Shown here piece after piece: positions 1 through 64,000 of a stretch of 64,000 bases of DNA. The notes under the pieces are model-generated. The model made no database searches and had not been told where the DNA came from. It saw only the letters and a program-made list of their open reading frames with translations. The stretch's first letter is position 1; every line of letters starts with the position of its first letter. The DNA is from Gammaproteobacteria bacterium (GTDB lineage: Bacteria; Pseudomonadota; Gammaproteobacteria; Pseudomonadales; Pseudohongiellaceae): assembly GCA_002711845.1 (NCBI GenBank), contig PASF01000002.1, positions 94,001-158,000 of the forward strand. Direction: 5' to 3'. The translations under genes and the position numbers were made by a program.

Positions 1-1265
1 TATTGCAGGAAGGTGCGTGAGCCGGTGGCAATAAATACCTCGACCGGCATGCCCGGCACCAGTGCCAGGCCATCCAGATTGGCACGGCCTTCCGGTGTGA
101 CTTCCACGCGTGCAGTGTAATAGGACGCACCGGTGTTCTCGTCAGTAAACGCATCGGCCGATACGTTGATGACCACACCCTGTATGCTCGGCACGGAGCT
201 GTTGAAAGCGGAGAAACGAATATTGGCTTCCTGACCCACGGCCACCCGGTCGATATCAATGGGTGACACACGTGCCTCGACGATCAGTTCGTCAGACTGC
301 GGTACAATGTCGGCGATTCGATAACCGGGGCCAATCACGCCGCCTTCGGTATGCACCTGCAGGCCATTCACCACGCCGGCCACCGGTGCTTTCACGACAG
401 TGCGGCTGACAATGTCACGCAGGGCATTGCGGCGCTCGGAGACATCACGCAGGTTGGTCTGTACTTCGCTGAGCCGGTTGGCCACTTCGTTCTGAAACTC
501 GCGTTCGGCCTGAATGATTTCAAGGCGGGTTTCACCGATCTGCATTTCTGTCGATGAAATATTGGCAGTCAGTTCAGCCGCTTCGCCGCGCAGGGACGAT
601 GCATTACGCTCCAGTTCGCGCAATCGGTTTTTGTCGGAAAAGCCTTCTTCCAGCAACGCGCGAACATCGTTAAGCTCTTCGCTGAATGACGCTGCCAGCT
701 CTTCTTTGCTTTCGCGCAGGGCGCGCAGACCCTGTAGTCGTGACTGAAGTTGTTCAATGCGCTGCTGCAGGACATCAACGCCACCTTCCAGCTGACTCTT
801 GCGAGTACGGAATATCTGCTCCTGTGATGCCATTTCTACCACAGCGTTAGCTTCCAGCGCAGACAGCGCCAGAGGGAATTGCACCTGTTCGAGCCCATCA
901 CGCTCGGCGATCAGGCGCGCTTCCAGTGCGCTCAGCGCCACAAACTGGGCATTGGCCATTTCCAGCTGAGCCGTCTGTTGCGTGCTGTCCAGCACCAGCA
1001 ACGGCTCACCGGCATCAACGACATCACCGCTGCGCACCAGTATCTGTTGCACAATGCCGCCCTCTAGATGTTGCACTACCTGGCGATTGGAACGCACGAT
1101 CACGGTTCCGGGTGCGTTCGCGGCGCCGTCAATGGGCGCCACGGCGGCCCACACGCCGAAGACACCAAACACCAGGAAAAATATCAGCAGGCCGACGCGC
1201 TTGGGCGACTCCATACTGGTTTCCACGTCCGGGGCTGTCGTGTTCTGTTCGTTGTTATCTGCCAC
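1..1265 (-). CDS. HlyD-family type I secretion adaptor (partial, C-terminus beyond the left edge)
   Basis: Periplasmic adaptor (membrane fusion protein) of a type I secretion system, linking the inner-membrane ABC exporter to an outer-membrane TolC-type channel. About 421 residues are visible. A short cytoplasmic tail precedes one membrane segment at residues 24-42, followed by a lipoyl/barrel-sandwich half (PGTVIVRSNRQVVQHLEGG), a long Glu/Gln/Arg/Leu-rich coiled-coil hairpin at roughly 90-270, and a second half-lipoyl plus beta-barrel region (VVKAPVAGVVNGLQVHTEGG). The reading frame runs off the window. I chose the GTG at 1265, preceded by a GGAAA stretch; the ATG at 1214 would start inside the tail, just before the membrane segment. 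It lies 54 bp downstream of the ABC gene on the same strand, so they are very probably one operon. The likely substrate is the RTX protein encoded at 10214. The family assignment is firm; the substrate is inferred. Confidence 0.93.
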   Translation of the reverse strand, partial: MADNNEQNTTAPDVETSMESPKRVGLLIFFLVFGVFGVWAAVAPIDGAANAPGTVIVRSNRQVVQHLEGGIVQQILVRSGDVVDAGEPLLVLDSTQQTAQLEMANAQFVALSALEARLIAERDGLEQVQFPLALSALEANAVVEMASQEQIFRTRKSQLEGGVDVLQQRIEQLQSRLQGLRALRESKEELAASFSEELNDVRALLEEGFSDKNRLRELERNASSLRGEAAELTANISSTEMQIGETRLEIIQAEREFQNEVANRLSEVQTNLRDVSERRNALRDIVSRTVVKAPVAGVVNGLQVHTEGGVIGPGYRIADIVPQSDELIVEARVSPIDIDRVAVGQEANIRFSAFNSSVPSIQGVVINVSADAFTDENTGASYYTARVEVTPEGRANLDGLALVPGMPVEVFIATGSRTFLQ

Positions 1266-1319
1266 AATCGGTTTCCGTTAAGTCTGTCAAATAAGTTAAA
1301 GGTGCGACTTTGTTGTCAA

Positions 1320-3014
1320 TCACGCGCGTTTTCCGGTCAGGTTGGCCAGCACTTCATCTGTGGGGCCGAAACTGACGGCCTGGCCGTCTTTCATCACCAG
1401 CAGTTTATCCATGCCGTGCAGCACCATGGTGCGGTGAGTGATGACAATAACCGTGGCACCCTGTTCTTTCACGCGTTGCAATGCTGAAACCAGTTCGCGC
1501 TCGCCAGCATCATCCAGATTCGAGTTGGGTTCATCCAGTACCAGCAGGCGCGGGTTGCCATAGACCGCCCGTGCCAGGCCAATGCGTTGCCGCTGGCCGC
1601 CAGATAGCGCCCCACTGGCACCGCCGATGACGGTGTCGTAACCGTCTGGCAAACGCAAAATCATCTCGTGGACGCCGGCCATTCTGGCAGCGGCGACAAT
1701 CTGCTCGGCATCAGGCTCACCAAAACGGCAGATGTTGTCAGAGATGGAGCCCGTGAACAGCTCGATATCCTGGGGCAGGTATCCCACATAGGGGCCGAGC
1801 TCGCCGCGGTCCCAGGCCGCTATGTCTGCGCCGTCCAGGCGCACTTTGCCGTTCAGCGTCGGCCAGATACCCAGAATGGCGCGCGCCAGTGTGGATTTGC
1901 CGGAGGCGCTGGGCCCGACTATGCCCAGCGCTTCACCGGCCGGTAGCTCCAGTGACACACCCTTGACCACCGCATTGCGTGTGCCCGGCGGTGCCACCAT
2001 GACCTGCTCCAGCAGCAGGTGTCCCTCGGGTGCCGGCAGGCTCATGTGGTCTTTGTCGGCCGGAATGGTTTCCAGCAACTGGCCCAGGCGTTCATATTGC
2101 GCGCGTGCCACCGAGAAGCCTTTCCAGGTGCCGACCAACAGGTCGATGGGCGCCAGTGCCCGGCCCAGCAATAGGGAGCCGGCAATCATCATGCCCGGGG
2201 AAATTTCCTGTTGCAGGGCCAGCAGCGCACCCAGACCCAGGATCAGGGACTGGGTGGTGATGCGGAAGGTTTTGGATATGCTGGTCAAAACGCCGGCGGC
2301 GCGGCTGGCGTCGGTCTGCAAACCCAGTACCTCGTCGGATTTTTTCTCCTGCTCGCGGCGAATGTCGGCGGTCATGCCCATGGCCGCGATCACTTCGGAG
2401 TTGCGAATGCTGCCAGCCACCTGGCCGTTCACCTGGTTGGCCTTGGTGTTGGCGTCTTTCAGGCGTTTGGTGGTGACTTTCTCGTTGGCCCAGGCCAGCA
2501 GCACCATGACGATACCGGCGACGATGGCGACCACACCAAACCAGAAATGGAACACAAACATGATGGCCACATAGATCGGAAACCAGGGCGCATCAAAAAA
2601 GGCGAACAGGCCGTTGCCGGTCATGAACTGACGCAGGCTGGACAAATCGTTTAATGGCTGTGACGAATTATTGTTGCCCGACAGCAGGGCATTCTTGAAG
2701 GTTGCATTAAAAACCCGCTCACGTAGCTGCAGTTCAATGCGGTTACTGGCGCTGGTCAGGATCATTGAACGCACCCATTCGAAACCACCCATGGCCATGG
2801 TCAGGAACACCATCAACAGGGTCAGCATGAGCAGAGTCGAGTAGCTGCCGCTGGAGATCACACGATCGTATACCTGCAACATGTAGATGATCGGCGTCAG
2901 CATCAGGATATTGACGGCGGCGCTGAACAGGCCGGCATACAGGAAGTAGCGACGCACGGACGTCATGGCATCGTACAGTTCGGGATAGGTCACAGAGCTT
3001 TTGGGTCTATTCAT
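1320..3014 (-). CDS. Type I secretion system permease/ATPase (PrtD/RsaD-like ABC exporter)
   Basis: Inner-membrane ABC exporter that powers one-step secretion of RTX-type proteins. At 564 residues it has the usual length of PrtD-like exporters, which lack a C39 peptidase domain. The N-terminal half (about 20-300) is the membrane domain with several hydrophobic segments. The C-terminal half carries Walker A (GPSASGKST, about 366-374), the ABC signature LSGGQRQRIGLARA (about 470) and Walker B LLVLDEPNSNLD (about 490), followed by the H-loop (VIVITHR). It lies upstream of the hlyD-like gene in one transcription unit. The ATG at 3014 has no clear Shine-Dalgarno sequence and is preceded by a 14-nt tandem repeat containing three further ATG codons. 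No outer-membrane channel gene is visible; it may lie left of the window or elsewhere. Confidence 0.95.
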   Translation of the reverse strand: MNRPKSSVTYPELYDAMTSVRRYFLYAGLFSAAVNILMLTPIIYMLQVYDRVISSGSYSTLLMLTLLMVFLTMAMGGFEWVRSMILTSASNRIELQLRERVFNATFKNALLSGNNNSSQPLNDLSSLRQFMTGNGLFAFFDAPWFPIYVAIMFVFHFWFGVVAIVAGIVMVLLAWANEKVTTKRLKDANTKANQVNGQVAGSIRNSEVIAAMGMTADIRREQEKKSDEVLGLQTDASRAAGVLTSISKTFRITTQSLILGLGALLALQQEISPGMMIAGSLLLGRALAPIDLLVGTWKGFSVARAQYERLGQLLETIPADKDHMSLPAPEGHLLLEQVMVAPPGTRNAVVKGVSLELPAGEALGIVGPSASGKSTLARAILGIWPTLNGKVRLDGADIAAWDRGELGPYVGYLPQDIELFTGSISDNICRFGEPDAEQIVAAARMAGVHEMILRLPDGYDTVIGGASGALSGGQRQRIGLARAVYGNPRLLVLDEPNSNLDDAGERELVSALQRVKEQGATVIVITHRTMVLHGMDKLLVMKDGQAVSFGPTDEVLANLTGKRA

Positions 3015-3056
3015 CGTGTTTTAGTCATTGTGTTTTATTCATTGTGTTTGAGTCAT
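3015..3056 (-). repeat. Three 14-nt tandem repeats, each a 5-codon minigene, ahead of the ABC exporter start
   Basis: On the minus strand three consecutive 14-nt units (ATGACTCAAACACA, ATGAATAAAACACA, ATGACTAAAACACG) run directly into the ABC exporter start codon (ATGAATAGACC). Each unit begins with ATG (at 3056, 3042 and 3028) and reads five sense codons (MTQTQ, MNKTQ, MTKTR). Its TGA overlaps the ATG of the next unit as ATGA. The last TGA overlaps the exporter start at 3014. The arrangement is seen directly; a role in translational coupling or slippage-based tuning is inference. Confidence 0.8.
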
Positions 3057-3189
3057 TCATCCGTGCTTGCGGGTGGAAAACAGCCGGTCAGTCTGCTGGA
3101 TCGCAGGGAGCAGCCATCAAGCGATAGAACAAGTATGTTGGGGTAAGCCACCGGGTTTCAACCCTGCCAGGCACGCCCGGTGCGCAATC

Positions 3190-3205
3190 CGGCGGATTAT
3201 AACCG
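3190..3205 (-). promoter_or_regulatory. Possible -10 element for the secretion operon
   Basis: The 232-bp gap between the crp-like gene and the exporter gene holds a TATAAT hexamer on the minus strand (near 3196-3201). No convincing -35 lies at the right distance (TAGTAA-like at best), so this is only a candidate. No clear terminator for the crp-like gene was seen in this gap. Confidence 0.3.
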
Positions 3206-3246
3206 TGATGGGGGCGATTTACTAACCAGCGCAGTCTGGCGCCTGA

Positions 3247-3948
3247 TCACAGTTCTTCCGCGCCTTCGGCCAGTTGTTTCAGGGCGCCGGTGTCGGTCAC
3301 CAGCAGCATGCCCGGTCCGTCGCGCCTGACGATCTGCCGGGTCTGCAGAATCTGGAACACGCGGCTCACCGATTCACGGCTCAGGCTCAGCATGATGGCG
3401 ATTTCCATGTGCGTGGGCGGATTCAGAATCACTGTGTCCTGCAGGCTATCGCGCGCTTTCTCCGGCACCAGCATCCACAGCTGGCAGCACACCCGCTGAC
3501 TGATACTGGGCAGGCCCAGAAGAGAGCGCTGGCGGGTCATCTGCCGCACTCTTGCCGCCAGCCGCTCGCCCAGCATGTTCAGTAGAATGGGGGCCTGCAG
3601 GGACGCCTCGCGCAGGCTGTCCATGGGCACAAACACGACCACTGCCGCGGTCAGCGCGATGACAAACTCAGGCTGGGGCCCGTGATCAAACATGCCCAGT
3701 TCGCCACAGAAGTCGCCGGGTTCCACAAAATACAGTCCCACTTCGCGGCCATCTATTGTAAAATCAACACCCTGCAGGCGGCCTTCAAACAGGAAGCACA
3801 CGCTTTCCTCGCGCACGCCGGCGTTTAGCACCACGGCGCGGCGGGCAAACTTGCGCACACTGGACTGCTGCGCAAGGTGGTTGAGTGTGGCTTGTGGCAG
3901 CGGCTTCAGACCCGGAAAGGTTGCCAGAAGCTCCGGCGTGACCTGCAT
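3247..3948 (-). CDS. Crp/Fnr-family transcription regulator with altered nucleotide pocket
   Basis: Cytoplasmic DNA-binding regulator of 233 residues. Residues 10-115 form the cyclic-nucleotide-binding jelly roll, about 120-150 the dimerisation helix, and about 170-230 the winged helix-turn-helix. The recognition helix reads LSRESVSRVF, keeping Arg191, Glu192 and Arg196, which correspond to the TGTGA-reading residues of E. coli CRP. The phosphate-binding cassette is recognisable (GELGMFDHG) but has Pro93-Glu94 where CRP has the cAMP-contacting Arg-Ser, so cAMP binding is doubtful. The ATG at 3948 matches the family start; the frame stays open upstream but adds 78 unlikely residues. The gene is divergent from the fecR operon, with a Crp-type box between them. 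There are no Fnr-type N-terminal cysteines. DNA target and ligand are inferred from alignment by eye. Confidence 0.9.
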   Translation of the reverse strand: MQVTPELLATFPGLKPLPQATLNHLAQQSSVRKFARRAVVLNAGVREESVCFLFEGRLQGVDFTIDGREVGLYFVEPGDFCGELGMFDHGPQPEFVIALTAAVVVFVPMDSLREASLQAPILLNMLGERLAARVRQMTRQRSLLGLPSISQRVCCQLWMLVPEKARDSLQDTVILNPPTHMEIAIMLSLSRESVSRVFQILQTRQIVRRDGPGMLLVTDTGALKQLAEGAEEL

Positions 3949-4167
3949 GTGGCGCTCTCTGCTGTGAGGTATCTCTGTGTTGTGAGATCTTGTTATCCGG
4001 CCCTGCAATAGGCGCAAACCGTTGTGTGGCGGGCGTTGTATACAGTCGAAGCCATTATAGTAAGTTAATGCCGAATAGCAAACGCGTCGCTTTCGGTGTG
4101 TGCAGCGGCACAAAAGCGGCACAGGAGTGGCATAAAGAAGACACAAAAAACGGGAACTTGAGGCCGG

Positions 4168-4183
4168 TGTGACCGCAATCACT
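4168..4183. promoter_or_regulatory. Crp-type operator upstream of the fecR operon
   Basis: TGTGA-CCGCAA-TCACT matches the TGTGA-N6-TCACA consensus at 9 of 10 positions. Its centre (4175.5) lies 64 bp before the fecR ATG and about 227 bp before the divergent crp-like start. If it acts as a class II site (centre at -41.5), transcription would begin near 4217. Functional use is inferred. Confidence 0.6.
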
Positions 4184-4239
4184 CGCGGCGCCGGTCTATT
4201 GGGGTAGGCTTACATTCACGCTTGGACAGGACTGACCCG

Positions 4240-5676
4240 ATGAACCAGAAACCGATTAAATCAGGCCTTTATTACGCCTTGATGACAGCGCTGTTGGTGG
4301 CAATGCCGCTGGTTGGCACGTCTGTGGCTGTTGCTCAGGCGTCCGCGCCGCTGACCATCACTGCATCTCAGCCCGCCGTCGGTGAGGTCAGTCTGGTGCT
4401 GGGCAGGGCCTGGCTGATCTCGGAAAGTGGTCGCCAGGCGGCCGTGGCCCCGGGCACCGAAGTCCGCGCTACCGATCGCATTCTCACCGAAGCCAATGGT
4501 CACGTCCACATCCGCTTTGTGGATCAGGCGCTGGTCAGTGTGCGCCCGGACAGCCGCCTGGAAATCGTGCAGTACGACTACAATGCCGACCAGCCTGCCC
4601 TGTCTGCCATCAAACTGAACCTGGAAGAAGGCATTACCCGCGCCATCTCCGGCCACGGCGCCAGCGCCGCGCGCGACCGTTTTCGACTGAACACCCCCAT
4701 TGCCGCCATCGGCGTGCGTGGCACCGACTTTGTGGTCAGCGCCACGCCCCGGGCGGTGCGCGCGCTGGTCAACGAAGGGGTGATCGTGATGGCGCCGTTC
4801 TCCAGCGATTGCAGTGCCGACAGCTTCGGCCCCTGTCTGGTCAACGCCGTGGAGTTGACCGGCAGCTCCCTGCAGGTCATCGAACTGGAAGGTAGCAGCA
4901 CCGCGCCGCGCCTGTTGCCCGCGGTGGTCGAGCGTGGTCCCGGTATGATGGAAGAGGAAGTGCAGCTTGCCATGAACGATGCGCAGGGTAACGCTGACGA
5001 CAAGAATGCCGGCACCGGTATTTACCTGGAAAGTGTGACGTCACAGCGTGTCAAGGACGAGGCTGCCAGTGTGACATCGCCAAAACAACCACAGCCGGAG
5101 CCGCAGCCGCCGACGCAACCCCGGCCCGACGTGGTTGATTTTACGCCCGCCACCGCAATTGCCGGTGCCGAACTGTCGCAAAGAAACCTGATCTGGGGGC
5201 GCTGGGCCGATGGCCAGGCGGAGCAGGAACGTATTACTGTTGCCATGGCTGAGGCAAGCGCCGGCCGTGATGTCACCATTCCCGGCGGTGCAGACTATCT
5301 GCTGTTCCGTGACGGCAACGGTGGCGAGCGTATTGCCAGCGGCCTGGGCACCGTCAGTTTTGGCCTGGCCAGTGCGCAGGCGTTTTATCATTCAGACAGC
5401 GGCGTCGCGACCATGGCTGTCAATGACGGCTCGCTGGATATCAATTTTGACAGCAGCCGATTTGCGACATCGTTACAACTGAATCACAGCCTGACCGGCA
5501 ATGTGCAGTTCAGCGCCAGTGGCCGGTTGTATGACGGTGGCTATTTCCATACCCGTTCGGACACTGAACGCATGGCCGGCGCTGTCAGCCTTGACGGCCA
5601 GGAAGCCGGTTACTTCTTCGAGAAACAGCTGGAAAGCGGCAATATTCAAGGCCTGACATTGTGGGACGCCCGTTGA
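4240..5676 (+). CDS. FecR-domain periplasmic protein
   Basis: Exported protein of 478 residues. An N-terminal signal segment (about residues 6-34, ending near VAVAQA) precedes a FecR domain at about 50-170, with features such as GRAWLISESG, ATDRILTEANGHVHIRFVD and the closing GVRGTDFVV. A Pro/Gln-rich linker (about 285-300) leads to a C-terminal region of unknown fold rich in beta-type sequence. FecR domains in such proteins commonly bind or sense envelope components. The next gene, the CHASE2 cyclase, begins one base after this stop, so the two are translationally coupled and probably work together. I chose the ATG at 4240, with GGACAGGAC upstream; a TTG at 4222 is an alternative. The ligand is unknown. 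Confidence 0.85.
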   Translation: MNQKPIKSGLYYALMTALLVAMPLVGTSVAVAQASAPLTITASQPAVGEVSLVLGRAWLISESGRQAAVAPGTEVRATDRILTEANGHVHIRFVDQALVSVRPDSRLEIVQYDYNADQPALSAIKLNLEEGITRAISGHGASAARDRFRLNTPIAAIGVRGTDFVVSATPRAVRALVNEGVIVMAPFSSDCSADSFGPCLVNAVELTGSSLQVIELEGSSTAPRLLPAVVERGPGMMEEEVQLAMNDAQGNADDKNAGTGIYLESVTSQRVKDEAASVTSPKQPQPEPQPPTQPRPDVVDFTPATAIAGAELSQRNLIWGRWADGQAEQERITVAMAEASAGRDVTIPGGADYLLFRDGNGGERIASGLGTVSFGLASAQAFYHSDSGVATMAVNDGSLDINFDSSRFATSLQLNHSLTGNVQFSASGRLYDGGYFHTRSDTERMAGAVSLDGQEAGYFFEKQLESGNIQGLTLWDAR

Positions 5677-5677
5677 C

Positions 5678-7702
5678 ATGCAGCACCTGTCCCGTCTGAA
5701 TCAGCTTGTCAATCCGGTAGCACTCGCCCTGCGTCTGCTGCCCGCGCGCGGGCGCCTGGTGATGCTGGCACTCGCAGCTGCGCTGAGTGCGGTGCTGTTG
5801 AACCTGTTTGCCGGTCCGCTGGAGACGCTGGAAGAACGCCTGGGCGCTCAGGGCTGGTTGATGTCGGCCGACGACACGCCGGAAGAGCGCATCACCATTG
5901 TTGCCATTGATGAAGCCAGCCTCGCTGAAATTGGTGCCTGGCCCTGGCCGCGCAGTGACATGGCGCGCCTGGTTACTGGTCTGAATGCTGCCGGTGTGCA
6001 GCTGCAACTGCACGATATTACCTACCCGGAGCCACGCGAGGGCGACGAACAACTGATCGCGGCCCTGGAGGCCTCGCGGGGCGCGGTGCTGGCGCAGGTG
6101 CCGGTGATGCCGGCCAACGGCCAGCAGGAGCAGAACGTCCGAACCGGCGTCATGACTTTCCCGCTAACCGGCGTGGATTGCGCTGCCGCAGCCAACAGAA
6201 CGAACAGTTTTATTGCCCCGCACGCGGGTTTCAGTGCCATCCCCAAGGGGCACATCGCACCCATCGTTGCCAGTGACGGCGGTATTCGCAAGGTGCCCGC
6301 GTTTGTCTGTGTTGATGGTCAGGCCTACCCGGCGCTGGCACTCAGCGCGCTGCTGCAGGCCACCAATGCGCCCACTTGGTCGGTCAACCTGAGCGAAGGC
6401 AGCGGCCTTTTGGCGCCCGAGCAGGTATTGCGTCTGGATGCCTACCCCGGCCTGAACATTCCACTGGATGCCGAGGGCAACCTGCGCATCTCTTACAAAG
6501 ACCTTCCGCAAAACTTCCGCGCGGTGTCCGCGGTTGATGTCATCAACGGCAACATTGAGCCTGGCATGCTGGAAAATGCCTGGGTGCTGGTAGGCGGCAC
6601 CGCTTTCGGCATGGGTGATATTGTGCCCACACCGTATAACGGCGCCACGCCCGGCGTGGAATTGCAGGCCCGCCTGCTGGGCAGCCTGCTGGATACCACC
6701 ATGCCCTACACGCCTCGTGGCGCGGAATGGCTGCTGACGCTGCTGGCGCTGGTGTTTGCCGGTACCGCCCTGTTGCTGGCCAGCGCCCGAGAGCGGGTTG
6801 CGGCATACGGACTGCCGACGGCCGCGTTACTGATGCCAATTGTCGCCGTGTCCCTGCACTGGCAGTTACTCGCGGCCTATGAAATCTGGCTGGGCTGGTT
6901 GTTCCCGGCGGTGTTTGGCCTGTTGGCTGCCAGCCTGTTGCTGCTGCTGGAGCAAAGCCGCGTGCGCGCCGAGCGCAGCCGCGTGTTTGGCAATCTGAAC
7001 AGCTATTTGCCCAGTGACATTGCCCGCGAGATAGCCTTCAGTCTGCCCAGCTCGGCCATTAATGCCCGACGCTGTGATGTCACCCTGCTCAGCGCTGATC
7101 TGCGTAACTTCTCTGCCTTTGGTGAAGCGCGTCCGCCGGAAGAATCGGCCGCCCTGCTGCACTTCTTTTTTGTCAAAGCCGCTGCCATTGTGGAACAGCA
7201 TGGTGGTCGCATTCAGGAGTTCAAGGGCGACAGCCTGCTGGCGGTGTGGGACGGCCAGAACGCCGAGGCTGCCCGGCATGCGCTGGCCGCCGGCCAGGAC
7301 ATGCAGGTTATCGTTGACAGGGACATGCCGCAAAATCCGCCCGCCGGCCTGGAGCCACTGGCGCTGGGCATCGGCATCGAACAGGGCCCGGCGCTGGTCG
7401 GTTCCATTGGTCCGGCCAACCGCCGTACCCATACCCTGCTCGGCGACACGGTCACCATCACCCTGCGTATCCAGGAAATGACGGCCGAGCTGGCGCAGCC
7501 GATTCTGCTGGGTGAATGTGTGGCCCGTCAGCTCAGCGATCTGAAGCCTGAATCCCAGGGCAGCTACCTGCTCAACGGTCTGCGTATTCCGCACACGCTG
7601 TTTGCTCCGGCTGTTGATGCCACGCAAAGCGACACCCCCCGCCGTAACGCCCGCGCCGAGCAGCTCAACCTGAAGATTGTGTCGGGTGGTAAAGGCGCAT
7701 AA
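5678..7702 (+). CDS. CHASE2-domain class III nucleotide cyclase with non-canonical active-site residues
   Basis: Membrane-bound sensor of 674 residues. It has an N-terminal membrane segment (about 25-48), a periplasmic CHASE2 domain (about 50-340), two or three membrane segments (about 350-430), and a C-terminal cyclase domain (about 450-625). The metal-binding aspartates are present (Asp474 in LLSADLRNF, Asp518 in FKGD). At the purine-specifying position, where adenylate cyclases have Lys (KFIGD), this protein has Glu514 (EFKGD). The transition-state Asn of the VNxAxR motif is Thr593 (VTITLR), with Arg597 kept. Activity and substrate (ATP, GTP or none) are therefore uncertain. It starts one base after the fecR stop. 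A signalling role from FecR/CHASE2 through the cyclase is inferred from the operon. Confidence 0.88.
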   Translation: MQHLSRLNQLVNPVALALRLLPARGRLVMLALAAALSAVLLNLFAGPLETLEERLGAQGWLMSADDTPEERITIVAIDEASLAEIGAWPWPRSDMARLVTGLNAAGVQLQLHDITYPEPREGDEQLIAALEASRGAVLAQVPVMPANGQQEQNVRTGVMTFPLTGVDCAAAANRTNSFIAPHAGFSAIPKGHIAPIVASDGGIRKVPAFVCVDGQAYPALALSALLQATNAPTWSVNLSEGSGLLAPEQVLRLDAYPGLNIPLDAEGNLRISYKDLPQNFRAVSAVDVINGNIEPGMLENAWVLVGGTAFGMGDIVPTPYNGATPGVELQARLLGSLLDTTMPYTPRGAEWLLTLLALVFAGTALLLASARERVAAYGLPTAALLMPIVAVSLHWQLLAAYEIWLGWLFPAVFGLLAASLLLLLEQSRVRAERSRVFGNLNSYLPSDIAREIAFSLPSSAINARRCDVTLLSADLRNFSAFGEARPPEESAALLHFFFVKAAAIVEQHGGRIQEFKGDSLLAVWDGQNAEAARHALAAGQDMQVIVDRDMPQNPPAGLEPLALGIGIEQGPALVGSIGPANRRTHTLLGDTVTITLRIQEMTAELAQPILLGECVARQLSDLKPESQGSYLLNGLRIPHTLFAPAVDATQSDTPRRNARAEQLNLKIVSGGKGA

Positions 7703-7821
7703 CCTGCACAACATATTGTACATGTCCGGGTCAGCGTCTATACTTGGCTAAGTGTGTTCCACTTAAATAAATTTGCCTTATACCAAATTGGCTATAGAGC
7801 CTGAGAATAGAGACCCTGGCG

Positions 7822-8073
7822 ATGAAAATTGTGTCCTTTACCGAAGCGCGAAACGGCTTGAAGGCGGTACTCGACGGTGTCGTTAATGATGCCGATACGA
7901 CGATAATCAATCGTCGTGACGCCGACGATGCTGTTGTCATGTCGCTGGATTATTACAATAGCCTGATGGAAACTGTGCATTTGCTGCGTTCGCCTGCAAA
8001 CGCAAAACATCTCAGCAAATCAATTGTCCAGTATCACGCTGGTAATGTCAGGCCGGGAGAGCTGGAGAATTAA
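7822..8073 (+). CDS. yefM: YefM/Phd-family antitoxin
   Basis: Antitoxin of 83 residues of the Phd/YefM family. The N-terminus (MKIVSFTEARNGLKAVLDGV) is the typical DNA-binding part, followed by the conserved DAVVMSLDYYNSLMET stretch; the C-terminal tail would wrap the toxin. It precedes the YoeB-like toxin by three bases, the usual antitoxin-first order. Antitoxin-toxin complexes of this family repress their own promoter; the inverted GGCT-ATAG-AGCC at about 7790-7801, before the ATG, could be part of an operator. The pair sits between the cyclase and the barrel gene, and base composition by eye is more AT-rich than its neighbours, which suggests an inserted mobile cassette. Confidence 0.92.
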   Translation: MKIVSFTEARNGLKAVLDGVVNDADTTIINRRDADDAVVMSLDYYNSLMETVHLLRSPANAKHLSKSIVQYHAGNVRPGELEN

Positions 8074-8076
8074 AAG

Positions 8077-8337
8077 GTGAGTAGACTTTTGTCATGGACT
8101 GACGAAGCCTGGCGCGATTATTTATACTGGCAGGGGCAGGATCGCAAAACGCTCCGCCGTATCAACAGGTTGATAAATGAAGCCATGCGCACACCATTTA
8201 CCGGATTAGGCAAGCCGGAACCACTTCGTGAAAACCTGACAGGCTTTTGGTCGCGACGCATTGATGACACGAACCGTCTGGTTTACGCTGCAGATGACTT
8301 GGCGCTCACCGTTATTTCGTGTCGATATCACTATTGA
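8077..8337 (+). CDS. yoeB: YoeB-family mRNA interferase toxin
   Basis: Ribosome-dependent endoribonuclease of 86 residues, full length for YoeB. The conserved residues are all visible: TPFTGLGKPEPL with Glu48, SRRIDDTNRLVY with Arg67, and the C-terminal CRYHY with His85 and Tyr86. Its target is mRNA in the ribosomal A site when the antitoxin is degraded. The GTG start at 8077 follows the antitoxin stop with an AAAAGG ribosome site overlapping it. There is no sign of inactivation. Both genes are intact, so the cassette is predicted functional. Confidence 0.94.
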   Translation: MSRLLSWTDEAWRDYLYWQGQDRKTLRRINRLINEAMRTPFTGLGKPEPLRENLTGFWSRRIDDTNRLVYAADDLALTVISCRYHY

Positions 8338-8416
8338 CCTGCCAGCGTAGCTGAATGGCCAAAACTTCACAGCCCCGCTATTGCTTAGCGGCAGGCGATT
8401 CAAGATAATTGCCCGC

Positions 8417-9871
8417 ATGCCATTCAGCGCCCCGCCCGATCACAACAATGCAGTATCCCCCGGCTCCCGGAACACGCCCCGGACAGGCGCTGGCCCTTTG
8501 TATATCCTGCCACCCGCTGTCACAACGGCAGCGCTATGCCTGGTGCTGTGTCTGGGCATCGCCACGCCTGCGTACAGCCAGTCGACACCGGCGACGCAAA
8601 CCTGCCCCGACCTGACACCCTTGTTGCAGCAAAACCCGCAACTGCCCGCCGACTGGGCGCAGATCGAACAGCAACTGGAGCCCCTGTTACCCCGCTGCCT
8701 GCAAAGCACAGACTACTTTGCCTTAAGAGGTGCCGCACAACTGAACACCGGCCGCCTGGATCGCGCGCTGGAATCGCTGGAGCGCGCCCTGCTGCTGAGC
8801 CCTGACAACGGCGGTGCCCAGATGGATTATGCGCAGGCCCTGTACCTGCAGGGCCAGTTGTTCTCGGCGCTGGACCTGAACCGTCAGTTGCTGGCGCGCG
8901 ATGATCTGCCCGCCGGCTTGCAGACGGTGCTGCAGGATCGCCAGCAGACCTGGCGCGGCATGACCCGGCAAACCAGCCTGCAGGCCGACGTACTGGTGGG
9001 CTACGACAACAACCTCAATGGCGCGCCGGCGCCGGGGCAGATTACCCTGACGCTGTCTGGGGAACCGGTGGTCTTGCCGCTGAACCCGGAATTCCGGCCC
9101 AAACGCGGCCCGTATGTGAACCTGCGCCTGGGGGGTCGCTACCGGCAGCTGGCACCTGAACATCAGCACAATGTATTGGTCGAGCTGCGCGGCCGGGTTA
9201 GTGACGATCAGGCCTCCGATCTGGTGCAACTGGACGCGCGATATGCTTTTATCAAGCCTGGCAGCGAGCGCAGCTGGCAACTCAACGCCGGCATGAGCCA
9301 TCTGTTTTTCGGCGGCAGCCCGCTGTATACCGCCACCGAAGCCGGTGGCCGGTTTATGCCCGATGCCAGCCTGGGCGTGTGCCGGCCACAGCTCAGCGCG
9401 ATTGCCCAGCACCAGCTGTTTCACGATCAAAGCCGGCTTAATGCCGTGGAAAGCAAAGTCGGCGCCGGGCTTAACTGCACGCTGGCAAACCGCTTGGGCC
9501 CGCAGCTGGTGATCGCTGAACTGAGCGCCCTGAACAACAGCCCCATCCGTACTGGCAGGCCCGGCGGCAGCCGCCAGGGCTGGCAGTTTAATGTGGACTG
9601 GCAATGGCAGCTGCCGCGCGGCGTGCTGCTGACCCAGCTCAATCACACCGAAACCGACGACAAACGTGGTTACAGCCCCATCCTGGCCGAGGGCGCGCAG
9701 CGTGAAATCAAGCGCAGCTACGTGTTACTGCAGTACCGCCGGCCCCTGCTGCCCGGCCGGCCCGACACCACCCTGCTGTTTAACGTTTACCACCAGAAGC
9801 AGCGCAGCAACCTGGAGCTGTTCCGCAGCACCGATAGCACGGTCGAGATTGGTATCAGTCATCGTTTCTGA
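8417..9871 (+). CDS. TPR-containing outer-membrane beta-barrel protein (Slam/DUF560-like, tentative)
   Basis: Predicted outer-membrane protein of 485 residues. A long N-terminal region with a hydrophobic segment ends near ATPAYSQ (about residue 55) and could be a signal peptide. Tetratricopeptide-type helices follow at about 90-170 (ALRGAAQLNTGRLDRALESLERALLLSPD, listed here only as a landmark region). From about 185 to the end the sequence alternates polar and hydrophobic residues, as in barrel strands, and finishes with a terminal Phe (GISHRF), the classic BAM signal. TPR plus barrel, size, and the VGYDNNLNGAP opening resemble surface-lipoprotein assembly modulators. It lies 342 bp upstream of the RTX gene and may help surface assembly. 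The ATG at 8417 has a weak ribosome site; a TTG at 8381 is possible. Confidence 0.7.
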   Translation: MPFSAPPDHNNAVSPGSRNTPRTGAGPLYILPPAVTTAALCLVLCLGIATPAYSQSTPATQTCPDLTPLLQQNPQLPADWAQIEQQLEPLLPRCLQSTDYFALRGAAQLNTGRLDRALESLERALLLSPDNGGAQMDYAQALYLQGQLFSALDLNRQLLARDDLPAGLQTVLQDRQQTWRGMTRQTSLQADVLVGYDNNLNGAPAPGQITLTLSGEPVVLPLNPEFRPKRGPYVNLRLGGRYRQLAPEHQHNVLVELRGRVSDDQASDLVQLDARYAFIKPGSERSWQLNAGMSHLFFGGSPLYTATEAGGRFMPDASLGVCRPQLSAIAQHQLFHDQSRLNAVESKVGAGLNCTLANRLGPQLVIAELSALNNSPIRTGRPGGSRQGWQFNVDWQWQLPRGVLLTQLNHTETDDKRGYSPILAEGAQREIKRSYVLLQYRRPLLPGRPDTTLLFNVYHQKQRSNLELFRSTDSTVEIGISHRF

Positions 9872-10081
9872 GAACTGACCAGCCAATCCGCAATTAGCCA
9901 TTAGTCTAATAATTAGAGCTGCTTACACGGCAAAGCTCACAAATTTGTTGTTATCAGACTTGTCTTTACTGCCCTGCCGGCGTATGATCGCGTAGCTTGT
10001 CCGCTTGTGGCACACTTTCTAGTGCGTTTCCTGAGTGGCCCAAGTGAGATTTGCCAGGCTTTGCGGGGTAATGTTCATGGA

Positions 10082-10097
10082 TGTGACTGACGTCACA
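10082..10097. promoter_or_regulatory. Perfect Crp-type operator upstream of the RTX gene
   Basis: TGTGA-CTGACG-TCACA matches TGTGA-N6-TCACA at all ten positions. It lies in the 342-bp gap 9872-10213, which has no gene. With the centre at 10089.5, a class II geometry (-41.5) places transcription at about 10131 and the -10 hexamer at 10119-10124, where TATCCT stands. The rest of the gap holds a small CTAATAATTAG palindrome (9906-9916) and nothing else I could identify. Confidence 0.7.
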
Positions 10098-10118
10098 AGC
10101 AGGAACGCTTGCCTCGTT

Positions 10119-10124
10119 TATCCT
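10119..10124 (+). promoter_or_regulatory. Candidate -10 hexamer of the RTX gene promoter
   Basis: TATCCT matches the -10 consensus at four of six positions. It is exactly where a class II Crp-activated promoter would need it relative to the box at 10082-10097. It implies a leader of about 83 nt before the ATG at 10214. The AAGGAG ribosome site is at 10199-10204. Confidence 0.45.
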
Positions 10125-10213
10125 TGGCACAGCCGATATGCGGTCATTTGCTGTTTAGGCATGTCACAATCGGATAAAACAATTTGGAATTAATCCTTAA
10201 GGAGTTACAACAG

Positions 10214-12865
10214 ATGGCGACAATCGAAACTCGTGCAGAGCTCATCACCATAGTAGTAGCAATGTTTGACGCTGCTCCCGGTGTTGCAGTTCTCTCTGAC
10301 CTGACAGCCGCTTCCGATGCCGGCAACAGCAATACAGCAATCGCTGCAAGCCTGGCCAACAGCGCGGAATTCAAAAGCATTTTCCCAACATTCCTGGCGA
10401 ATTCAGAATTCGTAGGCAAGCTGGTAGACCAGATGGTCGGCAACTTGGTTGTGGCAGCTGAAAAAGACGCAATCAAAACTATCCTGACTGCCGAAATGAA
10501 CGCTGGTGCAACTCGCGTTGATGTTGTGTTGACTGCCGTAGCTGCACTGAAAGCAATTCCTGAGACTGATTCGGTCTGGGGCAACGCTGCAGCTGCATTC
10601 AACAACAAAGTTGAAGTTGCTACATTCCACACTGTTGAAAAGCAGCAGGCCACTACTTCACTGGCTGACCTGCAGGAAGTTCTCGCTACTATCGATAACA
10701 CAGAAGCCAGCGTGACTTCAGCTAAATCTGAGATTACTGGCGACGCTGAAGCGGGTCAGTCTCTCTCCCTGACTGGCAACCAAGATACGCTGACTGGTGG
10801 TGCTGGTAACGACACATTCACTGCGGGTGCTGCACAAGACGGCAACGGTACTCTGATCAACACCCTGCAGGGCGTAGACGTACTGGATGGCGGTGCAGGT
10901 ACCGATACCATCAACATCACATTGACCGGCGGCGCAGTAGTTGCCCCCAGCATGTCTAACATCGAAAACGTTACTGTTCGTGTGACCAATGCTGCAGACT
11001 CACTGAGCCTGTCTGGCGCGTCTGGCGTGACCAACGTGACAGTAGCTAACAGCACAGTTGCTTCTACAGCAGCAACCGGCACAGTAAGTGGCGTTGCTGG
11101 TGCAGCCCTGACAGTAAAGAATCAGTCAAACGCTGTATCATTTGATGGTTCTACCGGTTCAGCGCTGACGCTGACTTTTGACACCGTGGGTTCTTCGTCT
11201 GCCCGCACTGCAATTGACTTGGGTAAGGCAACTGCCGCTAAAGCGACAAGCGCGACAATCACTGCAAACAATGCACACGTCAATGTCGATTCAACTGCAG
11301 CTGATGTATTCACATCTGCCACTGTTGCAGCGACTGGCTCCAACACCATTGACTTCACTGACAGTGCCGCGACTCTGACTTCCTTGACCGTGTCTGGTGC
11401 CGGTTCACTGAAGACTTCCAATGTCGACCTGACCAAAGTTGCTACCCTGACTGCCGGTGACGGCGGCGTGACCTTCAAAGGTGGCTCAGCAGCCACGTCA
11501 TTCTCTGCCACTACAGGTTCAGGTAAAGACTCACTGACAGTTGCTGGTACAAACCTGAAGTCTGTAGATACCGGTGCAGGCAACGACTCAGTGACTGTAT
11601 CAAGTGCACTGGCTGCAACGTCTACAGTTACTCTGGGTGCAGGCGATGACACCATTACACTGCAAGCAGCCCCTTCAGCTGGCGCAACTATCACTGCTGG
11701 TGATGGCACTGACACTATTGGACTGGCACTGGCTGACTACACAACTGTCTCTGGTTACTCGTCTACTAACCTGGCGAAAATCAGCGGCTTTGAAGTTCTG
11801 AGCATCACTGACGCGCTGACTGCAGCCGTTAACGTATCCAAGCTGTCTGGTATCACCAGCTTCCAGACCGTTGGTGCAACTGGTGCGCAGACTGTATCTG
11901 GCCTGGGTGCAAACGCCTCTGTTACATTGAATGGTGACATCGTTACCAACAATGGCGCATTGACGCTGACCATGACAGACGCAACTGGCTCAAGCGACGT
12001 GCTGAACCTGACGCTGAACCACAAGGCGGCTCTGGCTTCAAACTCAAACACTGCCGTAACGTCTACCGTTGCTGTTGCAGGTGTTGAAACGCTGAACGTC
12101 AACACGGGTGTCACCAGCACAACTGCTGGTGCCACGAACGTTAAGGCAACTTACACGCTGGCACTGGGTGCGACAGCTACTTCGCTGGCGACACTGGACG
12201 TTAACGGTTCGCAAGCAGTTAGCTTTACTTCTAATGCTGCGCTGACCAAGTTGGCTACTGTTGATGCATCAGACAACACTGGTGGTGTGACGATTGATGC
12301 TTCTGCTGCCACAGCGGCAGCTGCTGCACTGACTATCACTGGTTCTGCCACTGCGGCGAACACCCTGACCGGTGGTGCCAAAGGTGACACGCTGATTGGT
12401 GGTTCCAAAGGCGACACACTGACAGGTGGTGCTGGTGCAGACACGCTGACGGGCGGCGCTGGTAATGACATCTTCGCCTACACAGCGGCCAATCAGTCCA
12501 ACCTGATTGCTCTGGACACGATCACTGACTTCAGTGCAAACACCTTCGGCAACGGCACTAACGGTGCTGCCGGTACAGGTGCAACTACAACAGTTGCTTC
12601 ACGAACTGGTGACGTACTGAGCTTCGACGTGGCTGCTGCCCAGGTTACTGCTGGCGCACTGGTAAGCGTTCAGAGCAATGCTTCTGACGCACAGACCTTC
12701 CTGCAGAACACCGCTGCGAACGGTACTGCTAACCAGGTTGGCGTTGCGCTGGATAGCTCTTCCAACCGACTGTATGTGGATTGGGACAGCGATGGTACAG
12801 CTGATAGCGTGATTGTGCTGACAGGTGTTACTACGATCGACGCAGCAGCTATCCTGCTGGTGTAA
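10214..12865 (+). CDS. Large RTX/S-layer-like secreted protein
   Basis: Predicted secreted surface protein of 883 residues, strongly enriched in Thr, Ala, Ser and Gly, with no cysteine that I could find. An N-terminal helical domain (about 1-170) is followed by a first RTX-type motif (GGAGNDTF, about 195) and long Thr-rich stretches typical of beta-solenoid or S-layer domains. Scattered calcium-type motifs (GAGNDSVTV, GAGDDTITL, GDGTDTIGL at about 455-505) precede a cluster of RTX nonapeptides at about 718-756 (GGAKGDTL, GGSKGDTL, GGAGADTL, GGAGNDIF). The last 125 residues have the DTITDF pattern and hydrophobic end expected of a type I secretion signal. There is no Sec signal peptide. The ATG at 10214 has a strong AAGGAG site nine bases upstream. 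Codons look highly optimised and a strong terminator follows, consistent with abundant expression. Confidence 0.88.
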   Translation: MATIETRAELITIVVAMFDAAPGVAVLSDLTAASDAGNSNTAIAASLANSAEFKSIFPTFLANSEFVGKLVDQMVGNLVVAAEKDAIKTILTAEMNAGATRVDVVLTAVAALKAIPETDSVWGNAAAAFNNKVEVATFHTVEKQQATTSLADLQEVLATIDNTEASVTSAKSEITGDAEAGQSLSLTGNQDTLTGGAGNDTFTAGAAQDGNGTLINTLQGVDVLDGGAGTDTINITLTGGAVVAPSMSNIENVTVRVTNAADSLSLSGASGVTNVTVANSTVASTAATGTVSGVAGAALTVKNQSNAVSFDGSTGSALTLTFDTVGSSSARTAIDLGKATAAKATSATITANNAHVNVDSTAADVFTSATVAATGSNTIDFTDSAATLTSLTVSGAGSLKTSNVDLTKVATLTAGDGGVTFKGGSAATSFSATTGSGKDSLTVAGTNLKSVDTGAGNDSVTVSSALAATSTVTLGAGDDTITLQAAPSAGATITAGDGTDTIGLALADYTTVSGYSSTNLAKISGFEVLSITDALTAAVNVSKLSGITSFQTVGATGAQTVSGLGANASVTLNGDIVTNNGALTLTMTDATGSSDVLNLTLNHKAALASNSNTAVTSTVAVAGVETLNVNTGVTSTTAGATNVKATYTLALGATATSLATLDVNGSQAVSFTSNAALTKLATVDASDNTGGVTIDASAATAAAAALTITGSATAANTLTGGAKGDTLIGGSKGDTLTGGAGADTLTGGAGNDIFAYTAANQSNLIALDTITDFSANTFGNGTNGAAGTGATTTVASRTGDVLSFDVAAAQVTAGALVSVQSNASDAQTFLQNTAANGTANQVGVALDSSSNRLYVDWDSDGTADSVIVLTGVTTIDAAAILLV

Positions 12866-12909
12866 TCGGAAGAAGATACAGATTCATTCATTAGAACGAA
12901 TCTGGGATT

Positions 12910-12948
12910 AAAAAACCCCTGGGTCTGCAGACCCAGGGGTTTTTTTTG
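12910..12948 (+). terminator. Strong rho-independent terminator of the RTX gene
   Basis: A near-perfect palindrome (AACCCCTGGGTCTGC with its complement) is flanked by an A-run before and a run of eight T after. The stem is about 14 bp with virtually no loop, so it should work in both directions. It isolates the RTX gene from the methyltransferase gene. Confidence 0.92.
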
Positions 12949-13130
12949 GGGGGAAACAAAAAATTACGAATTTTGCAGTTCAGGCAACCATTTCCAAATA
13001 AGGAATGGTGAAATTTGTTAAAGGCATTCTTGAGGAATGCTGTAAAGTAGGCGATAGTTTTAATGACTGTAGACGCCACTGATGCGAAAAATAATGGGCG
13101 TTACAAAGAATATTAACGACGGAGACAAGA

Positions 13131-14666
13131 ATGAGTAATTGGAGCGCCGGCTATGTAGCCGACATTGGCTATACCTTCGGTTACTACGCAGAGCTTAACC
13201 CCTTGCGAGTCAAGCTGGCGTTTTTGAACAAGGGTATGGTCTTCCCCGAAGTGGGCACAGCCTGTGAGCTCGGATTTGGGCAGGGGTTGAGTGCGGTGCT
13301 CCATTCAGCCGCATCTGTTGTTCAATGGAGCGGCACTGATTTTAACCCGGCACAGGCTGGTTTTGCTCAGGAGCTGGCCGCGCTATCAGGCACGCAAGCG
13401 AAGCTCTACGATGAATCCTTTGCCGAATTTTCAAACCGGGAGGATTTGCCGGAGTTTGACTACATAGGACTTCACGGTATCTGGAGTTGGATATCAGACG
13501 AAAATAGAGCCATCATTGTGGAGTTTGTCCGACGTAAGCTAAAAGTTGGCGGCGTGTTGTATATAAGTTACAACACCTTGCCAGGCTGGGCAACTTTCGC
13601 GCCCATGCGTCATTTGATGACCGAGCATGCTGAAGTTATCGGCTCGGAAGGCCGTGGAATTGTTTCAAGGATTGACGATGCTGTCGATTTCGCTGACAAG
13701 CTGTTGGCCACAAATCCACTATTCTCACGTGCCAATCCGCAGGTTGGCGACAGAGTCGAGAAACTGAAAACGCAGAACCGTCATTATCTGGCTCACGAAT
13801 ACTTTAACCGTGACTGGCATCCTATGCATTTTGCAACCATGGTGGATTGGCTGGAAGCCGCAAAAGTCAGTTACGCTTGCTCGGCAAATTACTTGGACAA
13901 TATCGATATCGTTAATCTTAGCGATGAACAACAGAAATTTCTAAAGAACATTCCCGACCTGATGTTCCGCGAATCAGTCCGGGACTTCATGGTCAACCAA
14001 CAGTTCCGGAAAGACTATTGGGTAAAAGGTCCGCGAATAATGAATGCTCTGGATAGAGTTGAGGCTATTCGAGCCCAGAGAATAATCCTGGTTAGTCATC
14101 GGCCAGATGTCTCGCTCAAGGTAAATGGAAGTCTGGGAGAGGCAAACATGAGCGAAGTGGTTTATGGGCCAGTACTGGATTACCTGGCAGATCACAAGCC
14201 AAGAACGATAGAACAACTTGAGCAGGCTATACAGCAAAAGGGCATTAATTTCGCTCAATTGGTTGAAGTGATCATGGTGCTGGCTGCGATCGGACATATT
14301 GCAGCGGTGCAGGATGATGCGGTCATTACCAAAGCAAAAAAGCAGACCGATCGCGTTAATCACTATATCTGCAAAAAGGCGCGAGGTGGAAACGATATTA
14401 TTTATTTGGCCAGCCCCGTTACCGGTGGCGGTGTCCAGGTCACCCGTTTTCAGCAGTTGTTCCTGCTGGCAATAGGCCAGGGTAAAAAACAGCCTGGTGA
14501 CTGGACGGAGTTCACCTGGCAAATACTCAGTTCGCAAGGCCAGAGATTGATCATTGAAGGCAAGACCCTGGAAACAGCAGATGACAATATCGCCGAACTG
14601 TCGGCGCAGGCTAATAGCTTTGCACAAAAAGAATTGCCTATTCTCAGAGCGCTTCAGGTCGCTTAA
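13131..14666 (+). CDS. SAM-dependent methyltransferase with regulatory domain (MethyTransf_Reg type)
   Basis: Cytoplasmic protein of 511 residues. A Rossmann methyltransferase domain at about 20-190 has motif I (ELGFGQGLS) and a later LHGIWSWIS stretch. A middle regulatory-type domain (about 215-300) and a C-terminal helical part (about 320-511) follow, as in proteins annotated methyltransferase regulatory domain. The modified target is unknown. The position next to the RTX gene and a SapC-family gene makes modification of the surface protein or its glycan plausible, but this is inference. The ATG at 13131 follows GACGGAGACAAG, a good ribosome site. By eye this gene and sapC are more AT-rich than the flanks, a possible sign of transfer. 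Confidence 0.8.
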   Translation: MSNWSAGYVADIGYTFGYYAELNPLRVKLAFLNKGMVFPEVGTACELGFGQGLSAVLHSAASVVQWSGTDFNPAQAGFAQELAALSGTQAKLYDESFAEFSNREDLPEFDYIGLHGIWSWISDENRAIIVEFVRRKLKVGGVLYISYNTLPGWATFAPMRHLMTEHAEVIGSEGRGIVSRIDDAVDFADKLLATNPLFSRANPQVGDRVEKLKTQNRHYLAHEYFNRDWHPMHFATMVDWLEAAKVSYACSANYLDNIDIVNLSDEQQKFLKNIPDLMFRESVRDFMVNQQFRKDYWVKGPRIMNALDRVEAIRAQRIILVSHRPDVSLKVNGSLGEANMSEVVYGPVLDYLADHKPRTIEQLEQAIQQKGINFAQLVEVIMVLAAIGHIAAVQDDAVITKAKKQTDRVNHYICKKARGGNDIIYLASPVTGGGVQVTRFQQLFLLAIGQGKKQPGDWTEFTWQILSSQGQRLIIEGKTLETADDNIAELSAQANSFAQKELPILRALQVA

Positions 14667-14740
14667 AGTGACTGTATGGCTCTCTGTTTGTTAGTGATTG
14701 GCAATTTGTCTGATTGATATAGGATTTTCAAGGAGAAAGT

Positions 14741-15556
14741 ATGAGTGAATGGATTGCGGTTTCACGCGCCGCACATGCAGACAAATATTGGCGCCCGAGA
14801 TCCGGGTTTGGTTTCGCGAGGTCTCACCAATTGGTGCCCTTTATTATCGCAGAACTGGCGAAATTGCTTCCACATTATGCCTTGGGGTTTGTGCAGAACA
14901 ACGAGGGCGAGTATCAGGCAGTGGCAATGCTAGGCCTCGGCGGTGAACAAAACCTTTTCGTGAATGACGAGCTACAATGGCTGTGCAGTTATGTCCCCGC
15001 TGATCTAAGGGCTTTTCCATTTGCGTTGTTGGATGATGATAATGGCAACAAGATATTCAGCATCCGCACAGATCATTTGAGTGAAAGCAGGGAGCAACCT
15101 CGACTTTTCAATGGCGAAGGGGAGCTCGACTCGTCTGCTGCTGCGGTTTTCGAGTTTCTGAGTCAGCGCGAAACCGGTAGGCACATTACATTGCTAGCAT
15201 GTGCTGAACTCTCCGAGGCGGGCCTAATTGAACCATGGCCTATTAGTATTGCCCGTGAGGGAAACAGGGAAGCTCTGAAAATTAACGGATTACACAGAAT
15301 TAATGAAGAAGCCCTGAATAAACTGGACAGCCCGCGACTCGAGAAACTCCGGGATTCAGGGGCTTTGGCGCTTGCCTATGGGCAGCTATTCTCGGCTCCG
15401 CAGGTCCAGCAACTCGCGCAGCGAGCAGAAACTCTTGCAAAAACCAAACAAAAGACAGTTGATGCGGGGTTGGATAAGCTTTTGGGTGGCGATGACGCAG
15501 GCTCACTCAATTTCGATTCTCTTGCGTCAGCAATGGAGAACAACAGCAATAAATGA
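14741..15556 (+). CDS. sapC: SapC-family protein (S-layer associated)
   Basis: Protein of 271 residues matching the SapC family: HADKYWRP-type opening, HQLVPFIIAELAKLLPHYALGF, then LGLGGEQNLFVNDELQW and an AYVPADLRAFPF-like segment (CSYVPADLRAFPFALL). SapC proteins are linked to S-layer genes in several proteobacteria; their molecular function is unclear. No signal peptide is visible. Ribosome site AAGGAG lies before the ATG. The stop overlaps the next gene start as ATGA, so the two are coupled. Its presence strengthens the reading of the RTX protein as an S-layer component. Confidence 0.85.
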   Translation: MSEWIAVSRAAHADKYWRPRSGFGFARSHQLVPFIIAELAKLLPHYALGFVQNNEGEYQAVAMLGLGGEQNLFVNDELQWLCSYVPADLRAFPFALLDDDNGNKIFSIRTDHLSESREQPRLFNGEGELDSSAAAVFEFLSQRETGRHITLLACAELSEAGLIEPWPISIAREGNREALKINGLHRINEEALNKLDSPRLEKLRDSGALALAYGQLFSAPQVQQLAQRAETLAKTKQKTVDAGLDKLLGGDDAGSLNFDSLASAMENNSNK

Positions 15557-16215
15557 CACATAACGCCGAAAAGATCACCTACCCGGTCAGCAACAACTTC
15601 AGCATGCGCTTTAGCGCCTTCGAAGATCGATTGCTGGTTTGTGCACAGCGCCCTGACAAGAGCAAAGTGCACATGCTGCTGACCCGGCGTATGGTGATGC
15701 TGGTGCTGCAACAGTTGCTGGCCAAACTGCCCGAACTGACCGGGCTGGAAAAAACGCCGGCCGTCTACTGGCAGGAAGTGCTGCAGATGGCACACCAGGA
15801 GGCGATGGCGGCCAAGGAAGCCGCAGACAAGGAGATTGCCGAGCGGCAGGTGGCAGACAAAAAAGCAGCGCAGCCGAAAGCCTCAGGCTCAGGCGAGGCT
15901 GGGCCTGAGGCGGACGAGGCCGGGACTGACGCACCCGAACACGTATTTCTGGCCACCGAGCTGATGGTGCAGTCAGGCGAGGAGCGCCTGACGCTGGCGT
16001 TCAAGGGCTTGCCCATGCCTGATGCCATGGTCAAGCCCAGCCAGTTTCAGCCGATCTTTGCCATCCCGCTGGAAGTGGATAACGTCCACCAGCTTATCGA
16101 GCTGTTGATCAGCAAGTGCGAGCAGGCCCAGTGGCATCTGCCGCTGGAATTGCCCTGGATAGACACCCCAAATGGCGACGAAGGACATAAAAAGTACTCC
16201 TTGCGTCCCCATTAG
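15553..16215 (+). CDS. Hypothetical protein coupled to sapC
   Basis: Unrecognised protein of 220 residues. An N-terminal globular part (about 1-85) includes FSAFEDRLLVCAQRPDKSKVH and an LTRRMVMLVLQQLLAKL helix. A highly charged Ala/Glu/Lys linker (about 85-135) follows, and a C-terminal globular part (about 138-205) begins HVFLATELMVQSGEERLTLAFKG. There is no signal peptide and no membrane segment. The start overlaps the sapC stop, so it is surely co-translated and probably works with SapC. It has higher GC than sapC by eye. The TAG stop at 16213-16215 lies inside a GTCCCCATTAG repeat, so the present C-terminus may have been set by that element. Confidence 0.8.
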   Translation: MTHNAEKITYPVSNNFSMRFSAFEDRLLVCAQRPDKSKVHMLLTRRMVMLVLQQLLAKLPELTGLEKTPAVYWQEVLQMAHQEAMAAKEAADKEIAERQVADKKAAQPKASGSGEAGPEADEAGTDAPEHVFLATELMVQSGEERLTLAFKGLPMPDAMVKPSQFQPIFAIPLEVDNVHQLIELLISKCEQAQWHLPLELPWIDTPNGDEGHKKYSLRPH

Positions 16216-16247
16216 GCCCGTCCCCATTAGCCCAACACAGACGGAGG
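16204..16247. repeat. Degenerate GGGGACGGAGG-family element
   Basis: Two direct copies of CGTCCCCATTAG (16204-16215 and 16219-16230) are followed by GACGGAGG (16240-16247). The parts are the same blocks that form intact hairpins at 23447, 25452 and 40668, so this looks like a decayed member. A TATAAT at 16251-16256 just after it may serve the cytochrome genes. Confidence 0.6.
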
Positions 16248-16341
16248 GTGTATAATACATCTGTTACTGATCTGTAGCATCTTGCTCGGACGTATTCTGC
16301 AGTACAAGATGTCTAGTCTTTTCCAAGCCAGGAGTTGAAGA

Positions 16342-16794
16342 ATGTTGAGCAACGGTTTTAAATCCCGTGTAGTTAAACTCGGCCTGTTGGTTCTGAGTAT
16401 CGGTCTTGCCGGCTCAGTCTGGGCTCAGTCCATTAGTGACCAGCAAATTGCTGAGCGCCTGCAGCCAGTCGGTAGTGTCTGTCTGGCCGGTGAAGAGTGT
16501 GCTTCCGGTGGTGCAACGATCGCGGCGAGTGCCGCCAGTGCGGTGTTCAGTGCGGAAGCGACCTATGACCAGTACTGTGCAATGTGCCACAACACCGGTA
16601 TGGCCGGTGCACCCGAGCGCGGCGATGCGGCGCATTGGGAATCGCGAATTGCTGACGTCGGCATAGACACCGTTGTCACCAATGCCATCAATGGCATTAA
16701 CGCCATGCCGCCACGTGGTATGTGCTCCACCTGTTCCGATGACCAGATCGCCGAGCTGGTGGACTACCTGTCGGGCAACCAGACCAACCGCTGA
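16342..16794 (+). CDS. c5-type monohaem cytochrome (first copy)
   Basis: Periplasmic electron carrier of 150 residues. A signal peptide (about 1-29, ending GSVWAQ) is followed by a variable stretch with CLAGEEC. The haem-binding CAMCH sits in YDQYCAMCHNTGMAGAP (about 75-92), and the Met ligand region is NAMPPRGM, followed by the second cysteine pair CSTC typical of cytochrome c5. The ATG at 16342 follows CCAGGAG. A second c5-type gene lies 85 bp downstream on the same strand, so they are probably co-transcribed. The partner oxidase or reductase is not in the window. Confidence 0.93.
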   Translation: MLSNGFKSRVVKLGLLVLSIGLAGSVWAQSISDQQIAERLQPVGSVCLAGEECASGGATIAASAASAVFSAEATYDQYCAMCHNTGMAGAPERGDAAHWESRIADVGIDTVVTNAINGINAMPPRGMCSTCSDDQIAELVDYLSGNQTNR

Positions 16795-16879
16795 TTATTC
16801 ATCTGCGGTTCAGCTTGAATGGCAGATAATGACCGTAAACCGCAGTACCATTTAAATGCGTGAAGTGAGGGGTATAAAC

Positions 16880-17251
16880 GTGAAATTGAAGAATCTTGTT
16901 AAAACCGGTGTTGCACTGTCAGGTCTGATCCTGGCGTCTGTCATGACTGTCGGTGGCGTATCGGCGGATCAGCAGTCCCTGACGCTGGCGCAGGTTTCCG
17001 AAGGCTTTGACCCAGCGCGCACCTACGTGCAAAGCTGTTCGGCCTGCCACAACAGCGGTGCAGCCGGTGCCCCGCGCCTTGGCAATGCTGACGACTGGTC
17101 AGCGCGTGCTGAAAAAGGTCTGGAAACGCTTTACGAGAACACCATCAATGGCTACAACAACATCATGCCGCCTAAAGGCATGTGCTTCACCTGCTCCGAT
17201 GACGAGCTGAAAGCCGTTGTAGACTACATCCTGGCTGAAAGCGTCGAGTAA
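16880..17251 (+). CDS. c5-type monohaem cytochrome (second copy)
   Basis: Periplasmic c-type cytochrome of 123 residues: signal peptide about 1-31 (MKLKNLVKTGVALSGLILAS), haem motif CSACH in YVQSCSACHNSGAAGAP, Met ligand in NIMPPKGM, and the c5-type CFTC pair. It is clearly a paralogue of the preceding gene, suggesting tandem duplication. I chose the GTG at 16880 because GTGAGGGG stands seven bases before it and the signal peptide starts there; the ATG at 16856 would add eight residues. A terminator follows within 20 bp. Confidence 0.93.
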   Translation: MKLKNLVKTGVALSGLILASVMTVGGVSADQQSLTLAQVSEGFDPARTYVQSCSACHNSGAAGAPRLGNADDWSARAEKGLETLYENTINGYNNIMPPKGMCFTCSDDELKAVVDYILAESVE

Positions 17252-17270
17252 TTGATGCGCTTGGTCAAAG

Positions 17271-17296
17271 AAAAGGGCGCTTAGGCGCCCTTTTTT
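17271..17296 (+). terminator. Rho-independent terminator after the cytochrome pair
   Basis: AAAAGGGCGC-TTAG-GCGCCCTTTTTT forms a 10-bp stem with a 4-nt loop and a T-run. It ends the two-gene cytochrome unit. Confidence 0.9.
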
Positions 17297-17301
17297 ATGC
17301 C

Positions 17302-17445
17302 AACAGACAACTGAAAAACGTAATCGAAGCAGGCAGTGCGAGGCAAAAGCAGGCGCAAAAGCGCAGTTTACGAGTAGTAAATGAGCATTTTAAGCCTGCT
17401 TTTAACGACGCAATGACAACGGAGATAGTTTTTCAGTTGTCTGTT
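17302..17445. repeat. MITE-like element with 18-bp perfect terminal inverted repeats
   Basis: The ends AACAGACAACTGAAAAAC (17302-17319) and its exact complement (17428-17445) enclose 108 bp. The interior also contains shorter complementary blocks (for example GCAGGC near 17350 against GCCTGC near 17395, and AGCGCAGTTTACGAGTAGTAAATGAG). No open reading frame is carried. The right arm contains the TAA stop of rep (17444-17446). The layout suggests a non-autonomous palindromic element; mobility is inferred. Confidence 0.7.
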
Positions 17446-19489
17446 ATCCACCCAGCAGCTCCCGCAGCCCCGCCAGTGCATCCAGCCCCTTCTGCCTCTT
17501 CTGCTCCGGCGTGCTGTCGCCCCGGCCTTCCCACTGCAGGTTGTCCTGCGGCAGCTCGTCCAGGAAGCGGCTGGGGGTGCAGCTGATCACTTCACCAAAC
17601 TGCTTGCGCTTTTTGGTCAGCGTAAACACCAGGCCACGCTGGGCGCGGGTGATGCCGACGTAGGCCAGTCGGCGCTCCTCTTCGATGTCATCGTTCTCGA
17701 TGCTGTTGCGGTGTGGCAGCAGTTCTTCTTCCATGCCCATGATGAACACCCAGGGAAACTCCAGGCCTTTGGCGGCGTGCAGTGTCATCAGTTGCACCTG
17801 GTTCTCCACGGCGTCGTCCTCCTGGCGTTCCAGCAGGTCACGCAGGATCAGCTTGTTGATAGCCGCTTCGATATTGTCTGCCTCGCTGAGGGCATCATTG
17901 TCTGTGTCGTCGGCGGCCTTGCGCAGACTGTTTGCCAAAGATTCCACCAGCATCTGCACATTGCCGATGGCCCGCTCGGCGGCATTGGGCGTGGCGCTGT
18001 TCTGGTGCAGCCAACCGTCATAGTCGATGTCGTTGATCATCTCGCGGATGGCCCGGATTGGGTCATCCTGCTGGCAGTGGCTCGCAACGCCGCGCAGCCA
18101 GTGGCTGAAGCGGTGCAGCTTGTCGATCTGCGGCGCCGCCATCACCTGTTCCAGACCCATCTCGTCGCAGGCCGCCATCAGGCTGACACCGCGGTCATTG
18201 GCGTAGGTGCCCAGGTTTTCCAGGATGGAGGGGCCGATCTTGCGCCGTGGCGTGTTGATGATGCGCAGAAACGCGTTGTCGTCGTCCGGGTTTATCAGCA
18301 GCCGCAGGTAGGCCATGATGTCCTTGATCTCGGCGCGCGAGAAGAAGGACGTGCCGCCGCTGAGTTGATAGGGAATCTGGTGTGCCTGCAGCTTTATTTC
18401 CAGCAGTCGCGCCTGGTGGTTGCCGCGGTAGAGCACGGCAAAGTCGCCGAACTTTAGCTGTTTGTGCACGCACAGGCTCAGGATCTCGGTACAGATTCGG
18501 TCGGCCTCGGCATCCTGATCGGGCACCGCCAGCACGCGCATGGGCTCGCCCAGCCCCAGCTCACTCCACAGGCTTTTATCGTAGATATGCGGGTTGTTGG
18601 CAATCAGCGTATTGGCCGCCTGCAGAATGATATTGCTGGAGCGGTAGTTCTGCTCCAGCTTGATAACGTTCAGATTGGGGTAGTCATTCTGCAGCTCCAG
18701 CATGTTCTCTGGGCGGGCGCCGCGCCAGGCGTAGATCGACTGATCGTCATCGCCCACCACGGTCAGGCCGTTGCGGGGGCCTACCAGCAGCTTTACCAGC
18801 AGATACTGGCTGGTGTTGGTGTCCTGATACTCGTCGACCAGCAAATAGTGCACCCGGTTCTGCCAGCGCTCCAGCACGGCCGGCTTGTCCTGAAACAGCG
18901 TTGCCGGCATCAGGATGAGGTCGTCAAAGTCGACCGCATTAAAGGCGCGCAGGTGGCGCTGATACTCTTCATACACACGGGCGGCGAACACGGTATCGGC
19001 ATCCTGCGCTGAGGCCAGTGCCTGCGGGGGCAGCAACAGATCGTTCTTCCAGTCCGAGATCTGGTTCTGAAGTGTGCGCAGGCTGGCTTCGTCGACATCC
19101 TGTTCCTTCAGCATCAGGCTTTTCAACAGCGCCAGCGCGTCCTGGCCATCAAAAATGGAGAAACCGCTTTTTAAACCCAGGTGCTTGAGCTCGTGCCGGA
19201 TAATCGTCAGCCCCAGATGGTGAAAGGTGGCGATGGTCAATCCGCGGGCGCTGGCGCCCTCTGTGTTGGCGCGCAGCAATCGGCCGACGCGCTCTTTCAT
19301 TTCCCTTGCCGCCTTGTTGGTAAACGTGACGGCCACAATTTTGTGCGCCGGAATGCCGCACTGGTTGATCAGGTAGGAAATCTTCTGGGTAATGACGCTG
19401 GTTTTGCCGCTGCCTGCGCCTGCCAGCACCAGCAGCGGTGAGCCGATGTAGCGGACGGCGGCTTTTTGTCGGGGGTTGAGTTGGTTCAC
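17444..19489 (-). CDS. rep: ATP-dependent DNA helicase Rep
   Basis: UvrD/Rep-type superfamily 1 3'-5' helicase that helps replication forks pass bound proteins. 681 residues from the GTG at 19489, close to E. coli Rep. Visible motifs: I GAGSGKT (about 24-30), Ia AVTFTNKAAREMKERVG, II LLVDEYQDTN, III VVGDDDQSIYAWRGARPEN, IV KLEQNYRSS, V LMTLHAAKGLEFPWVF, and VI AYVGITRAQRGL. The GTG gives the family N-terminus MNQLNPRQKAAV. A TTG at 19558 would add 23 residues with no counterpart in Rep. The stop codon lies in the terminal repeat of the adjoining element, so the last residues may differ from the ancestral end. Confidence 0.95.
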   Translation of the reverse strand: MNQLNPRQKAAVRYIGSPLLVLAGAGSGKTSVITQKISYLINQCGIPAHKIVAVTFTNKAAREMKERVGRLLRANTEGASARGLTIATFHHLGLTIIRHELKHLGLKSGFSIFDGQDALALLKSLMLKEQDVDEASLRTLQNQISDWKNDLLLPPQALASAQDADTVFAARVYEEYQRHLRAFNAVDFDDLILMPATLFQDKPAVLERWQNRVHYLLVDEYQDTNTSQYLLVKLLVGPRNGLTVVGDDDQSIYAWRGARPENMLELQNDYPNLNVIKLEQNYRSSNIILQAANTLIANNPHIYDKSLWSELGLGEPMRVLAVPDQDAEADRICTEILSLCVHKQLKFGDFAVLYRGNHQARLLEIKLQAHQIPYQLSGGTSFFSRAEIKDIMAYLRLLINPDDDNAFLRIINTPRRKIGPSILENLGTYANDRGVSLMAACDEMGLEQVMAAPQIDKLHRFSHWLRGVASHCQQDDPIRAIREMINDIDYDGWLHQNSATPNAAERAIGNVQMLVESLANSLRKAADDTDNDALSEADNIEAAINKLILRDLLERQEDDAVENQVQLMTLHAAKGLEFPWVFIMGMEEELLPHRNSIENDDIEEERRLAYVGITRAQRGLVFTLTKKRKQFGEVISCTPSRFLDELPQDNLQWEGRGDSTPEQKRQKGLDALAGLRELLGG

Positions 19490-19645
19490 AAACGGGGGCG
19501 ATTCCTGGGGTATGCGTGAGCGAAGGCCGGGTAGTATAACCCAGTCGATTGATGACAACCCAGCTGCGAAAACACGGGGGTGTGACTGGGGCGGAACAGA
19601 AAAAACAGGCGGAAGGATGATGATTTAACTGATATGTATCATAAT

Positions 19646-19661
19646 TGTGAGCTGCATCACC
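19646..19661. promoter_or_regulatory. Crp-type operator upstream of the GGDEF-EAL gene
   Basis: TGTGA-GCTGCA-TCACC matches the Crp consensus at 9 of 10 positions. It lies immediately upstream of a sigma-28-like promoter (19671-19697). Activation or repression cannot be told from the sequence. Confidence 0.5.
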
Positions 19662-19670
19662 CTAATTTAT

Positions 19671-19697
19671 CAAAGTTTATGCGTAACTGGCCGATAG
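19671..19697 (+). promoter_or_regulatory. Sigma-28 (FliA) type promoter of the c-di-GMP gene
   Basis: CAAAGTTT-N11-GCCGATAG matches the FliA consensus TAAAGTTT-N11-GCCGATAA at 14 of 16 positions with exact spacing. Transcription would start near 19704, about 60 nt before the GTG at 19766. This places the c-di-GMP protein in the late flagellar regulon by inference. Confidence 0.72.
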
Positions 19698-19765
19698 CAG
19701 AAACTGGGATAGTCCCTTATGGGGCAGTATGGACTTGATTTTATGCCCAAGCCGGGAGCTGCGCA

Positions 19766-21481
19766 GTGCGCATATTGCTAATTTCTGAACAGGACAGTGA
19801 CCATAGCCTGGTGGAGCGCCTGCTGCACAGCATCACGGATATTCCCAGTGAACTGGTGAGTTGTCCGGCGGATCCGCATGCATTGGCGACACGTGATCTG
19901 GGTCGATTCCACCTGATGTTGTGGGGCACCGTTTCCGACGTCCAGATTGCGGCCCGCCTGCTGATCGAGCTCAGTCGTCAACATATCACCCTGCCGCTGG
20001 TGGTGCTGAGCGACAAGGTGGCCCATGGCAGCAGTCGCCATCAGGCTTCCGCCAAAGACTTTGAAGTATTGTCCCGCGAGACGCTGAGTGCACCGTTGAT
20101 GCGCAGTGCCTTGTTGCATTTCGGCGCCCGTCGGCACGGTGTCAGCTCGATGCCGGCGCGTGTACCTGACCCGCTAACGGGCTTAAGCAATCGACAGCAT
20201 CTGCGCGAACAGCTGGCCACGGTGCTGGCAGAGAAGTCCGAGCCGGCCTGTGTGGCGCTGCTGCTGATCGATGTGGATCAGTTCAAGAAAGTGAATGTGT
20301 CCTACGGACAGGGCGCCGGTGATGCGCTGATTCAATTGATTGCCGAACGTATCCAGTCCGCGCTGGCGCCCACACAGCGGTTGGCGCGTATTGGCGGCAA
20401 TGAATTCGCCGTGGTTTTTCAGAATGCCGTGGGCTCTGTGGAATCGGAGGCGACATTGCGCAGCGATGCGATTTTGCAGGCCATGAACAAGCCGTTCCCG
20501 CTGGCGCGGCACGCTGTAAAGATGCATGTCAGCCTGGGGCTGGCAATCAAGGATGCCGGCATCATGACCGTGGACACCCTGTTTGCCCATGCCGATATGG
20601 CCATGCGTGCGGCCAAGCAGGATAAGGGCAATACCTGCAAGCTGTACACGCGCGATATGACCGATTCGGCGCAAAAAGAGCTGAAACTGGAGTCTGAAAT
20701 CCGCCGTAGCCTGCGCAAGGAAGACTTTGTGCTGCATTTTCAGCCGCGAATTGATATCAGCCGCAATCGTGTGATCGGGGTGGAGGCGCTGGTGCGCTGG
20801 CAGCACCCGGTGCGTGGCCTGCTGCCGCCGGGTGACTTCATTCGTGTGGCTGAAGAAAGTGGCCTGATCGTGCCACTGGGTTACTGGGTCATCCATGCTG
20901 CCTGCAATTACCTGAATGAGCTGTCAGCCAAAGGTTATGATCATATCCAGATTGCAGTGAATGTGGCCTTTAAACAGTTTCAGGACAGCAATTTTGTGCG
21001 CACGGTTGCCAATATCATCCGCAAACACGATATTGCTCCGGGCCGGCTGGAGTTTGAACTGACCGAAACCACGATGATGATTGAGGGCAGTGCCGTCGAC
21101 CAGAGCCTGCGTCAGCTCAGTGAGCTGGGTATCGCCATTTCACTGGACGATTTTGGTACCGGTTACTCCTCATTCGCCCATATCCAGCGCTTGCCGATTT
21201 CAGCATTGAAAATAGACCGCTCTTTTGTCAGCAATGTGCAGAGGAACCCGGATGATGCCACCATCGTCAAGGCCATGATCAATCTGGCGCACAGTCTGAA
21301 CATGGAAGTTATCGCTGAAGGTGCTGAAACCGTTGAACAGGTGAACTTCCTGCGCGAGCACGAATGCGATCAGGTGCAGGGTTATTACTTCAGTCGCCCG
21401 ATCAGTTACGAGGACTTTCTTGTGCTATTGGCCATGGAGCGTGAACGTGGCTTTGAGTCAGTGCTGGCAGCGGCCACCTGA
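19766..21481 (+). CDS. GGDEF-EAL c-di-GMP signalling protein with receiver-like N-terminus
   Basis: Cytoplasmic protein of 571 residues. Residues 1-120 look like a degenerate response-regulator receiver (MRILLISEQDSDHSLVERLL). A GGDEF domain occupies about 130-300 and an EAL domain about 315-560. The signature loop of the cyclase domain is GGNEF, so diguanylate cyclase activity is uncertain. The EAL domain keeps the expected residues (EALVRWQHP, ELTETTMM, DDFGTGYSS, KIDRSFV, EGAETVEQ), so it should hydrolyse c-di-GMP. The GTG at 19766 has GGGAG seven bases before it. With its FliA-like promoter and Crp-type box it probably tunes the swim/attach decision. Confidence 0.92.
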   Translation: MRILLISEQDSDHSLVERLLHSITDIPSELVSCPADPHALATRDLGRFHLMLWGTVSDVQIAARLLIELSRQHITLPLVVLSDKVAHGSSRHQASAKDFEVLSRETLSAPLMRSALLHFGARRHGVSSMPARVPDPLTGLSNRQHLREQLATVLAEKSEPACVALLLIDVDQFKKVNVSYGQGAGDALIQLIAERIQSALAPTQRLARIGGNEFAVVFQNAVGSVESEATLRSDAILQAMNKPFPLARHAVKMHVSLGLAIKDAGIMTVDTLFAHADMAMRAAKQDKGNTCKLYTRDMTDSAQKELKLESEIRRSLRKEDFVLHFQPRIDISRNRVIGVEALVRWQHPVRGLLPPGDFIRVAEESGLIVPLGYWVIHAACNYLNELSAKGYDHIQIAVNVAFKQFQDSNFVRTVANIIRKHDIAPGRLEFELTETTMMIEGSAVDQSLRQLSELGIAISLDDFGTGYSSFAHIQRLPISALKIDRSFVSNVQRNPDDATIVKAMINLAHSLNMEVIAEGAETVEQVNFLREHECDQVQGYYFSRPISYEDFLVLLAMERERGFESVLAAAT

Positions 21482-21644
21482 CCGGCCGCTGCGTTGTTGA
21501 ACCCCTGCCGCGCAAATTCGTCTGCAAGCCCTTCCCGATTGAACTACAACATCTAAAGAATTGACACGAACGCGTGGGCGAAACAGTCGGCGCGAGACAG
21601 ACGTGTGCGCCGTAACAGGGACGGACGCTTTCAGGGAGGATGCT

Positions 21645-23186
21645 GTGTCGCTGGCAGTGGTTTATACCCGCGCCAATCAGGGAGTTGAGTCGCCGCTGGT
21701 GACGGTGGAAACCCATCTGTCCAACGGATTGCCCGCGCTGTCGATGGTGGGTCTGCCGGAGACGGCGGTAAAGGAAAGCCGCGAACGGGTGCGCAGTGCC
21801 ATTCTTCATGCTGGCCTTGAGTTTCCGTCCGGCCGCATTACCATCAACATGGCACCGGCAGGCGTCCCTAAAAGCGGTGGCCGTTATGATCTGGCGATTG
21901 CCTTGAGTATCCTCGCGGCATCCGGGCAACTGCCGGCAGAAAAACTCGCCGCCACTGAAATCCTGGGTGAGCTGGCGCTGGCAGGCGACGTGCGCAGTGT
22001 GCAGGGCGTGTTGCCGGCGGTGATCGCCGCACGCGGTGCCGGGCGCAGCTTGCTGGTGCCGGCCGCCAATGCTGGCGAAGCCTGCCTGGTTGAAGGCAAT
22101 ACCTTCGCTGCCGCCACGTTGCAGGAGGCCTGTCAGCACTTTATGGATGCGCCGCTATTGGCGCTGCCCCATACCCGGGGCCAGCCCGATGCCGGCACGG
22201 CTCAGCGCACGCCAGACATTGCCGATATCCGCGGTCAGCACCTGGCCAAGCGCGCCTTGTTGATCGCCGCAGCGGGTGGCCACAACATGCTGATGGTGGG
22301 GCCACCCGGTACTGGCAAGACGCTACTGGCCAATACGCTGCCCGGCCTGTTGCCAGCGCTCAGTGAAGCCGACGCGCTGGAGGCCGCGTCGATCCGTTCG
22401 GTCGCCGGGCAGCCATTGACCCCGTGCCAATGGGCACTGCCGCCGTTCCGGGCGCCGCACCACAGTGCCAGTGGTGTCGCCATGGTGGGGGGTGGTCGTC
22501 ACCTGACGCCAGGTGAGGTGACGCTGGCACATGCCGGCGTGCTGTTCCTGGATGAACTCACCGAGTTCAAGCGTCACGTGCTGGAGTGCCTGCGAGAACC
22601 ACTGGAATCAGGGACGGTCACCATTGTACGGGCTGATTATCGGGTGGCATTCCCCGCCCGGTTTCAATTGGTGGCAGCCATGAATCCGTGCCCGTGTGGT
22701 TATCATGGCGACGCTCAGGAACCCTGTCGCTGCACGCCTGAGCGCATCGCACGTTACCTGGAGAAAATCTCCGGACCCTTGCTCGACCGGATTGATCTGC
22801 ATGTCGAAGTGTCACGTCTGGACTATCGTGAGTTGATGGGGCGTGACTTGATGGGACGAGAGCCGTCGGGCGCACCGAACAATGCCGACCTGCGCCGACA
22901 GGTGTTGGTGACCAGAAAGCGGCAGTTGGCCAGGGCCGGTGTGTTGAACAGCCGGCTGACGGCTGCACAACTGGAGAAGGTCTGTGCCTTGAATAAGGAC
23001 AGTGACCTGTTGTTGCAGCAGGTCGTTGAGCGCCTGCGGCTATCAGCACGGGCCTGTCATCGCCTGATCAAACTGGCACGCACGATTGCCGACCTTGAGG
23101 CCAGTGCGGCCATCGCGCCGGAGCATGTGGCTGAGGCGGCGAGCTATCGGGGGGTCAGCGCTTTAAGTGCGTCTCCAGGGCTTTGA
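21645..23186 (+). CDS. comM: YifB/ComM-family Mg-chelatase-like AAA+ ATPase
   Basis: Cytoplasmic AAA+ ATPase of 513 residues; ComM promotes branch migration during natural transformation. N-terminal chelatase-like domain (about 20-150: GLPALSMVGLPETAVKESRERVRSAI), Walker A GPPGTGKT (about 220), Walker B LFLDEL (about 302), then the Mg-chelatase C-terminal region with the conserved MNPCPCGY cysteine motif. The GTG at 21645 is preceded by AGGGAGGA and gives the family start MSLAVVYTRA. The last 32 bp overlap the convergent ubiK gene. No competence genes are in view. Confidence 0.93.
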   Translation: MSLAVVYTRANQGVESPLVTVETHLSNGLPALSMVGLPETAVKESRERVRSAILHAGLEFPSGRITINMAPAGVPKSGGRYDLAIALSILAASGQLPAEKLAATEILGELALAGDVRSVQGVLPAVIAARGAGRSLLVPAANAGEACLVEGNTFAAATLQEACQHFMDAPLLALPHTRGQPDAGTAQRTPDIADIRGQHLAKRALLIAAAGGHNMLMVGPPGTGKTLLANTLPGLLPALSEADALEAASIRSVAGQPLTPCQWALPPFRAPHHSASGVAMVGGGRHLTPGEVTLAHAGVLFLDELTEFKRHVLECLREPLESGTVTIVRADYRVAFPARFQLVAAMNPCPCGYHGDAQEPCRCTPERIARYLEKISGPLLDRIDLHVEVSRLDYRELMGRDLMGREPSGAPNNADLRRQVLVTRKRQLARAGVLNSRLTAAQLEKVCALNKDSDLLLQQVVERLRLSARACHRLIKLARTIADLEASAAIAPEHVAEAASYRGVSALSASPGL

Positions 23187-23400
23187 CGGCGGCTTCCAGC
23201 TCCTCAATGCGCCCCTCGGCGCGTTGCAGGGCGCGCGTCTGCGCCTCGAACTCCTCGCGCGTCAGCAGATCCATCCGGGCCAGTGACTGCTTCACCGCGC
23301 CTCTGACCGTTTCCCTGACTTCCTCCCCGGCAGCACTGACCTGCGGCAATACCCTGCTGATCTGTTCGCTGAGTTCATCGATTATTGAGCGCTTGGTCAT
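23155..23400 (-). CDS. ubiK: Ubiquinone biosynthesis accessory factor UbiK (BMFP/YqiC family)
   Basis: Small coiled-coil protein of 81 residues that assists the aerobic ubiquinone-synthesis complex at the membrane. Sequence features: N-terminal amphipathic part (MTKRSIIDELSEQISRVLP), the conserved LDLLTREEFEAQ-type segment (MDLLTREEFEAQTRAL), and a C-terminal coiled coil (AEGRIEELEAAVKALETHL). Full length for the family. It is convergent with and overlaps comM by 32 bp, the same neighbourhood as in many gammaproteobacteria except for the overlap. Confidence 0.92.
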   Translation of the reverse strand: MTKRSIIDELSEQISRVLPQVSAAGEEVRETVRGAVKQSLARMDLLTREEFEAQTRALQRAEGRIEELEAAVKALETHLKR

Positions 23401-23446
23401 TGCTGTATCCCCTTGGTTCTGCGTTGCCTGATTACCTTAGTATGGG

Positions 23447-23513
23447 GAATTTATGGGGACGGAGGCAATACTTTTCAGAATGCAAAAAGTATTGCCTCCG
23501 TCCCCATAAATTC
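23447..23513. repeat. Intact GGGGACGGAGG-core hairpin (copy A)
   Basis: 29-bp perfect inverted repeats (23447-23475 and 23485-23513) with a 9-nt loop. The arm ends in GGCAATACTTTT toward the loop, as in the copy at 25452. It lies between ubiK and glnK, upstream of the NtrC-like site. Confidence 0.85.
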
Positions 23514-23553
23514 TTCTGCCGCGATCGATAGTGGTGCGTGCAAAAATCACAGC

Positions 23554-23568
23554 GCACCACGATGGTGC
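23554..23568. promoter_or_regulatory. NtrC-type enhancer site
   Basis: GCACC-ACGAT-GGTGC matches the NtrC core GCACC-N5-GGTGC perfectly. It is centred about 120 bp upstream of the predicted glnK transcription start, the usual enhancer distance. Confidence 0.75.
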
Positions 23569-23653
23569 AGCATTTGTTTCATCTTACCGCCATACTGCGT
23601 ATTGCCCACCGTTCAAATGCGTATCTAATTGAATTAAAAGTGGATATCCAAGA

Positions 23654-23669
23654 TGGCACGGGCCATGCA
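23654..23669 (+). promoter_or_regulatory. Sigma-54 promoter of glnK-amtB
   Basis: TGGCACGGGCCATGCA matches TGGCACG-N4-TTGCA except for one base, with GG and GC elements exactly ten bases apart. Transcription would start near 23680, giving a leader of about 55 nt before glnK. Together with the NtrC-type site it indicates nitrogen-limitation control. Confidence 0.8.
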
Positions 23670-23701
23670 TAGTGACTCTCAGGTGTATCTGCACTGAATA
23701 G

Positions 23702-24073
<372 letters not shown>

Positions 24074-24108
24074 AAGCTGACTAATGCTCTCAAGCGGAGG
24101 AAATAACG

Positions 24109-25371
24109 GTGGAAAACCAAATTTTTGAACTGCAGTATGCAATGGACACCTTCTACTTTCTGGTGTGCGGTGCACTGGTAATGTGGATGGCGGCTGGCTT
24201 CTCGATGTTGGAAGCGGGCCTGGTACGAGCCAAGAACACAACTGAAATTCTGACCAAGAACGTTGCACTGTTCGCGGTCTCCTGCACCATGTATCTGGTG
24301 TGTGGTTACGCCATCATGTACGGCGGCGGCTACTTCCTGTCCGGCATCGCCGGTGGCGATACGCTGGTTGCTGATGCGCTGGCGGCTTCGGCTGAAAACG
24401 GTTTTGATGGTGGCTCTGTTTACTCAGGCGCATCTGACTTCTTCTTCCAGGTGGTCTTTGTGGCAACTGCCATGTCTATCGTCTCGGGTGCGGTTGCTGA
24501 GCGTATGAAACTGTGGGCCTTCCTGGCGTTTGCAGTGGTCATGACTGGCTTCATCTACCCGATGGAAGGTGCATGGACATGGGGCGGCGCGTCTGTCTTT
24601 GGCATGTACACACTGGGCGACCTGGGCTTCTCTGACTTCGCAGGTTCCGGCATTGTTCACATGGCAGGCGCTGCTGCAGCACTGGCCGGGGTGATCCTGC
24701 TGGGCGCACGTAAGGGCAAATATGCCGCTGACGGCACCGCCCGCGCTATTCCGGGTGCCAACCTGCCGCTGGCTACACTGGGTATGTTCATCCTGTGGAT
24801 GGGCTGGTTCGGTTTCAACGGTGGTTCGGTCCTGAAGCTGGGCGACATTGCCAGCGCCAACGCGGTAGCGATGGTGTTCCTGAACACAAACGCAGCAGCC
24901 TCTGGCGGCCTGATCGCCGCTCTGATCACAGCGCGACTGCTGTTCGGCAAAGCTGACCTGACCATGGCACTGAACGGTGCGCTGGCTGGCCTGGTCGCGA
25001 TTACTGCCGAGCCTTCTACGCCGACTGCCCTGCAGGCAACACTGTTTGGCGGCCTGGGCGGCATCCTGGTGGTGTTCAGCATCATCTTCCTGGACAAGAT
25101 CAAGATCGACGATCCGGTCGGTGCGATCTCTGTGCACGGTACCTGTGGTCTGCTAGGTCTGTTGCTGGTGCCGATCACCAACGACGGTTCAAGCTTCTCT
25201 GGCCAGATCATCGGCGCCCTGACCATCTTCATCTGGGTGTTCGTGACCAGCTTCATCGTCTGGATTGCGCTGAAGGCTGTCATCGGCATTCGGGTATCAG
25301 AAGAAGAGGAAGATCAAGGTGTGGATATCTCCGAGTGTGGCCTGGAAGCCTACCCGGAATTCACCAAGTAA
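24109..25371 (+). CDS. amtB: Ammonium transporter AmtB
   Basis: Inner-membrane trimeric ammonium channel of 420 residues with about eleven membrane segments. Conserved features: AGFSMLEAGLVRAKN near the N-terminus, the central GSGIVHMAGAAAALAG-type segment with the pore His, GMFILWMGWFGFNGGS, and the late ISVHGTCGLLG with the second pore His. There is no cleavable leader, as in many proteobacterial Amt proteins outside the enterics. The GTG start at 24109 follows AGCGGAGGAAATAAC. It is followed by a strong terminator and is co-regulated with glnK. Confidence 0.97.
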   Translation: MENQIFELQYAMDTFYFLVCGALVMWMAAGFSMLEAGLVRAKNTTEILTKNVALFAVSCTMYLVCGYAIMYGGGYFLSGIAGGDTLVADALAASAENGFDGGSVYSGASDFFFQVVFVATAMSIVSGAVAERMKLWAFLAFAVVMTGFIYPMEGAWTWGGASVFGMYTLGDLGFSDFAGSGIVHMAGAAAALAGVILLGARKGKYAADGTARAIPGANLPLATLGMFILWMGWFGFNGGSVLKLGDIASANAVAMVFLNTNAAASGGLIAALITARLLFGKADLTMALNGALAGLVAITAEPSTPTALQATLFGGLGGILVVFSIIFLDKIKIDDPVGAISVHGTCGLLGLLLVPITNDGSSFSGQIIGALTIFIWVFVTSFIVWIALKAVIGIRVSEEEEDQGVDISECGLEAYPEFTK

Positions 25372-25397
25372 GATCCCCCTGAGAGTACGCTCTCACC

Positions 25398-25434
25398 AAA
25401 AAAGGCCGGGTTCATTTGAACCCGGCCTTTTTTT
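25398..25434 (+). terminator. Rho-independent terminator of glnK-amtB
   Basis: An A-run, then GGCCGGGTTCA paired with TGAACCCGGCC around a 2-nt loop, then seven T. Strong and probably bidirectional. Confidence 0.93.
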
Positions 25435-25451
25435 GTCCGTTTTCTACACGC

Positions 25452-25546
25452 GTTTAATGGGGACGGAGGCAATACTTTTTAGAAAAGTATTGCCTCCGTC
25501 CCCATTAAACCTTCCATTAAACCTTTGCCTCCGCCCCCATTAAAAG
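25452..25546. repeat. GGGGACGGAGG-core hairpin (copy B) plus an extra half-element
   Basis: 28-bp perfect inverted repeats (25452-25479, 25483-25510) with a 3-nt loop. They are followed by a diverged extra half (25511-25546) that repeats CATTAAACCTTTGCCTCCG. The stop codon of rsmE (25540-25542) lies inside this extra half. The arm ends in GGCAATACTTTT like copy A. Confidence 0.85.
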
Positions 25547-26262
25547 TCGCCCCACTTCAGTTGCAGCGCGGTCAGCGCGACAACGGGCGCAGTTTCGGTG
25601 CGCAGCACGCGAGGGCCGAGTCTGACGGTGGTGAAACCGGCCGCGATAGCCAGGTTCTTTTCGGTGTCACTGGTGCCGCCTTCGGGACCTACCAGCAGCC
25701 AGACCGCGCTCGGCGCGGCGCCGGTGAAGCCTTCTGTGCCAGTGTGATCAAGCATGAAGCCTTGCCCGGCCGGTGCGTCCGACACCCAGTCATTCAGCAT
25801 AATCGGACTGTTTATCGCGGGCACGCTGCAGCGACCACACTGTTCGCTGGCGCTGATCGCCACTTTCTGCCAATGCGCAGCGCGTTTGTCTGCGCGCTCA
25901 TGACTCAGTTTTACTTCACTGAATTCGGTGAACAGGGGAGTGATCTCGGTAACGCCAAGTTCGGTCGCTTTCTGAATGGCATAGTCCATGCGTTCGCCGC
26001 GCGACAGGCCCAGGCCCAGATGCACGGACAGCACAGAGTCCGGTGTGGCGTCGCGCGGTTCAAGCACATGCAGCCGAACCTCGCGTTTGCTGACGTCCGT
26101 GACCTCGGCCAGGAATTCGCCGTCTCGGCTGTTGAACAGCAGGCACTGTTGGCCGGGCTTTACCCGTAGCACCTTGCCCAGATAATGTGCCTGATCACCG
26201 TCGAGCACCACATCGGTGTCTGCCACCAGGGGATGATCCGTATAAAATCGTGACAAGCGCAT
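25540..26262 (-). CDS. rsmE: 16S rRNA (uracil(1498)-N(3))-methyltransferase RsmE
   Basis: SPOUT-fold methyltransferase of 240 residues that methylates U1498 of 16S rRNA with SAM. Visible: N-terminal PUA-like part (MRLSRFYTD, HYLGKVLRVKPGQ), the RMDYAIQKATELGVTEITPLFTEFSE stretch (landmark region about 90-115), and the C-terminal SAM-binding knot LLVGPEGGTSDTE and LGPRVLRTETAPVVALTALQ. It follows metF by 24 bp on the same strand, at the end of the methionine-cycle operon, which suits its SAM use. The end of the gene lies inside a repeat element. Confidence 0.95.
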   Translation of the reverse strand: MRLSRFYTDHPLVADTDVVLDGDQAHYLGKVLRVKPGQQCLLFNSRDGEFLAEVTDVSKREVRLHVLEPRDATPDSVLSVHLGLGLSRGERMDYAIQKATELGVTEITPLFTEFSEVKLSHERADKRAAHWQKVAISASEQCGRCSVPAINSPIMLNDWVSDAPAGQGFMLDHTGTEGFTGAAPSAVWLLVGPEGGTSDTEKNLAIAAGFTTVRLGPRVLRTETAPVVALTALQLKWGDF

Positions 26263-26286
26263 GACGGCCTCCGCCTGTGACCCGGT

Positions 26287-27132
26287 TCAACGCAGATTCA
26301 GCTGCTGCCAGATCTGTCGCACCGGCTCGGTCTGGTTCATGCTGTAAAAATGCAGGCCCGGCGCACCGCCGGCCAGCAGATCCTCACACAGACTATGTAC
26401 CATGTCGATACCAAACTCGCGAATGCTGGCGCTGTCGTCACCATAGGCCTGCAGGCGTTGCCGGATCCAGCGCGGAATCTCTGCGCCGCAGCTGTTACTG
26501 AAGCGCTGCAGGTTGGTGAAGTTGGTAATCGGCATAATGCCTGGCACGATGGGGATGTCGATACCCGCTTTGGTGCAGCTGTCGAGGAAGTAGAAATACG
26601 CATCCTGATTGTAGAAATACTGTGTGATGGCGCTGTTGGCGCCCGCATCCACCTTGCGTTTGAAAAAACCGATATCGGCGTCATAACTGTCCGATTGCGG
26701 ATGAATTTCCGGGTAACAGGCCACTTCGATATGGAAATGGTCACCCGTGGTCTTGCGCACGAATTCGATGAGTTCGTTGGCATAATAATATTGTGACGCG
26801 GTGCCCGTGCCGGACGGAATATCCCCGCGCAGGGCCACCAGGCGATTGATGCCCATGGCCTGATAACTGTTCAGCAGAGCCTCGATCTCTTCACGGCTTG
26901 AGCCGCCAAAAGACAGGTGAGGCGCAACATCCGAGCCCGCCTGCTTGATACGGGCCACCGTCTGTCGTGTGCCATCCTTGGTTGATCCGCCAGCGCCATA
27001 TGTCACAGAAAAGAAATCCGGTTTCAGGGCAGCCAGCTCGCGATGAACAACTTCCAGTTTTTCCACGCCCACGTCCGTGCGCGGTGGGAAGAACTCGAAG
27101 CTGAAACGTGCGTCAGTATTGACGATATCCAT
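26287..27132 (-). CDS. metF: 5,10-methylenetetrahydrofolate reductase
   Basis: FAD-dependent enzyme of 281 residues that reduces 5,10-methylene-THF to 5-methyl-THF for methionine synthesis. Conserved features: FSFEFFPPRTDVG near the start, SVTYGAGGSTKDGT, RLVALRGDIPSGTG, the EVACYPEIHPQS region and IVPGIMPITNF. Full length for the bacterial family. It is third in sahR-metK-ahcY-metF-rsmE. The 67-bp gap after ahcY holds a small CTGCCC-ATC-GGGCAG hairpin (27161-27175) that may modulate expression between the two genes. Confidence 0.96.
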   Translation of the reverse strand: MDIVNTDARFSFEFFPPRTDVGVEKLEVVHRELAALKPDFFSVTYGAGGSTKDGTRQTVARIKQAGSDVAPHLSFGGSSREEIEALLNSYQAMGINRLVALRGDIPSGTGTASQYYYANELIEFVRKTTGDHFHIEVACYPEIHPQSDSYDADIGFFKRKVDAGANSAITQYFYNQDAYFYFLDSCTKAGIDIPIVPGIMPITNFTNLQRFSNSCGAEIPRWIRQRLQAYGDDSASIREFGIDMVHSLCEDLLAGGAPGLHFYSMNQTEPVRQIWQQLNLR

Positions 27133-27160
27133 AGGGTGTTCTCTCTTGAAAAACTACAGA

Positions 27161-27175
27161 CTGCCCATCGGGCAG
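27161..27175 (-). other. Small hairpin between ahcY and metF
   Basis: CTGCCC and GGGCAG form a 6-bp stem with a 3-nt loop. On the minus strand a TTTTT run follows about ten bases later, so it is a weak attenuator or RNA-processing candidate only. Confidence 0.35.
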
Positions 27176-27199
27176 CCTGCAGCAACGGGTCAGACAAGA

Positions 27200-28579
27200 T
27201 CAGTACTTGTATGACTCAGTTTTGAACGGTCCTTCTGTCTTAACGCCAATGTACTTGGCCTGCGTCGCTGTCAACTTTGTCAACACGCCGCTAAAACCAC
27301 CGACCATAAGCGCCGCGACTTCTTCGTCCAGTTTCTTGGGCAGCACTTCAACTCGCAGCATCTGCTCTTTCTCTGCAGCGGAGCGCGAGGCAAATGCCTG
27401 CTTGTACATGTGAATCTGGGCTATCACCTGGTTGGCAAACGAGCCATCCATGATGCGTGACGGGTGACCCGTCGCGTTGCCCAGGTTAACCAGACGGCCT
27501 TCAGACAACAGAATCAGATAGTTTTCCGGGTTCGTTTCCGGATCACCACGGAACACCTGATGCACCTGCGGCTTGACCTCAACCCACTTCCAGTTCTTGC
27601 GCATGTAGGCCGTGTCAATTTCATTGTCGAAGTGACCGATGTTGCAGATAACAGCGCCACTTTTGACCGATTGCAACATGTTCTTGTCACACACATCGAT
27701 GTTACCGGTGGTGGTGACGATCAGGTCTGTATTGCCCAGCAGCGCGGTGTCGATATCTTCCAGGCGGCCCGTGTTGTTGCCGCCCTTGTAAGGCGACACG
27801 ATTTCGAAGCCGTCCATGCAGGCCTGCATGGCACAAATCGGATCAATCTCACTGATCTTGACGATCATGCCTTCCTGACGCAGGCTCTGGGCGGATCCTT
27901 TGCCGACATCGCCGTAACCGACAACCAGCGCTTTTTTGCCTGACATCAGCATGTCGGTGCCGCGCTTGATGGCGTCGTTCAGACTGTGGCGACAGCCATA
28001 CTTGTTGTCGTTCTTGGCTTTGGTGACCGAGTCATTGACGTTGATGGCCGGCACTTTCAGTGAACCTTCTTCCAGCATTTCCAGCAGGCGGTGCACGCCT
28101 GTGGTCGTTTCTTCGGTGATGCCGTGAATCCTGTCCAGCATCGCCGGATATTTGTTGTGCACCATGCCGGTGAGATCGCCGCCATCGTCCAGCAGCATGT
28201 TGGCATCCCATGGCTGACCGTCTTTCAGAATGGTCTGCTCGATGCACCAATCGCCCTCAGCTTCGGTCTGTCCCTTCCAGGCGTAGACGGCAATACCCTT
28301 GGCAGCGATGTAAGCAGCTGCGTGGTCCTGGGTGGAGAATATGTTACAGGACGACCAGCGCACTTCGGCACCCAGCTCGACCAGGGTTTCGATCAGCACG
28401 GCAGTCTGGATGGTCATGTGGATACAGCCGATGATTTTTGCGTTAGCCAGCGGCTGCTCGGCCTTATAGCGTTCACGCAAAGCCATCAATGCGGGCATCT
28501 CAGCCTGTGCCAGGACTACTTCTTTACGGCCATACTCGGCCAGATTGATATCGGCGACTTTATAATCGGTGGTGCTCAT
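27200..28579 (-). CDS. ahcY: S-adenosylhomocysteine hydrolase
   Basis: Cytoplasmic NAD-dependent enzyme of 459 residues that splits S-adenosylhomocysteine into homocysteine and adenosine. Conserved features: [29 protein letters not shown], the NAD-binding [19 protein letters not shown], and the C-terminal end [13 protein letters not shown] with the catalytic-loop Lys-Tyr. Preceded by metK (27 bp gap), followed by metF; SAM use, SAH removal and methyl-group supply sit in one operon. ATG at 28579 with AAGG upstream. Confidence 0.97.
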
Positions 28580-28606
28580 AAATATACCTTTGACGAAAGA
28601 AATGGG

Positions 28607-29764
28607 TTACAGGCCGGCCGCGTCACGCAGCGCATCAGCCTTGTCAGTTTTTTCCCAGGTGAAAGCAGCTTCTTCGCGGCCAAAATGACCGTAAGCAGCA
28701 GTCGGGAAATAAATCGGACGAATCAGGTCCAGCATCTTGATCAGGCCTTTCGGGCGCAGTTCAAAGTGCTCGCGCACCAGTTCAACGATGCGATCGTTGC
28801 TGATTCGACCCGTACCGAATGTTTCTACGCTGATCGACGTCGGTTCGGCCACACCAATGGCATAAGACACCTGGATCTCGCAACGATCAGCGATGCCGGC
28901 CGCGACCAGGTTCTTGGCAACGTAACGCGCGGCGTATGCTGCCGAGCGGTCAACTTTCGATGGGTCTTTACCGGAGAAGGCACCACCGCCGTGACGGGCC
29001 ATGCCGCCGTAAGTGTCCACGATGATCTTGCGACCGGTCAGGCCACAGTCTCCGAAGGGGCCGCCTATCACAAATCGGCCGGTCGGGTTGATAAAGTATT
29101 TGGTGTTGGCGTCCAGCCACTCGGCAGGCAGCACCGGTTTGATGATTTCTTCCATCACCGCTTCCTGCAGATCTTTTTGTGTGATGTCTTCGTCGTGCTG
29201 GGTGGACAGCACCACTGCATCGATACCCACCGGCTTGCCGTCCTGGTAGCGGAAGGTAATCTGGCTCTTGGCGTCCGGTCGCAACCAGGGCAGCGTGCCG
29301 TTCTTGCGTACTTCCGCCTGACGCTTGACCAGTCGGTGAGAATAGGTGATCGGGGCCGGCATCAGCACATCGGTTTCGTTGCTGGCATAACCGAACATCA
29401 GGCCCTGGTCGCCCGCCCCCTGTTCGTGATCCTGGGTTTCGTCAACGCCCATGGCGATATCGGGAGATTGTTTGCCGATGGCGTTGAGGACAGCACAGGA
29501 GTGGCCGTCAAAGCCCTTGTCGGAATGGTCATAACCAATGTCGATGACCACTTTGCGGGCGATATCTTCCAGGTCGACATAGGCTTCGGTGGTGACTTCA
29601 CCGGCCACAACGACCATGCCGGTTTTGACCAGGGTTTCGCAGGCAACGCGGGCGTGCGGATCCTGCTGCAGCAGGTTGTCGAGCACCGCGTCGGAGATCT
29701 GGTCGGCGATTTTGTCCGGATGTCCTTCGGACACGGACTCGGAGGTAAATAAGCTGGTTGTCAT
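28607..29764 (-). CDS. metK: S-adenosylmethionine synthetase
   Basis: Makes SAM from methionine and ATP; tetramer of 385-residue subunits here. Signatures: [20 protein letters not shown] (residues about 5-24), the [12 protein letters not shown] loop and [19 protein letters not shown]. The ATG at 29764, preceded by AAGGACC, gives the family N-terminus; an upstream in-frame extension is open but non-homologous. It is 49 bp downstream of the ArsR-methyltransferase regulator on the same strand. The gap between them has an inverted GTTAA-N5-TTAAC (29790-29804) of unknown role. Confidence 0.97.
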
Positions 29765-29813
29765 GCTTAAGGTCCTTTTTCTGATGTCAGTTAATGCAGT
29801 TAACGTCTGTTGG

Positions 29814-30833
29814 TCATTGGGTTCGGGTAAATATTCGCATTTGCACCTGGAAGCCATTGCGCAGCCCCAGGTAGACACGCTGGCCGCAGCCGAGGCCGGC
29901 TTCGTCCGCCCAGGCGTCCAGATCCTGTTCGGTAAAGCCGAGCCACAGGTCGCCACAGGATTCGCGTACCCAATCCTGGTCGTGGTGGCTCAGGTCAATC
30001 AGCAGCAATGTGCCATGCTGATTCAGCAGTTGGGCACAATCCTGAAAAGTCTCCCGTGGCGACGGGATGTGGTGCAGCACCATGTTGTAAATCAGCAGAT
30101 CAACGCGCAGGCCTTGCGTCAGCGCTATCCGGGTGTCGCCGTGGATGAAGCTGACCTGTGGCGATGTATCATCCTTGCCCAGTCGCTGCGCCAGTGACTG
30201 GCGGGCGCGGTTGAGCATTTCCATGGAGTTGTCGAGTGCGGTCAGATGCTGAAAACGTCGCGCCAGTTCGCTCAGCAAGGGGCTTTCGCCGGGCCCGACT
30301 TCGAGAACCTGTGGCTGTGGCGGCAGTGTCAGGCCATCGAGCAGGTCATGCAGGGTGTCGCGGTAGTGGGCGTATTCGGCGACCAGCTCCTGCTTTTCCA
30401 GAAAACGCTCGGCGTGGCGTTCAAAAAACAGCAGCGACTGCTCGGAGCGTTCGTCATGAATCTGCTGAATACCGCTTGCCAGCTCGCGGCGCAGCGGCAG
30501 TTGGTCCAGCGCGGCAAAGGCAGATTGCCTGACGCTCAGCAGGGTGTCGTCGCTTAGCAGCAGTGCGCGGCGATAGAAGATGCTGTTGCCCTCGCGCCGG
30601 GTGGACACCAGACCGGCCTGGGCCAGTATCTTCAGGTGATGGCTTAACGCGGACTGGCGGACATCAACAATGCGGCACAATTCAAGCACACCAAACGACT
30701 CTGCGCGCAGCAGGCGCAGGATATCGAGCCGTAGCGGATCCGCCAGGGCTTTGAACACGCGCGCCAGCTCGTCGGTGTTGCCACCAATGGCAAGGCGGGT
30801 ATTGATGTCTATCGATTGGGTCGTGGCGCTCAT
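29814..30833 (-). CDS. sahR: ArsR-family regulator fused to a SAM-dependent methyltransferase domain (SahR-like)
   Basis: Cytoplasmic repressor-type protein of 339 residues. An ArsR winged helix at about 15-100 ([14 protein letters not shown], recognition region [18 protein letters not shown]) is followed by a class I methyltransferase fold at about 150-320 with motif [12 protein letters not shown] and [10 protein letters not shown]. It lacks an obvious metal-binding cysteine motif, so an arsenic or metal sensor is unlikely. This architecture at the head of metK-ahcY-metF is that of SahR, which senses S-adenosylhomocysteine in proteobacteria. A perfect 18-bp palindrome lies 32 bp upstream of its start. 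Regulation of the methionine cycle is inferred from family and context. Confidence 0.87.
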
Positions 30834-30864
30834 AAGCCGCGAACTATAACAGCTTTGGCATCTA

Positions 30865-30882
30865 TATCAAAATATTTTGATA
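30865..30882. promoter_or_regulatory. Palindromic operator between sahR and tkt
   Basis: TATCAAAATATTTTGATA is a perfect 18-bp palindrome in the divergent promoter region of the ArsR-type regulator and transketolase. Size, symmetry and place fit an ArsR-family operator. It could control sahR-metK-ahcY-metF and possibly tkt. Confidence 0.75.
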
Positions 30883-30998
30883 GAGCGTTTTGCCGAGGGG
30901 TTCATCAACAGGCCGGATATGTCTGGAAAATAAGGCCCAACTGCGGGAAAATACGCGTTTTCGACGGTCCGAACCCCGCGTACAGGAGCTCCACTCGT

Positions 30999-33002
30999 AT
31001 GTCCACCCGACTGACCTCGCGCAGAGAATGCGCCAATGCCATCCGCGCCCTCGCCATGGATGCTGTCCAGAAAGCCAATTCCGGCCATCCCGGGGCGCCG
31101 ATGGGCATGGCCGATATCGCCGAAGTGCTGTGGAATGACTTCCTGTCGCACAATCCGGTGAATCCGCAGTGGATGAACCGTGACCGTTTTGTCCTGTCCA
31201 ACGGTCACGGCTCCATGCTGATTTACGCGCTGCTGCATCTGAGCGGATACGACCTGCCCATGTCGGAGCTGCAAAACTTCCGTCAGCTGCACTCCAGAAC
31301 ACCGGGTCATCCGGAGTTTGGATACACGCCTGGCGTCGAGACCACGACGGGTCCGCTGGGACAGGGTGTGGCGAATGCCGTAGGGATGGCGATCGCGGAA
31401 AAAACCCTGGCAGCTCAGTTCAATCGGCCAGACCACGACATTATCGACCATTTTACCTACGTGTTTGCCGGTGATGGCTGTCTGATGGAAGGTGTTTCGC
31501 ACGAAGTCTGCTCGCTGGCGGGAACGCTGGGCCTGGGTAAGCTGATCATGTTTTACGATGACAACGGCATCTCCATTGATGGCGAGGTTGAGGGCTGGTT
31601 TACGGACGATACCACCCAGCGTTTCGAGTCCTATGGCTGGCACGTGTTGGCCGTCGATGGTCATGACGCAGAGCAGGTCAGAGCCGCCATCGAAGCCGCC
31701 CGCAAAGACACGGCCCGCCCCAGCATTATCCGCTGTCGCACCACCATTGGTTTCGGCTCGCCCGGCAAAAGCGGCACCGCCGGCATCCATGGCGCACCGC
31801 TGGGTGACGAAGAGATCGTCGCCACCCGCAAGCAGCTGGGCTGGGAGCACGCAGCCTTTGAGATACCGGACAACATCAAGTCTGACTGGGATGCCACCGA
31901 ACGCGGTTTCCAGGCGGAAACCCGCTGGAAAGAGAAACTGGTGCGCTACGAAGAAGCACATCCGGAGCTGGCCATGGAACTGGTGCGCCGTCAGAAAGGC
32001 GAGCTGCCCGGTCACTTTGCCGAGCGCGCCGCAGAACATATTGCCGCCTGTCAGCAGAAGGGCGAAAGCATTGCGTCGCGCAAAGCCTCACAAAACAGCA
32101 TCGCCGCGTTTGGTGAAATCCTGCCGGAACTGATCGGTGGTTCTGCCGATCTGGCCGGGTCAAATCTTACGCTCTGGAAAGGCAGTGTACCGATTACCGA
32201 CAGTGCAGATGGAAACTACATCTACTACGGGGTGCGTGAATTCGGCATGACTGCGATCATGAACGGCATGGCGCTGCACGGTGGCTTCATTCCCTACGGT
32301 GGTACCTTCCTGATATTCATGGAGTATGCACGCAACGCTGTGCGCATGGGTGCGTTGATGAAGCAACACACCATCAACGTGTATACCCACGACTCCATCG
32401 GTCAGGGTGAAGACGGCCCGACACACCAGCCCATTGAGCAGCTGGCCAACCTGCGGACCACGCCCAATATGTCGGTGTGGCGCCCTTGTGATGCTGTGGA
32501 AACAGCGGTGGCGTGGAAGCATGCGCTGCTGCGCAGGGACGGCCCGACCTCGCTTGTATTCTCCCGTCAGGGTTTGCCGCACCAGGCGCGCGACAACGAC
32601 CAGCTGGCCGGCATTGAGCGTGGCGCCTATGTGCTGGAAGACTGCCAGGGTCAGCCTGCGCTGATCGTGATTGCTACCGGGTCCGAAGTGGCGATTGCCC
32701 GCGATGCGATCAAGACGCTGCAGGACAAAGGCGTCAAGGCGCGACTGGTGTCCATGCCGTCCACCGACGTGTTTGACGCCCAGGACGCCGACTATCGGGA
32801 ACAGGTTCTGCCATCAGCGGTGCGCAAACGCCTGGCGGTAGAAGCTGCCGCAGCTGAATACTGGTACAAATACGTGGGCCTGGACGGTGCCGTGGTCGGC
32901 ATGACCAGCTTTGGCGAGTCGGCACCCGGCGGTGCCCTGATGAAAGCGTTCGGCTTCACTGCAGACAATATCGTTGCCAAAGCCGAAGAACTGTTGAAGT
33001 AA
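30999..33002 (+). CDS. tkt: Transketolase
   Basis: Thiamine-diphosphate enzyme of 667 residues of the pentose phosphate pathway, moving two-carbon units between sugar phosphates. Features: [24 protein letters not shown] (N-terminal signature region), HTPGHPEFG-like [25 protein letters not shown], the ThDP motif [12 protein letters not shown], and the second-domain signature [18 protein letters not shown] at 30999 with AGGAG upstream; the frame opens earlier but without homology. First gene of tkt-epd-pgk-fba, an arrangement shared with pseudomonads and relatives. Confidence 0.97.
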
Positions 33003-33016
33003 CGCGGGATCATACT

Positions 33017-34033
33017 ATGCCCTATCGGCTGGCGATTAACGGTTATGGCCGAATTGGACGCTGTGTGTTGCGTGCGCTGCATGAGAGTGCAGCACACAAG
33101 GATCTGCAGATCGTTGCCATCAATGATCTGACGGACGCACGCACGCTGGCGCACCTGACCCGCTACGACAGCACGCACGGTCGTTTTCATGGTGACGTGG
33201 CGCTGGACGAGGACGGGAACCTGGTGGTCAATGGCCAGACCATCACTCTGCTGTCACAACGTGATATCGGCGCGTTGCCCTGGCACGAGCTCGATGTTGA
33301 CCTGGTACTGGAATGTACCGGGACCTTCAACGATCGAGCGACCGCGGAACAACACCTGCAATCCGGTGCCGGACGTGTCCTGTTTTCGCAGCCGGCACAA
33401 AGCGACGTTGACGCCACCGTGGTGTACGGTATCAACCATGATTCGCTGCAGGCATCGCACCGGGTGATCTCGGCAGCGTCCTGTACCACCAACTGTGTAG
33501 TGCCGGTGATTCAGTGTCTGGATGAGGCCTTTGGACTTGAGTATGGGGTGATCACCACCATCCACTCGGCCATGAATGACCAGCCTGTTATTGATGCCTA
33601 TCACCATCAGGATTTACGCAAGACCCGCAGTGCCGTGCAGTCAATCATTCCGGTTGATACGGAAATCGCGAAAGGCATCGGGCGCATTCTGCCCCACCTT
33701 GATGGCCGGTTTTCCGCACAGGCGATGCGGGTGCCAACCCTGAATGTATCAGCCATCGACCTGACAGTGACAGTCCGTGAACACGCAGACATTGACCAGG
33801 TCAATCAGGCGATCAGGTCAGCGGCGGCACGGTCAATGCCCGATGTGCTGGCCTGCACCGATGAGCCACTGGCTTCGTGCGACTTTAATCATGATGCCCG
33901 GTCGGCCATTGTGGACCTGAGTCAGACGCGGGTCAGTGGACCGCACCTGATCAAGGTACTGACCTGGTTTGACAATGAATGGGCCTACGCCAACCGCATG
34001 CTGGATGTAGCCAATCTGATTCGCCAACTGTAA
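33017..34033 (+). CDS. epd: Erythrose-4-phosphate dehydrogenase / type I GAPDH family
   Basis: NAD-dependent dehydrogenase of 338 residues. The fold and catalytic motif ASCTTNC with its Cys (about 156) are shared by Epd and GAPDH. The segment [24 protein letters not shown] and [15 protein letters not shown] resemble Epd more than glycolytic GAPDH (landmark features, judged by eye). The place between tkt and pgk is the classical epd position. Epd would make 4-phosphoerythronate for pyridoxal phosphate synthesis; a glycolytic role cannot be excluded. Starts 14 bp after tkt. Confidence 0.88.
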
Positions 34034-34074
34034 GCGCCTCGGCGCTCTCCGGTCTTGGAGGACCGCTTAGACTC

Positions 34075-35271
34075 ATGACGAAAACTTCAGGCACCATCAA
34101 ACGAATGCAGGACCTCAACCTTCGTGGCCAGCGTGTGCTGATACGTGAGGATCTGAACGTATCGGTTAAAAATGGCCAGGTCGGCAATGACACCCGCATT
34201 GTTGCGGCGCTACCGGCATTGAAGATGGCGTTGGCCGCTGGCGCCCGGCTGATGGTGATGTCGCACCTGGGGCGCCCGGAAGAAGGCGTGCCAATAGCCG
34301 ATCAGCCCGATGCATCACTGGCACCGGTGGCCGCCCATCTTGGCCATTTGCTGGATATCCATGTACGTCTGGTGTCGGACTACCTGGACAACCCGGAAGC
34401 GGCGCTGCCGGCCGACGGGGAAATGGTGCTGCTGGAGAATGTGCGCGTCAACAAGGGCGAAACGAGCGACGATGAGGCGCTGGCCAGACAGTACGCGGCG
34501 TTGTGCGATGTGTTTGTCATGGATGCTTTCGGCACTGCGCACCGGGCCCAGGCCAGTACCCATGGCGTCGCCAGATTTGCGCCGGTGGCGTGCGCCGGCC
34601 CGCTGCTTGCCGGTGAGCTTGACGCGCTGGCACAGGCGCTGCTAAAACCCGAGCGCCCGATGCTTGCCATTGTCGGTGGTGCCAAAGTGTCCAGTAAACT
34701 GAAAGTGCTGGAAAGCCTGGCCGACAAGACCGATCAATTGATCGTCGGCGGGGGCATTGCCAATACATTCCTGCTGGCGGCCGGTTATCCGGTGGGTAAA
34801 TCACTGGTCGAAACCGACCTGGTGGCAACCGCCCGCGCGCTGATGGAGAAAACCAATATTCCGCTGCCGGTTGATGTGGTGGTGGCCAAGGCGTTCTCTG
34901 CCGATGCCCAGGCGTCGATCAAGCATGTCAGCGACGTAGCGGACGATGACATGATACTGGATATCGGCCCCAAAACGGCGATCAAGCTGGCCGGGATCAT
35001 TGCAGGCATGAAAACCATTATCTGGAACGGCCCGTTGGGCGTGTTTGAATTTGATGCTTTCGCCGGTGGCACTCAGGCGGTGGCCAATGCCATCGCGGAT
35101 AATGCCGGCTTCTCCATCGCCGGTGGTGGCGAGACCATAGCCGCGATCGACAAATTCGGTATTACCGATCAGGTCTCTTACATATCGACCGGTGGCGGTG
35201 CTTTCCTGGAATTTGTGCAGGGCGATGTGTTGCCTGCCGTGGCAATGCTGGAAACTCGCGGCCAGGACTGA
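34075..35271 (+). CDS. pgk: Phosphoglycerate kinase
   Basis: Glycolytic kinase of 398 residues converting 1,3-bisphosphoglycerate and ADP to 3-phosphoglycerate and ATP. Features: [15 protein letters not shown] (signature, normally RADFNVP/RADLNVP; here Glu replaces Ala), [30 protein letters not shown], and the C-terminal nucleotide-binding [13 protein letters not shown] and [14 protein letters not shown] at 34075; GGAGG stands 14 bases upstream, a rather long spacing. The internal ATG at 34105 aligns with the usual family start and is an alternative. Confidence 0.96.
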
Positions 35272-35308
35272 ACTATTTTGGAATCCAAACTAACAAGAGG
35301 TAATTAAC

Positions 35309-36355
35309 ATGGCACTTATCAGTCTTCGACAACTGCTGGATCATGCCGCCGAGCACAGTTACGGCGTCCCTGCCTTCAATGTGAACAACCTGGAGCAGGT
35401 GCGAGCCATCATGGAGGCCGCCCATGAAGTCAACAGCCCGGTGATCCTGCAGGCATCCGCCGGTGCCCGAAAATATGCTGGTTCCAATTTTCTGCGACAC
35501 CTGATTCTGGCCGCGATAGAAGAGTTTCCGCATATTCCCATTGTCATGCACCAGGACCATGGCGTGTCACCTGCCGTCTGCCAGCGCTCGATCCAGCTTG
35601 GCTTTTCCTCGGTGATGATGGACGGCTCACTGGGCGTGGATGGCAAGACGCCAATGGATTATGACTATAACGTGGGTGTTACCCGTAATGTGGTGCAACT
35701 GGCGCACGCCTGTGGCGTGTCGGTAGAAGGCGAGATCGGTTGTCTGGGGTCGCTGGAAACCGGTATGGCCGGGGAAGAAGATGGCATTGGCGCCGAGGGA
35801 AAGTTGACCCATGAGCAGATGCTGACCGACCCAGAGGAAGCGGCGTCGTTTGTTGCTGACACGGGTGTGGATGCGCTTGCGATTGCCGTGGGCACCAGTC
35901 ATGGCGCGTACAAGTTCAGCCGTCCGCCCACAGGCGACACCCTGGCGATCGAGCGTATCAAGCAGATACATGCGCGTATTCCAGAGACTCATCTGGTGAT
36001 GCACGGATCCTCGTCGGTGCCCCAGGAATGGTTGGCGATCATCAATGAGTTTGGCGGCGAGATCCCGGAAACCTACGGTGTGCCCGTGTCGGAGATACAG
36101 GAAGGTATCAAGCATGGGGTGCGCAAGGTCAATATCGATACGGACCTGCGTCTGGCCTCCACGGGCGCGGTGCGCAAGTTTCTGGCGGAAAACAAGTCGG
36201 AGTTTGATCCACGCAAGTTCCTGATTCCCACAATGAAGGCCATGAAGGGTGTGGTCAAGGATCGGCTGGAAGCCTTCGGTACGGCGGGGCATGCTGATCG
36301 CATGGGCAAGATCTATACGCTTGAGGAAATGAGCGACAAATACGGGATCAAGTAA
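35309..36355 (+). CDS. fba: Class II fructose-bisphosphate aldolase (Calvin-cycle subtype)
   Basis: Zinc-dependent aldolase of 348 residues cleaving fructose-1,6-bisphosphate, last gene of the tkt-epd-pgk-fba unit. Features: [13 protein letters not shown], the zinc region [49 protein letters not shown] and [11 protein letters not shown]. The insert between [11 protein letters not shown] and the Asp/Glu-rich [11 protein letters not shown] is the Calvin-cycle subtype pattern, which is common in heterotrophic gammaproteobacteria too. AAGAGG upstream of the ATG. Confidence 0.96.
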
Positions 36356-36357
36356 CG

Positions 36358-36600
36358 CTTTGTTTTGGGTCGGTCAGGAAGTGGGAGGGACACGTTGGAC
36401 CGACCGCTTCCTTTGCACTCACAGCCGGCGGGGCGGAACTCGACCTCGCGCCGCGCGCTCGGGACTCAGACAGTCCTCCCGCTGATCGGCTGTGAGCCCA
36501 AAGGAAAAACGCGGCCTGATTGGTCCACCGCGCTCCCTCCCACTCCCTGACCTAGTGCAAATCTGCAGCAGCGTGCCGACCGATCCCGGCTAAAACAAAG
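36358..36600. repeat. Nested long palindromic element between fba and serA
   Basis: Three pairs of complementary blocks are nested. The outer pair is CTTTGTTTT (36358-36366) with AAAACAAAG (36592-36600). The middle arms of about 30 bp have a few mismatches (36372-36401 with 36522-36552). Inner arms are around CTTCCTTTG..CTCACAGCCG (36407-36427) with the complement at 36487-36508. The whole could extrude as a cruciform or fold as one hairpin RNA. It fills nearly the entire gap between the convergent fba and serA genes and carries no credible ORF. Confidence 0.75.
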
Positions 36601-36616
36601 AATAACCTGCAAAGAA

Positions 36617-37846
36617 CTACCAAAGAACACGGCACCGGATAGTGCCATTGATCTCATGCAGCTTGTCCAGCGCGATGTGACTGTCCTCTTCCGCTATGTC
36701 CATGACAACGTAACCGATCTTGTCATTGGTCTGCAGATACTGCGAACAGATGTTGATGCCGCTTTCCGAGAAAATGCGGTTGATCTGCGAGAGTACACCA
36801 GGCACGTTTTCATGCACGTGCAGCAGCCGGTGCATGCCGGGATGTGATGGCAGAGCCACCTCCGGGAAGTTCACTGACGTGATCGATGAGCCGTTGTCGC
36901 TGTAACGCACCAGCTTCTCGGCGACCTCCATGCCAATGTTCTCCTGCGCTTCCATGGTGCTGCCGCCCACGTGTGGTGTCAGGATGCAGTTGTCATACTT
37001 GCGCAGTGGGGAAACGAATTCGTCATCATTGGAGCGCGGTTCGACCGGGAATACATCCACGGCGGCACCGGCCAGATGACCGGTCTCCAGTGCATCAGCC
37101 AGCGCATCAATATCAACTACCGTGCCGCGTGATGCGTTGATCAGGATACCTCCCTTCTTCATCCAGCCCAGTTGTTCCTTGCCAATCATATTGGCTGTCT
37201 GTGGCGTTTCCGGTACATGCAGACTGATCACATCACAGGTCTGCATCAGTTCCTTCAGTGACGAGACCTGCACCGCGTTGCCCAACGGCAGCTTGGTGAC
37301 GATGTCGTAAAGATACACCTTCATGCCCATGGATTCGGCCAGCACGCTGAGCTGTGAACCGATATTGCCATAGCCGACCAGGCCCAGTTTTTTGCCGCGG
37401 GTCTCGAACGAGCCCGTGGCGACTTTTTGCCAGACGCCCAGGTGTGCCTGCGCGTTCTTCTCCGGCACCCGGCGCAGCAGCAGGATGGTCTGGCCGATAA
37501 CCAGCTCGGCGACGCTGCGGGTATTGGAATAAGGTGCATTGAACACGGGCACGCCTCGCACCAGCGCTGCCTTGAGATCGACCTGGTTGGTACCGATGCA
37601 GAAACAGCCGACAGCCTGCAGTTTGCTGGCAGCATCAAACACGCGTTCGGTTAACTGGGTGCGGGAGCGGATACCAATAAAGTGTACGTCCCTGACCTTT
37701 TCAACGAGCTCGTCTTCGGGCAACGAGGTCTTCAGGTATTCGATATTGGTGTAGCCGGCTTCATGCAGGGTGTTGACGGCACTTTGATGCACGCCTTCAA
37801 GCAACAGGAAACGGATCTTGCTCTTATCCAGAGATGTAGGTTTCAT
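36617..37846 (-). CDS. serA: D-3-phosphoglycerate dehydrogenase
   Basis: First enzyme of serine synthesis, 409 residues, same length as E. coli SerA. Substrate and NAD domains: GIRSRTQLTERVF, GCFCIGTNQVDL, GLVGYGNIGSQLSVLAES (NAD motif about 150-170), INASRGTVVDIDAL and LTPHVGGSTMEAQ with catalytic His. The C-terminal ACT domain (about 335-409: LLHVHENVPGVLSQINRIF) mediates serine feedback. SerA enzymes of this type also reduce 2-oxoglutarate to D-2-hydroxyglutarate, which matters because the divergent neighbour resembles the enzyme that recycles it. Confidence 0.97.
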   Translation of the reverse strand: MKPTSLDKSKIRFLLLEGVHQSAVNTLHEAGYTNIEYLKTSLPEDELVEKVRDVHFIGIRSRTQLTERVFDAASKLQAVGCFCIGTNQVDLKAALVRGVPVFNAPYSNTRSVAELVIGQTILLLRRVPEKNAQAHLGVWQKVATGSFETRGKKLGLVGYGNIGSQLSVLAESMGMKVYLYDIVTKLPLGNAVQVSSLKELMQTCDVISLHVPETPQTANMIGKEQLGWMKKGGILINASRGTVVDIDALADALETGHLAGAAVDVFPVEPRSNDDEFVSPLRKYDNCILTPHVGGSTMEAQENIGMEVAEKLVRYSDNGSSITSVNFPEVALPSHPGMHRLLHVHENVPGVLSQINRIFSESGINICSQYLQTNDKIGYVVMDIAEEDSHIALDKLHEINGTIRCRVLW

Positions 37847-37919
37847 ACGATGCGGTATCTCTTAACGAGTTCTGACAGTCAGCGGGTTCTGAGATGAGGC
37901 TCTCAGGTACGAGGCGCGC

Positions 37920-37931
37920 TATGGTACCATA
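37920..37931. promoter_or_regulatory. Palindrome in the serA/D2HGDH divergent promoter region
   Basis: TATGGTACCATA is a perfect 12-bp palindrome in the 119-bp region between the divergent starts. It may be an operator shared by both genes. No known motif is assigned. Confidence 0.35.
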
Positions 37932-37965
37932 AACGCCGTCAGTAACATAAAAGGTAATCCTGGTA

Positions 37966-39363
37966 ATGAGCGCGATGCAGCAGACGTTGGCGGCCACCCT
38001 GGCTGAAATTGTAGGACCAGACCGTGTCAGTATAGATCATGAATCCCTTCAGGTTTTTGGCAAGGACTGGACCAAGGTCTATGAGCCAAACCCGGCTGCC
38101 ATTGTCTTTCCCGGATCCATCGAGGAAGTGCAGGCACTGGTACGCTTGGCCAATAAACAGAAGTTCGCATTGGTACCGTCGGGCGGCCGCACCGGCCTGA
38201 GTGGTGGCGCGGTTGCCGCCAACGGGGAAGTGGTGGTGGCGTTTGATCGGATGAACCAGATCCTGGATTTCAGCGCGGTCGATCGACAGGTGGTCTGCCA
38301 GCCGGGCGTCATTACCGAGCAGTTGCAACAGTTTGCCGACGACAAGGGGCTCTTCTATCCGGTCGACTTTGCCTCCTCGGGATCCAGTCAGATTGGCGGC
38401 AATGTCGCCACCAATGCCGGCGGGATCAAGGTCATCCGCTACGGCCTGACACGCGACTGGGTGATGGGCATGAAGGTGGTCACCGGCACCGGCGAACTGC
38501 TGGAACTGAATCACGGCCTGGTCAAAAATGCCACCGGCTATGATTTGCGGCACCTGTTTATCGGATCGGAAGGCACACTGGGTTTTATCGTTGAGCTTAC
38601 CATGGCGCTGGCAACGCCCCCCAAGGACCCGACTGTGCTGGTACTGGCGGTGGATGATCTGGAAGCGACCATGCATGTGTTGCAGGCTTTCCAGGGGGCG
38701 CTGGATATCTGCGCTTTTGAGTTCTTTTCGGAAAAGGCACTGCTGCATGTGATGGCGGAAAAAGGCCTGCAGCGTCCCTTTGACACGGCAGGTACTTTCT
38801 ATGCGCTGATCGAGTTTGAAAACACCAGTGAGGCTGTGATGGAAGCGGCCATGGCAGTTTTCGAACATTGTGTGGAGCAAGGTTGGGCGCTTGACGGCAC
38901 CATGAGCCAGAATATTACCCAGGCCCGCAGCCTTTGGCGCCTTCGCGAGGATATTTCGGAGACCATCTCCCGGTTTACGCCCTACAAAAACGACATCTCG
39001 GTGCAGGTGTCCAAGGTGCCGGCTTTCCTGAAAGAAGTCGATGCCATTGTCACCCGTCAGTACCCGGACTTTGAGATCATCTGGTTTGGCCATATCGGCG
39101 ACGGCAATGTCCACCTGAATATTCTCAAGCCTGATGCGCTGGCCAAGGAAGAGTTCTTCCGGCAATGCGGCGACGTCAGCTATGACATATTTGATGCCGT
39201 CAAAGCCTATGGGGGGAGTGTCTCTGCCGAGCACGGTGTCGGGCTGCTGAAAAAACCCTACCTGCAATACAGCCGCAGTGAGGCGGAAATTGCCAGCATG
39301 AGAGCACTGAAGCAGGTCTTTGATCCGAATAAGGTCATGAATCCGGGGAAGATTTTTGATTAA
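37966..39363 (+). CDS. FAD-binding oxidase, D-2-hydroxyglutarate dehydrogenase-like
   Basis: Flavoenzyme of 465 residues of the FAD_binding_4 / FAD-oxidase C family (GlcD, D-lactate, D2HGDH group). FAD-binding half: PNPAAIVFPGSIEEVQALVRLAN, PSGGRTGLSGGAV, GGNVATNAGGIKVIRYG and GSEGTLGFI. C-terminal half: RLREDISETISRFTPYKNDISV, GHIGDGNVHLN (metal site) and the closing SAEHGVGLLKKPYL and PNKVMNPGKIFD. Divergent pairing with serA favours D-2-hydroxyglutarate as substrate, since SerA can make it. D-lactate or glycolate are alternatives. Confidence 0.85.
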   Translation: MSAMQQTLAATLAEIVGPDRVSIDHESLQVFGKDWTKVYEPNPAAIVFPGSIEEVQALVRLANKQKFALVPSGGRTGLSGGAVAANGEVVVAFDRMNQILDFSAVDRQVVCQPGVITEQLQQFADDKGLFYPVDFASSGSSQIGGNVATNAGGIKVIRYGLTRDWVMGMKVVTGTGELLELNHGLVKNATGYDLRHLFIGSEGTLGFIVELTMALATPPKDPTVLVLAVDDLEATMHVLQAFQGALDICAFEFFSEKALLHVMAEKGLQRPFDTAGTFYALIEFENTSEAVMEAAMAVFEHCVEQGWALDGTMSQNITQARSLWRLREDISETISRFTPYKNDISVQVSKVPAFLKEVDAIVTRQYPDFEIIWFGHIGDGNVHLNILKPDALAKEEFFRQCGDVSYDIFDAVKAYGGSVSAEHGVGLLKKPYLQYSRSEAEIASMRALKQVFDPNKVMNPGKIFD

Positions 39364-39517
39364 AAACGGTGGCTTGTAGCGCTATTGAGACGAACATCAC
39401 AGTTTTTGCGATAGTTTTACTGAAAAAGCGGATATTTCGTCGTTTTTCGTTAAAAACTGTATTCCCAGCGACAAAATATAGCGGTACACTGCTTTTAGGG
39501 TTCAGTGTCGAATCCAG

Positions 39518-39539
39518 CAGTTGACGCATTTGTCAACTG
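39518..39539 (+). promoter_or_regulatory. Hairpin / promoter region upstream of cspA
   Basis: CAGTTGAC-GCATTT-GTCAACTG forms a perfect 8-bp stem. The same stretch reads as a -35 (TTGACG) followed 16-17 bp later by TAATAA/AATAAA, so it may be the promoter rather than a leader hairpin. It lies 70-90 bp before the cspA ATG. The rest of the 245-bp gap (39364-39608) shows nothing else I can name. Confidence 0.45.
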
Positions 39540-39608
39540 TGTTAATAAATATCGGGATCCGCCGGGAACGTTTTCTGGTCTGTCCCTTGGAAATAGCAAG
39601 AGAGCAAT

Positions 39609-39818
39609 ATGTCACAGCAAGTAGAAGGTACCGTTAAGTGGTTCAATGACGAGAAAGGTTTCGGTTTCATTGAGCAGGAAGGTGGAAAGGACGTATTCGT
39701 CCATTTTAGTGCCATTAACGGTACTGGAAGAAAGACGCTGCACGAAGGCCAGAAAGTTACTATGGAAGTAACTCAGGGCCAGAAAGGGCCACAGGCAGAG
39801 AACGTAAATCCTCTGTAA
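39609..39818 (+). CDS. cspA: Cold-shock domain protein (CspA family)
   Basis: Single-stranded nucleic acid chaperone of 69 residues made of one cold-shock domain. RNP1 (KGFGFIEQE) and RNP2 (VFVHFSAI) are intact, and the N-terminal [15 protein letters not shown] is canonical. Ribosome site AAGAGAG before the ATG. Monocistronic with its own terminator. Whether it is cold-induced cannot be told. Confidence 0.95.
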
Positions 39819-39824
39819 AATACG

Positions 39825-39857
39825 AAAACGCAGGGCGTAAAACCCCTGCGTTTTTTT
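39825..39857 (+). terminator. Rho-independent terminator of cspA
   Basis: AAAACGCAGGG pairs with CCCTGCGTTTT around an 8-nt loop and is followed by a run of seven T. Confidence 0.92.
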
Positions 39858-39974
39858 ATTCGCCGTGCACTGACATCAAGACTGGTCTGCAGAATAGCCA
39901 GCGATATTCCATTGCTTTGATTTCAGCAGTTTGGGGCATCTGTTGCCTGAATTTAGCTGAGAAAAATCCGGGTA

Positions 39975-40646
39975 TCACAGGCTCAGCGTTCTGAGTCCGT
40001 CCTTCGTTCCCAGAATCAGTTTATCGGCCGGCCTTGCGGCAAACAGTCCATTAGTGACCACGCCAGTGATCTGATTGAGTTGTTGTTCCAGTTTTCGGGG
40101 ATCAACAATACTCATATTATGGATGTCGATAATGATATTGCCATTGTCGGTGACGAACCCTTCCCGATAAACCGGATCGCCCCCCAATTTTACAATTTCG
40201 CGACCCACGTGACTGCGCGCCATGGGAATCACTTCCACGGGTAATGGAAAGTGGCCCAGCACATCCACCAGCTTGCTGCCGTCGGCGATACAAACAAACT
40301 CTTTGGCCACGGCTGCGATTATTTTTTCGCGGGTCAGCGCGCCACCGCCGCCTTTGATCAGCTGCAGATACTCGTTGGCCTCATCAGCGCCATCGACATA
40401 AACACTGATCTCTGGCGCCGAATTGAGATCGATCACCGGAATGCCCAGCGCCTTGAGCCGTTTGCCAGTTTCTTCAGAGCTGGCCACAGTGGCCTGGATG
40501 TCATGTTTAAACTCGCCCAGGTATTCAATGAAGTAATTGGCTGTTGAACCGGTGCCCACGCCCACCACAGTGCGTTCATCCAGACGGCTTTTGACGTAGT
40601 CGGCAGCAGCCCTGGCGACGGCTTTCTTCAGTTCATTCTGGTCCAT
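39975..40646 (-). CDS. rpiA: Ribose-5-phosphate isomerase A
   Basis: Interconverts ribose-5-phosphate and ribulose-5-phosphate in the pentose phosphate pathway; 223 residues, family length. Signatures: [17 protein letters not shown] (substrate loop), [27 protein letters not shown] region with catalytic Asp/Lys/Glu, and [12 protein letters not shown]. Divergent from ilvA, the arrangement known in other gammaproteobacteria. The 21-117 bp upstream of the two starts are occupied by a perfect hairpin element. Confidence 0.96.
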
Positions 40647-40667
40647 GATGATTTCCTGTAGTTTGCT

Positions 40668-40731
40668 GGCAATAAAAGGGGACGGAGGATATTATGACTC
40701 GCCATAATATCCTCCGTCCCCTTTTATTGCC
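40668..40731. repeat. GGGGACGGAGG-core hairpin (copy C) between rpiA and ilvA
   Basis: 29-bp perfect inverted repeats (40668-40696 and 40703-40731) around a 6-nt loop. The core AGGGGACGGAGG is shared with copies A and B, but the loop-proximal sequence is ATATTATG instead of CAATACTTTT. It occupies most of the divergent promoter region, so promoters of both genes must coexist with it. Confidence 0.85.
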
Positions 40732-40762
40732 ACACGGGAGGACCCGCAGCAAGGCAACCGGC

Positions 40763-42277
40763 ATGGACAAGTACGTTAAAGATATTCTCTCGGCGCGCGT
40801 CTACGATGTTGCCATTGAGAGTCCTATTCACAAGGCCGCGTCCCTCAGTCGCCGGCTGGAGAACGACGTCTGGCTCAAGCGCGAAGACCTGCAACCGGTG
40901 TTCAGTTTCAAGCTGCGTGGGGCCTACAACAAGATGTCCCGGTTGTCACCGGAGGCCGCCAGACGCGGCGTCATTGCCGCCAGCGCCGGTAATCATGCGC
41001 AAGGCGTTGCCCTGGCTGGCACCACCCTGGGCATCAACACCGTTATCGTGATGCCGGTAACAACACCGGCCATCAAGATCGATGGCGTACGCTCACGCGG
41101 TGGCAAGGTGATCCTGCACGGCGACACCTACAATGACGCGGCTGAATTTGCCATGAACCTGGTCGCCGAAAAGGGTTACACGTTTGTGCATGCCTTTGAC
41201 GACCGTGATGTGATTGCCGGTCAGGGCACGGTCGGCCTGGAAATTGTTCGCCAGCACAGTGGCCCACTTGATGCCATTTTTGTGCCCGTGGGTGGCGGCG
41301 GGCTGATGGCGGGCATGGCGGCCTACATCAAGTATATCCGGCCGGAAATCCGCCTGATCGCCGTTGAGGCTGAAGACTCCGCCTGTCTGAAAGCGGCGCT
41401 GTCGGCCGGGCGTCGGGTCAAACTGTCACAGGTGGGCCTGTTTGCTGACGGCGTTGCGGTCAATCAGGTCGGCAAGGAAACCTTCAAGATTCTCAAACAC
41501 TGTGTTGATGAAGTGGTGACGGTGACCACCGATGAAATATGCGCAGCCATCAAGGACATCTTTGATGATACCCGTGCGGTAACCGAGCCGGCCGGTGCGG
41601 TCGCTGTTGCGGGTCTTAAGAAATCGGTACGTGAGCAGTCACTTCGTAGTATGAGCTTGATGGCGCTGGTTACCGGTGCCAATGTCAACTTTGATCGGCT
41701 GCGGCATATTTCCGAACGGGCGGAGCTGGGCGAGAGTCGCGAAGCCGTGCTGGCAGTGACGCTGGATGAAAAACCGGGCAGTTTTCGCCGCTTTTCTCAG
41801 GTGCTGGGCAAGCGCAGTGTCACTGAGTTCAATTACCGCTACGGAGATTCCGCCGCCGCCAAGATATTTGTCGGTGTTGAAATTGATGATCCGGCCGGTG
41901 GTCGTGAGAAACTGATTGCGACATTGCGCAGTAAAGGTTTCGAAGTGCATGACATGACCCATAACGAGGCGGCCAAGTTGCACATACGCCACATGGTCGG
42001 GGGCCGTAGCGATAAGGCATTGAATGAGCGGGTTTTCCGCTTTGAATTTCCGCAGCGCCCCGGTGCGTTAATGACCTTCCTGGATCTGCTCGGCGAGCAA
42101 TGGAACATTTCCATGTTCCATTACCGCAATCATGGCGCGGCGTATGGACGGGTGTTGGTCGGGCTGCAGGTGGCGCCGCAAGACACCACGGCCTTTGATG
42201 ATTTTGTGCGCAAGATCCCCTATCAGTTTCAGGAAGAGACCGGCAATATTGCCTACCAGACTTTTCTGGGCAGTTAG
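40763..42277 (+). CDS. ilvA: Threonine ammonia-lyase, biosynthetic
   Basis: PLP enzyme of 504 residues converting threonine to 2-oxobutyrate, first step of isoleucine synthesis. PLP-binding lysine in FSFKLRGAYNKM (about 52-64), glycine loop VGGGGLMAG, and ASAGNHAQGVA. Two C-terminal ACT-like regulatory domains (about 325-410 and 420-500) show that it is the allosteric, biosynthetic form. The ATG at 40763 matches the family start; the open frame before it runs through the hairpin element and is not expected to be translated. Confidence 0.96.
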   Translation: MDKYVKDILSARVYDVAIESPIHKAASLSRRLENDVWLKREDLQPVFSFKLRGAYNKMSRLSPEAARRGVIAASAGNHAQGVALAGTTLGINTVIVMPVTTPAIKIDGVRSRGGKVILHGDTYNDAAEFAMNLVAEKGYTFVHAFDDRDVIAGQGTVGLEIVRQHSGPLDAIFVPVGGGGLMAGMAAYIKYIRPEIRLIAVEAEDSACLKAALSAGRRVKLSQVGLFADGVAVNQVGKETFKILKHCVDEVVTVTTDEICAAIKDIFDDTRAVTEPAGAVAVAGLKKSVREQSLRSMSLMALVTGANVNFDRLRHISERAELGESREAVLAVTLDEKPGSFRRFSQVLGKRSVTEFNYRYGDSAAAKIFVGVEIDDPAGGREKLIATLRSKGFEVHDMTHNEAAKLHIRHMVGGRSDKALNERVFRFEFPQRPGALMTFLDLLGEQWNISMFHYRNHGAAYGRVLVGLQVAPQDTTAFDDFVRKIPYQFQEETGNIAYQTFLGS

Positions 42278-42307
42278 TCTGGGCAGCCAGTTTTGGCTGC
42301 CAGGCTG

Positions 42308-42622
42308 TCAGCCGAGGTAGGAGCAGCAGTAATCGGTGACCGCCATTACCTTGATGTCGAAGGCCGAGTTTGCGGGTACTTCAAAGGTATCGCCGCCGGC
42401 AATTTTGCGCCACAGATCTTCGCCGGGAAGCAGAATTTCCACCTGCCCGGACAGGATCTCCATGATCTCTTTTTTCTCGGTACCGAAGCGATACTCGCCC
42501 GGCATCATGATACCCAGCGTTTTTACATCGCCGTTGTCGAACTCGACAACCCGGCTGGTGACGTTGCCGTCAAAATAAATGTTGGCGGCTTTGACCACGG
42601 TGACATTTTCAAATTTGTTCAT
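42308..42622 (-). CDS. ppnP: Pyrimidine/purine nucleoside phosphorylase PpnP
   Basis: Small cupin-fold phosphorylase of 104 residues (DUF1255 family) that splits several nucleosides. Conserved: NVTVVKAANIYFDGNVTSRVV, KTLGIMMPGEYRFGTEKKEIMEI (landmark region), GDTFEVPANSAFDIKV. Slightly longer than E. coli PpnP (94 residues). Convergent with ilvA. Family membership is clear. Confidence 0.93.
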   Translation of the reverse strand: MNKFENVTVVKAANIYFDGNVTSRVVEFDNGDVKTLGIMMPGEYRFGTEKKEIMEILSGQVEILLPGEDLWRKIAGGDTFEVPANSAFDIKVMAVTDYCCSYLG

Positions 42623-42704
42623 AAGGGGGCTCGCAATAGTCTGGAGGTAGGATTTCCCGGCGAGCGATTTTAGCGGTTTCTCCGACTTTCGGCCAGCGCC
42701 GGCG

Positions 42705-43580
42705 TCAAAGGTGGCGGTCCTCGGCCGCTATCGCAGTACCCAGCATGGCGCCCATATCGATGAAGTTGCCCGCCGCCAGTGCCGAATTCAGTTCAACCCG
42801 GTTTTCGGCAAATACGGCAATGACCGTGGAGCCGAGTTTGAATCGTCCCATTTCGCCGCCCCGGGCGATCTGCACCGCAGGCCGCTGCTGCCGATAGTCA
42901 GTTCTGCGCAAGCCGTGTGGCGCCGGCGCTGCCTGACCTGACCACACCGTATCGATGCTGCCCACGATCATGGCGCCCACCAGGATCAGGGCCATGGGTC
43001 CGCAATCTGTATCAAAGATACACACCAGGCGTTCATTGCGCGCAAACAGGTCATCAACCCGTTCTGCGGTCAGCTGATTGACGGAGAACAGTTTGCCGGG
43101 CACATAGGTCATTTCCCGCAGCACGCCAGGCAAAGGCATGTGCACCCGGTGATAGTTGCTGGGTGACAGATAGATGGTGGCAAAGCAGCCTTCATCGAAC
43201 TCGGCGGCCAGGGTGGGGTCGCCGCCCAGCAGTGCCTGCAGATTGAAACGGCGCCCTTTCGCCTGTAGCAGCAGACCATCACGGACCGGCCCCAGCTGAC
43301 TGACAACACCATCAGCAGGGCAGAGTATGGTGCTGTCATCGCCATGCAGCGGACGGGCATCTGCTCTGAGGGCGCGTGTGAAAAACGCGTTGAAGCAGCT
43401 ATAGGCGCTGGGATCCGGTTCCAGGGCCTGAGTCATGTCGACCCCATAGCGCTGAATAAACCAGCGTATAAAAGGTCCTTTAATGACGGACCACGGGCAA
43501 TTTGCCAGTTTGCCTGCCAGGCGGGACAGCAGGTGCTGGGGGGCCAGGTACTGCATCAGAATGAAAAGCGAATCTTTCAT
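42705..43580 (-). CDS. psd: Phosphatidylserine decarboxylase proenzyme
   Basis: Inner-membrane pyruvoyl enzyme of 291 residues that makes phosphatidylethanolamine. The self-cleavage motif LGST is present in MGRFKLGSTVI (about 246-256), giving the beta and alpha chains. Also typical are FNAFFTRAL, CPADGVVSQLG and YHRVHMPLPG. The segment after the His motif and the end (AIAAEDRHL) are complete. The nearest gammaproteobacterial neighbourhood (psd near rsgA and orn) is conserved here, with motAB inserted between, as in pseudomonads. Confidence 0.95.
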   Translation of the reverse strand: MKDSLFILMQYLAPQHLLSRLAGKLANCPWSVIKGPFIRWFIQRYGVDMTQALEPDPSAYSCFNAFFTRALRADARPLHGDDSTILCPADGVVSQLGPVRDGLLLQAKGRRFNLQALLGGDPTLAAEFDEGCFATIYLSPSNYHRVHMPLPGVLREMTYVPGKLFSVNQLTAERVDDLFARNERLVCIFDTDCGPMALILVGAMIVGSIDTVWSGQAAPAPHGLRRTDYRQQRPAVQIARGGEMGRFKLGSTVIAVFAENRVELNSALAAGNFIDMGAMLGTAIAAEDRHL

Positions 43581-43701
43581 GAATTTCCTGTTTGCACAGC
43601 TGCATCGCCGGGTGGTTGTGTTCGTCCTTCAGGTTCGTCAGGCGCAAGCTTAATCAAGGCGGTCCGAGCGCACAAGTTTGGCGTATTTATGCCCGTTGGG
43701 C

Positions 43702-43728
43702 TAATGATTTTCCGGCATTGTCCGATGT
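43702..43728 (+). promoter_or_regulatory. Weak sigma-28-like promoter of motA
   Basis: TAATGATT-N11-TCCGATGT agrees with TAAAGTTT-N11-GCCGATAA at 11 of 16 positions with exact spacing, 45 bp before the motA ATG. It is weaker than the site at 19671 but placed before a flagellar gene. Nothing else was recognised in the 192-bp gap. Confidence 0.4.
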
Positions 43729-43772
43729 AATGGAAGCAGCGCATTTTTATCCGGCTGGAGGTCAAGCAGGTC

Positions 43773-44624
43773 ATGTTGTTTATTATTGGATTTCTGGTGG
43801 TCCTGCTTAGCGTGGCCGGCGGCTATATCATGCACGGCGGCATCCTCAGCGTGTTGTGGCAGCCATCGGAGTTCATCATCATTTTCGGCGCCGCCCTGGG
43901 TGCCTTTCTGATATCCAACAGCATGCATCTAGTCACGGAGACCGGTAAGAGTCTGCCAAGGGCCATTTTCGGGTCCAGTACCAGCGAGAAACTGTACCTC
44001 GACCTGTTGGGTCTGCTGTTTGATATTTTCAACAAGGCTCGCCGCGAAGGCATGATGTCCATCGAAGGCGATATTGAGGTGCCCGCCGAAAGCGGACTCT
44101 TTACCCGTTATCCGGCCTTGCTGAAGGATAAGCGTATCATTGAATTTCTGACTGACAACCTGCGCATCATGACCACCAGCAACATGGCACCGCATGAAAT
44201 CGAGTCCATGATTGACGCCGAAATAGAAACCCAGATGCATGAATTGAGTGAGCCCTCGCATGCCGTGCACCGGGTTGCCGATGCCCTGCCCGGCTTTGGT
44301 ATCGTCGCTGCGGTACTGGGTATTGTGATCACCATGCAAAAGCTCGGGGGTCCGCCCGAAGCACTGGGGCAAAGTGTGGCAGCGGCGCTGGTGGGTACCT
44401 TTGTTGGTATTTTTGCCGCTTACGGGTTCGTCGGGCCGATGAGCAATCGTCTCGCGTCGGTCGCCGAAGAAGAAATAAAAATGTTCGAATGTGTCAAGGC
44501 CGCGATCGTTGCCACGGCCAACGGCCTGCCGCCGCAGCTGGCAGTCGAGTTTGCCCGCAAAACCCTGTACTCGGGCGAGCGTCCCTCCTTTGCCGAGCTT
44601 GATGAGCACATTCGCAGCCGCTAA
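43773..44624 (+). CDS. motA: Flagellar motor stator protein MotA
   Basis: Inner-membrane stator subunit of 283 residues forming the proton channel with MotB. Four membrane segments: about 2-20, 30-50, 170-190 and 200-222. The cytoplasmic loop carries the conserved charged residues (KARREGMMSIEGDIE; later EIESMIDAEIE) and the proline segments PGFGIVAAVLGIV and the GTFVGIFAAYGFVGP helix. GGAGG before the ATG. Followed by motB after 34 bp. Length and MotA-type features favour the proton-driven form. Confidence 0.95.
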   Translation: MLFIIGFLVVLLSVAGGYIMHGGILSVLWQPSEFIIIFGAALGAFLISNSMHLVTETGKSLPRAIFGSSTSEKLYLDLLGLLFDIFNKARREGMMSIEGDIEVPAESGLFTRYPALLKDKRIIEFLTDNLRIMTTSNMAPHEIESMIDAEIETQMHELSEPSHAVHRVADALPGFGIVAAVLGIVITMQKLGGPPEALGQSVAAALVGTFVGIFAAYGFVGPMSNRLASVAEEEIKMFECVKAAIVATANGLPPQLAVEFARKTLYSGERPSFAELDEHIRSR

Positions 44625-44658
44625 AGGGCGTTGAATTCACTGACGGAAGAGCATTGTT

Positions 44659-45606
44659 TTGGAAAAGTCAGAGCAGACCATCGTCATCAAGCGAGTAAAA
44701 AAATACGCGGCGGGCCACCATGGTGGCTCCTGGAAAATTGCGTTCGCGGATTTTGCCCTGGCGCTGATGGCGTTCTTTCTGGTGTTATGGTTAATTGAGA
44801 GTACCACCGAACTTGAAAAGATGGTCATCGCCGGCTATTTCTCCGACCCACGCAGTCTGGCCAGTTCCGGTGACGGGGGCACGCCCTATGTGCTTGACCT
44901 GCAGGGGCGGCCCCTGACGCTTCCCAACCAGGGACTGAGTCTGGCGCTGGTGCAGGAAGACCGGGAGCAGGCGGTTGAGGCCGACGATGATGAGCTCGAG
45001 AACCTGGAGTATATTGAGCTGGCACGACTGCGTGAAACCCAGCTTTTGCAAAGTATGGCAGGTCAGCTGGAGCGAGTGATTGCCGGCAACCAGGAATTTG
45101 AATGGTTCAGCGACAGCCTCTCGATGGAAGTGACCGAAGACGGCCTCAGTATCCAGATCATCGATCGCGAAAACCGGCCGCTGTTCGCGTCCGGCTCGGC
45201 ACAGATGCAGCCCTATGCCCTGGAAGTACTCTGGGCCATGGCCAGTGTACTGGAGGATATTCCGAACAAAGTGAGTATCTATGGGCACACCGACAGTGTG
45301 CCGTTTGGCAGCGATCTGGCGCAATATACCAATTGGGAACTGTCTGCTGATCGCGCCAATGCTGCCCGCCGGGCGCTGGTGGAGGGCGGCATGCCCTTTC
45401 AGCAGTTTGCCCAGATTATCGGTATGGGCTCATCATTGCCGCTGTTGGCGAACAACCCGGCGGATGCCTCCAATCGGCGCATCGTGATCATGGTCCTCAA
45501 CGAGGTGGCAGAGCGCCGCATCATGGACAATACCCTGACCTCCGAACTGGAGGGTGGTGCGCCGCCGGCTGATGCCGTACCTGAGAATATGCCGGAAATT
45601 TTCTGA
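44659..45606 (+). CDS. motB: Flagellar motor stator protein MotB
   Basis: Peptidoglycan-anchored stator subunit of 315 residues. A single membrane helix (about 27-48) carries the proton-binding Asp31 in SWKIAFADFALALMAFFLVLW. The OmpA/MotB domain (about 150-290) has LSADRANAARRALVEGG and the NRRIVIMVL end. The start is TTG at 44659 with GGAAG upstream, giving the normal MotB N-terminus; no ATG or GTG stands at a suitable place. A Glu/Asp-rich linker (about 95-120) is longer than in E. coli. Co-transcribed with motA. Confidence 0.94.
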   Translation: MEKSEQTIVIKRVKKYAAGHHGGSWKIAFADFALALMAFFLVLWLIESTTELEKMVIAGYFSDPRSLASSGDGGTPYVLDLQGRPLTLPNQGLSLALVQEDREQAVEADDDELENLEYIELARLRETQLLQSMAGQLERVIAGNQEFEWFSDSLSMEVTEDGLSIQIIDRENRPLFASGSAQMQPYALEVLWAMASVLEDIPNKVSIYGHTDSVPFGSDLAQYTNWELSADRANAARRALVEGGMPFQQFAQIIGMGSSLPLLANNPADASNRRIVIMVLNEVAERRIMDNTLTSELEGGAPPADAVPENMPEIF

Positions 45607-45633
45607 CGCCGGTCATGCGGCCAGCAAGGGTGC

Positions 45634-46713
45634 CTAGCTGCGGCCCAGCTCCTGCAGAATATGATGGTAGCTGTTCAGGCGCGAGGCATGGATTTTGCCT
45701 TTTTTGACGGCGGCGAGCAGGGCACAGCCCGGTTCCTGCTGGTGACGGCAATCGCGAAAACGGCACTGCCCGGCATAGGGCCGAAACTCCACGAAGCCAT
45801 CCATCAGCTGCTCCGCATCGATGTGCCACAACCCAAACTCGCGAATACCCGGTGAGTCCACCAGATCGCCGCTGCCCGGCAAGTGATAGAGTTTCGTGGC
45901 AGTGGTGGTATGGGTGCCCTTCTCACGGCCTGCCGCCCGGCCCCTGGACAGGCCGCCGACATCGGCGGCACCGGCTGCGTTGTCATCATCGTCGATGCCA
46001 CGCAGGGTGTTGATCAGCGACGACTTGCCAACCCCGGACTGGCCGACAAAAACGGCGGTTTCGCCGCTGAGCATATGCCGCAGCGCGTCGATACTCACTG
46101 GCTGATGACAGGATACGCGCAAGGTGTCGTAGCCAATGCCGGCATACAGTTTCAGCAGATCCGAGACTTTTAATGCGGCCGCATCCGCGTCAGCGTTGCT
46201 GGTTTCCGCTGGCATCAGGTCGCATTTGTTGAGCAACAGCAGGGGTTTGAGGCGCAAGTGTTCGATGGCCACCAGATAACGGTCAAGCAGGTTGCCAAAG
46301 GGCTCGGGTACTGGCGCGAACACCACCGCTACCCGGTCGATATTGGCGGCGATGCTGCGCTGCTCGCCGCGGGCATTGGGTCGGCTCATGGCCGAATGCC
46401 GGGGTATCAGGGCGACGATGATGCCGGTGTTGTTGCCCTCGGCCTGCCAGATGACCTTGTCACCCGTGACCAGCGGGGGCAGATTGCTGCGCTGGTGACA
46501 GCGAAAAAGCTGGCCCTGGGTTGCCGGGCTCAGCGATTCCACATCCAGTTGCTGACCGTAGTGGCAGACGATCAGGCCTTCCTGTTCCGGACCCAGCGTT
46601 GTTTCATCATCGCTGCCAGTGCGTTGCTGAGCCGGCGCGGTGGGCTTGCCACGGGCTTTCTGCTGGCTGCTGATGCGCCGTAATTGATGTTCGTTCAGTC
46701 GTCGTTTGGCCAT
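45634..46713 (-). CDS. rsgA: Ribosome small-subunit-dependent GTPase A
   Basis: Circularly permuted GTPase of 359 residues acting in 30S subunit maturation. OB domain at about 45-115, then the G motifs in permuted order: G4 LLLNKCDL, G1 GQSGVGKSSLIN, G3 DSPGIREFG. The C-terminal zinc knuckle is CRFRDCRHQQEPGCAL. The ATG at 46713 (MAKRRLNEHQLRRI) is the family start. Divergent from orn, the widespread gammaproteobacterial arrangement. Confidence 0.96.
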   Translation of the reverse strand: MAKRRLNEHQLRRISSQQKARGKPTAPAQQRTGSDDETTLGPEQEGLIVCHYGQQLDVESLSPATQGQLFRCHQRSNLPPLVTGDKVIWQAEGNNTGIIVALIPRHSAMSRPNARGEQRSIAANIDRVAVVFAPVPEPFGNLLDRYLVAIEHLRLKPLLLLNKCDLMPAETSNADADAAALKVSDLLKLYAGIGYDTLRVSCHQPVSIDALRHMLSGETAVFVGQSGVGKSSLINTLRGIDDDDNAAGAADVGGLSRGRAAGREKGTHTTTATKLYHLPGSGDLVDSPGIREFGLWHIDAEQLMDGFVEFRPYAGQCRFRDCRHQQEPGCALLAAVKKGKIHASRLNSYHHILQELGRS

Positions 46714-46815
46714 GACCCGGCATTCTATTACAATGGGTGCCCCGTGGGACCCCGCGCGGCTAAAATAAAACCTCGGGACCCGAATCCCCGATGGGTTAAA
46801 CCAGGATGAAACATC

Positions 46816-47367
46816 ATGGCTGTTGTCGACAAAAGCAAAACCCTGATCTGGATTGACATGGAAATGACCGGTCTTGAGCCCGAGACCGACCGTGTCATCG
46901 AAATCGCCACACTGATCACTGATGCTGATCTGAATATTCTGGCAGAAGGCCCGGTAGTGGCTGTGCACCAGTCCGATTCGGTGCTGGCCGGCATGGACGA
47001 GTGGAACCAGCGCACCCACGGTGACTCCGGTCTGGTTGCGCGGGTGCGTGCCAGTCGCGCCGACGAGGCGGATGCTGAGCAGCAAACGCTGGATTTTCTG
47101 CACGAGTATGCCGACACCGGCAGTTCACCGATGTGCGGCAACAGTGTCCACCAGGACCGTCGCTTTCTGGTCAAATACATGCCCACACTGGAAGCCTTTT
47201 TCCATTACCGCAATCTCGATGTCAGCACGGTCAAAGAGCTGGCACGGCGATGGCGTCCGGATCTGCTGGGTGGTTTCACCAAGACCAGCAGCCATCAGGC
47301 ACTGGATGATATCCGTGATTCGGTCAGTGAACTGCAGTATTACCGCGGGCATTTCTTCAAGCTTTAA
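46816..47367 (+). CDS. orn: Oligoribonuclease
   Basis: 3'-5' exonuclease of 183 residues that degrades di- to pentaribonucleotides, including pGpG from c-di-GMP breakdown. DEDDh residues: [21 protein letters not shown] region with Asp and Glu, [16 protein letters not shown], and the final [16 protein letters not shown]. It finishes the pathway started by EAL and HD-GYP proteins encoded elsewhere in this window. Its end overlaps queG on the other strand by 11 bp. Confidence 0.97.
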
Positions 47368-48424
47368 GCGTTCGCTGTGCATGCTGTTGCAGCGCCCAGG
47401 CCACATGCTCGCGCACCAGTGGCGACGCGTGGTGCTGACGGCTGTGCAGTGCGTCAAGGACCGGGATGGTGCTGGGTGCATTGCCCAGCCCTACCGCCAG
47501 GTTGCGCAGCCAGCCCTCATAGCCGGTGCGACGTATCGCTGAACCGGCGGTGTTGCGCAAAAATGTCTCTTCACTCCACATGAACAGCTCGCTCAGATCG
47601 GCGTTGTCCAGGCCATGACGCGGCGCGAAATCGGTCTCCTCGCTGAGCTGGCTGAACTTGTTCCAGGGGCAGATCAACTGGCAGTCGTCACAGCCAAACA
47701 CGCGATTGCCGATAGCCGGGCGAAGTGACTCGGGGATGCTGCCTTTAAGTTCGATGGTAAGATAGGAAATGCAGCGCCGCGCATCCAGCTCATTGGCACC
47801 CACAAATGCCTGTGTCGGACAGATGTCCAGACAGGCGGTGCATGACCCACAGTGACCACTTACCGGCTCATCGATGGGCAACGGCAGATCAGTGAACAGC
47901 TCGCCCAGGAAAAACCACGAACCGGCTTTCCTGTTCAGCAGCATGGTGTTTTTGCCAATCCAGCCCAGCCCGGCTTTTTCTGCCAGAGCCCGCTCCAGCA
48001 CCGGCGCGCTGTCGACAAAAGCACGGTAACCCATGGGACCGGCCAGGTCGGTGATGTGCTCGGCCAGTTGTTGCAAACGCTTGCGAATCAGCTTGTGATA
48101 ATCGCGGCCACGCGCATAGCGTGAGATATACGCTTTGCCTGGGTTTTTCAGCGGAGTGAGCGATTGCTCTTTATCCAGGCTATAGTCCATGCGGACACTG
48201 AGTACCCGAATGGTGCCGGGGTGCAGCGCGTCAGGGTGCAGCCGCAGGTCCCGATGGCGGGCCATGTAATCCATGTCGCCATGAAAATTGCGGGCCAGCC
48301 AGGCATCCAGATGCGGCTGGTAAGCGCTCAAGTCAATGTCGGTCACGGCCAGTTGCTGAAACCCCAGGGTCGCGGCGAGCTCGCGGATCCGGGTCAGCAG
48401 GCTGGCGGCCTGATCGGGCAGCAT
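47357..48424 (-). CDS. queG: Epoxyqueuosine reductase QueG
   Basis: Cobalamin-dependent iron-sulfur enzyme of 355 residues for the last step of queuosine synthesis in tRNA. Two 4Fe-4S motifs: [15 protein letters not shown] (about 190-205) and [14 protein letters not shown] (about 240-253). Also [16 protein letters not shown] and [11 protein letters not shown] typical of the family. The ATG at 48424 lies four bases after the aminotransferase stop, so the two are co-transcribed. A longer open frame upstream lies inside the aminotransferase gene and is not real. Confidence 0.95.
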
Positions 48425-48428
48425 GAGG

Positions 48429-49580
48429 TTAAAGCGCCCGCAGCACCGCAGCCGCGGCTTCGAGTGTGCTGTCGTCTTTGCAAAAACAAAAACGAATGAC
48501 GCGGGATTGAGGCGTTTCCGCGCAAAACGGCGACAACGGGATGGCCGCCACGCCTTTTTCTTTACACAGCCAGGTGACAAATTCCATGTCGGACACATCA
48601 CTGATGGCACTGTAGTCGACACATTGGAAGTAAGTGCCAGCCGATGGCGTGAAGGTGAAGCGGGCGTCGGCGAGCAGGGCCGCGAAGGTGTCGCGTTTTT
48701 GCTGATAAAAAGCCGGCAGCTGCAGGTGATGTTCGGGGCAATCGCGCATGAAATCGGCAATGGCATGCTGTATGAAGCTGGTCGAGGTAAAGGTGACAAA
48801 CTGGTGCACCTTGCGGAATTCATCAGTCAATGCCGGCGGCGCGATGCAGTACGCTGCCTTCCAGCCGGTGGCATGGTAAGTCTTGCCAAATGAAAACACG
48901 GCAAAACTCTTTTCTTTCAGTTCGGCATGACACAACACGCTTTCATGATGGCCGCCGTCAAACACCATGTGTTCGTAGACCTCGTCGGATAGCAGCAGAA
49001 TATCGCGGTCGCGAATCAGCTCTGCCAGTGTGTCGAGGTCGTCCCGGGTCAGCACTGAACCACTGGGGTTGTGCGGTGAGTTGATGATAACCAGACGGGT
49101 ACGCGCCGTGATCCGGTCCGCGAAGCGCTGCCAGTCAATGCCCCAGCCCTGTCCCGCTACTGGCGCACGCATGGGAATATGGACAGGGACACCACCGGCC
49201 AGCCGCACCGCCGGATCGTACGAGTCGTAGGCGGGGTCAAACATAATGACTTCGTCGCCCTCGCCGACCGTCGCCTGAATGGCATCAAACAGCGCCTCGG
49301 TCGCGCCCGATGTCACGGTTATTTCCTGATCTGCATCCACGCGGCAACCGTATAGATTCTCAACCTTGACGGCTATCTGTTCGCGCAGCGCCGGCACGCC
49401 CGTCATCGGCGAATACTGATTGCGACGGTCGTTCAGATAGAACGAGACACGTTCACGCAGTGCCGCCGGGCAGTCAAAATCGGGAAATCCCTGCGACAGG
49501 TTGATGGCGTTATGTGCCTGTGCCATTCTCGTCATCACGGTGAAGATGGTGGTGCCCACCTGGGGAAGTTTGCTGCGCAA
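48429..49580 (-). CDS. PLP-dependent aminotransferase, methionine aminotransferase (YbdL) type
   Basis: Class I/II aminotransferase of 383 residues, very like E. coli YbdL. Features: SKLPQVGTTIFTVM and INLSQGFPDFDCP at the N-terminus, SGATEALFDAI, NSPHNPSG, SDEVYEHM, and the PLP lysine in SFGKTYHATGWK. The start is TTG at 49580 with AGAGG eight bases before. It is divergent from ovoA with 66 bp between the starts. Methionine or aromatic amino-acid transamination is expected from family; a lyase role in ovothiol synthesis is conceivable because OvoB is also a PLP enzyme, but there is no direct evidence. Confidence 0.88.
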   Translation of the reverse strand: MRSKLPQVGTTIFTVMTRMAQAHNAINLSQGFPDFDCPAALRERVSFYLNDRRNQYSPMTGVPALREQIAVKVENLYGCRVDADQEITVTSGATEALFDAIQATVGEGDEVIMFDPAYDSYDPAVRLAGGVPVHIPMRAPVAGQGWGIDWQRFADRITARTRLVIINSPHNPSGSVLTRDDLDTLAELIRDRDILLLSDEVYEHMVFDGGHHESVLCHAELKEKSFAVFSFGKTYHATGWKAAYCIAPPALTDEFRKVHQFVTFTSTSFIQHAIADFMRDCPEHHLQLPAFYQQKRDTFAALLADARFTFTPSAGTYFQCVDYSAISDVSDMEFVTWLCKEKGVAAIPLSPFCAETPQSRVIRFCFCKDDSTLEAAAAVLRAL

Positions 49581-49646
49581 AATGATAGCCTCTCGTAAAT
49601 CGGTTTTTGCCAGAATGATGTTTGCCAGAATACAGGATACCCGCTC

Positions 49647-52058
49647 ATGACTCGAGCTTTAGCTGACTCAGCGCCGGTCACAGAACCCGGCACCCCAGAA
49701 TCCACAATAGAACCCCAACAAGCACCCCAGACAGAACCCAGGTGGCACGGGCAGCGAGCAGTCAGTTTGCCGGGACTGAACATCACCGCCGGACGACAGG
49801 CGCTGCTCGACTACTTTGACAATACCTGGAAGCTCACCGAAACCCTGTTTTCGGCGCTGGTCAGTGAGGAAGCCTATTTTGTCAGGCCCTATCACAAGAC
49901 CCGTCATCCGCTGATCTTCTATTACGTCCATCCGGTCACGTTCTACATCAACAAACTGCTGGTGGCGGGTCTGCTCGATAAACCGCTGAACGCGGATTAC
50001 GAGATTCTGTTTGAAACCGGTGTTGATGAAATGAGCTGGGATGATTTGCATGACGGTGAACAGGAGATCTGGCCGAGCGTTGCCGAGGCGCGGGAGTATC
50101 GACGCCAGGTCTACCAGACCGTGCATCAGTTGATCAGCAGCCACCCCGAGTTTGACAAGCCGGTAACCATGGACAGCCCGGGCTGGGCACTGGTCATGTG
50201 TTTCGAGCACGAGCGCATTCACCTGGAGACATCCAGCGTGCTGATGCGCGAGCTGCCACTGAAGTATGTGCGCGCGCCACAGCAATGGCCCGCACTGCCG
50301 CTGGCGAAAAATCCGCCGGAACGTTTTGCGCGCCCGGTTGCCGGTCTGCACTATCCGGCCGAAAATCCCATGATTGACGTGGCAGCACAGACCGTCTCGG
50401 TCGGCAAGCCCGCTGACTGGCCGACATTTGGCTGGGATAACGAGTACGGCGCCGACACCCGCAGGGTCAAAGCGTTCCGCGCCAGCAAACGACTGATCAG
50501 TAATGGCGAATTTTACGAATTTGTCAGCTCCGGTGCCTACCTGGATGAACAGTACTGGAGCGAGAAAGGCTGGGCCTGGCGCCGGTTCCGCAACACCCGC
50601 TGGCCAACCTTCTGGGTGCAGGATGGCCCGGTCGGATCACACCAGTACAGGTTACGCACGCTGTTCAGTGTCGAACCCATGCAGTGGGACTGGCCGGCCA
50701 TCGTCAATTTCTATGAGGCGAAGGCCTATTGCGCCTGGCGCTCCGAACGCGATGGAGTAAAAACCCCGTACCGTCTTGCCAGCGAAAAAGAACATCTGGC
50801 GCTGCATGATGATGAATGGCAGTCGGTACGTCAGTGGCAACCAGGGCTGAACGGCCCGAAGGCCCTCGAATTGATCGGATGCGACCCGGTCATGCGTGAC
50901 CCCGCCCTGCCTGATCCGGGCACGCGAGCGCCGGGCCAGCGACCCATCAATCACAACCTGCACTACGGCAGCGAAGGGCCGGTGGAGAAATTTGCTGCTA
51001 ATGGCAAGGGTTTCCACGATGTGCTGGGCAACGTCTGGCAGTGGAGTGAGGACGTCTTCCATCCATTGCCCGATTTTGCCATTCATCCGTATTATGTGGA
51101 CTTCAGCACGCCGTGTTTTGATGATCAGCATCAGATGATCATGGGCGGGTCGTTCATCAGCACCGGTGATGAGGCCAGTGTCTGGGCGCGTTTCCACTTC
51201 CGCCCGCATTTCTTCCAGCATGCCGGGTTCCGTCTGGTACAGGGTGATGACACGGCGGTCACCCAGGACGGTGGCAAACGTTATGAAACCGATGCCTTGC
51301 TGGATCAATACATGTTGTTCCACTGGGGATCGCGCGCCGAACAGCGTGACGAGGACATCAGTGCGGCTGTCGGGCATCCGGAAACCCGTCTATTCATGGA
51401 AACCATGGCGGAACTGGTCGGTGACTTTGCCGGGGCCCATGAGGCTGTTCTCGACCTGGGCTGCGCCACCGGTCGGGCCAGTTTCGAGCTGGCGCGTCGC
51501 TTCCGGCGCGTACTCGGCCTTGATTACAGCCAGGCATTTATCGATGCGGCAAACATCCTGCAGCGACAGGGCAGTCTGGCCTATTCGCGGCTGGAAAGCG
51601 GCCGTCATACCACGCCGATGATGGCCAGAGTGCCCGCAACGATTGATCGCTCTCGGGTGGCATTTATTCAGGGCGACGCGACCCAATTGGCGGCGTCGGG
51701 CGTAGATGTTGATAACCATCCCGATGCGCGTTTTGATGCTGTGCTGATGAGCAATCTGCTGTGCCGTCTGCCGGATCCGGCCGCCTGCCTGCGTCAGTTT
51801 ACCGGGCCGAACGCGCTGCTGCGTGACGGGGGCGTACTGGTGCTGTCATCGCCCAATACCTGGATGGATCAGTATACCCCGGTGGACGCATTTGTTGATG
51901 GACCCGACAGTGCGGCGGCGCTGGAAAAGCTGGGCGAGCTGCTGCCTGGCTATGAGCTGGTTCATCAGCAGGATCTGCCTTTCATGATCCGTGAACACCG
52001 GCGCAAGTATGAGTACATCGTCAGCCAGGTCTCCGTGTGGCGCAAGCGCCCGGCCTGA
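49647..52058 (+). CDS. ovoA: 5-histidylcysteine sulfoxide synthase / 4-mercaptohistidine N1-methyltransferase OvoA
   Basis: Non-haem iron enzyme for ovothiol A, 803 residues with the full three-domain order. A DinB-like helical domain at about 50-230 carries the iron-binding HERIHLE motif. A formylglycine-generating-enzyme/sulfatase-modifying domain at about 245-535 has GWDNEYG, the GNVWQWSEDVF stretch and the ARFHFRPHFFQHAGFRL end. A SAM-dependent methyltransferase domain at about 565-800 has motif I LDLGCATGRASFE. It joins cysteine to histidine at C5 and then methylates the imidazole. ATG at 49647 with AGGA upstream. Ovothiol would protect against peroxide. Confidence 0.95.
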   Translation: MTRALADSAPVTEPGTPESTIEPQQAPQTEPRWHGQRAVSLPGLNITAGRQALLDYFDNTWKLTETLFSALVSEEAYFVRPYHKTRHPLIFYYVHPVTFYINKLLVAGLLDKPLNADYEILFETGVDEMSWDDLHDGEQEIWPSVAEAREYRRQVYQTVHQLISSHPEFDKPVTMDSPGWALVMCFEHERIHLETSSVLMRELPLKYVRAPQQWPALPLAKNPPERFARPVAGLHYPAENPMIDVAAQTVSVGKPADWPTFGWDNEYGADTRRVKAFRASKRLISNGEFYEFVSSGAYLDEQYWSEKGWAWRRFRNTRWPTFWVQDGPVGSHQYRLRTLFSVEPMQWDWPAIVNFYEAKAYCAWRSERDGVKTPYRLASEKEHLALHDDEWQSVRQWQPGLNGPKALELIGCDPVMRDPALPDPGTRAPGQRPINHNLHYGSEGPVEKFAANGKGFHDVLGNVWQWSEDVFHPLPDFAIHPYYVDFSTPCFDDQHQMIMGGSFISTGDEASVWARFHFRPHFFQHAGFRLVQGDDTAVTQDGGKRYETDALLDQYMLFHWGSRAEQRDEDISAAVGHPETRLFMETMAELVGDFAGAHEAVLDLGCATGRASFELARRFRRVLGLDYSQAFIDAANILQRQGSLAYSRLESGRHTTPMMARVPATIDRSRVAFIQGDATQLAASGVDVDNHPDARFDAVLMSNLLCRLPDPAACLRQFTGPNALLRDGGVLVLSSPNTWMDQYTPVDAFVDGPDSAAALEKLGELLPGYELVHQQDLPFMIREHRRKYEYIVSQVSVWRKRPA

Positions 52059-52073
52059 ACCCGGGTGGCAGGC

Positions 52074-53081
52074 TCAGGCAGTCACTGTCTGGCCTGCCAG
52101 CGCACGGCATGCCTGGCCAGCGATACGCACGCTGTCCAGGCGCTTTTCGTGATCGAAGATATGGGCGCTGAACATGATTTCATCGACGCCGGTGCGCTCA
52201 ATGAAGCGCGCAATGCCCTGCTGCACATCATCCGGATCGCCGATAATCGCCTCCCGTAACGCATGACCGGCACCGGCCAGTTCGGCGGCGGAAAAATGCG
52301 CTTCAATGTCTGCCAGCGGTGGTTTCAATGGGCCGGGCGTCCCCCTTCTAAGCGCAATAAACTGCTGTTGTGTCGAGCTCATCAACACGCGGGCTTCGTC
52401 GGCACTGTGTGCCGCATACATGGGCACCGCCGCCATGCAGTATGGGGATTGCAACTGTTCTGAGGGCCGGAAGCGGCTGCGATACAGGTCCAGTGCCTGC
52501 ATCAGGTGATCCGGGGCAAAGTGGGACGCAAAAGCGAACGGCAGGCCCAGCGCGGCTGCCAGCTGGGCACTGAACAGGCTGGAGCCCAGCAGCCACAAGG
52601 GCACATGCAGCCCGGCACCGGGGACTGCCTGGACCGCCTGGCCTGGCGTTACTGGCTGGAAGTAACCCTGCAGCTCCTGCACATCGCGTGGAAACTGATC
52701 GACGCTGTCCTGATAGCGTCGCAATGCCTGCATGGTCAGCGAGTCTGTCCCCGGGGCACGGCCCAGACCCAGATCGATCCGCTCCGGGTAAAGAGACGCC
52801 AGCGTGCCGAACTGCTCGGCGACCATCAAGGGGGCATGATTGGGCAGCATGATCCCGCCGGAGCCCACGCGGATGCGCTGCGTGCCTTCGGCGACAAAAC
52901 CAATGACGACAGCGGTGGCGGCACTGGCGATACCGGTCATGTTGTGGTGCTCGGCCAGCCAGAAGCGCTGATAGCCGCAGGCCTCCGCTGTCTGTGCCAG
53001 ACTGCGTGAGTTCAGTAATGCCTGCCGAGGTGTGCTGCCCTGCACCACCGGCGCCAGATCAAGTAAAGAATACGGGATCAT
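52074..53081 (-). CDS. LLM-class flavin-dependent oxidoreductase (luciferase-like, YhbW group)
   Basis: Bacterial luciferase-like monooxygenase of 335 residues. Typical features: [18 protein letters not shown] (FMN-site start), [38 protein letters not shown] and the [19 protein letters not shown] end. Substrate unknown. The ATG at 53081 has GGAGAA upstream; an open frame further upstream lacks homology. Convergent with ovoA, 15 bp between the stops. Confidence 0.93.
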
Positions 53082-53167
53082 GAGTTCTCCAAAAACATCG
53101 GATTTGCGTAAGCAATTTAACATGCCAAAGGTCTGAGGGTATAACAGGGTGTTCACATGACGGGCAA

Positions 53168-53288
53168 AGAGCCCTCAGCGCATAGAGAGCCTTCAGCGCA
53201 TAGAGAGCCCTCAGCGTGTCAAGAGCCCTCAGCGCATAGAGAGCCCCCAGCGCATAGAGAGCCCTCAGCGAATAAAGAGCCCTCAGCA
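53168..53288. repeat. 18-bp tandem repeat (6.7 copies)
   Basis: Units of AGAGCCCTCAGCGCATAG start at 53168, 53186, 53204, 53222, 53240 and 53258, with a partial seventh at 53276-53288. Single-base variation occurs in most units. The period is a multiple of three, so the frame stays open on both strands (Leu-Arg-Ala-Leu-Tyr-Ala on the minus strand), but no credible start or ribosome site supports a gene. The surrounding gap 53082-53469 holds nothing else I can name. Confidence 0.9.
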
Positions 53289-53469
53289 GTCTGACGCCCA
53301 AAACTGTCTTTATATCGGGTATGGTCAGCCATAGGCTTGAATAATAATAGGGGCTGGATTACCCTGCGAAGTCCATAATTTGTACAACTATCACCCGATT
53401 TTCTGGAAATTTGTTACCGCAGGGAATGCCGAGGAACAAGTTGAAATCAAGCTCTCTGAGGAGATTAAC

Positions 53470-54513
53470 GTGAAAAAACAGACAATTTTATCAGCAGCAA
53501 TAGCCGCTGCAGTGGCCGGCTCCATGGCCCTGACGGCGGTCAGCATTCAGGCTGATGATCATGATGAGGGTTTCGAGGCGCCACGCACTGAATGGGGTAC
53601 ACCTGATCTGCGCGGTGTATGGAATTTCAGTTCCAACACGCCACTGGAGCGTTCGCGCGATTACGGTGATCGTCAGTTTTATACACCGGAAGAAGTCATC
53701 GCCCGCGACCAGCGTGCTGCCGAGGCCGCAGCGGCCAGTGACGGCAACTCTTCTCAGGGCGGTGTTGGTGGTTACAACCAGTTCTGGGTAGAAGGCATGC
53801 CTCAGGACCTCAATCTGCGGACATCCATCCTGATCTATCCGGAAGACGGCCGTATGCCGGCCCGTGTGGAAGGCGCTCCGGTTGCCTTTGGTGGCCTGGG
53901 TCCGGATTACAATGGTGAGCGTCCAGTGCGTGTTGCCGTGGGTGGTATTGCCAAAGACGGCCCGGAAGACCGTGGTATCTCTGAGCGCTGTCTGTTGGGT
54001 TTCAACTCGGTACCGCCCTTCATGCCCAGCATGTACAACAACAACGTGCAGCTGTTCCAGACCGAAGACCATTTTGTCATCTACAACGAAATGATCCATG
54101 AGTCGCGCATTGTCCCGATGGACGGCCGGGATCACATTCCGGAAAACATCACGCAGTGGACCGGCGACTCCCGCGGTTACTGGGATGGCGACACGCTGGT
54201 GGTGGAAACCCGTAACTTTAATAGCAAGACCCAGACGTTCCGTGGCACCGGCATCAGCTCCAACAAGACGCTGACCGAGAAGTTCACCCGCACTGCCGAG
54301 GGTGTGGTCGAGTACGAATTCACCGTGGAAGACCCGCTGGCGTTTGAAGACAAGATCACCGGCATTGTGCCCATGTTCCGCTCCGATGGCGAAATGTTTG
54401 AATATGCCTGCCACGAAGGCAACTACGGCATGGTCAACATTCTGCAGGGGCAGCGTGTGGAAGATGGCACCTGGGATTACGAGAACAACCGGGCGATGCG
54501 TCTGGGGCAATGA
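53470..54513 (+). CDS. Secreted protein of unknown function (GVW/WDGDTLV family, copy 1)
   Basis: Exported protein of 347 residues with a signal peptide (about 1-31, MKKQTILSAAIAAAVAGSMA). After an acidic DDHDEG stretch comes TEWGTPDLRGVWNFSSNTPLER. The later YWDGDTLVVETRNF and a C-terminal DGEMFEYACHEGNYGM region are features shared with the next gene. Similar proteins occur in many copies in environmental bacteria without a known function. I chose the GTG at 53470, preceded by GAGGAG, because it begins the signal peptide. Co-oriented with its paralogue 47 bp downstream. Confidence 0.82.
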   Translation: MKKQTILSAAIAAAVAGSMALTAVSIQADDHDEGFEAPRTEWGTPDLRGVWNFSSNTPLERSRDYGDRQFYTPEEVIARDQRAAEAAAASDGNSSQGGVGGYNQFWVEGMPQDLNLRTSILIYPEDGRMPARVEGAPVAFGGLGPDYNGERPVRVAVGGIAKDGPEDRGISERCLLGFNSVPPFMPSMYNNNVQLFQTEDHFVIYNEMIHESRIVPMDGRDHIPENITQWTGDSRGYWDGDTLVVETRNFNSKTQTFRGTGISSNKTLTEKFTRTAEGVVEYEFTVEDPLAFEDKITGIVPMFRSDGEMFEYACHEGNYGMVNILQGQRVEDGTWDYENNRAMRLGQ

Positions 54514-54560
54514 TCTCGTTACGGGAATAGACTTTAACAGACAAAAAAACAAGGTTGTTC

Positions 54561-55427
54561 ATGAAAACACAATTCAAAACATTTTTTGCGGTAGCGGCCA
54601 CGGCCGCAGCCGTCAGCGCGTTCTGGGTTACCCAGGACGTTTCCCAGGCGCAGAATCAGTCACGCACCGAGATTCCCCGCACGCCCGATGGCAAGCCCAA
54701 CCTCAGTGGTATCTGGCAGGCCATGAATACCGCGTACTGGGATCTTGAGCCGCATGAAGCGCGTCACGGTCCGTTGTCTGCCCTGCAGGCCGGTGCTCAT
54801 CTGGCTGTACCTCCCGGCATGGGCGTGGTGGAAGGCGGCATGCTGCCTTACAAGCCCGGCATGCGTGAAGCCAAAGAAGAGAACCAGGCCAACTGGCTGG
54901 AACGCGATCCGGCAACCAAGTGTTATTTGCCGGGCGTACCGCGCGCGACCTATCAGCCTTACCCGTTCCAGATTTTCCAGGCGCCTGACGCCACGCTGAT
55001 CGCTTATCAGTTTGCCGGTGCTGACCGTATCGTGCACATGGATCGTCCGGAGCTGGAAGCCCAGGTGGACAGCTGGATGGGCCACAACAACGGTACCTGG
55101 GATGGCGACACGCTGGTGATTGACGTGACCGGTCAGATGCCCGATACCTGGTTTGACCGTTCCGGTAACTACCACAGCGGCTGGGACATGCACGTGCAGG
55201 AGCGCTACACCATGCTGGATCGCAACACCATTGCGTATGAAGCGACGGTGAACGACCCTAATGTGTACGAGCGTCCCTGGACCATCAACATGCATCTGTA
55301 CCGTCATCAGGACGAGAACATGAAGCTGCTGGAGTACAAGTGTGTGGAGTTCGTTGAGGAGCTGTTGTTTGGCCACCTGCGGGCACCGGGGTCACCCATT
55401 GGAGATGGCATTACACCCATTAACTGA
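54561..55427 (+). CDS. Secreted protein of unknown function (GVW/WDGDTLV family, copy 2)
   Basis: Exported protein of 288 residues, a diverged paralogue of the previous gene. Signal peptide about 1-30 (AATAAAVSAFWVTQD), then IPRTPDGKPNLSGIWQAMN, a Pro/Tyr-rich middle (PGVPRATYQPYPFQIFQ), TWDGDTLVIDVTGQM, and the closing MKLLEYKCVEFVEEL. Probable operon with copy 1. It has two cysteines (in ATKCYLPG and YKCVEF) that could pair in the periplasm. No function assigned. Downstream lies a hairpin that also holds the dnaE2 SOS box. Confidence 0.82.
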   Translation: MKTQFKTFFAVAATAAAVSAFWVTQDVSQAQNQSRTEIPRTPDGKPNLSGIWQAMNTAYWDLEPHEARHGPLSALQAGAHLAVPPGMGVVEGGMLPYKPGMREAKEENQANWLERDPATKCYLPGVPRATYQPYPFQIFQAPDATLIAYQFAGADRIVHMDRPELEAQVDSWMGHNNGTWDGDTLVIDVTGQMPDTWFDRSGNYHSGWDMHVQERYTMLDRNTIAYEATVNDPNVYERPWTINMHLYRHQDENMKLLEYKCVEFVEELLFGHLRAPGSPIGDGITPIN

Positions 55428-55495
55428 AGAAAACTATCTGCCTTGCACTGACTATCTCGGCTACGTTTTCTTGATGCTGTGCATATCAGGCATTT

Positions 55496-55547
55496 AAAAC
55501 ACCGGCAAAATACTGTATAAATATACAGCCGTTTTGCCGGTGTTTTT
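55496..55547 (+). terminator. Terminator-like hairpin with a LexA box in its loop, abutting dnaE2
   Basis: 15-bp perfect arms (55496-55510 and 55532-55546) end in TTTTT at 55543-55547, and the dnaE2 ATG follows at 55548. The 21-nt loop contains the entire LexA box. It can end transcription of the secreted-protein genes, while the SOS promoter of dnaE2 must start within or after the loop. Confidence 0.75.
55513..55528. promoter_or_regulatory. dnaE2: LexA (SOS) box of dnaE2
   Basis: CTGTATAAATATACAG matches the gammaproteobacterial CTGT-N8-ACAG consensus fully, 20-35 bp before the dnaE2 start. TATAAA inside it may be the -10. Indicates DNA-damage induction. Confidence 0.9.
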
Positions 55548-58500
55548 ATGTGCACTAATAATCCCCTGCCTGACGCGGCACCGGCCTATGCCGAGCTGCA
55601 CTGCATCAGCAATTTCTCCTTTCTTCGCGGCGCTTCTTTTCCTGAAGAGCTGGTCAACCGTGCCCGGGAACTGGGTTATCGGGCACTGGCCATTACCGAT
55701 GAATGCTCTGTCGCGGGTATTGTGCGTGCCTATTCTGCGATAAAGTCTGCAGGCGAAGTGGCTGCCAACTTCAAGCTGATAGTCGGTACTGAACTGGTCT
55801 GCCAGGACGGCTTGCAACTGGTGCTGCTGGCGCGTAGCCGGCGCGGTTATGGGCAAATGTGTACGCTGATCAGTGAGGCCCGCGGTGCCGCCAGTAAAGG
55901 TGAATACCTGCTTACCCGCAGCATGCTGGAGGCATTTGACGGAGATGATTGCCTGGCCCTGTGGCTGCCGCCCGGTCAGACCCGTTACGGACTGCAGGCG
56001 ATGCCATCAGCCTCTGCTTTTGTGGCAAGGTATGCAGCTGATCTGCAATGGCTGGGTGGGCTGTTTCCGGGCCGGCTGTGGATCAGCGCACAGCTGTTTC
56101 TGGATGCGGATGACCGGGAAAAACTGACGGCCTTGCAGGCCCTGGCCGCGCACACCGGTTTGCCGATCTGTGCCAGCGGTGGCGTGCAGATGCATCACCC
56201 GCAGCGACGCCCGCTGCGCGATACGCTGACTGCCATCCGTCTGGGCAAGCCGGTGTCAGCCCTGGCGTTCGCGCTGCCTGCCAATGGCCAGCAGTGCCTG
56301 CGTACGCGGCAGACACTGGCCCGGTTGTTCCCGGCAGCGCTGTTGCAGGAAACGCTGCACATCGCCGGGCAGTGCCAGTTCAGTCTGTCCGAGCTGCGTT
56401 ATGAGTACCCCCGGGAACTGGTGCCGGTGCGCGAGACGCCGCAAAGCTGGCTGCGGCAGCTGACCGAGGCGGGCATGAAGCAGCGCTGGCCGCAGGGTGT
56501 GCCCGGAAAAGTAAAAGGCATCGTCAACCGGGAGCTGGCCCTGATCGCCGAGCTGGGTTACGAGCACTTTTTCCTGACCGTGCATGACATCGTCGTGTTT
56601 GCCCGCAGCCGGAATATTCTGTGTCAGGGCCGGGGCTCGGCGGCCAACTCGGCGGTGTGTTATTGCCTGGGCATTACCGCCGTAGACCCGGCAAGACTGG
56701 ATTTGCTGTTTGAGCGTTTCCTGTCGAAAGAGCGTGATGAACCGCCGGACATTGATGTCGACTTTGAACATGAGCGGCGCGAAGAAGTCATTCAGTATAT
56801 CTACCGCAAGTATGGTCGCCACCGTGCTGCACTGGCCGCTACCGTCATCTGCTACCGCCGCCGCAGTGCCATACGTGATGTCGGCAAGGCACTGGGGCTG
56901 GGTAACGAGCAGCTTGAACAGCTGCTCAATATTTTGCGTATGGACAGTGACGGTGAGCCGGTGTGGCTGGAGCCGGTATCGATACCGGCGCCATTGCTGA
57001 AGCGCCTGGTGTTTCTGGTACAGCAGATCATCGGCTTCCCGCGCCACCTGTCCCAGCATGTGGGTGGTTTTGTCATCAGCGAAGGACCGCTGGCGCAGTT
57101 GGTGCCTGTCGAAAACGCCAGTATGGCTGACCGAACCGTGATCCAGTGGGAAAAGGATGACCTGGAGACGCTGGGGCTGCTGAAAGTGGATGTGCTGGCA
57201 CTGGGCATGCTGACCGCGATACGCAAGGCACTGGACCTGGTCGGTGCCATCCAGGGTCGGCCACTGGCGCTGGCAGAGGTACCGGCCGAGGATGCACAGA
57301 CCTATGACATGATCTGCCAGGCTGACACGGTGGGCCTGTTCCAGATCGAATCACGGGCCCAGATGAGCATGTTGCCGCGTCTGCGCCCGCGCAACTACTA
57401 TGATCTGGTTATCCAGATTGCCATCGTCAGGCCAGGTCCCATTCAGGGTGACATGGTGCACCCCTATCTTGCGCGCCGGCAGGGACTGGAGCAGGTGCGT
57501 TATCCCAGCGACGCCGTGCGCGGCGTGCTGGCAAGAACCCTGGGGGTGCCGATCTTCCAGGAACAGGTGATGCAGATAGCCATGGTTGCCGCCGGCTTCA
57601 GTGGCGGTGAAGCCGATCAGTTGCGCCGTGCCATGGCCGCCTGGAAACGTAAAGGCGGGCTGGAGCCGTTCCGGGAAAAACTGATCAGCGGCATGCGGGC
57701 ACGGGGCTATGAGGAAACCTTTGCGCAGCAGATCTACCAACAGATTAAAGGGTTTGGTGATTACGGTTTCCCGGAATCACATTCAGCCAGTTTTGCGTTG
57801 CTGGCCTATGTGTCCGCCTGGCTCAAGCGCCATCATCCGGCGGCCTTTGTGTGTGCTCTGCTCAACAGCCAGCCCATGGGGTTTTACGGGCCGTCACAAC
57901 TGGTGCAGGATTTTCAGCGCCACGGAGGCCAGGTGTTACCGGTGGATGTCCAGTGCAGCGACGAGGATTGCACACTGGAGCCGGTGCTCATGACCCGCGG
58001 GGTTCAGCACCACGCGCTGCGGCTGGGGCTGCGCATGCTCAAAGGGTTGTCCGGCAACGCTATGCACGCGCTTGTGCAGGCTCGCGCTGAGCGTGCGTTT
58101 GTCAGCATCGCTGACCTGGTCCGGCGCACCGGGTTGTCGCAAACGGACAGCGATGCACTGGCAGCAGGTGATGCCCTGAAAAGTCTGGCCGCTGACCGAT
58201 ACCGGGCGTTCTGGGATGCCAGTGCGGTGGAGGCGCTGCCGCCGCTGTTTGCTGCCATGGGTGAGCACTACCGGCGATCGGCTGACAATCTGGACCTGAT
58301 GCTGCCACGGCCCAGCGAGGCACAGGATATTGTCGCCGATTATAATCACACCGGCCTGACCCTGCGCCGGCACCCACTGGCTCTGTGGCGTGAGCACCTG
58401 GCTGCGCATGGCGTGTTGCGGGCGGATGAACTGTCTGCCCTGCCGGACCGCAGGCGCCTGAAGGTGGCGGGCCTGGTGACCTGCCGTCAGCGTCCGCAAA

Positions 58501-58733
58501 CTGCTTCTGGCGTCACGTTTCTGACGCTGGAAGACGAAAGTGGTTTTATCAATGTGGTGGTATGGCCGCAGTTGCTACAACACTATTATCGGCCCGTGCA
58601 CGAAGCCAGCCTGCTGGGTGTTGCCGGTTATCTGCAGCAAAGTGACGGCGTCATCCATGTGGTCGCCGGTACGCTGGTTGACCTGAGTGACTGGCTCGGC
58701 GACATGCAGGTGGCGTCACGCGACTTTGCCTGA
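55548..58733 (+). CDS. dnaE2: Error-prone DNA polymerase DnaE2 (ImuC)
   Basis: C-family translesion polymerase of 1061 residues, usual DnaE2 length. N-terminal PHP domain about 10-220 (YAELHCISNFSFLRGAS, ALAITDECSVAGIVRAY). Catalytic region about 340-760 with GRGSAANSAVCYCLGIT, PPDIDVDFEHERREEVIQY, QHVGGFVIS and QIAIVRPGPIQGDMVHPYL. Helix-hairpin and OB-fold parts follow (VAGLVTCRQRPQTASGVTFLTLEDE at about 985). It works with ImuA and ImuB, encoded 2.3 kb away on the other strand, and shares SOS control with them. The ATG lies right after a T-run with no clear ribosome site. It overlaps the EamA gene by 18 bp. Confidence 0.95.
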   Translation: MCTNNPLPDAAPAYAELHCISNFSFLRGASFPEELVNRARELGYRALAITDECSVAGIVRAYSAIKSAGEVAANFKLIVGTELVCQDGLQLVLLARSRRGYGQMCTLISEARGAASKGEYLLTRSMLEAFDGDDCLALWLPPGQTRYGLQAMPSASAFVARYAADLQWLGGLFPGRLWISAQLFLDADDREKLTALQALAAHTGLPICASGGVQMHHPQRRPLRDTLTAIRLGKPVSALAFALPANGQQCLRTRQTLARLFPAALLQETLHIAGQCQFSLSELRYEYPRELVPVRETPQSWLRQLTEAGMKQRWPQGVPGKVKGIVNRELALIAELGYEHFFLTVHDIVVFARSRNILCQGRGSAANSAVCYCLGITAVDPARLDLLFERFLSKERDEPPDIDVDFEHERREEVIQYIYRKYGRHRAALAATVICYRRRSAIRDVGKALGLGNEQLEQLLNILRMDSDGEPVWLEPVSIPAPLLKRLVFLVQQIIGFPRHLSQHVGGFVISEGPLAQLVPVENASMADRTVIQWEKDDLETLGLLKVDVLALGMLTAIRKALDLVGAIQGRPLALAEVPAEDAQTYDMICQADTVGLFQIESRAQMSMLPRLRPRNYYDLVIQIAIVRPGPIQGDMVHPYLARRQGLEQVRYPSDAVRGVLARTLGVPIFQEQVMQIAMVAAGFSGGEADQLRRAMAAWKRKGGLEPFREKLISGMRARGYEETFAQQIYQQIKGFGDYGFPESHSASFALLAYVSAWLKRHHPAAFVCALLNSQPMGFYGPSQLVQDFQRHGGQVLPVDVQCSDEDCTLEPVLMTRGVQHHALRLGLRMLKGLSGNAMHALVQARAERAFVSIADLVRRTGLSQTDSDALAAGDALKSLAADRYRAFWDASAVEALPPLFAAMGEHYRRSADNLDLMLPRPSEAQDIVADYNHTGLTLRRHPLALWREHLAAHGVLRADELSALPDRRRLKVAGLVTCRQRPQTASGVTFLTLEDESGFINVVVWPQLLQHYYRPVHEASLLGVAGYLQQSDGVIHVVAGTLVDLSDWLGDMQVASRDFA

Positions 58734-59666
58734 GGGAGAGCGCATCAGCCAGGGATAAATCAACACCACCGCAATGATGATGGTGGCGCCCAGGTAAAAA
58801 CGCACACTCAGCTCCTGTTGCTCGCCCAGTAACACGGCCGCCAGCATGATAGCGTAAATGGGTTCCAGATTGACTGCCAGGGCACTGGCATAGGCAGACA
58901 GATGGCGCAGCGCCATCAGTGACAGCGCGAACGGCAGCAGGGTGCAACCAAACGCCAGCACGGCCATCCACACGATGTCAGTGCCTGCCGGGATGGCGAA
59001 AATGGAGGTGCTGCTATCCAGGATTCCTGCCACGTCAGCAAATGCACTCAGGGAACCGGCAATCAGCCCCATCACCATCAGTAGCGCGCAACCGGCAGCC
59101 ATTTCGATGGCGGTGACACTGAGCGGGTCGGCGCGCAGAATAAGACGTTTGTTGAGGGCGGCAAACAGGGCCACGAACATGGCTGATACAATGCCCATGA
59201 TAATACCGGTATTCATACTCTGGGGTGTGCCGCCCACGACCAGGACAATGCCGGGCAGCACCATCAGCCCCAGCAGCAGTTCCTTGAGCTGAAAGCGGCG
59301 TGCGGCCAGTATCGGTTCGACCAGCGACAGAAATACCGGCACAGTAGCGATACAGGTCACCGCGACTGAGGCGTTGGACAGTTTGATGGCGCCATAAAAA
59401 GTCAGCCAGTGCAAGGCGACCAGTGTCCCGATGCCGCCAAAGGCCAGTATCAGCGTCGGCTTCAGGGCGGAAACGGTGCGCCACACCATCGGTAACAGAA
59501 ACAGGCTCGCTGCCACCAGGCCCATACGCCACAACACCAGCGGCAGCGCTTCCAGCGTAATGAGCTTGCCCAGAATCGCGGTAAATCCCCACAGCACCAC
59601 ACACACATGAATCTGAATCCAGGCTCGGGTGGTGGCTATGTTTTCAGCGTTCTGATTAACCGGCAT
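58716..59666 (-). CDS. EamA/DMT-family transporter
   Basis: Inner-membrane drug/metabolite-superfamily carrier of 316 residues with about ten membrane segments in two EamA repeats (about 20-150 and 165-305). Landmarks: VLWGFTAILGKLITLEALPLV, NASVAVTCIATVPVFLSLVEPIL and LAVNLEPIYAIMLAAVLLGE. Substrate unknown. It sits between dnaE2 and the HD-GYP gene with no apparent functional link. Its 3' end overlaps dnaE2. Confidence 0.92.
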   Translation of the reverse strand: MPVNQNAENIATTRAWIQIHVCVVLWGFTAILGKLITLEALPLVLWRMGLVAASLFLLPMVWRTVSALKPTLILAFGGIGTLVALHWLTFYGAIKLSNASVAVTCIATVPVFLSLVEPILAARRFQLKELLLGLMVLPGIVLVVGGTPQSMNTGIIMGIVSAMFVALFAALNKRLILRADPLSVTAIEMAAGCALLMVMGLIAGSLSAFADVAGILDSSTSIFAIPAGTDIVWMAVLAFGCTLLPFALSLMALRHLSAYASALAVNLEPIYAIMLAAVLLGEQQELSVRFYLGATIIIAVVLIYPWLMRSPSGKVA

Positions 59667-59804
59667 GGTGTGGTGATGTCTGCGCGGCAGACGATAAAAA
59701 GGCAGTTGGTTTATAAAAGCAATTCTAGCACTATCGTGGTGCGTCGCGAGCGGCTATCATGTCCGAATTGCAAAATACCATGTTCCCAACGGCACCACAT
59801 CGTC

Positions 59805-61025
59805 ATGATTAAAAAAATACCGGTCGCGGATCTGCAGCTGGGTATGTATATTCACGAGCTTCACGGATCCTGGCTTAGTCATCCTTTCTGGAAAACCAGT
59901 TTTTTACTGGAAGACCCGGCTGACCTGGCAAAAATACGACACGCCGGCATCTCTCATGTCAGTATTGATTTAAAACAGAGTCAGGGATCGCTGACGCAAT
60001 CGGTGGCCCGGGAAGAACCTGTTGCCGGTGAGGGTTACAACGATCAAGCATCCGTGATGCTGCATGAAACCAAAGCTGCCCTGGGCAGCTTCCAGAATGA
60101 GTTAAAGCGCGCGCGGGCGCTGTGCAACCGCTCCCGGTCTGCGGTGATGAAAATGTTTGGCGAAGCGCGTATGGGTAATACCGTTTCTCTGGTTGAAGCC
60201 CGCGAGGTCGTTGATGAGATCACCGCGTCAGTCAGCCGACACCCGCATGCGCTGATTACGCTGGCGCGCCTGAAAACCTCTGACAATTATACCTATATGC
60301 ATTCGGTTGCCGTGTGCGCCATGATGATAGCCCTGGCGAGAGAGCTGGGCATGAATGAAGAGCAGGTGCGTGAGGCCGGTTATTCAGGTTTGCTGCATGA
60401 TGTGGGCAAGATGGCAGTGCCGGAGGTCATTCTTAACAAACCTGGCCGCTTGAGTGATGAAGAGTTCCTGGTGGTCAAATCGCACCCGGAAAAAGGCCGG
60501 GAAATACTGCTGCGTACCGGTGACGTTCCCAACATGGTGGTTGATGTGTGTCTGCACCATCATGAAAAATATGATGGCAGTGGTTACCCGCATGGTCTGA
60601 AAAGTGAAGACATCAGTGTCTATGCCCGCATGGGTGCAATCTGTGATGTCTATGATGCGATTACGTCGAATCGGCCGTACAAAAAAGGCTGGGGGCCCGC
60701 TGAGTCACTGCAGAAGATGGCGCAATGGAAGGGGCATTTTGACCCTGTGCTCTTTCAGTCTTTTGTTAAAGTGGTGGGTATTTATCCGATAGGCTCACTG
60801 GTGCGCCTAAAGAGCCAGCGTCTTGCTGTCGTGATTGAACAAAACGAAAAATCATTGCTGAAACCAAAGGTAAAAGTGTTCTTTTCAGTTCGTTCCAGTA
60901 TGCCGCTCGATCAGCGCGTTGTGGATCTTTCTTCAGCACATGTTGAGGACAGCATTGAGGCGCGCGAGCATTTTGAAAACTGGAGTTTTCCTTACATGGA
61001 AGAGTTATGGCAGAGCGCGCTTTAG
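59805..61025 (+). CDS. HD-GYP domain c-di-GMP phosphodiesterase
   Basis: Cytoplasmic protein of 406 residues: N-terminal DUF3391-type domain (about 1-130: KKIPVADLQLGMYIHELHGSWL) and an HD-GYP domain (about 190-345). Metal and signature residues are intact: HSVAVCAMM, LLHDVGKMAVPE, HHEKYDGSGYPHGL (HHxxxDGxGYP), ISVYARMGAICDVYDAITSNRPYKKG region. It should hydrolyse c-di-GMP to GMP. ATG at 59805; the frame is open upstream for 66 codons without homology. The 138-bp upstream gap shows no recognisable promoter. Confidence 0.94.
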   Translation: MIKKIPVADLQLGMYIHELHGSWLSHPFWKTSFLLEDPADLAKIRHAGISHVSIDLKQSQGSLTQSVAREEPVAGEGYNDQASVMLHETKAALGSFQNELKRARALCNRSRSAVMKMFGEARMGNTVSLVEAREVVDEITASVSRHPHALITLARLKTSDNYTYMHSVAVCAMMIALARELGMNEEQVREAGYSGLLHDVGKMAVPEVILNKPGRLSDEEFLVVKSHPEKGREILLRTGDVPNMVVDVCLHHHEKYDGSGYPHGLKSEDISVYARMGAICDVYDAITSNRPYKKGWGPAESLQKMAQWKGHFDPVLFQSFVKVVGIYPIGSLVRLKSQRLAVVIEQNEKSLLKPKVKVFFSVRSSMPLDQRVVDLSSAHVEDSIEAREHFENWSFPYMEELWQSAL

Positions 61026-61046
61026 CGTGGCCATGTATCCCCGTTG

Positions 61047-62504
61047 CTAACCGAAAAAACCGTGCAGATACCAGGCGGACTGACGGTTAATTGATTCTTT
61101 ATTGTGCGCCAGATCCTGGTAAATCCACAGCAGATGTCCCTGTACATTGGTGGCGACATAATAATCCCGACGTATAGCCTGATCCTGCCACCAGCGCGTC
61201 TCGATACGCCGTGGCCCACGTATCAGTGTCAATGGAGACAGGTAATACAGTTTATGGTTGCGGATGGATAATGGCTTGGGTGGTTGTACCAGCCAGCATG
61301 GATGCTGGTTGATGGTGGCTGGATTACTGCTGCTGTCAACGGCACTGTCTTCCGGCAGTGGTGTCAGATAAGGCACCATGCGCGTGGCAAACTCGGGGCA
61401 ATAATCCTGTTGTAACCGCAATCGCTGCACCGATTGACTGCCCAGTCTGGCCGCCAGTGTGTCAAGCAATGGCGAGTAGTGTTGCCGGCGGTCAGCGCGA
61501 TGTTGTTGTGGTAAGCCACCGGCCGGCTTGAAGTCAGTGAACTGCCTGACATGAAGGGTGATGGCGTAAATTTCTCCATCGACGGTCAATGTCGACAGCT
61601 GTGTCTCCAGCAATAATAAAAACAGTTTTGCTGAGCGATCGGGCTCCCGAACATTAACCGTGATGGTTTCCCGGTGATCCGGGGCATGATCCATGAAAAA
61701 ATTCAGCTGATCAGTGCACAGGTGTTGCTGTTTCAGAAAGCTCTCCAGTTGCTGCAGGAGTTGTTCACATACCGACAGGATCTGCTGCACTGAATGCAGG
61801 CCATGGTCGGCCTCGATGCTCACCCGGTAATCCGGTGCCGGCTGCCAGCGTTGGCGTATCTCGGGTCGCAATCCCAGGCAATGCTCGATATATTCACTCA
61901 GGTGCCTGCCGAACCGAATGCGCAGCTCCGACAATGGAAGGCGCCATATATCCCGTAAATAGAGCAATCCGCACTTGGTGAGCTTTCGGCGGACCCGCAG
62001 GTCAATGGCAAGAGCGCTGACAGGCAGGCCGCCCAGGCGCGAGCGCAGGTCTTCGGGGTTACGGATGGCTGCCTCAAAACCGCTGCGTGCCATCAGTAAC
62101 CCGGCGCTGGCGCTGGGCGCAACCGCCTGCACATAATCGCTGTGACGTAACGCTGCGGGCATGCCGGACTCAATGCCTTGCCGGATGCGCGCAAGACCGC
62201 CGAAGTAACGCAGACTTCTGCCTACCTCCAGTACCAGGGCATCGTTTCCGTCGAGGCTGATGTAATCGCTGATATGTTGACAGTGTTGTGCCACGGCAGC
62301 GATCGACGGCATACCTGCATCGGGATCAGGGGCGGGCAGTGCCGGAAAGTAGAGTGCATACCACAGGCCAGAGCGCTGGTGACGTGTTGCGGGATGGCCG
62401 CGGGTGTGATCATCGATCCGGACGTCAGTGGATTGCCTGGAGGCAGCACGGGCCGGGACTCGCGGTGAACGGGCAAACGGTTGGCTTTGCCTGCGGCTCA
62501 GCAT
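61047..62504 (-). CDS. imuB: Y-family polymerase-like mutasome protein ImuB
   Basis: Catalytically inactive Y-family polymerase homologue of 485 residues that bridges ImuA, DnaE2 and the sliding clamp. Landmarks: LWYALYFPALPAPD opening (about 47), the palm-like ALVLEVGRSLRYFGG (normally catalytic Asp/Glu positions are lost), GLLMARSGFEAAI and the C-terminal PHRIE-like GPRRIETRWWQDQAIRRDYYVA and WLHGFFG-type end (WYLHGFFG). A QxxLF-type clamp motif was not located with confidence. Start overlaps the imuA stop by 7 bp. Confidence 0.93.
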   Translation of the reverse strand: MLSRRQSQPFARSPRVPARAASRQSTDVRIDDHTRGHPATRHQRSGLWYALYFPALPAPDPDAGMPSIAAVAQHCQHISDYISLDGNDALVLEVGRSLRYFGGLARIRQGIESGMPAALRHSDYVQAVAPSASAGLLMARSGFEAAIRNPEDLRSRLGGLPVSALAIDLRVRRKLTKCGLLYLRDIWRLPLSELRIRFGRHLSEYIEHCLGLRPEIRQRWQPAPDYRVSIEADHGLHSVQQILSVCEQLLQQLESFLKQQHLCTDQLNFFMDHAPDHRETITVNVREPDRSAKLFLLLLETQLSTLTVDGEIYAITLHVRQFTDFKPAGGLPQQHRADRRQHYSPLLDTLAARLGSQSVQRLRLQQDYCPEFATRMVPYLTPLPEDSAVDSSSNPATINQHPCWLVQPPKPLSIRNHKLYYLSPLTLIRGPRRIETRWWQDQAIRRDYYVATNVQGHLLWIYQDLAHNKESINRQSAWYLHGFFG

Positions 62505-63289
62505 GGTAGCTTGATGCGTACCCGTCCCTGCCGGTGACTGCCGCGTGCTTTCAGCACCTGTACATCCATGTTGCGATAACCGGCTTCACTGACAGGTGCG
62601 CTGCTCAGTTGCAGCTGCAATGTTGACGGTGAATGTGCGGCTGGACGCTGGTGAAACAACACGCCCAGCGTATTGCCCTCACGGGCGGCCAGTTGCAGGC
62701 GACGGATCACCCGTGCGCTGAGCCAGTTCTGCCAGGCCAGAACCAGTCCGCACTCTTGCGACTGCAGGGCCTTTTCGATGCTCCACAAAGCCTGGTTGCA
62801 GCTGGTCTGGGCCGGTACCACAAAACTGTTGCGGGTGTTGACGCCCATTTGCGCCAGGGCCGGGCCGTGCAGCGGATAAGGCGGCGCAATCCACAGGATG
62901 GAGGATTCCTGCTGGCTGCGTTCGCGCAACAGGGGCGCCAGCAGCTGCAGTTCGCCGATGCCGGCCTGTTTGTTGACGATTTCGATTAATCCGGATTGCG
63001 GCCATGAACCCCATGGCAGGAGGGCGTCCAGTTCTGCATGACCCGTGCGCTGACCGGCCTCGCCGCTGTTGTCTGCGGCAAAGGGCGCGGGATCACTGGT
63101 AAAAAGATCATCCGCAAAAGCGCCGCGGGCAAAAAAATCGCGACTGTTGCGCTGGCCGCCCCCGGCACCCTGGTCGTTGGTGGCAGGCTGACGGGTGCCG
63201 CGCCACAGGTCCCGCGATTGCTGCAGTAACTGATCAACCTTGTGTTCCGTGGTGGTTGTCGCGGTGTCTGGGGTTGCGCGGGTATTCAT
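62498..63289 (-). CDS. imuA: Translesion synthesis-associated protein ImuA
   Basis: RecA/SulA-like mutasome protein of 263 residues. The core (about 85-250) has GHAELDALLPWGSWPQSGLIEI, the LLAPLLRERSQ helix, ILWIAPPYPLHGPALAQMG and ECGLVLAWQNWLSARVIRRLQLAA landmarks, then GVLFHQRPAAHSPSTLQL. ATG at 63289 has GGAG seven bases upstream; the ATG at 63295 is too close to that site. Upstream, 42 bp before the start, is a LexA box. Operon imuA-imuB, SOS-induced. Confidence 0.93.
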   Translation of the reverse strand: MNTRATPDTATTTTEHKVDQLLQQSRDLWRGTRQPATNDQGAGGGQRNSRDFFARGAFADDLFTSDPAPFAADNSGEAGQRTGHAELDALLPWGSWPQSGLIEIVNKQAGIGELQLLAPLLRERSQQESSILWIAPPYPLHGPALAQMGVNTRNSFVVPAQTSCNQALWSIEKALQSQECGLVLAWQNWLSARVIRRLQLAAREGNTLGVLFHQRPAAHSPSTLQLQLSSAPVSEAGYRNMDVQVLKARGSHRQGRVRIKLPC

Positions 63290-63331
63290 GTGCATGCTCC
63301 GGTGCCGGTCAATGAGTCTGGCGTCATGGAG

Positions 63332-63347
63332 CTGTAAATATATACAG
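63332..63347. promoter_or_regulatory. imuA: LexA (SOS) box of imuA-imuB
   Basis: CTGTAAATATATACAG matches CTGT-N8-ACAG fully. It is the twin of the box at dnaE2, so the split mutasome genes are co-regulated. Confidence 0.92.
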
Positions 63348-63523
63348 TATATTTATCTCAGGCAAGTGCCGATAACAAGATAAGGCCGGGGACGTGATAA
63401 AAAGTGTGCAAAAATTTTACAATGAATCATTGTCAGGGGCCTGTTATTGTATTAATCTTCAGCATGTTAGCAGGGATATCTTGATGGTTTGTTAGATGAC
63501 AGACGTAATTAACTGGAAAGTGG

Positions 63524-63555
63524 AATAATTAAATAATTAAATAATTAAATAATTA
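63524..63555. repeat. 8-bp tandem repeat, four copies
   Basis: AATAATTA is repeated four times exactly (63524-63555) in the 291-bp gap between imuA and the small peptide gene. Such AT-rich short tandem repeats can change copy number by slippage. It may be part of an AT-rich promoter (UP-like) region. Confidence 0.85.
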
Positions 63556-63580
63556 GATAGTTAACAGTAGCGGACATCTC

Positions 63581-63673
63581 ATGAAACGCAAACCCGATAT
63601 GCTAATGGTTGTTGTTGTGCTGTTTGGACTCAGTGTCTTGGTTAGCGGTGTGGCACAGAGCGGCCTTTTATAA
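63581..63673 (+). CDS. Small predicted membrane peptide (30 residues)
   Basis: A 30-residue frame starting MKRKPDMLMVVVVLFGLSVL, with a positively charged N-terminus, one hydrophobic segment (about 7-24) and a polar end (AQSGLL). The ribosome site is weak (GCGGA). Short peptides with a KRKPDMLM-type start occur near the same neighbour in other gammaproteobacteria as far as I recall, so I think it is real, but the function is unknown. It is convergent with the cyclo-ligase gene, 28 bp from its stop. Confidence 0.6.
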   Translation: MKRKPDMLMVVVVLFGLSVLVSGVAQSGLL

Positions 63674-63701
63674 ATCAATAGCCTGCACGGCTTGGACAAT
63701 G

Positions 63702-64000
63702 TCAGCGATGGCTGGCCAGGGCCTTGTAGCGCCTGGGTGTCGCCAGCGCATCGAGCGCCACATCCCAGGCTGATGGGGTAATGCCGCCGGCCACCTTCTG
63801 ACACTCATGAGCCAGCCCCACCAGGGCAGGCCGGCGATGTTGGCTGCGCCGGAATGCAAATGTGCGATCATAAAACCCCTTGCCCATGCCGATACGATGG
63901 CCGGCCTCATCAAACCCCACCAGTGGCATCAGCACCAGATCCAGTGTGCCTGGCGAAATGCTGTGCTTAAGTGCCGGTTTCGGCTCTGCAATACCCCAGC
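63702..64000 (-). CDS. 5-formyltetrahydrofolate cyclo-ligase (partial, N-terminus beyond the right edge)
   Basis: Folate-salvage enzyme that turns 5-formyl-THF into 5,10-methenyl-THF using ATP. The last 99 residues are visible: WGIAEPKP near the edge, the substrate/ATP motif LVLMPLVGFDEAGHRIGMGKGFYDR, ALVGLAHECQKV and the WDVALDALATP end. Complete at the C-terminus (stop at 63702). In many gammaproteobacteria it sits near ssrS (6S RNA) and zapA; those would be right of the window. Confidence 0.93.
   Translation of the reverse strand, partial: WGIAEPKPALKHSISPGTLDLVLMPLVGFDEAGHRIGMGKGFYDRTFAFRRSQHRRPALVGLAHECQKVAGGITPSAWDVALDALATPRRYKALASHR

What the first reader, a model, noticed from the sequence alone, without database searches (positions are those of the whole stretch)
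3247..7702. Cyclase and Crp homologue both diverge at cAMP-specific residues
The CHASE2 cyclase has Glu514 where adenylate cyclases carry the adenine-specifying Lys, and Thr593 in place of the transition-state Asn. The neighbouring Crp homologue has Pro-Glu (93-94) instead of the cAMP-binding Arg-Ser but keeps the DNA-reading Arg-Glu-Arg. Matched loss at both ends suggests a signal pair using another nucleotide, or one uncoupled from nucleotides. The residues are seen; the alignment is by eye against known family motifs.
Basis: partly seen in the sequence, partly recalled or inferred. Interest (0 to 1): 0.7.

Follow-up and report, generated by a model that had tools for sequence, protein, structure and literature searches.

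The report
Rewired cyclase–Crp surface-protein control module
In a family of mostly marine bacteria, a signal-making enzyme and the neighbouring gene regulator have both lost residues used to make and sense cyclic AMP, yet matching DNA sites in front of a secreted surface protein gene are kept almost perfectly, so the pair looks like a rewired relative of the textbook cyclic-AMP switch.

Summary
In 60 cyclases (59 relatives and the window) Glu514 is invariant, the Asn position is never Asn, both metal Asps are invariant and Arg597 is kept in 58 of 59 readable. The Crp homologue lacks Arg-Ser, but the residues at those places are Gln92-Pro93; Glu94 replaces the next one. The DNA-reading Arg-Glu-Arg is invariant.

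The pair belongs to a four-gene module (Crp-like regulator, FecR, CHASE2 cyclase, TPR protein) also found in other Gamma- and Betaproteobacteria. Loci with cyclase Lys keep Crp Arg-Ser (13 of 13); loci without Lys lack it (77 of 77, 58 of them family-type). The tree shows one joint change, so these are not independent counts.

New: a TGTGA-N6-TCACN site lies before fecR (58 of 58) and before a type I-secreted RTX protein (41 of 42), in this family at class II CRP spacing. In two single-contig relatives without canonical Crp, the only perfect site is the RTX one.

Best reading: a class II activator without a working cyclic-phosphate pocket, beside a metal-competent cyclase with a guanylyl-type Glu-Thr pair. 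Uncoupling is favoured over a new nucleotide; biochemistry must decide.

The parts
3247..3948 (-). Crp/Fnr-family regulator, 233 aa (cNMP_binding PF00027 and HTH_Crp_2 PF13545); no cAMP-type phosphate motif
   Evidence: Pfam; residues; conservation; model mean pLDDT 91.5; Foldseek best hits GlxR, Clr and CRP structures
3667..3675 (-). codons of Gln92-Pro93-Glu94, at the places of Arg82-Ser83-Ala84 of E. coli CRP
   Evidence: register from gapless homologues and from Clr contacts; conservation
3361..3378 (-). recognition helix codons Arg191, Glu192, Arg196 (DNA-reading residues kept)
   Evidence: 57 of 57 for each
4054..4081 (-). sigma70-like promoter of the regulator gene, TTGCTA-N16-TATAAT
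4168..4183 (+). CRP-type site TGTGACCGCAATCACT between crp and fecR
   Evidence: at most 1 mismatch in 58 of 58 loci, shuffle mean 0.48
4205..4210 (+). -10-like TAGGCT, 21 bases after the site: class II spacing
   Evidence: TANNNT at offset 21 or 22 in 58 of 58 loci
4240..5676 (+). FecR-domain protein (PF04773), presumably periplasmic (signal peptide judged by eye)
   Evidence: Pfam; in order crp, fecR, cyclase in 58 of 58 loci that hold all three
5678..7702 (+). CHASE2 class III cyclase, 674 aa
   Evidence: Pfam PF05226 and PF00211; PDB hits
5789..6760 (+). CHASE2 domain (aa 38-361)
7076..7537 (+). cyclase catalytic domain (aa 467-620)
7217..7219 (+). Glu514, purine-specifying position (Lys in adenylyl, Glu in guanylyl cyclases)
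   Evidence: 60 of 60; alignment to 2w01
7433..7435 (+). Thr586, second purine position
   Evidence: Thr 42, Ala 8, Val 8, Ser 1, gap 1 of 60
7454..7456 (+). Thr593 in place of the transition-state Asn; Arg597 four residues on is kept
8381..9871 (+). TPR protein with a presumed outer-membrane beta-barrel C-terminus (barrel inferred from the sequence, not predicted by a tool)
   Evidence: Pfam TPR; conserved in the module
10082..10097 (+). perfect CRP-type site TGTGACTGACGTCACA upstream of the RTX gene
10119..10124 (+). -10-like TATCCT, class II spacing
   Evidence: 41 of 41 RTX sites have TANNNT at offset 21 or 22
10214..12865 (+). RTX, S-layer-like secreted protein (HemolysinCabind), probable output gene
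   Evidence: Pfam; site upstream
1320..3014 (-). PrtD-type type I secretion ABC transporter
   Evidence: TIGR01842 738.7 bits, cut-off 510.15
1..1265 (-). HlyD membrane-fusion protein, cut by the window edge; a TolC/OEP gene follows outside the window
   Evidence: L104

Best explanation
This is the derived form of a four-gene envelope-signalling module. The other form, seen in genomes of Undibacterium's family and placed outside the derived clade by the tree, pairs a CHASE2 cyclase of adenylyl type with a Crp regulator that has an intact phosphate motif. In the derived form both ends changed on the same branch. The regulator has lost the Arg-Ser that grips the cyclic phosphate and gained a Glu there, so it most likely works without binding cAMP or cGMP in the usual way (inferred). 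It reads TGTGA-N6-TCACA sites and acts as a class II activator of two promoters: fecR-cyclase-TPR, and the RTX surface protein exported by the neighbouring type I system (site, spacing and conservation shown; binding and activation inferred). The FecR, TPR and CHASE2 proteins form the envelope-sensing side (inferred by analogy). The cyclase keeps both metal Asps and the catalytic Arg and carries a guanylyl-type Glu-Thr pair; it is probably a GTP-preferring or weak cyclase whose product no longer enters the regulator's pocket (inferred).
For: Residue states and conservation. Lys/Arg-Ser 13, non-Lys/non-Arg-Ser 77, mixed 0 of 90 readable loci; derived rows form one clade. Both metal Asps present in 60 of 60 and in 91 of 91 readable loci of the wider set. 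Site in 58 of 58 crp-fecR stretches and 41 of 42 RTX upstreams against shuffle means near 0.5, and in 0 of 59 TPR upstreams. TANNNT at offset 21 or 22 in 58 of 58 fecR promoters and 41 of 41 RTX promoters with a site, which equals a site centred at -41.5. Site also in 18 of 20 non-Lys loci outside the family but 1 of 13 Lys loci. G071 and G078, single-contig genomes, lack canonical Crp at E 1e-20, and the one perfect site in each lies upstream of an RTX gene at the same spacing. Clr contacts the phosphate of cAMP and cGMP with the same Arg and Ser.
Against: No binding or activity was measured. The coupled change is one event, so the correlation cannot be given a probability. Invariance of Glu514 in 60 of 60 and of the metal Asps suggests that a specific substrate still matters, which sits better with a nucleotide switch than with uncoupling. 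Glu94 could belong to a new ligand pocket. The canonical Crp found in 19 of the 21 same-family genomes tested has the same DNA-reading residues and may share the sites. In the window as a whole such sites are not enriched (20 seen, 29.3 expected at up to 2 mismatches), and the reversed control pattern also occurs once in G078; the case rests on position and conservation. Six of 56 abc upstreams also have a site. Outside the family the class II spacing is mostly not seen: 4 of 18 derived loci with a site have TANNNT at 21 or 22. Eight of 37 family loci long enough have no RTX match within 1.5 kb after the TPR gene, so the RTX output may not be universal.
Confidence: 0.52

Rival explanations
1. 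Nucleotide switch: the cyclase makes cGMP (or another cyclic nucleotide) and the regulator's reshaped pocket senses it, giving a private channel insulated from the cell's own cAMP-Crp pair.
For: Glu-Thr is a guanylyl-type pair; a K101E/D157T mutant of Ma1120, which lacks the Asn, showed enhanced guanylyl cyclase activity (PMC4215837 Discussion). Cya2 is a CHASE2 guanylyl cyclase with Glu and the best PDB match. Glu514 invariant in 60 of 60 and Glu94 in 57 of 57. Both ends changed on one branch. A canonical cyclase and Crp exist elsewhere in the genome, so insulation would be useful.
Against: Clr uses the same Arg and Ser for cAMP and cGMP, and both are gone here. An added Glu would repel a phosphate. 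In Betaproteobacterial members the purine position varies (Ser, Ala, Gln, Asn, Arg, Glu) while the regulator stays without Arg-Ser. The Tyr that enhances guanylyl activity in Cya2 (passage) is Leu596 here. Lys to Glu abolished activity in CyaG and Rv1625 (same Discussion).
Confidence: 0.2
2. Clp-like control: the regulator binds DNA without ligand and is switched by another molecule such as c-di-GMP, as Xanthomonas Clp is.
For: Clp binds DNA ligand-free and c-di-GMP is its inhibitor (PMC12937710 passages). That Clp has a Glu next to its Arg in this loop is recalled, not from a call.
Against: Clp keeps an Arg in the phosphate motif according to the same passages; here that place is Gln 65, Pro 6, Ala 3, Leu 1, Gly 1 and Arg 1 of 77 derived loci. 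Close relationship to Clp was not tested.
Confidence: 0.13
3. Pseudo-cyclase: the cyclase domain is catalytically dead and signals, if at all, by protein contact or nucleotide binding.
For: No Asn in the derived loci read; L258-L260 have also lost the Arg. The purine position varies in Betaproteobacteria.
Against: Both metal Asps in 91 of 91 readable loci, and Arg597 in 58 of 59 in the window's family. Ma1120 shows that Asn is dispensable.
Confidence: 0.1
4. The conserved sites belong to the canonical Crp-cAMP of the cell, and the local regulator is a bystander.
For: The genome has a canonical Crp/Vfr with Arg-Ser (L004), with the same recognition residues; 19 of 21 same-family genomes tested have one.
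Against: Sites persist in G071 and G078, where no canonical Crp was found and the RTX site is the only perfect one, and in Betaproteobacterial genomes where only 28-37% identical paralogues or no match were found. Site presence follows the state of the local regulator.
Confidence: 0.05

Closest known systems
Cya2 of Synechocystis (CHASE2 guanylyl cyclase, PDB 2w01)
   Same: CHASE2 sensor plus class III domain; Glu at the purine-specifying place; closest PDB sequence, E 4.9e-23
   Different: Cya2 keeps the transition-state Asn, has Gly as second purine residue and a Tyr before the Arg; here Thr593, Thr586 and Leu596. No linked regulator of this kind is described in the passages read.
Sinorhizobium meliloti NsrA - CyaD1/D2/K - Clr pathway
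   Same: outer-membrane receptor plus CHASE2 cyclase plus Crp-family regulator; Clr targets include a FecR-domain and a TPR protein (PMC5498481, PMC7529298, PMC13001267 passages)
   Different: Clr keeps Arg-Ser and is activated by cAMP or cGMP; the passages read do not describe these genes as one locus; no link to RTX export seen
Xanthomonas Clp
   Same: Crp relative that binds DNA without a ligand (PMC12937710 passages)
   Different: Clp keeps Arg98 of the phosphate motif; no neighbouring cyclase known to me (recalled)
E. coli CRP / Pseudomonas Vfr class II activation
   Same: same operator TGTGA-N6-TCACA and same spacing to -10 (spacing rule recalled)
   Different: no cAMP pocket motif in this regulator
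RTX S-layer type I loci (e.g. Methylomicrobium album BG8, PrtD-HlyD-TolC-S-layer genes in PMC13274458 passages)
   Same: PrtD-type ABC, HlyD, TolC and a large secreted surface protein
   Different: here a Crp-like/FecR/CHASE2 module is embedded and a CRP-type promoter precedes the RTX gene; the words Crp, FecR and CHASE2 do not occur in that paper's main text

Membership tests
class III nucleotide cyclase | Pfam Guanylate_cyc domain over cut-off | tested here: met
   34.3 bits against 21.9
class III nucleotide cyclase | two metal-binding Asps | tested here: met
   D474 and D518, 60 of 60
class III nucleotide cyclase | transition-state Asn and Arg | tested here: not met
   Asn replaced in 59 of 59 readable; Arg597 kept in 58 of 59. 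A known active exception without Asn exists
adenylyl cyclase (ATP-specific class III) | Lys at the purine-specifying place | tested here: not met
   Glu514 60 of 60
guanylyl cyclase, Cya2 type | Glu at the purine-specifying place | tested here: met
guanylyl cyclase, Cya2 type | makes cGMP | not testable with these tools
   no assay possible
cAMP receptor protein (CRP/Vfr) | cNMP_binding and Crp HTH domains | tested here: met
   49.5 and 42.8 bits
cAMP receptor protein (CRP/Vfr) | NCBIfam equivalog PRK11753 cut-off | tested here: not met
   73.3 bits against 266
cAMP receptor protein (CRP/Vfr) | Arg82-Ser83 phosphate contacts | tested here: not met
   Gln92-Pro93
cAMP receptor protein (CRP/Vfr) | Arg-Glu-xxx-Arg recognition helix and TGTGA-N6-TCACA sites | tested here: met
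   57 of 57; sites; actual binding not tested
Clp-type ligand-free Crp relative | binds DNA without ligand, released by c-di-GMP | not testable with these tools
   needs purified protein
NsrA-CHASE2-Clr pathway | Crp relative activated by cAMP from the CHASE2 cyclase | not testable with these tools
   phosphate motif absent here; present in the Lys-type module of Undibacterium's family
RTX type I secretion locus | PrtD-type ABC, HlyD, TolC and RTX substrate together | tested here: met

The most novel reading that the evidence does not exclude
A complete cyclic-nucleotide signalling pair switched its nucleotide in one step: synthase and receptor changed on the same branch. This gave a private channel for cGMP, or for a non-canonical cyclic nucleotide held without the classical Arg-Ser clamp, beside the cell's cAMP-Crp, reading the same DNA word, and dedicated to building a type I-secreted surface layer.
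Probability: 0.18. Interest if true: 0.85.

Novelty: new variant of a known kind. Interest (0 to 1): 0.6.

Why it matters
It is a natural before-and-after pair. Module relatives keep a complete cAMP-type cyclase and receptor; the derived clade has changed both ends yet keeps the locus. That makes a general question testable: how does a second-messenger pair change its messenger or do without one, and what keeps it apart from the host's own cAMP-Crp when both read the same DNA sequence. It also names a predicted, very small regulon (own operon plus an RTX surface protein) and a promoter type for a type I-secreted, S-layer-like protein.

Tried and rejected
Cyclase structure: the model was usable only for part of the protein (mean pLDDT 63.8; aa 580-674 under 50), so Thr593 rests on sequence alignment, not on the model. 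Foldseek with it gave class III cyclases, 2w01 among them.

Whole-window count of CRP-like sites: not above chance; I rely on position and conservation instead.

Canonical Crp as reader of the sites: considered and mostly rejected.

The other four perfect sites in the own genome: no shared theme with the module seen; not followed.

RNA hairpin in the RTX leader: seen, alignment too gappy for a clean covariation count; left as an aside.

Literature for this module: the searches in the held library listed 2 and 8 papers; none that I looked into describes a Crp-FecR-CHASE2-TPR locus, but I read only passages of PMC5498481 and PMC13001267 from them and the rest are known as listings. One search for inactive class III cyclases found nothing.

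Labels in the tree: rows marked x were put in the non-Lys group by my script; L277, L279 and L264 in fact have Lys and L301 and L302 have Ser. Read that way the non-Lys rows form one clade (100/99). L261 is a loose module member without FecR or TPR.

Rows dropped: of 63 relatives with at least 49% identity, 60 were fetched (G028, G057, G058, partial matches, were not); 59 plus the window passed the length filter for the cyclase and 56 plus the window for the regulator. L060, L092 and L095 lack the crp-fecR pair; only 42 of 61 loci had an RTX match starting near the protein's N-terminus with 300 bases before it. In one search loci with a gap at a read position were left out, and L165 and L174 as duplicates; L169 and L170 are near copies and both counted.

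Full report
What was claimed and what is there. The finding names a CHASE2 cyclase (5678-7702, +) and a Crp homologue (3247-3948, -; the ORF runs to 4182, but comparison with relatives puts the start at the Met at 3948). Residues Glu514 and Thr593 are as stated, and Asp474, Asp518 and Arg597 are canonical. Pfam finds CHASE2 and Guanylate_cyc in one, cNMP_binding and a Crp-type HTH in the other, FecR in the gene between them, and TPR and RTX repeats in genes further on.

Alignment check, cyclase. The best PDB sequence is 2w01 (E 4.9e-23), the guanylyl cyclase Cya2 (title). Glu514 aligns with a Glu and Thr593 with an Asn, without gaps nearby. The second-ranked chain, 6fht, shows Lys at the same place; in that work the E488K variant of Cya2 has adenylyl cyclase activity (PMC5995499, passages).

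Alignment check, regulator. HMMER needs a one-residue gap against E. coli CRP at Arg82. Module relatives that still have Arg-Ser align gaplessly (GELSVIDGLPRSASV against GELGMFDHGPQPEFV; L176) and place Arg, Ser, Ala over Gln92, Pro93, Glu94. The contacts of Clr (Gly85, Glu86, Arg95, Ser96; PMC10127613, passages) have the same spacing. The AlphaFold model (mean pLDDT 91.5) puts 87-94 in the loop between helix 83-86 and strand 95-98 and matches GlxR, Clr and CRP structures.

Conservation. The genus is Pseudohongiella, judged from titles of near relatives. A cyclase match was found in 82 of 144 genomes searched, among them all 14 other genomes of the same genus. I fetched 60 of the 63 relatives with at least 49% identity. 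The order regulator (-), fecR, cyclase and, where reached, TPR protein (+) holds in 58 of 58 loci that have the first three. The PrtD-type ABC gene lies behind the regulator in 52 of 53 loci with room. An RTX match follows within 1.5 kb in 29 of 37 loci with room; four have no match and four have one further off or on the other strand (G078 and G071, two of these last, do have an RTX gene with the site). Of 60 cyclases, D474, E514 and D518 are 60/60; position 593 is T 47, S 6, A 4, G 2, gap 1; R597 is 58 of 59 readable. Of 57 regulators, Q92 is 56, P93 55, E94 57, and R191, E192, R196 are 57 each. As a baseline, of the 29 best other profile matches of a class-wide search all have Lys, and all 28 readable have Asn.

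The own genome has another class III cyclase with Lys, Asn and Arg (L001) and a Crp/Vfr protein with Arg-Ser (L004). The window pair is therefore an extra, divergent set; this CHASE2 protein is the only CHASE2 match in the genome.

Beyond the family. The regulator, fecR, cyclase and TPR genes stay together in Marinomonas, Aquaspirillum serpens, Rhodoferax, Acidovorax, Xenophilus and Undibacterium, and the first three in Oceanospirillum; near them the family's ABC gene matched at most 54 bits and the RTX gene not at all. More came from searches centred on Burkholderiales genomes: 11 of 399, 12 of 294 and 11 of 250 genomes at E 1e-112, 1e-120 and 1e-120, the centre genomes included. In 90 loci with both ends readable, 13 have Lys with Arg-Ser, 77 have another residue with no Arg-Ser, none is mixed; 58 of the 77 are from the window's family or close to it. 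The derived purine residue is Glu in the window's family and Glu, Ser, Ala, Gln, Asn or Arg elsewhere. The residue after the lost motif is Glu in 76 of 77 derived regulators (Asp in L163). The tree puts the derived form in one clade (100/99) with Lys forms outside it (see Tried and rejected for label errors). This is one joint change, not 90 independent ones. The Asn is already Val or Ile in the Lys cyclases of Undibacterium's family, so its loss came before that of Lys, or happened more than once.

Operator sites. The stretch between crp and fecR holds TGTGA-N6-TCAC plus one base in 58 of 58 loci (56 with one mismatch, 2 perfect; shuffled mean 0.48, maximum 3). The 300 bases before the RTX start hold it in 41 of 42 (40 perfect; shuffled mean 0.5, maximum 2). 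The TPR upstream has 0 of 59; the abc upstream 6 of 56. In the window these are 4168-4183 and 10082-10097. After the site, TANNNT begins at offset 21 or 22 in 58 of 58 fecR promoters and in 41 of 41 RTX promoters; on the crp side only 5 of 58 have it at 19-22. A 16-base core centred at -41.5 puts a -10 hexamer at offset 21, so this is class II geometry (recalled knowledge of CRP promoters). Outside the family only 4 of 18 derived loci with a site show it, so the promoter type is shown for this family alone. The crp gene has its own TTGCTA-N16-TATAAT promoter at 4081-4054.

Which protein reads the sites. Canonical Crp was not found at E 1e-20 in G071 and G078 (it was in 19 of 21 same-family genomes tested). 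They are single-contig genomes whose contig lengths equal those of OX638341.1 and OX638323.1. Each has one perfect site in the whole genome, against 5-7 in the three relatives with canonical Crp. The reversed control pattern gave 0-1 per genome (1 in G078), so the number alone is not above chance; the place is telling, since in both the site lies about 105 bases before the RTX start codon with TATGCT at the class II place. Outside the family, 18 of 20 derived loci but 1 of 13 Lys loci have a site near the regulator's start. This ties the site to the derived regulator. It does not show binding, and in genomes with canonical Crp both proteins may use it.

How it probably works. Shown: residues, conservation, linked gene order, sites, spacing, co-variation. 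Inferred: the regulator activates both promoters; it does so without a cyclic mononucleotide in the classical pocket, since Clr uses the same Arg and Ser for cAMP and cGMP and both are gone here; the FecR, TPR and CHASE2 proteins sense something at the envelope, by analogy with the NsrA-CHASE2-Clr route of S. meliloti (PMC7529298 and PMC13001267 passages), where Clr targets include a FecR-domain and a TPR protein (PMC5498481 passages). The cyclase is metal-competent by its residues and guanylyl-like. Ma1120 has Ala for the Asn, is active, loses activity when Asn is put in, and showed enhanced guanylyl activity with a Glu-Thr pair; but the same text notes that Lys to Glu abolished activity in CyaG and Rv1625 (PMC4215837 Discussion). 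Activity therefore cannot be read from sequence.

Verdict. A real, conserved and interesting divergence, richer than first described: a new variant of the known CHASE2 cyclase plus Crp-type pathway. Uncoupling of the regulator is the favoured mechanism, a nucleotide switch is the bold alternative, and both are open to simple in vitro tests.

Noticed in passing
window 7822-8337: A Phd/YefM antitoxin and YoeB toxin gene pair (Pfam) sits between the cyclase and the TPR gene. Relatives L039 and L040 have no room for it, while L041 has a gap of similar size.
   Followed up: partly
window 4168-4183 and 10082-10097: The crp-fecR site ends in T, C or G in 56 of 58 loci, whereas the RTX site is the perfect palindrome in 40 of 42. 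The constant one-base asymmetry is unexplained.
   Followed up: no
window 10125-10213: The leader of the RTX gene is strongly conserved and seems to form a hairpin (CCGAT...ATCGG in the window; ACGAT...ATCGT and CGATT...AATCG in relatives, by eye).
   Followed up: partly
L258-L260 (cyclase and regulator): Three module members from the Burkholderiales-centred search have lost Lys, Asn and the catalytic Arg together while keeping both Asps: possible true pseudo-cyclases.
   Followed up: no
L075, L076, L079, L082: Family loci with the module and the crp-fecR site but no RTX match after the TPR gene; the output gene there is unknown.
   Followed up: no
L104 1708-4221, just outside the window: Sugar-nucleotide genes that look like the dTDP-rhamnose set (named by eye) lie near the TolC gene, reminiscent of S-layer and O-antigen neighbourhoods.
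   Followed up: no
L119, L113: Metagenome bins titled Klebsiella pneumoniae and Rhodoferax sp. OV413 carry this locus at 67% and 73% identity; the titles are probably wrong.
   Followed up: no
window 19646-19661 and 39386-39401: Two further one-mismatch CRP-like sites, not examined for neighbours or conservation.
   Followed up: no
own genome C6:37863, C9:117109, C13:86788, C13:266370: The only other perfect TGTGA-N6-TCACA sites of the genome; no link to the module seen.
   Followed up: partly
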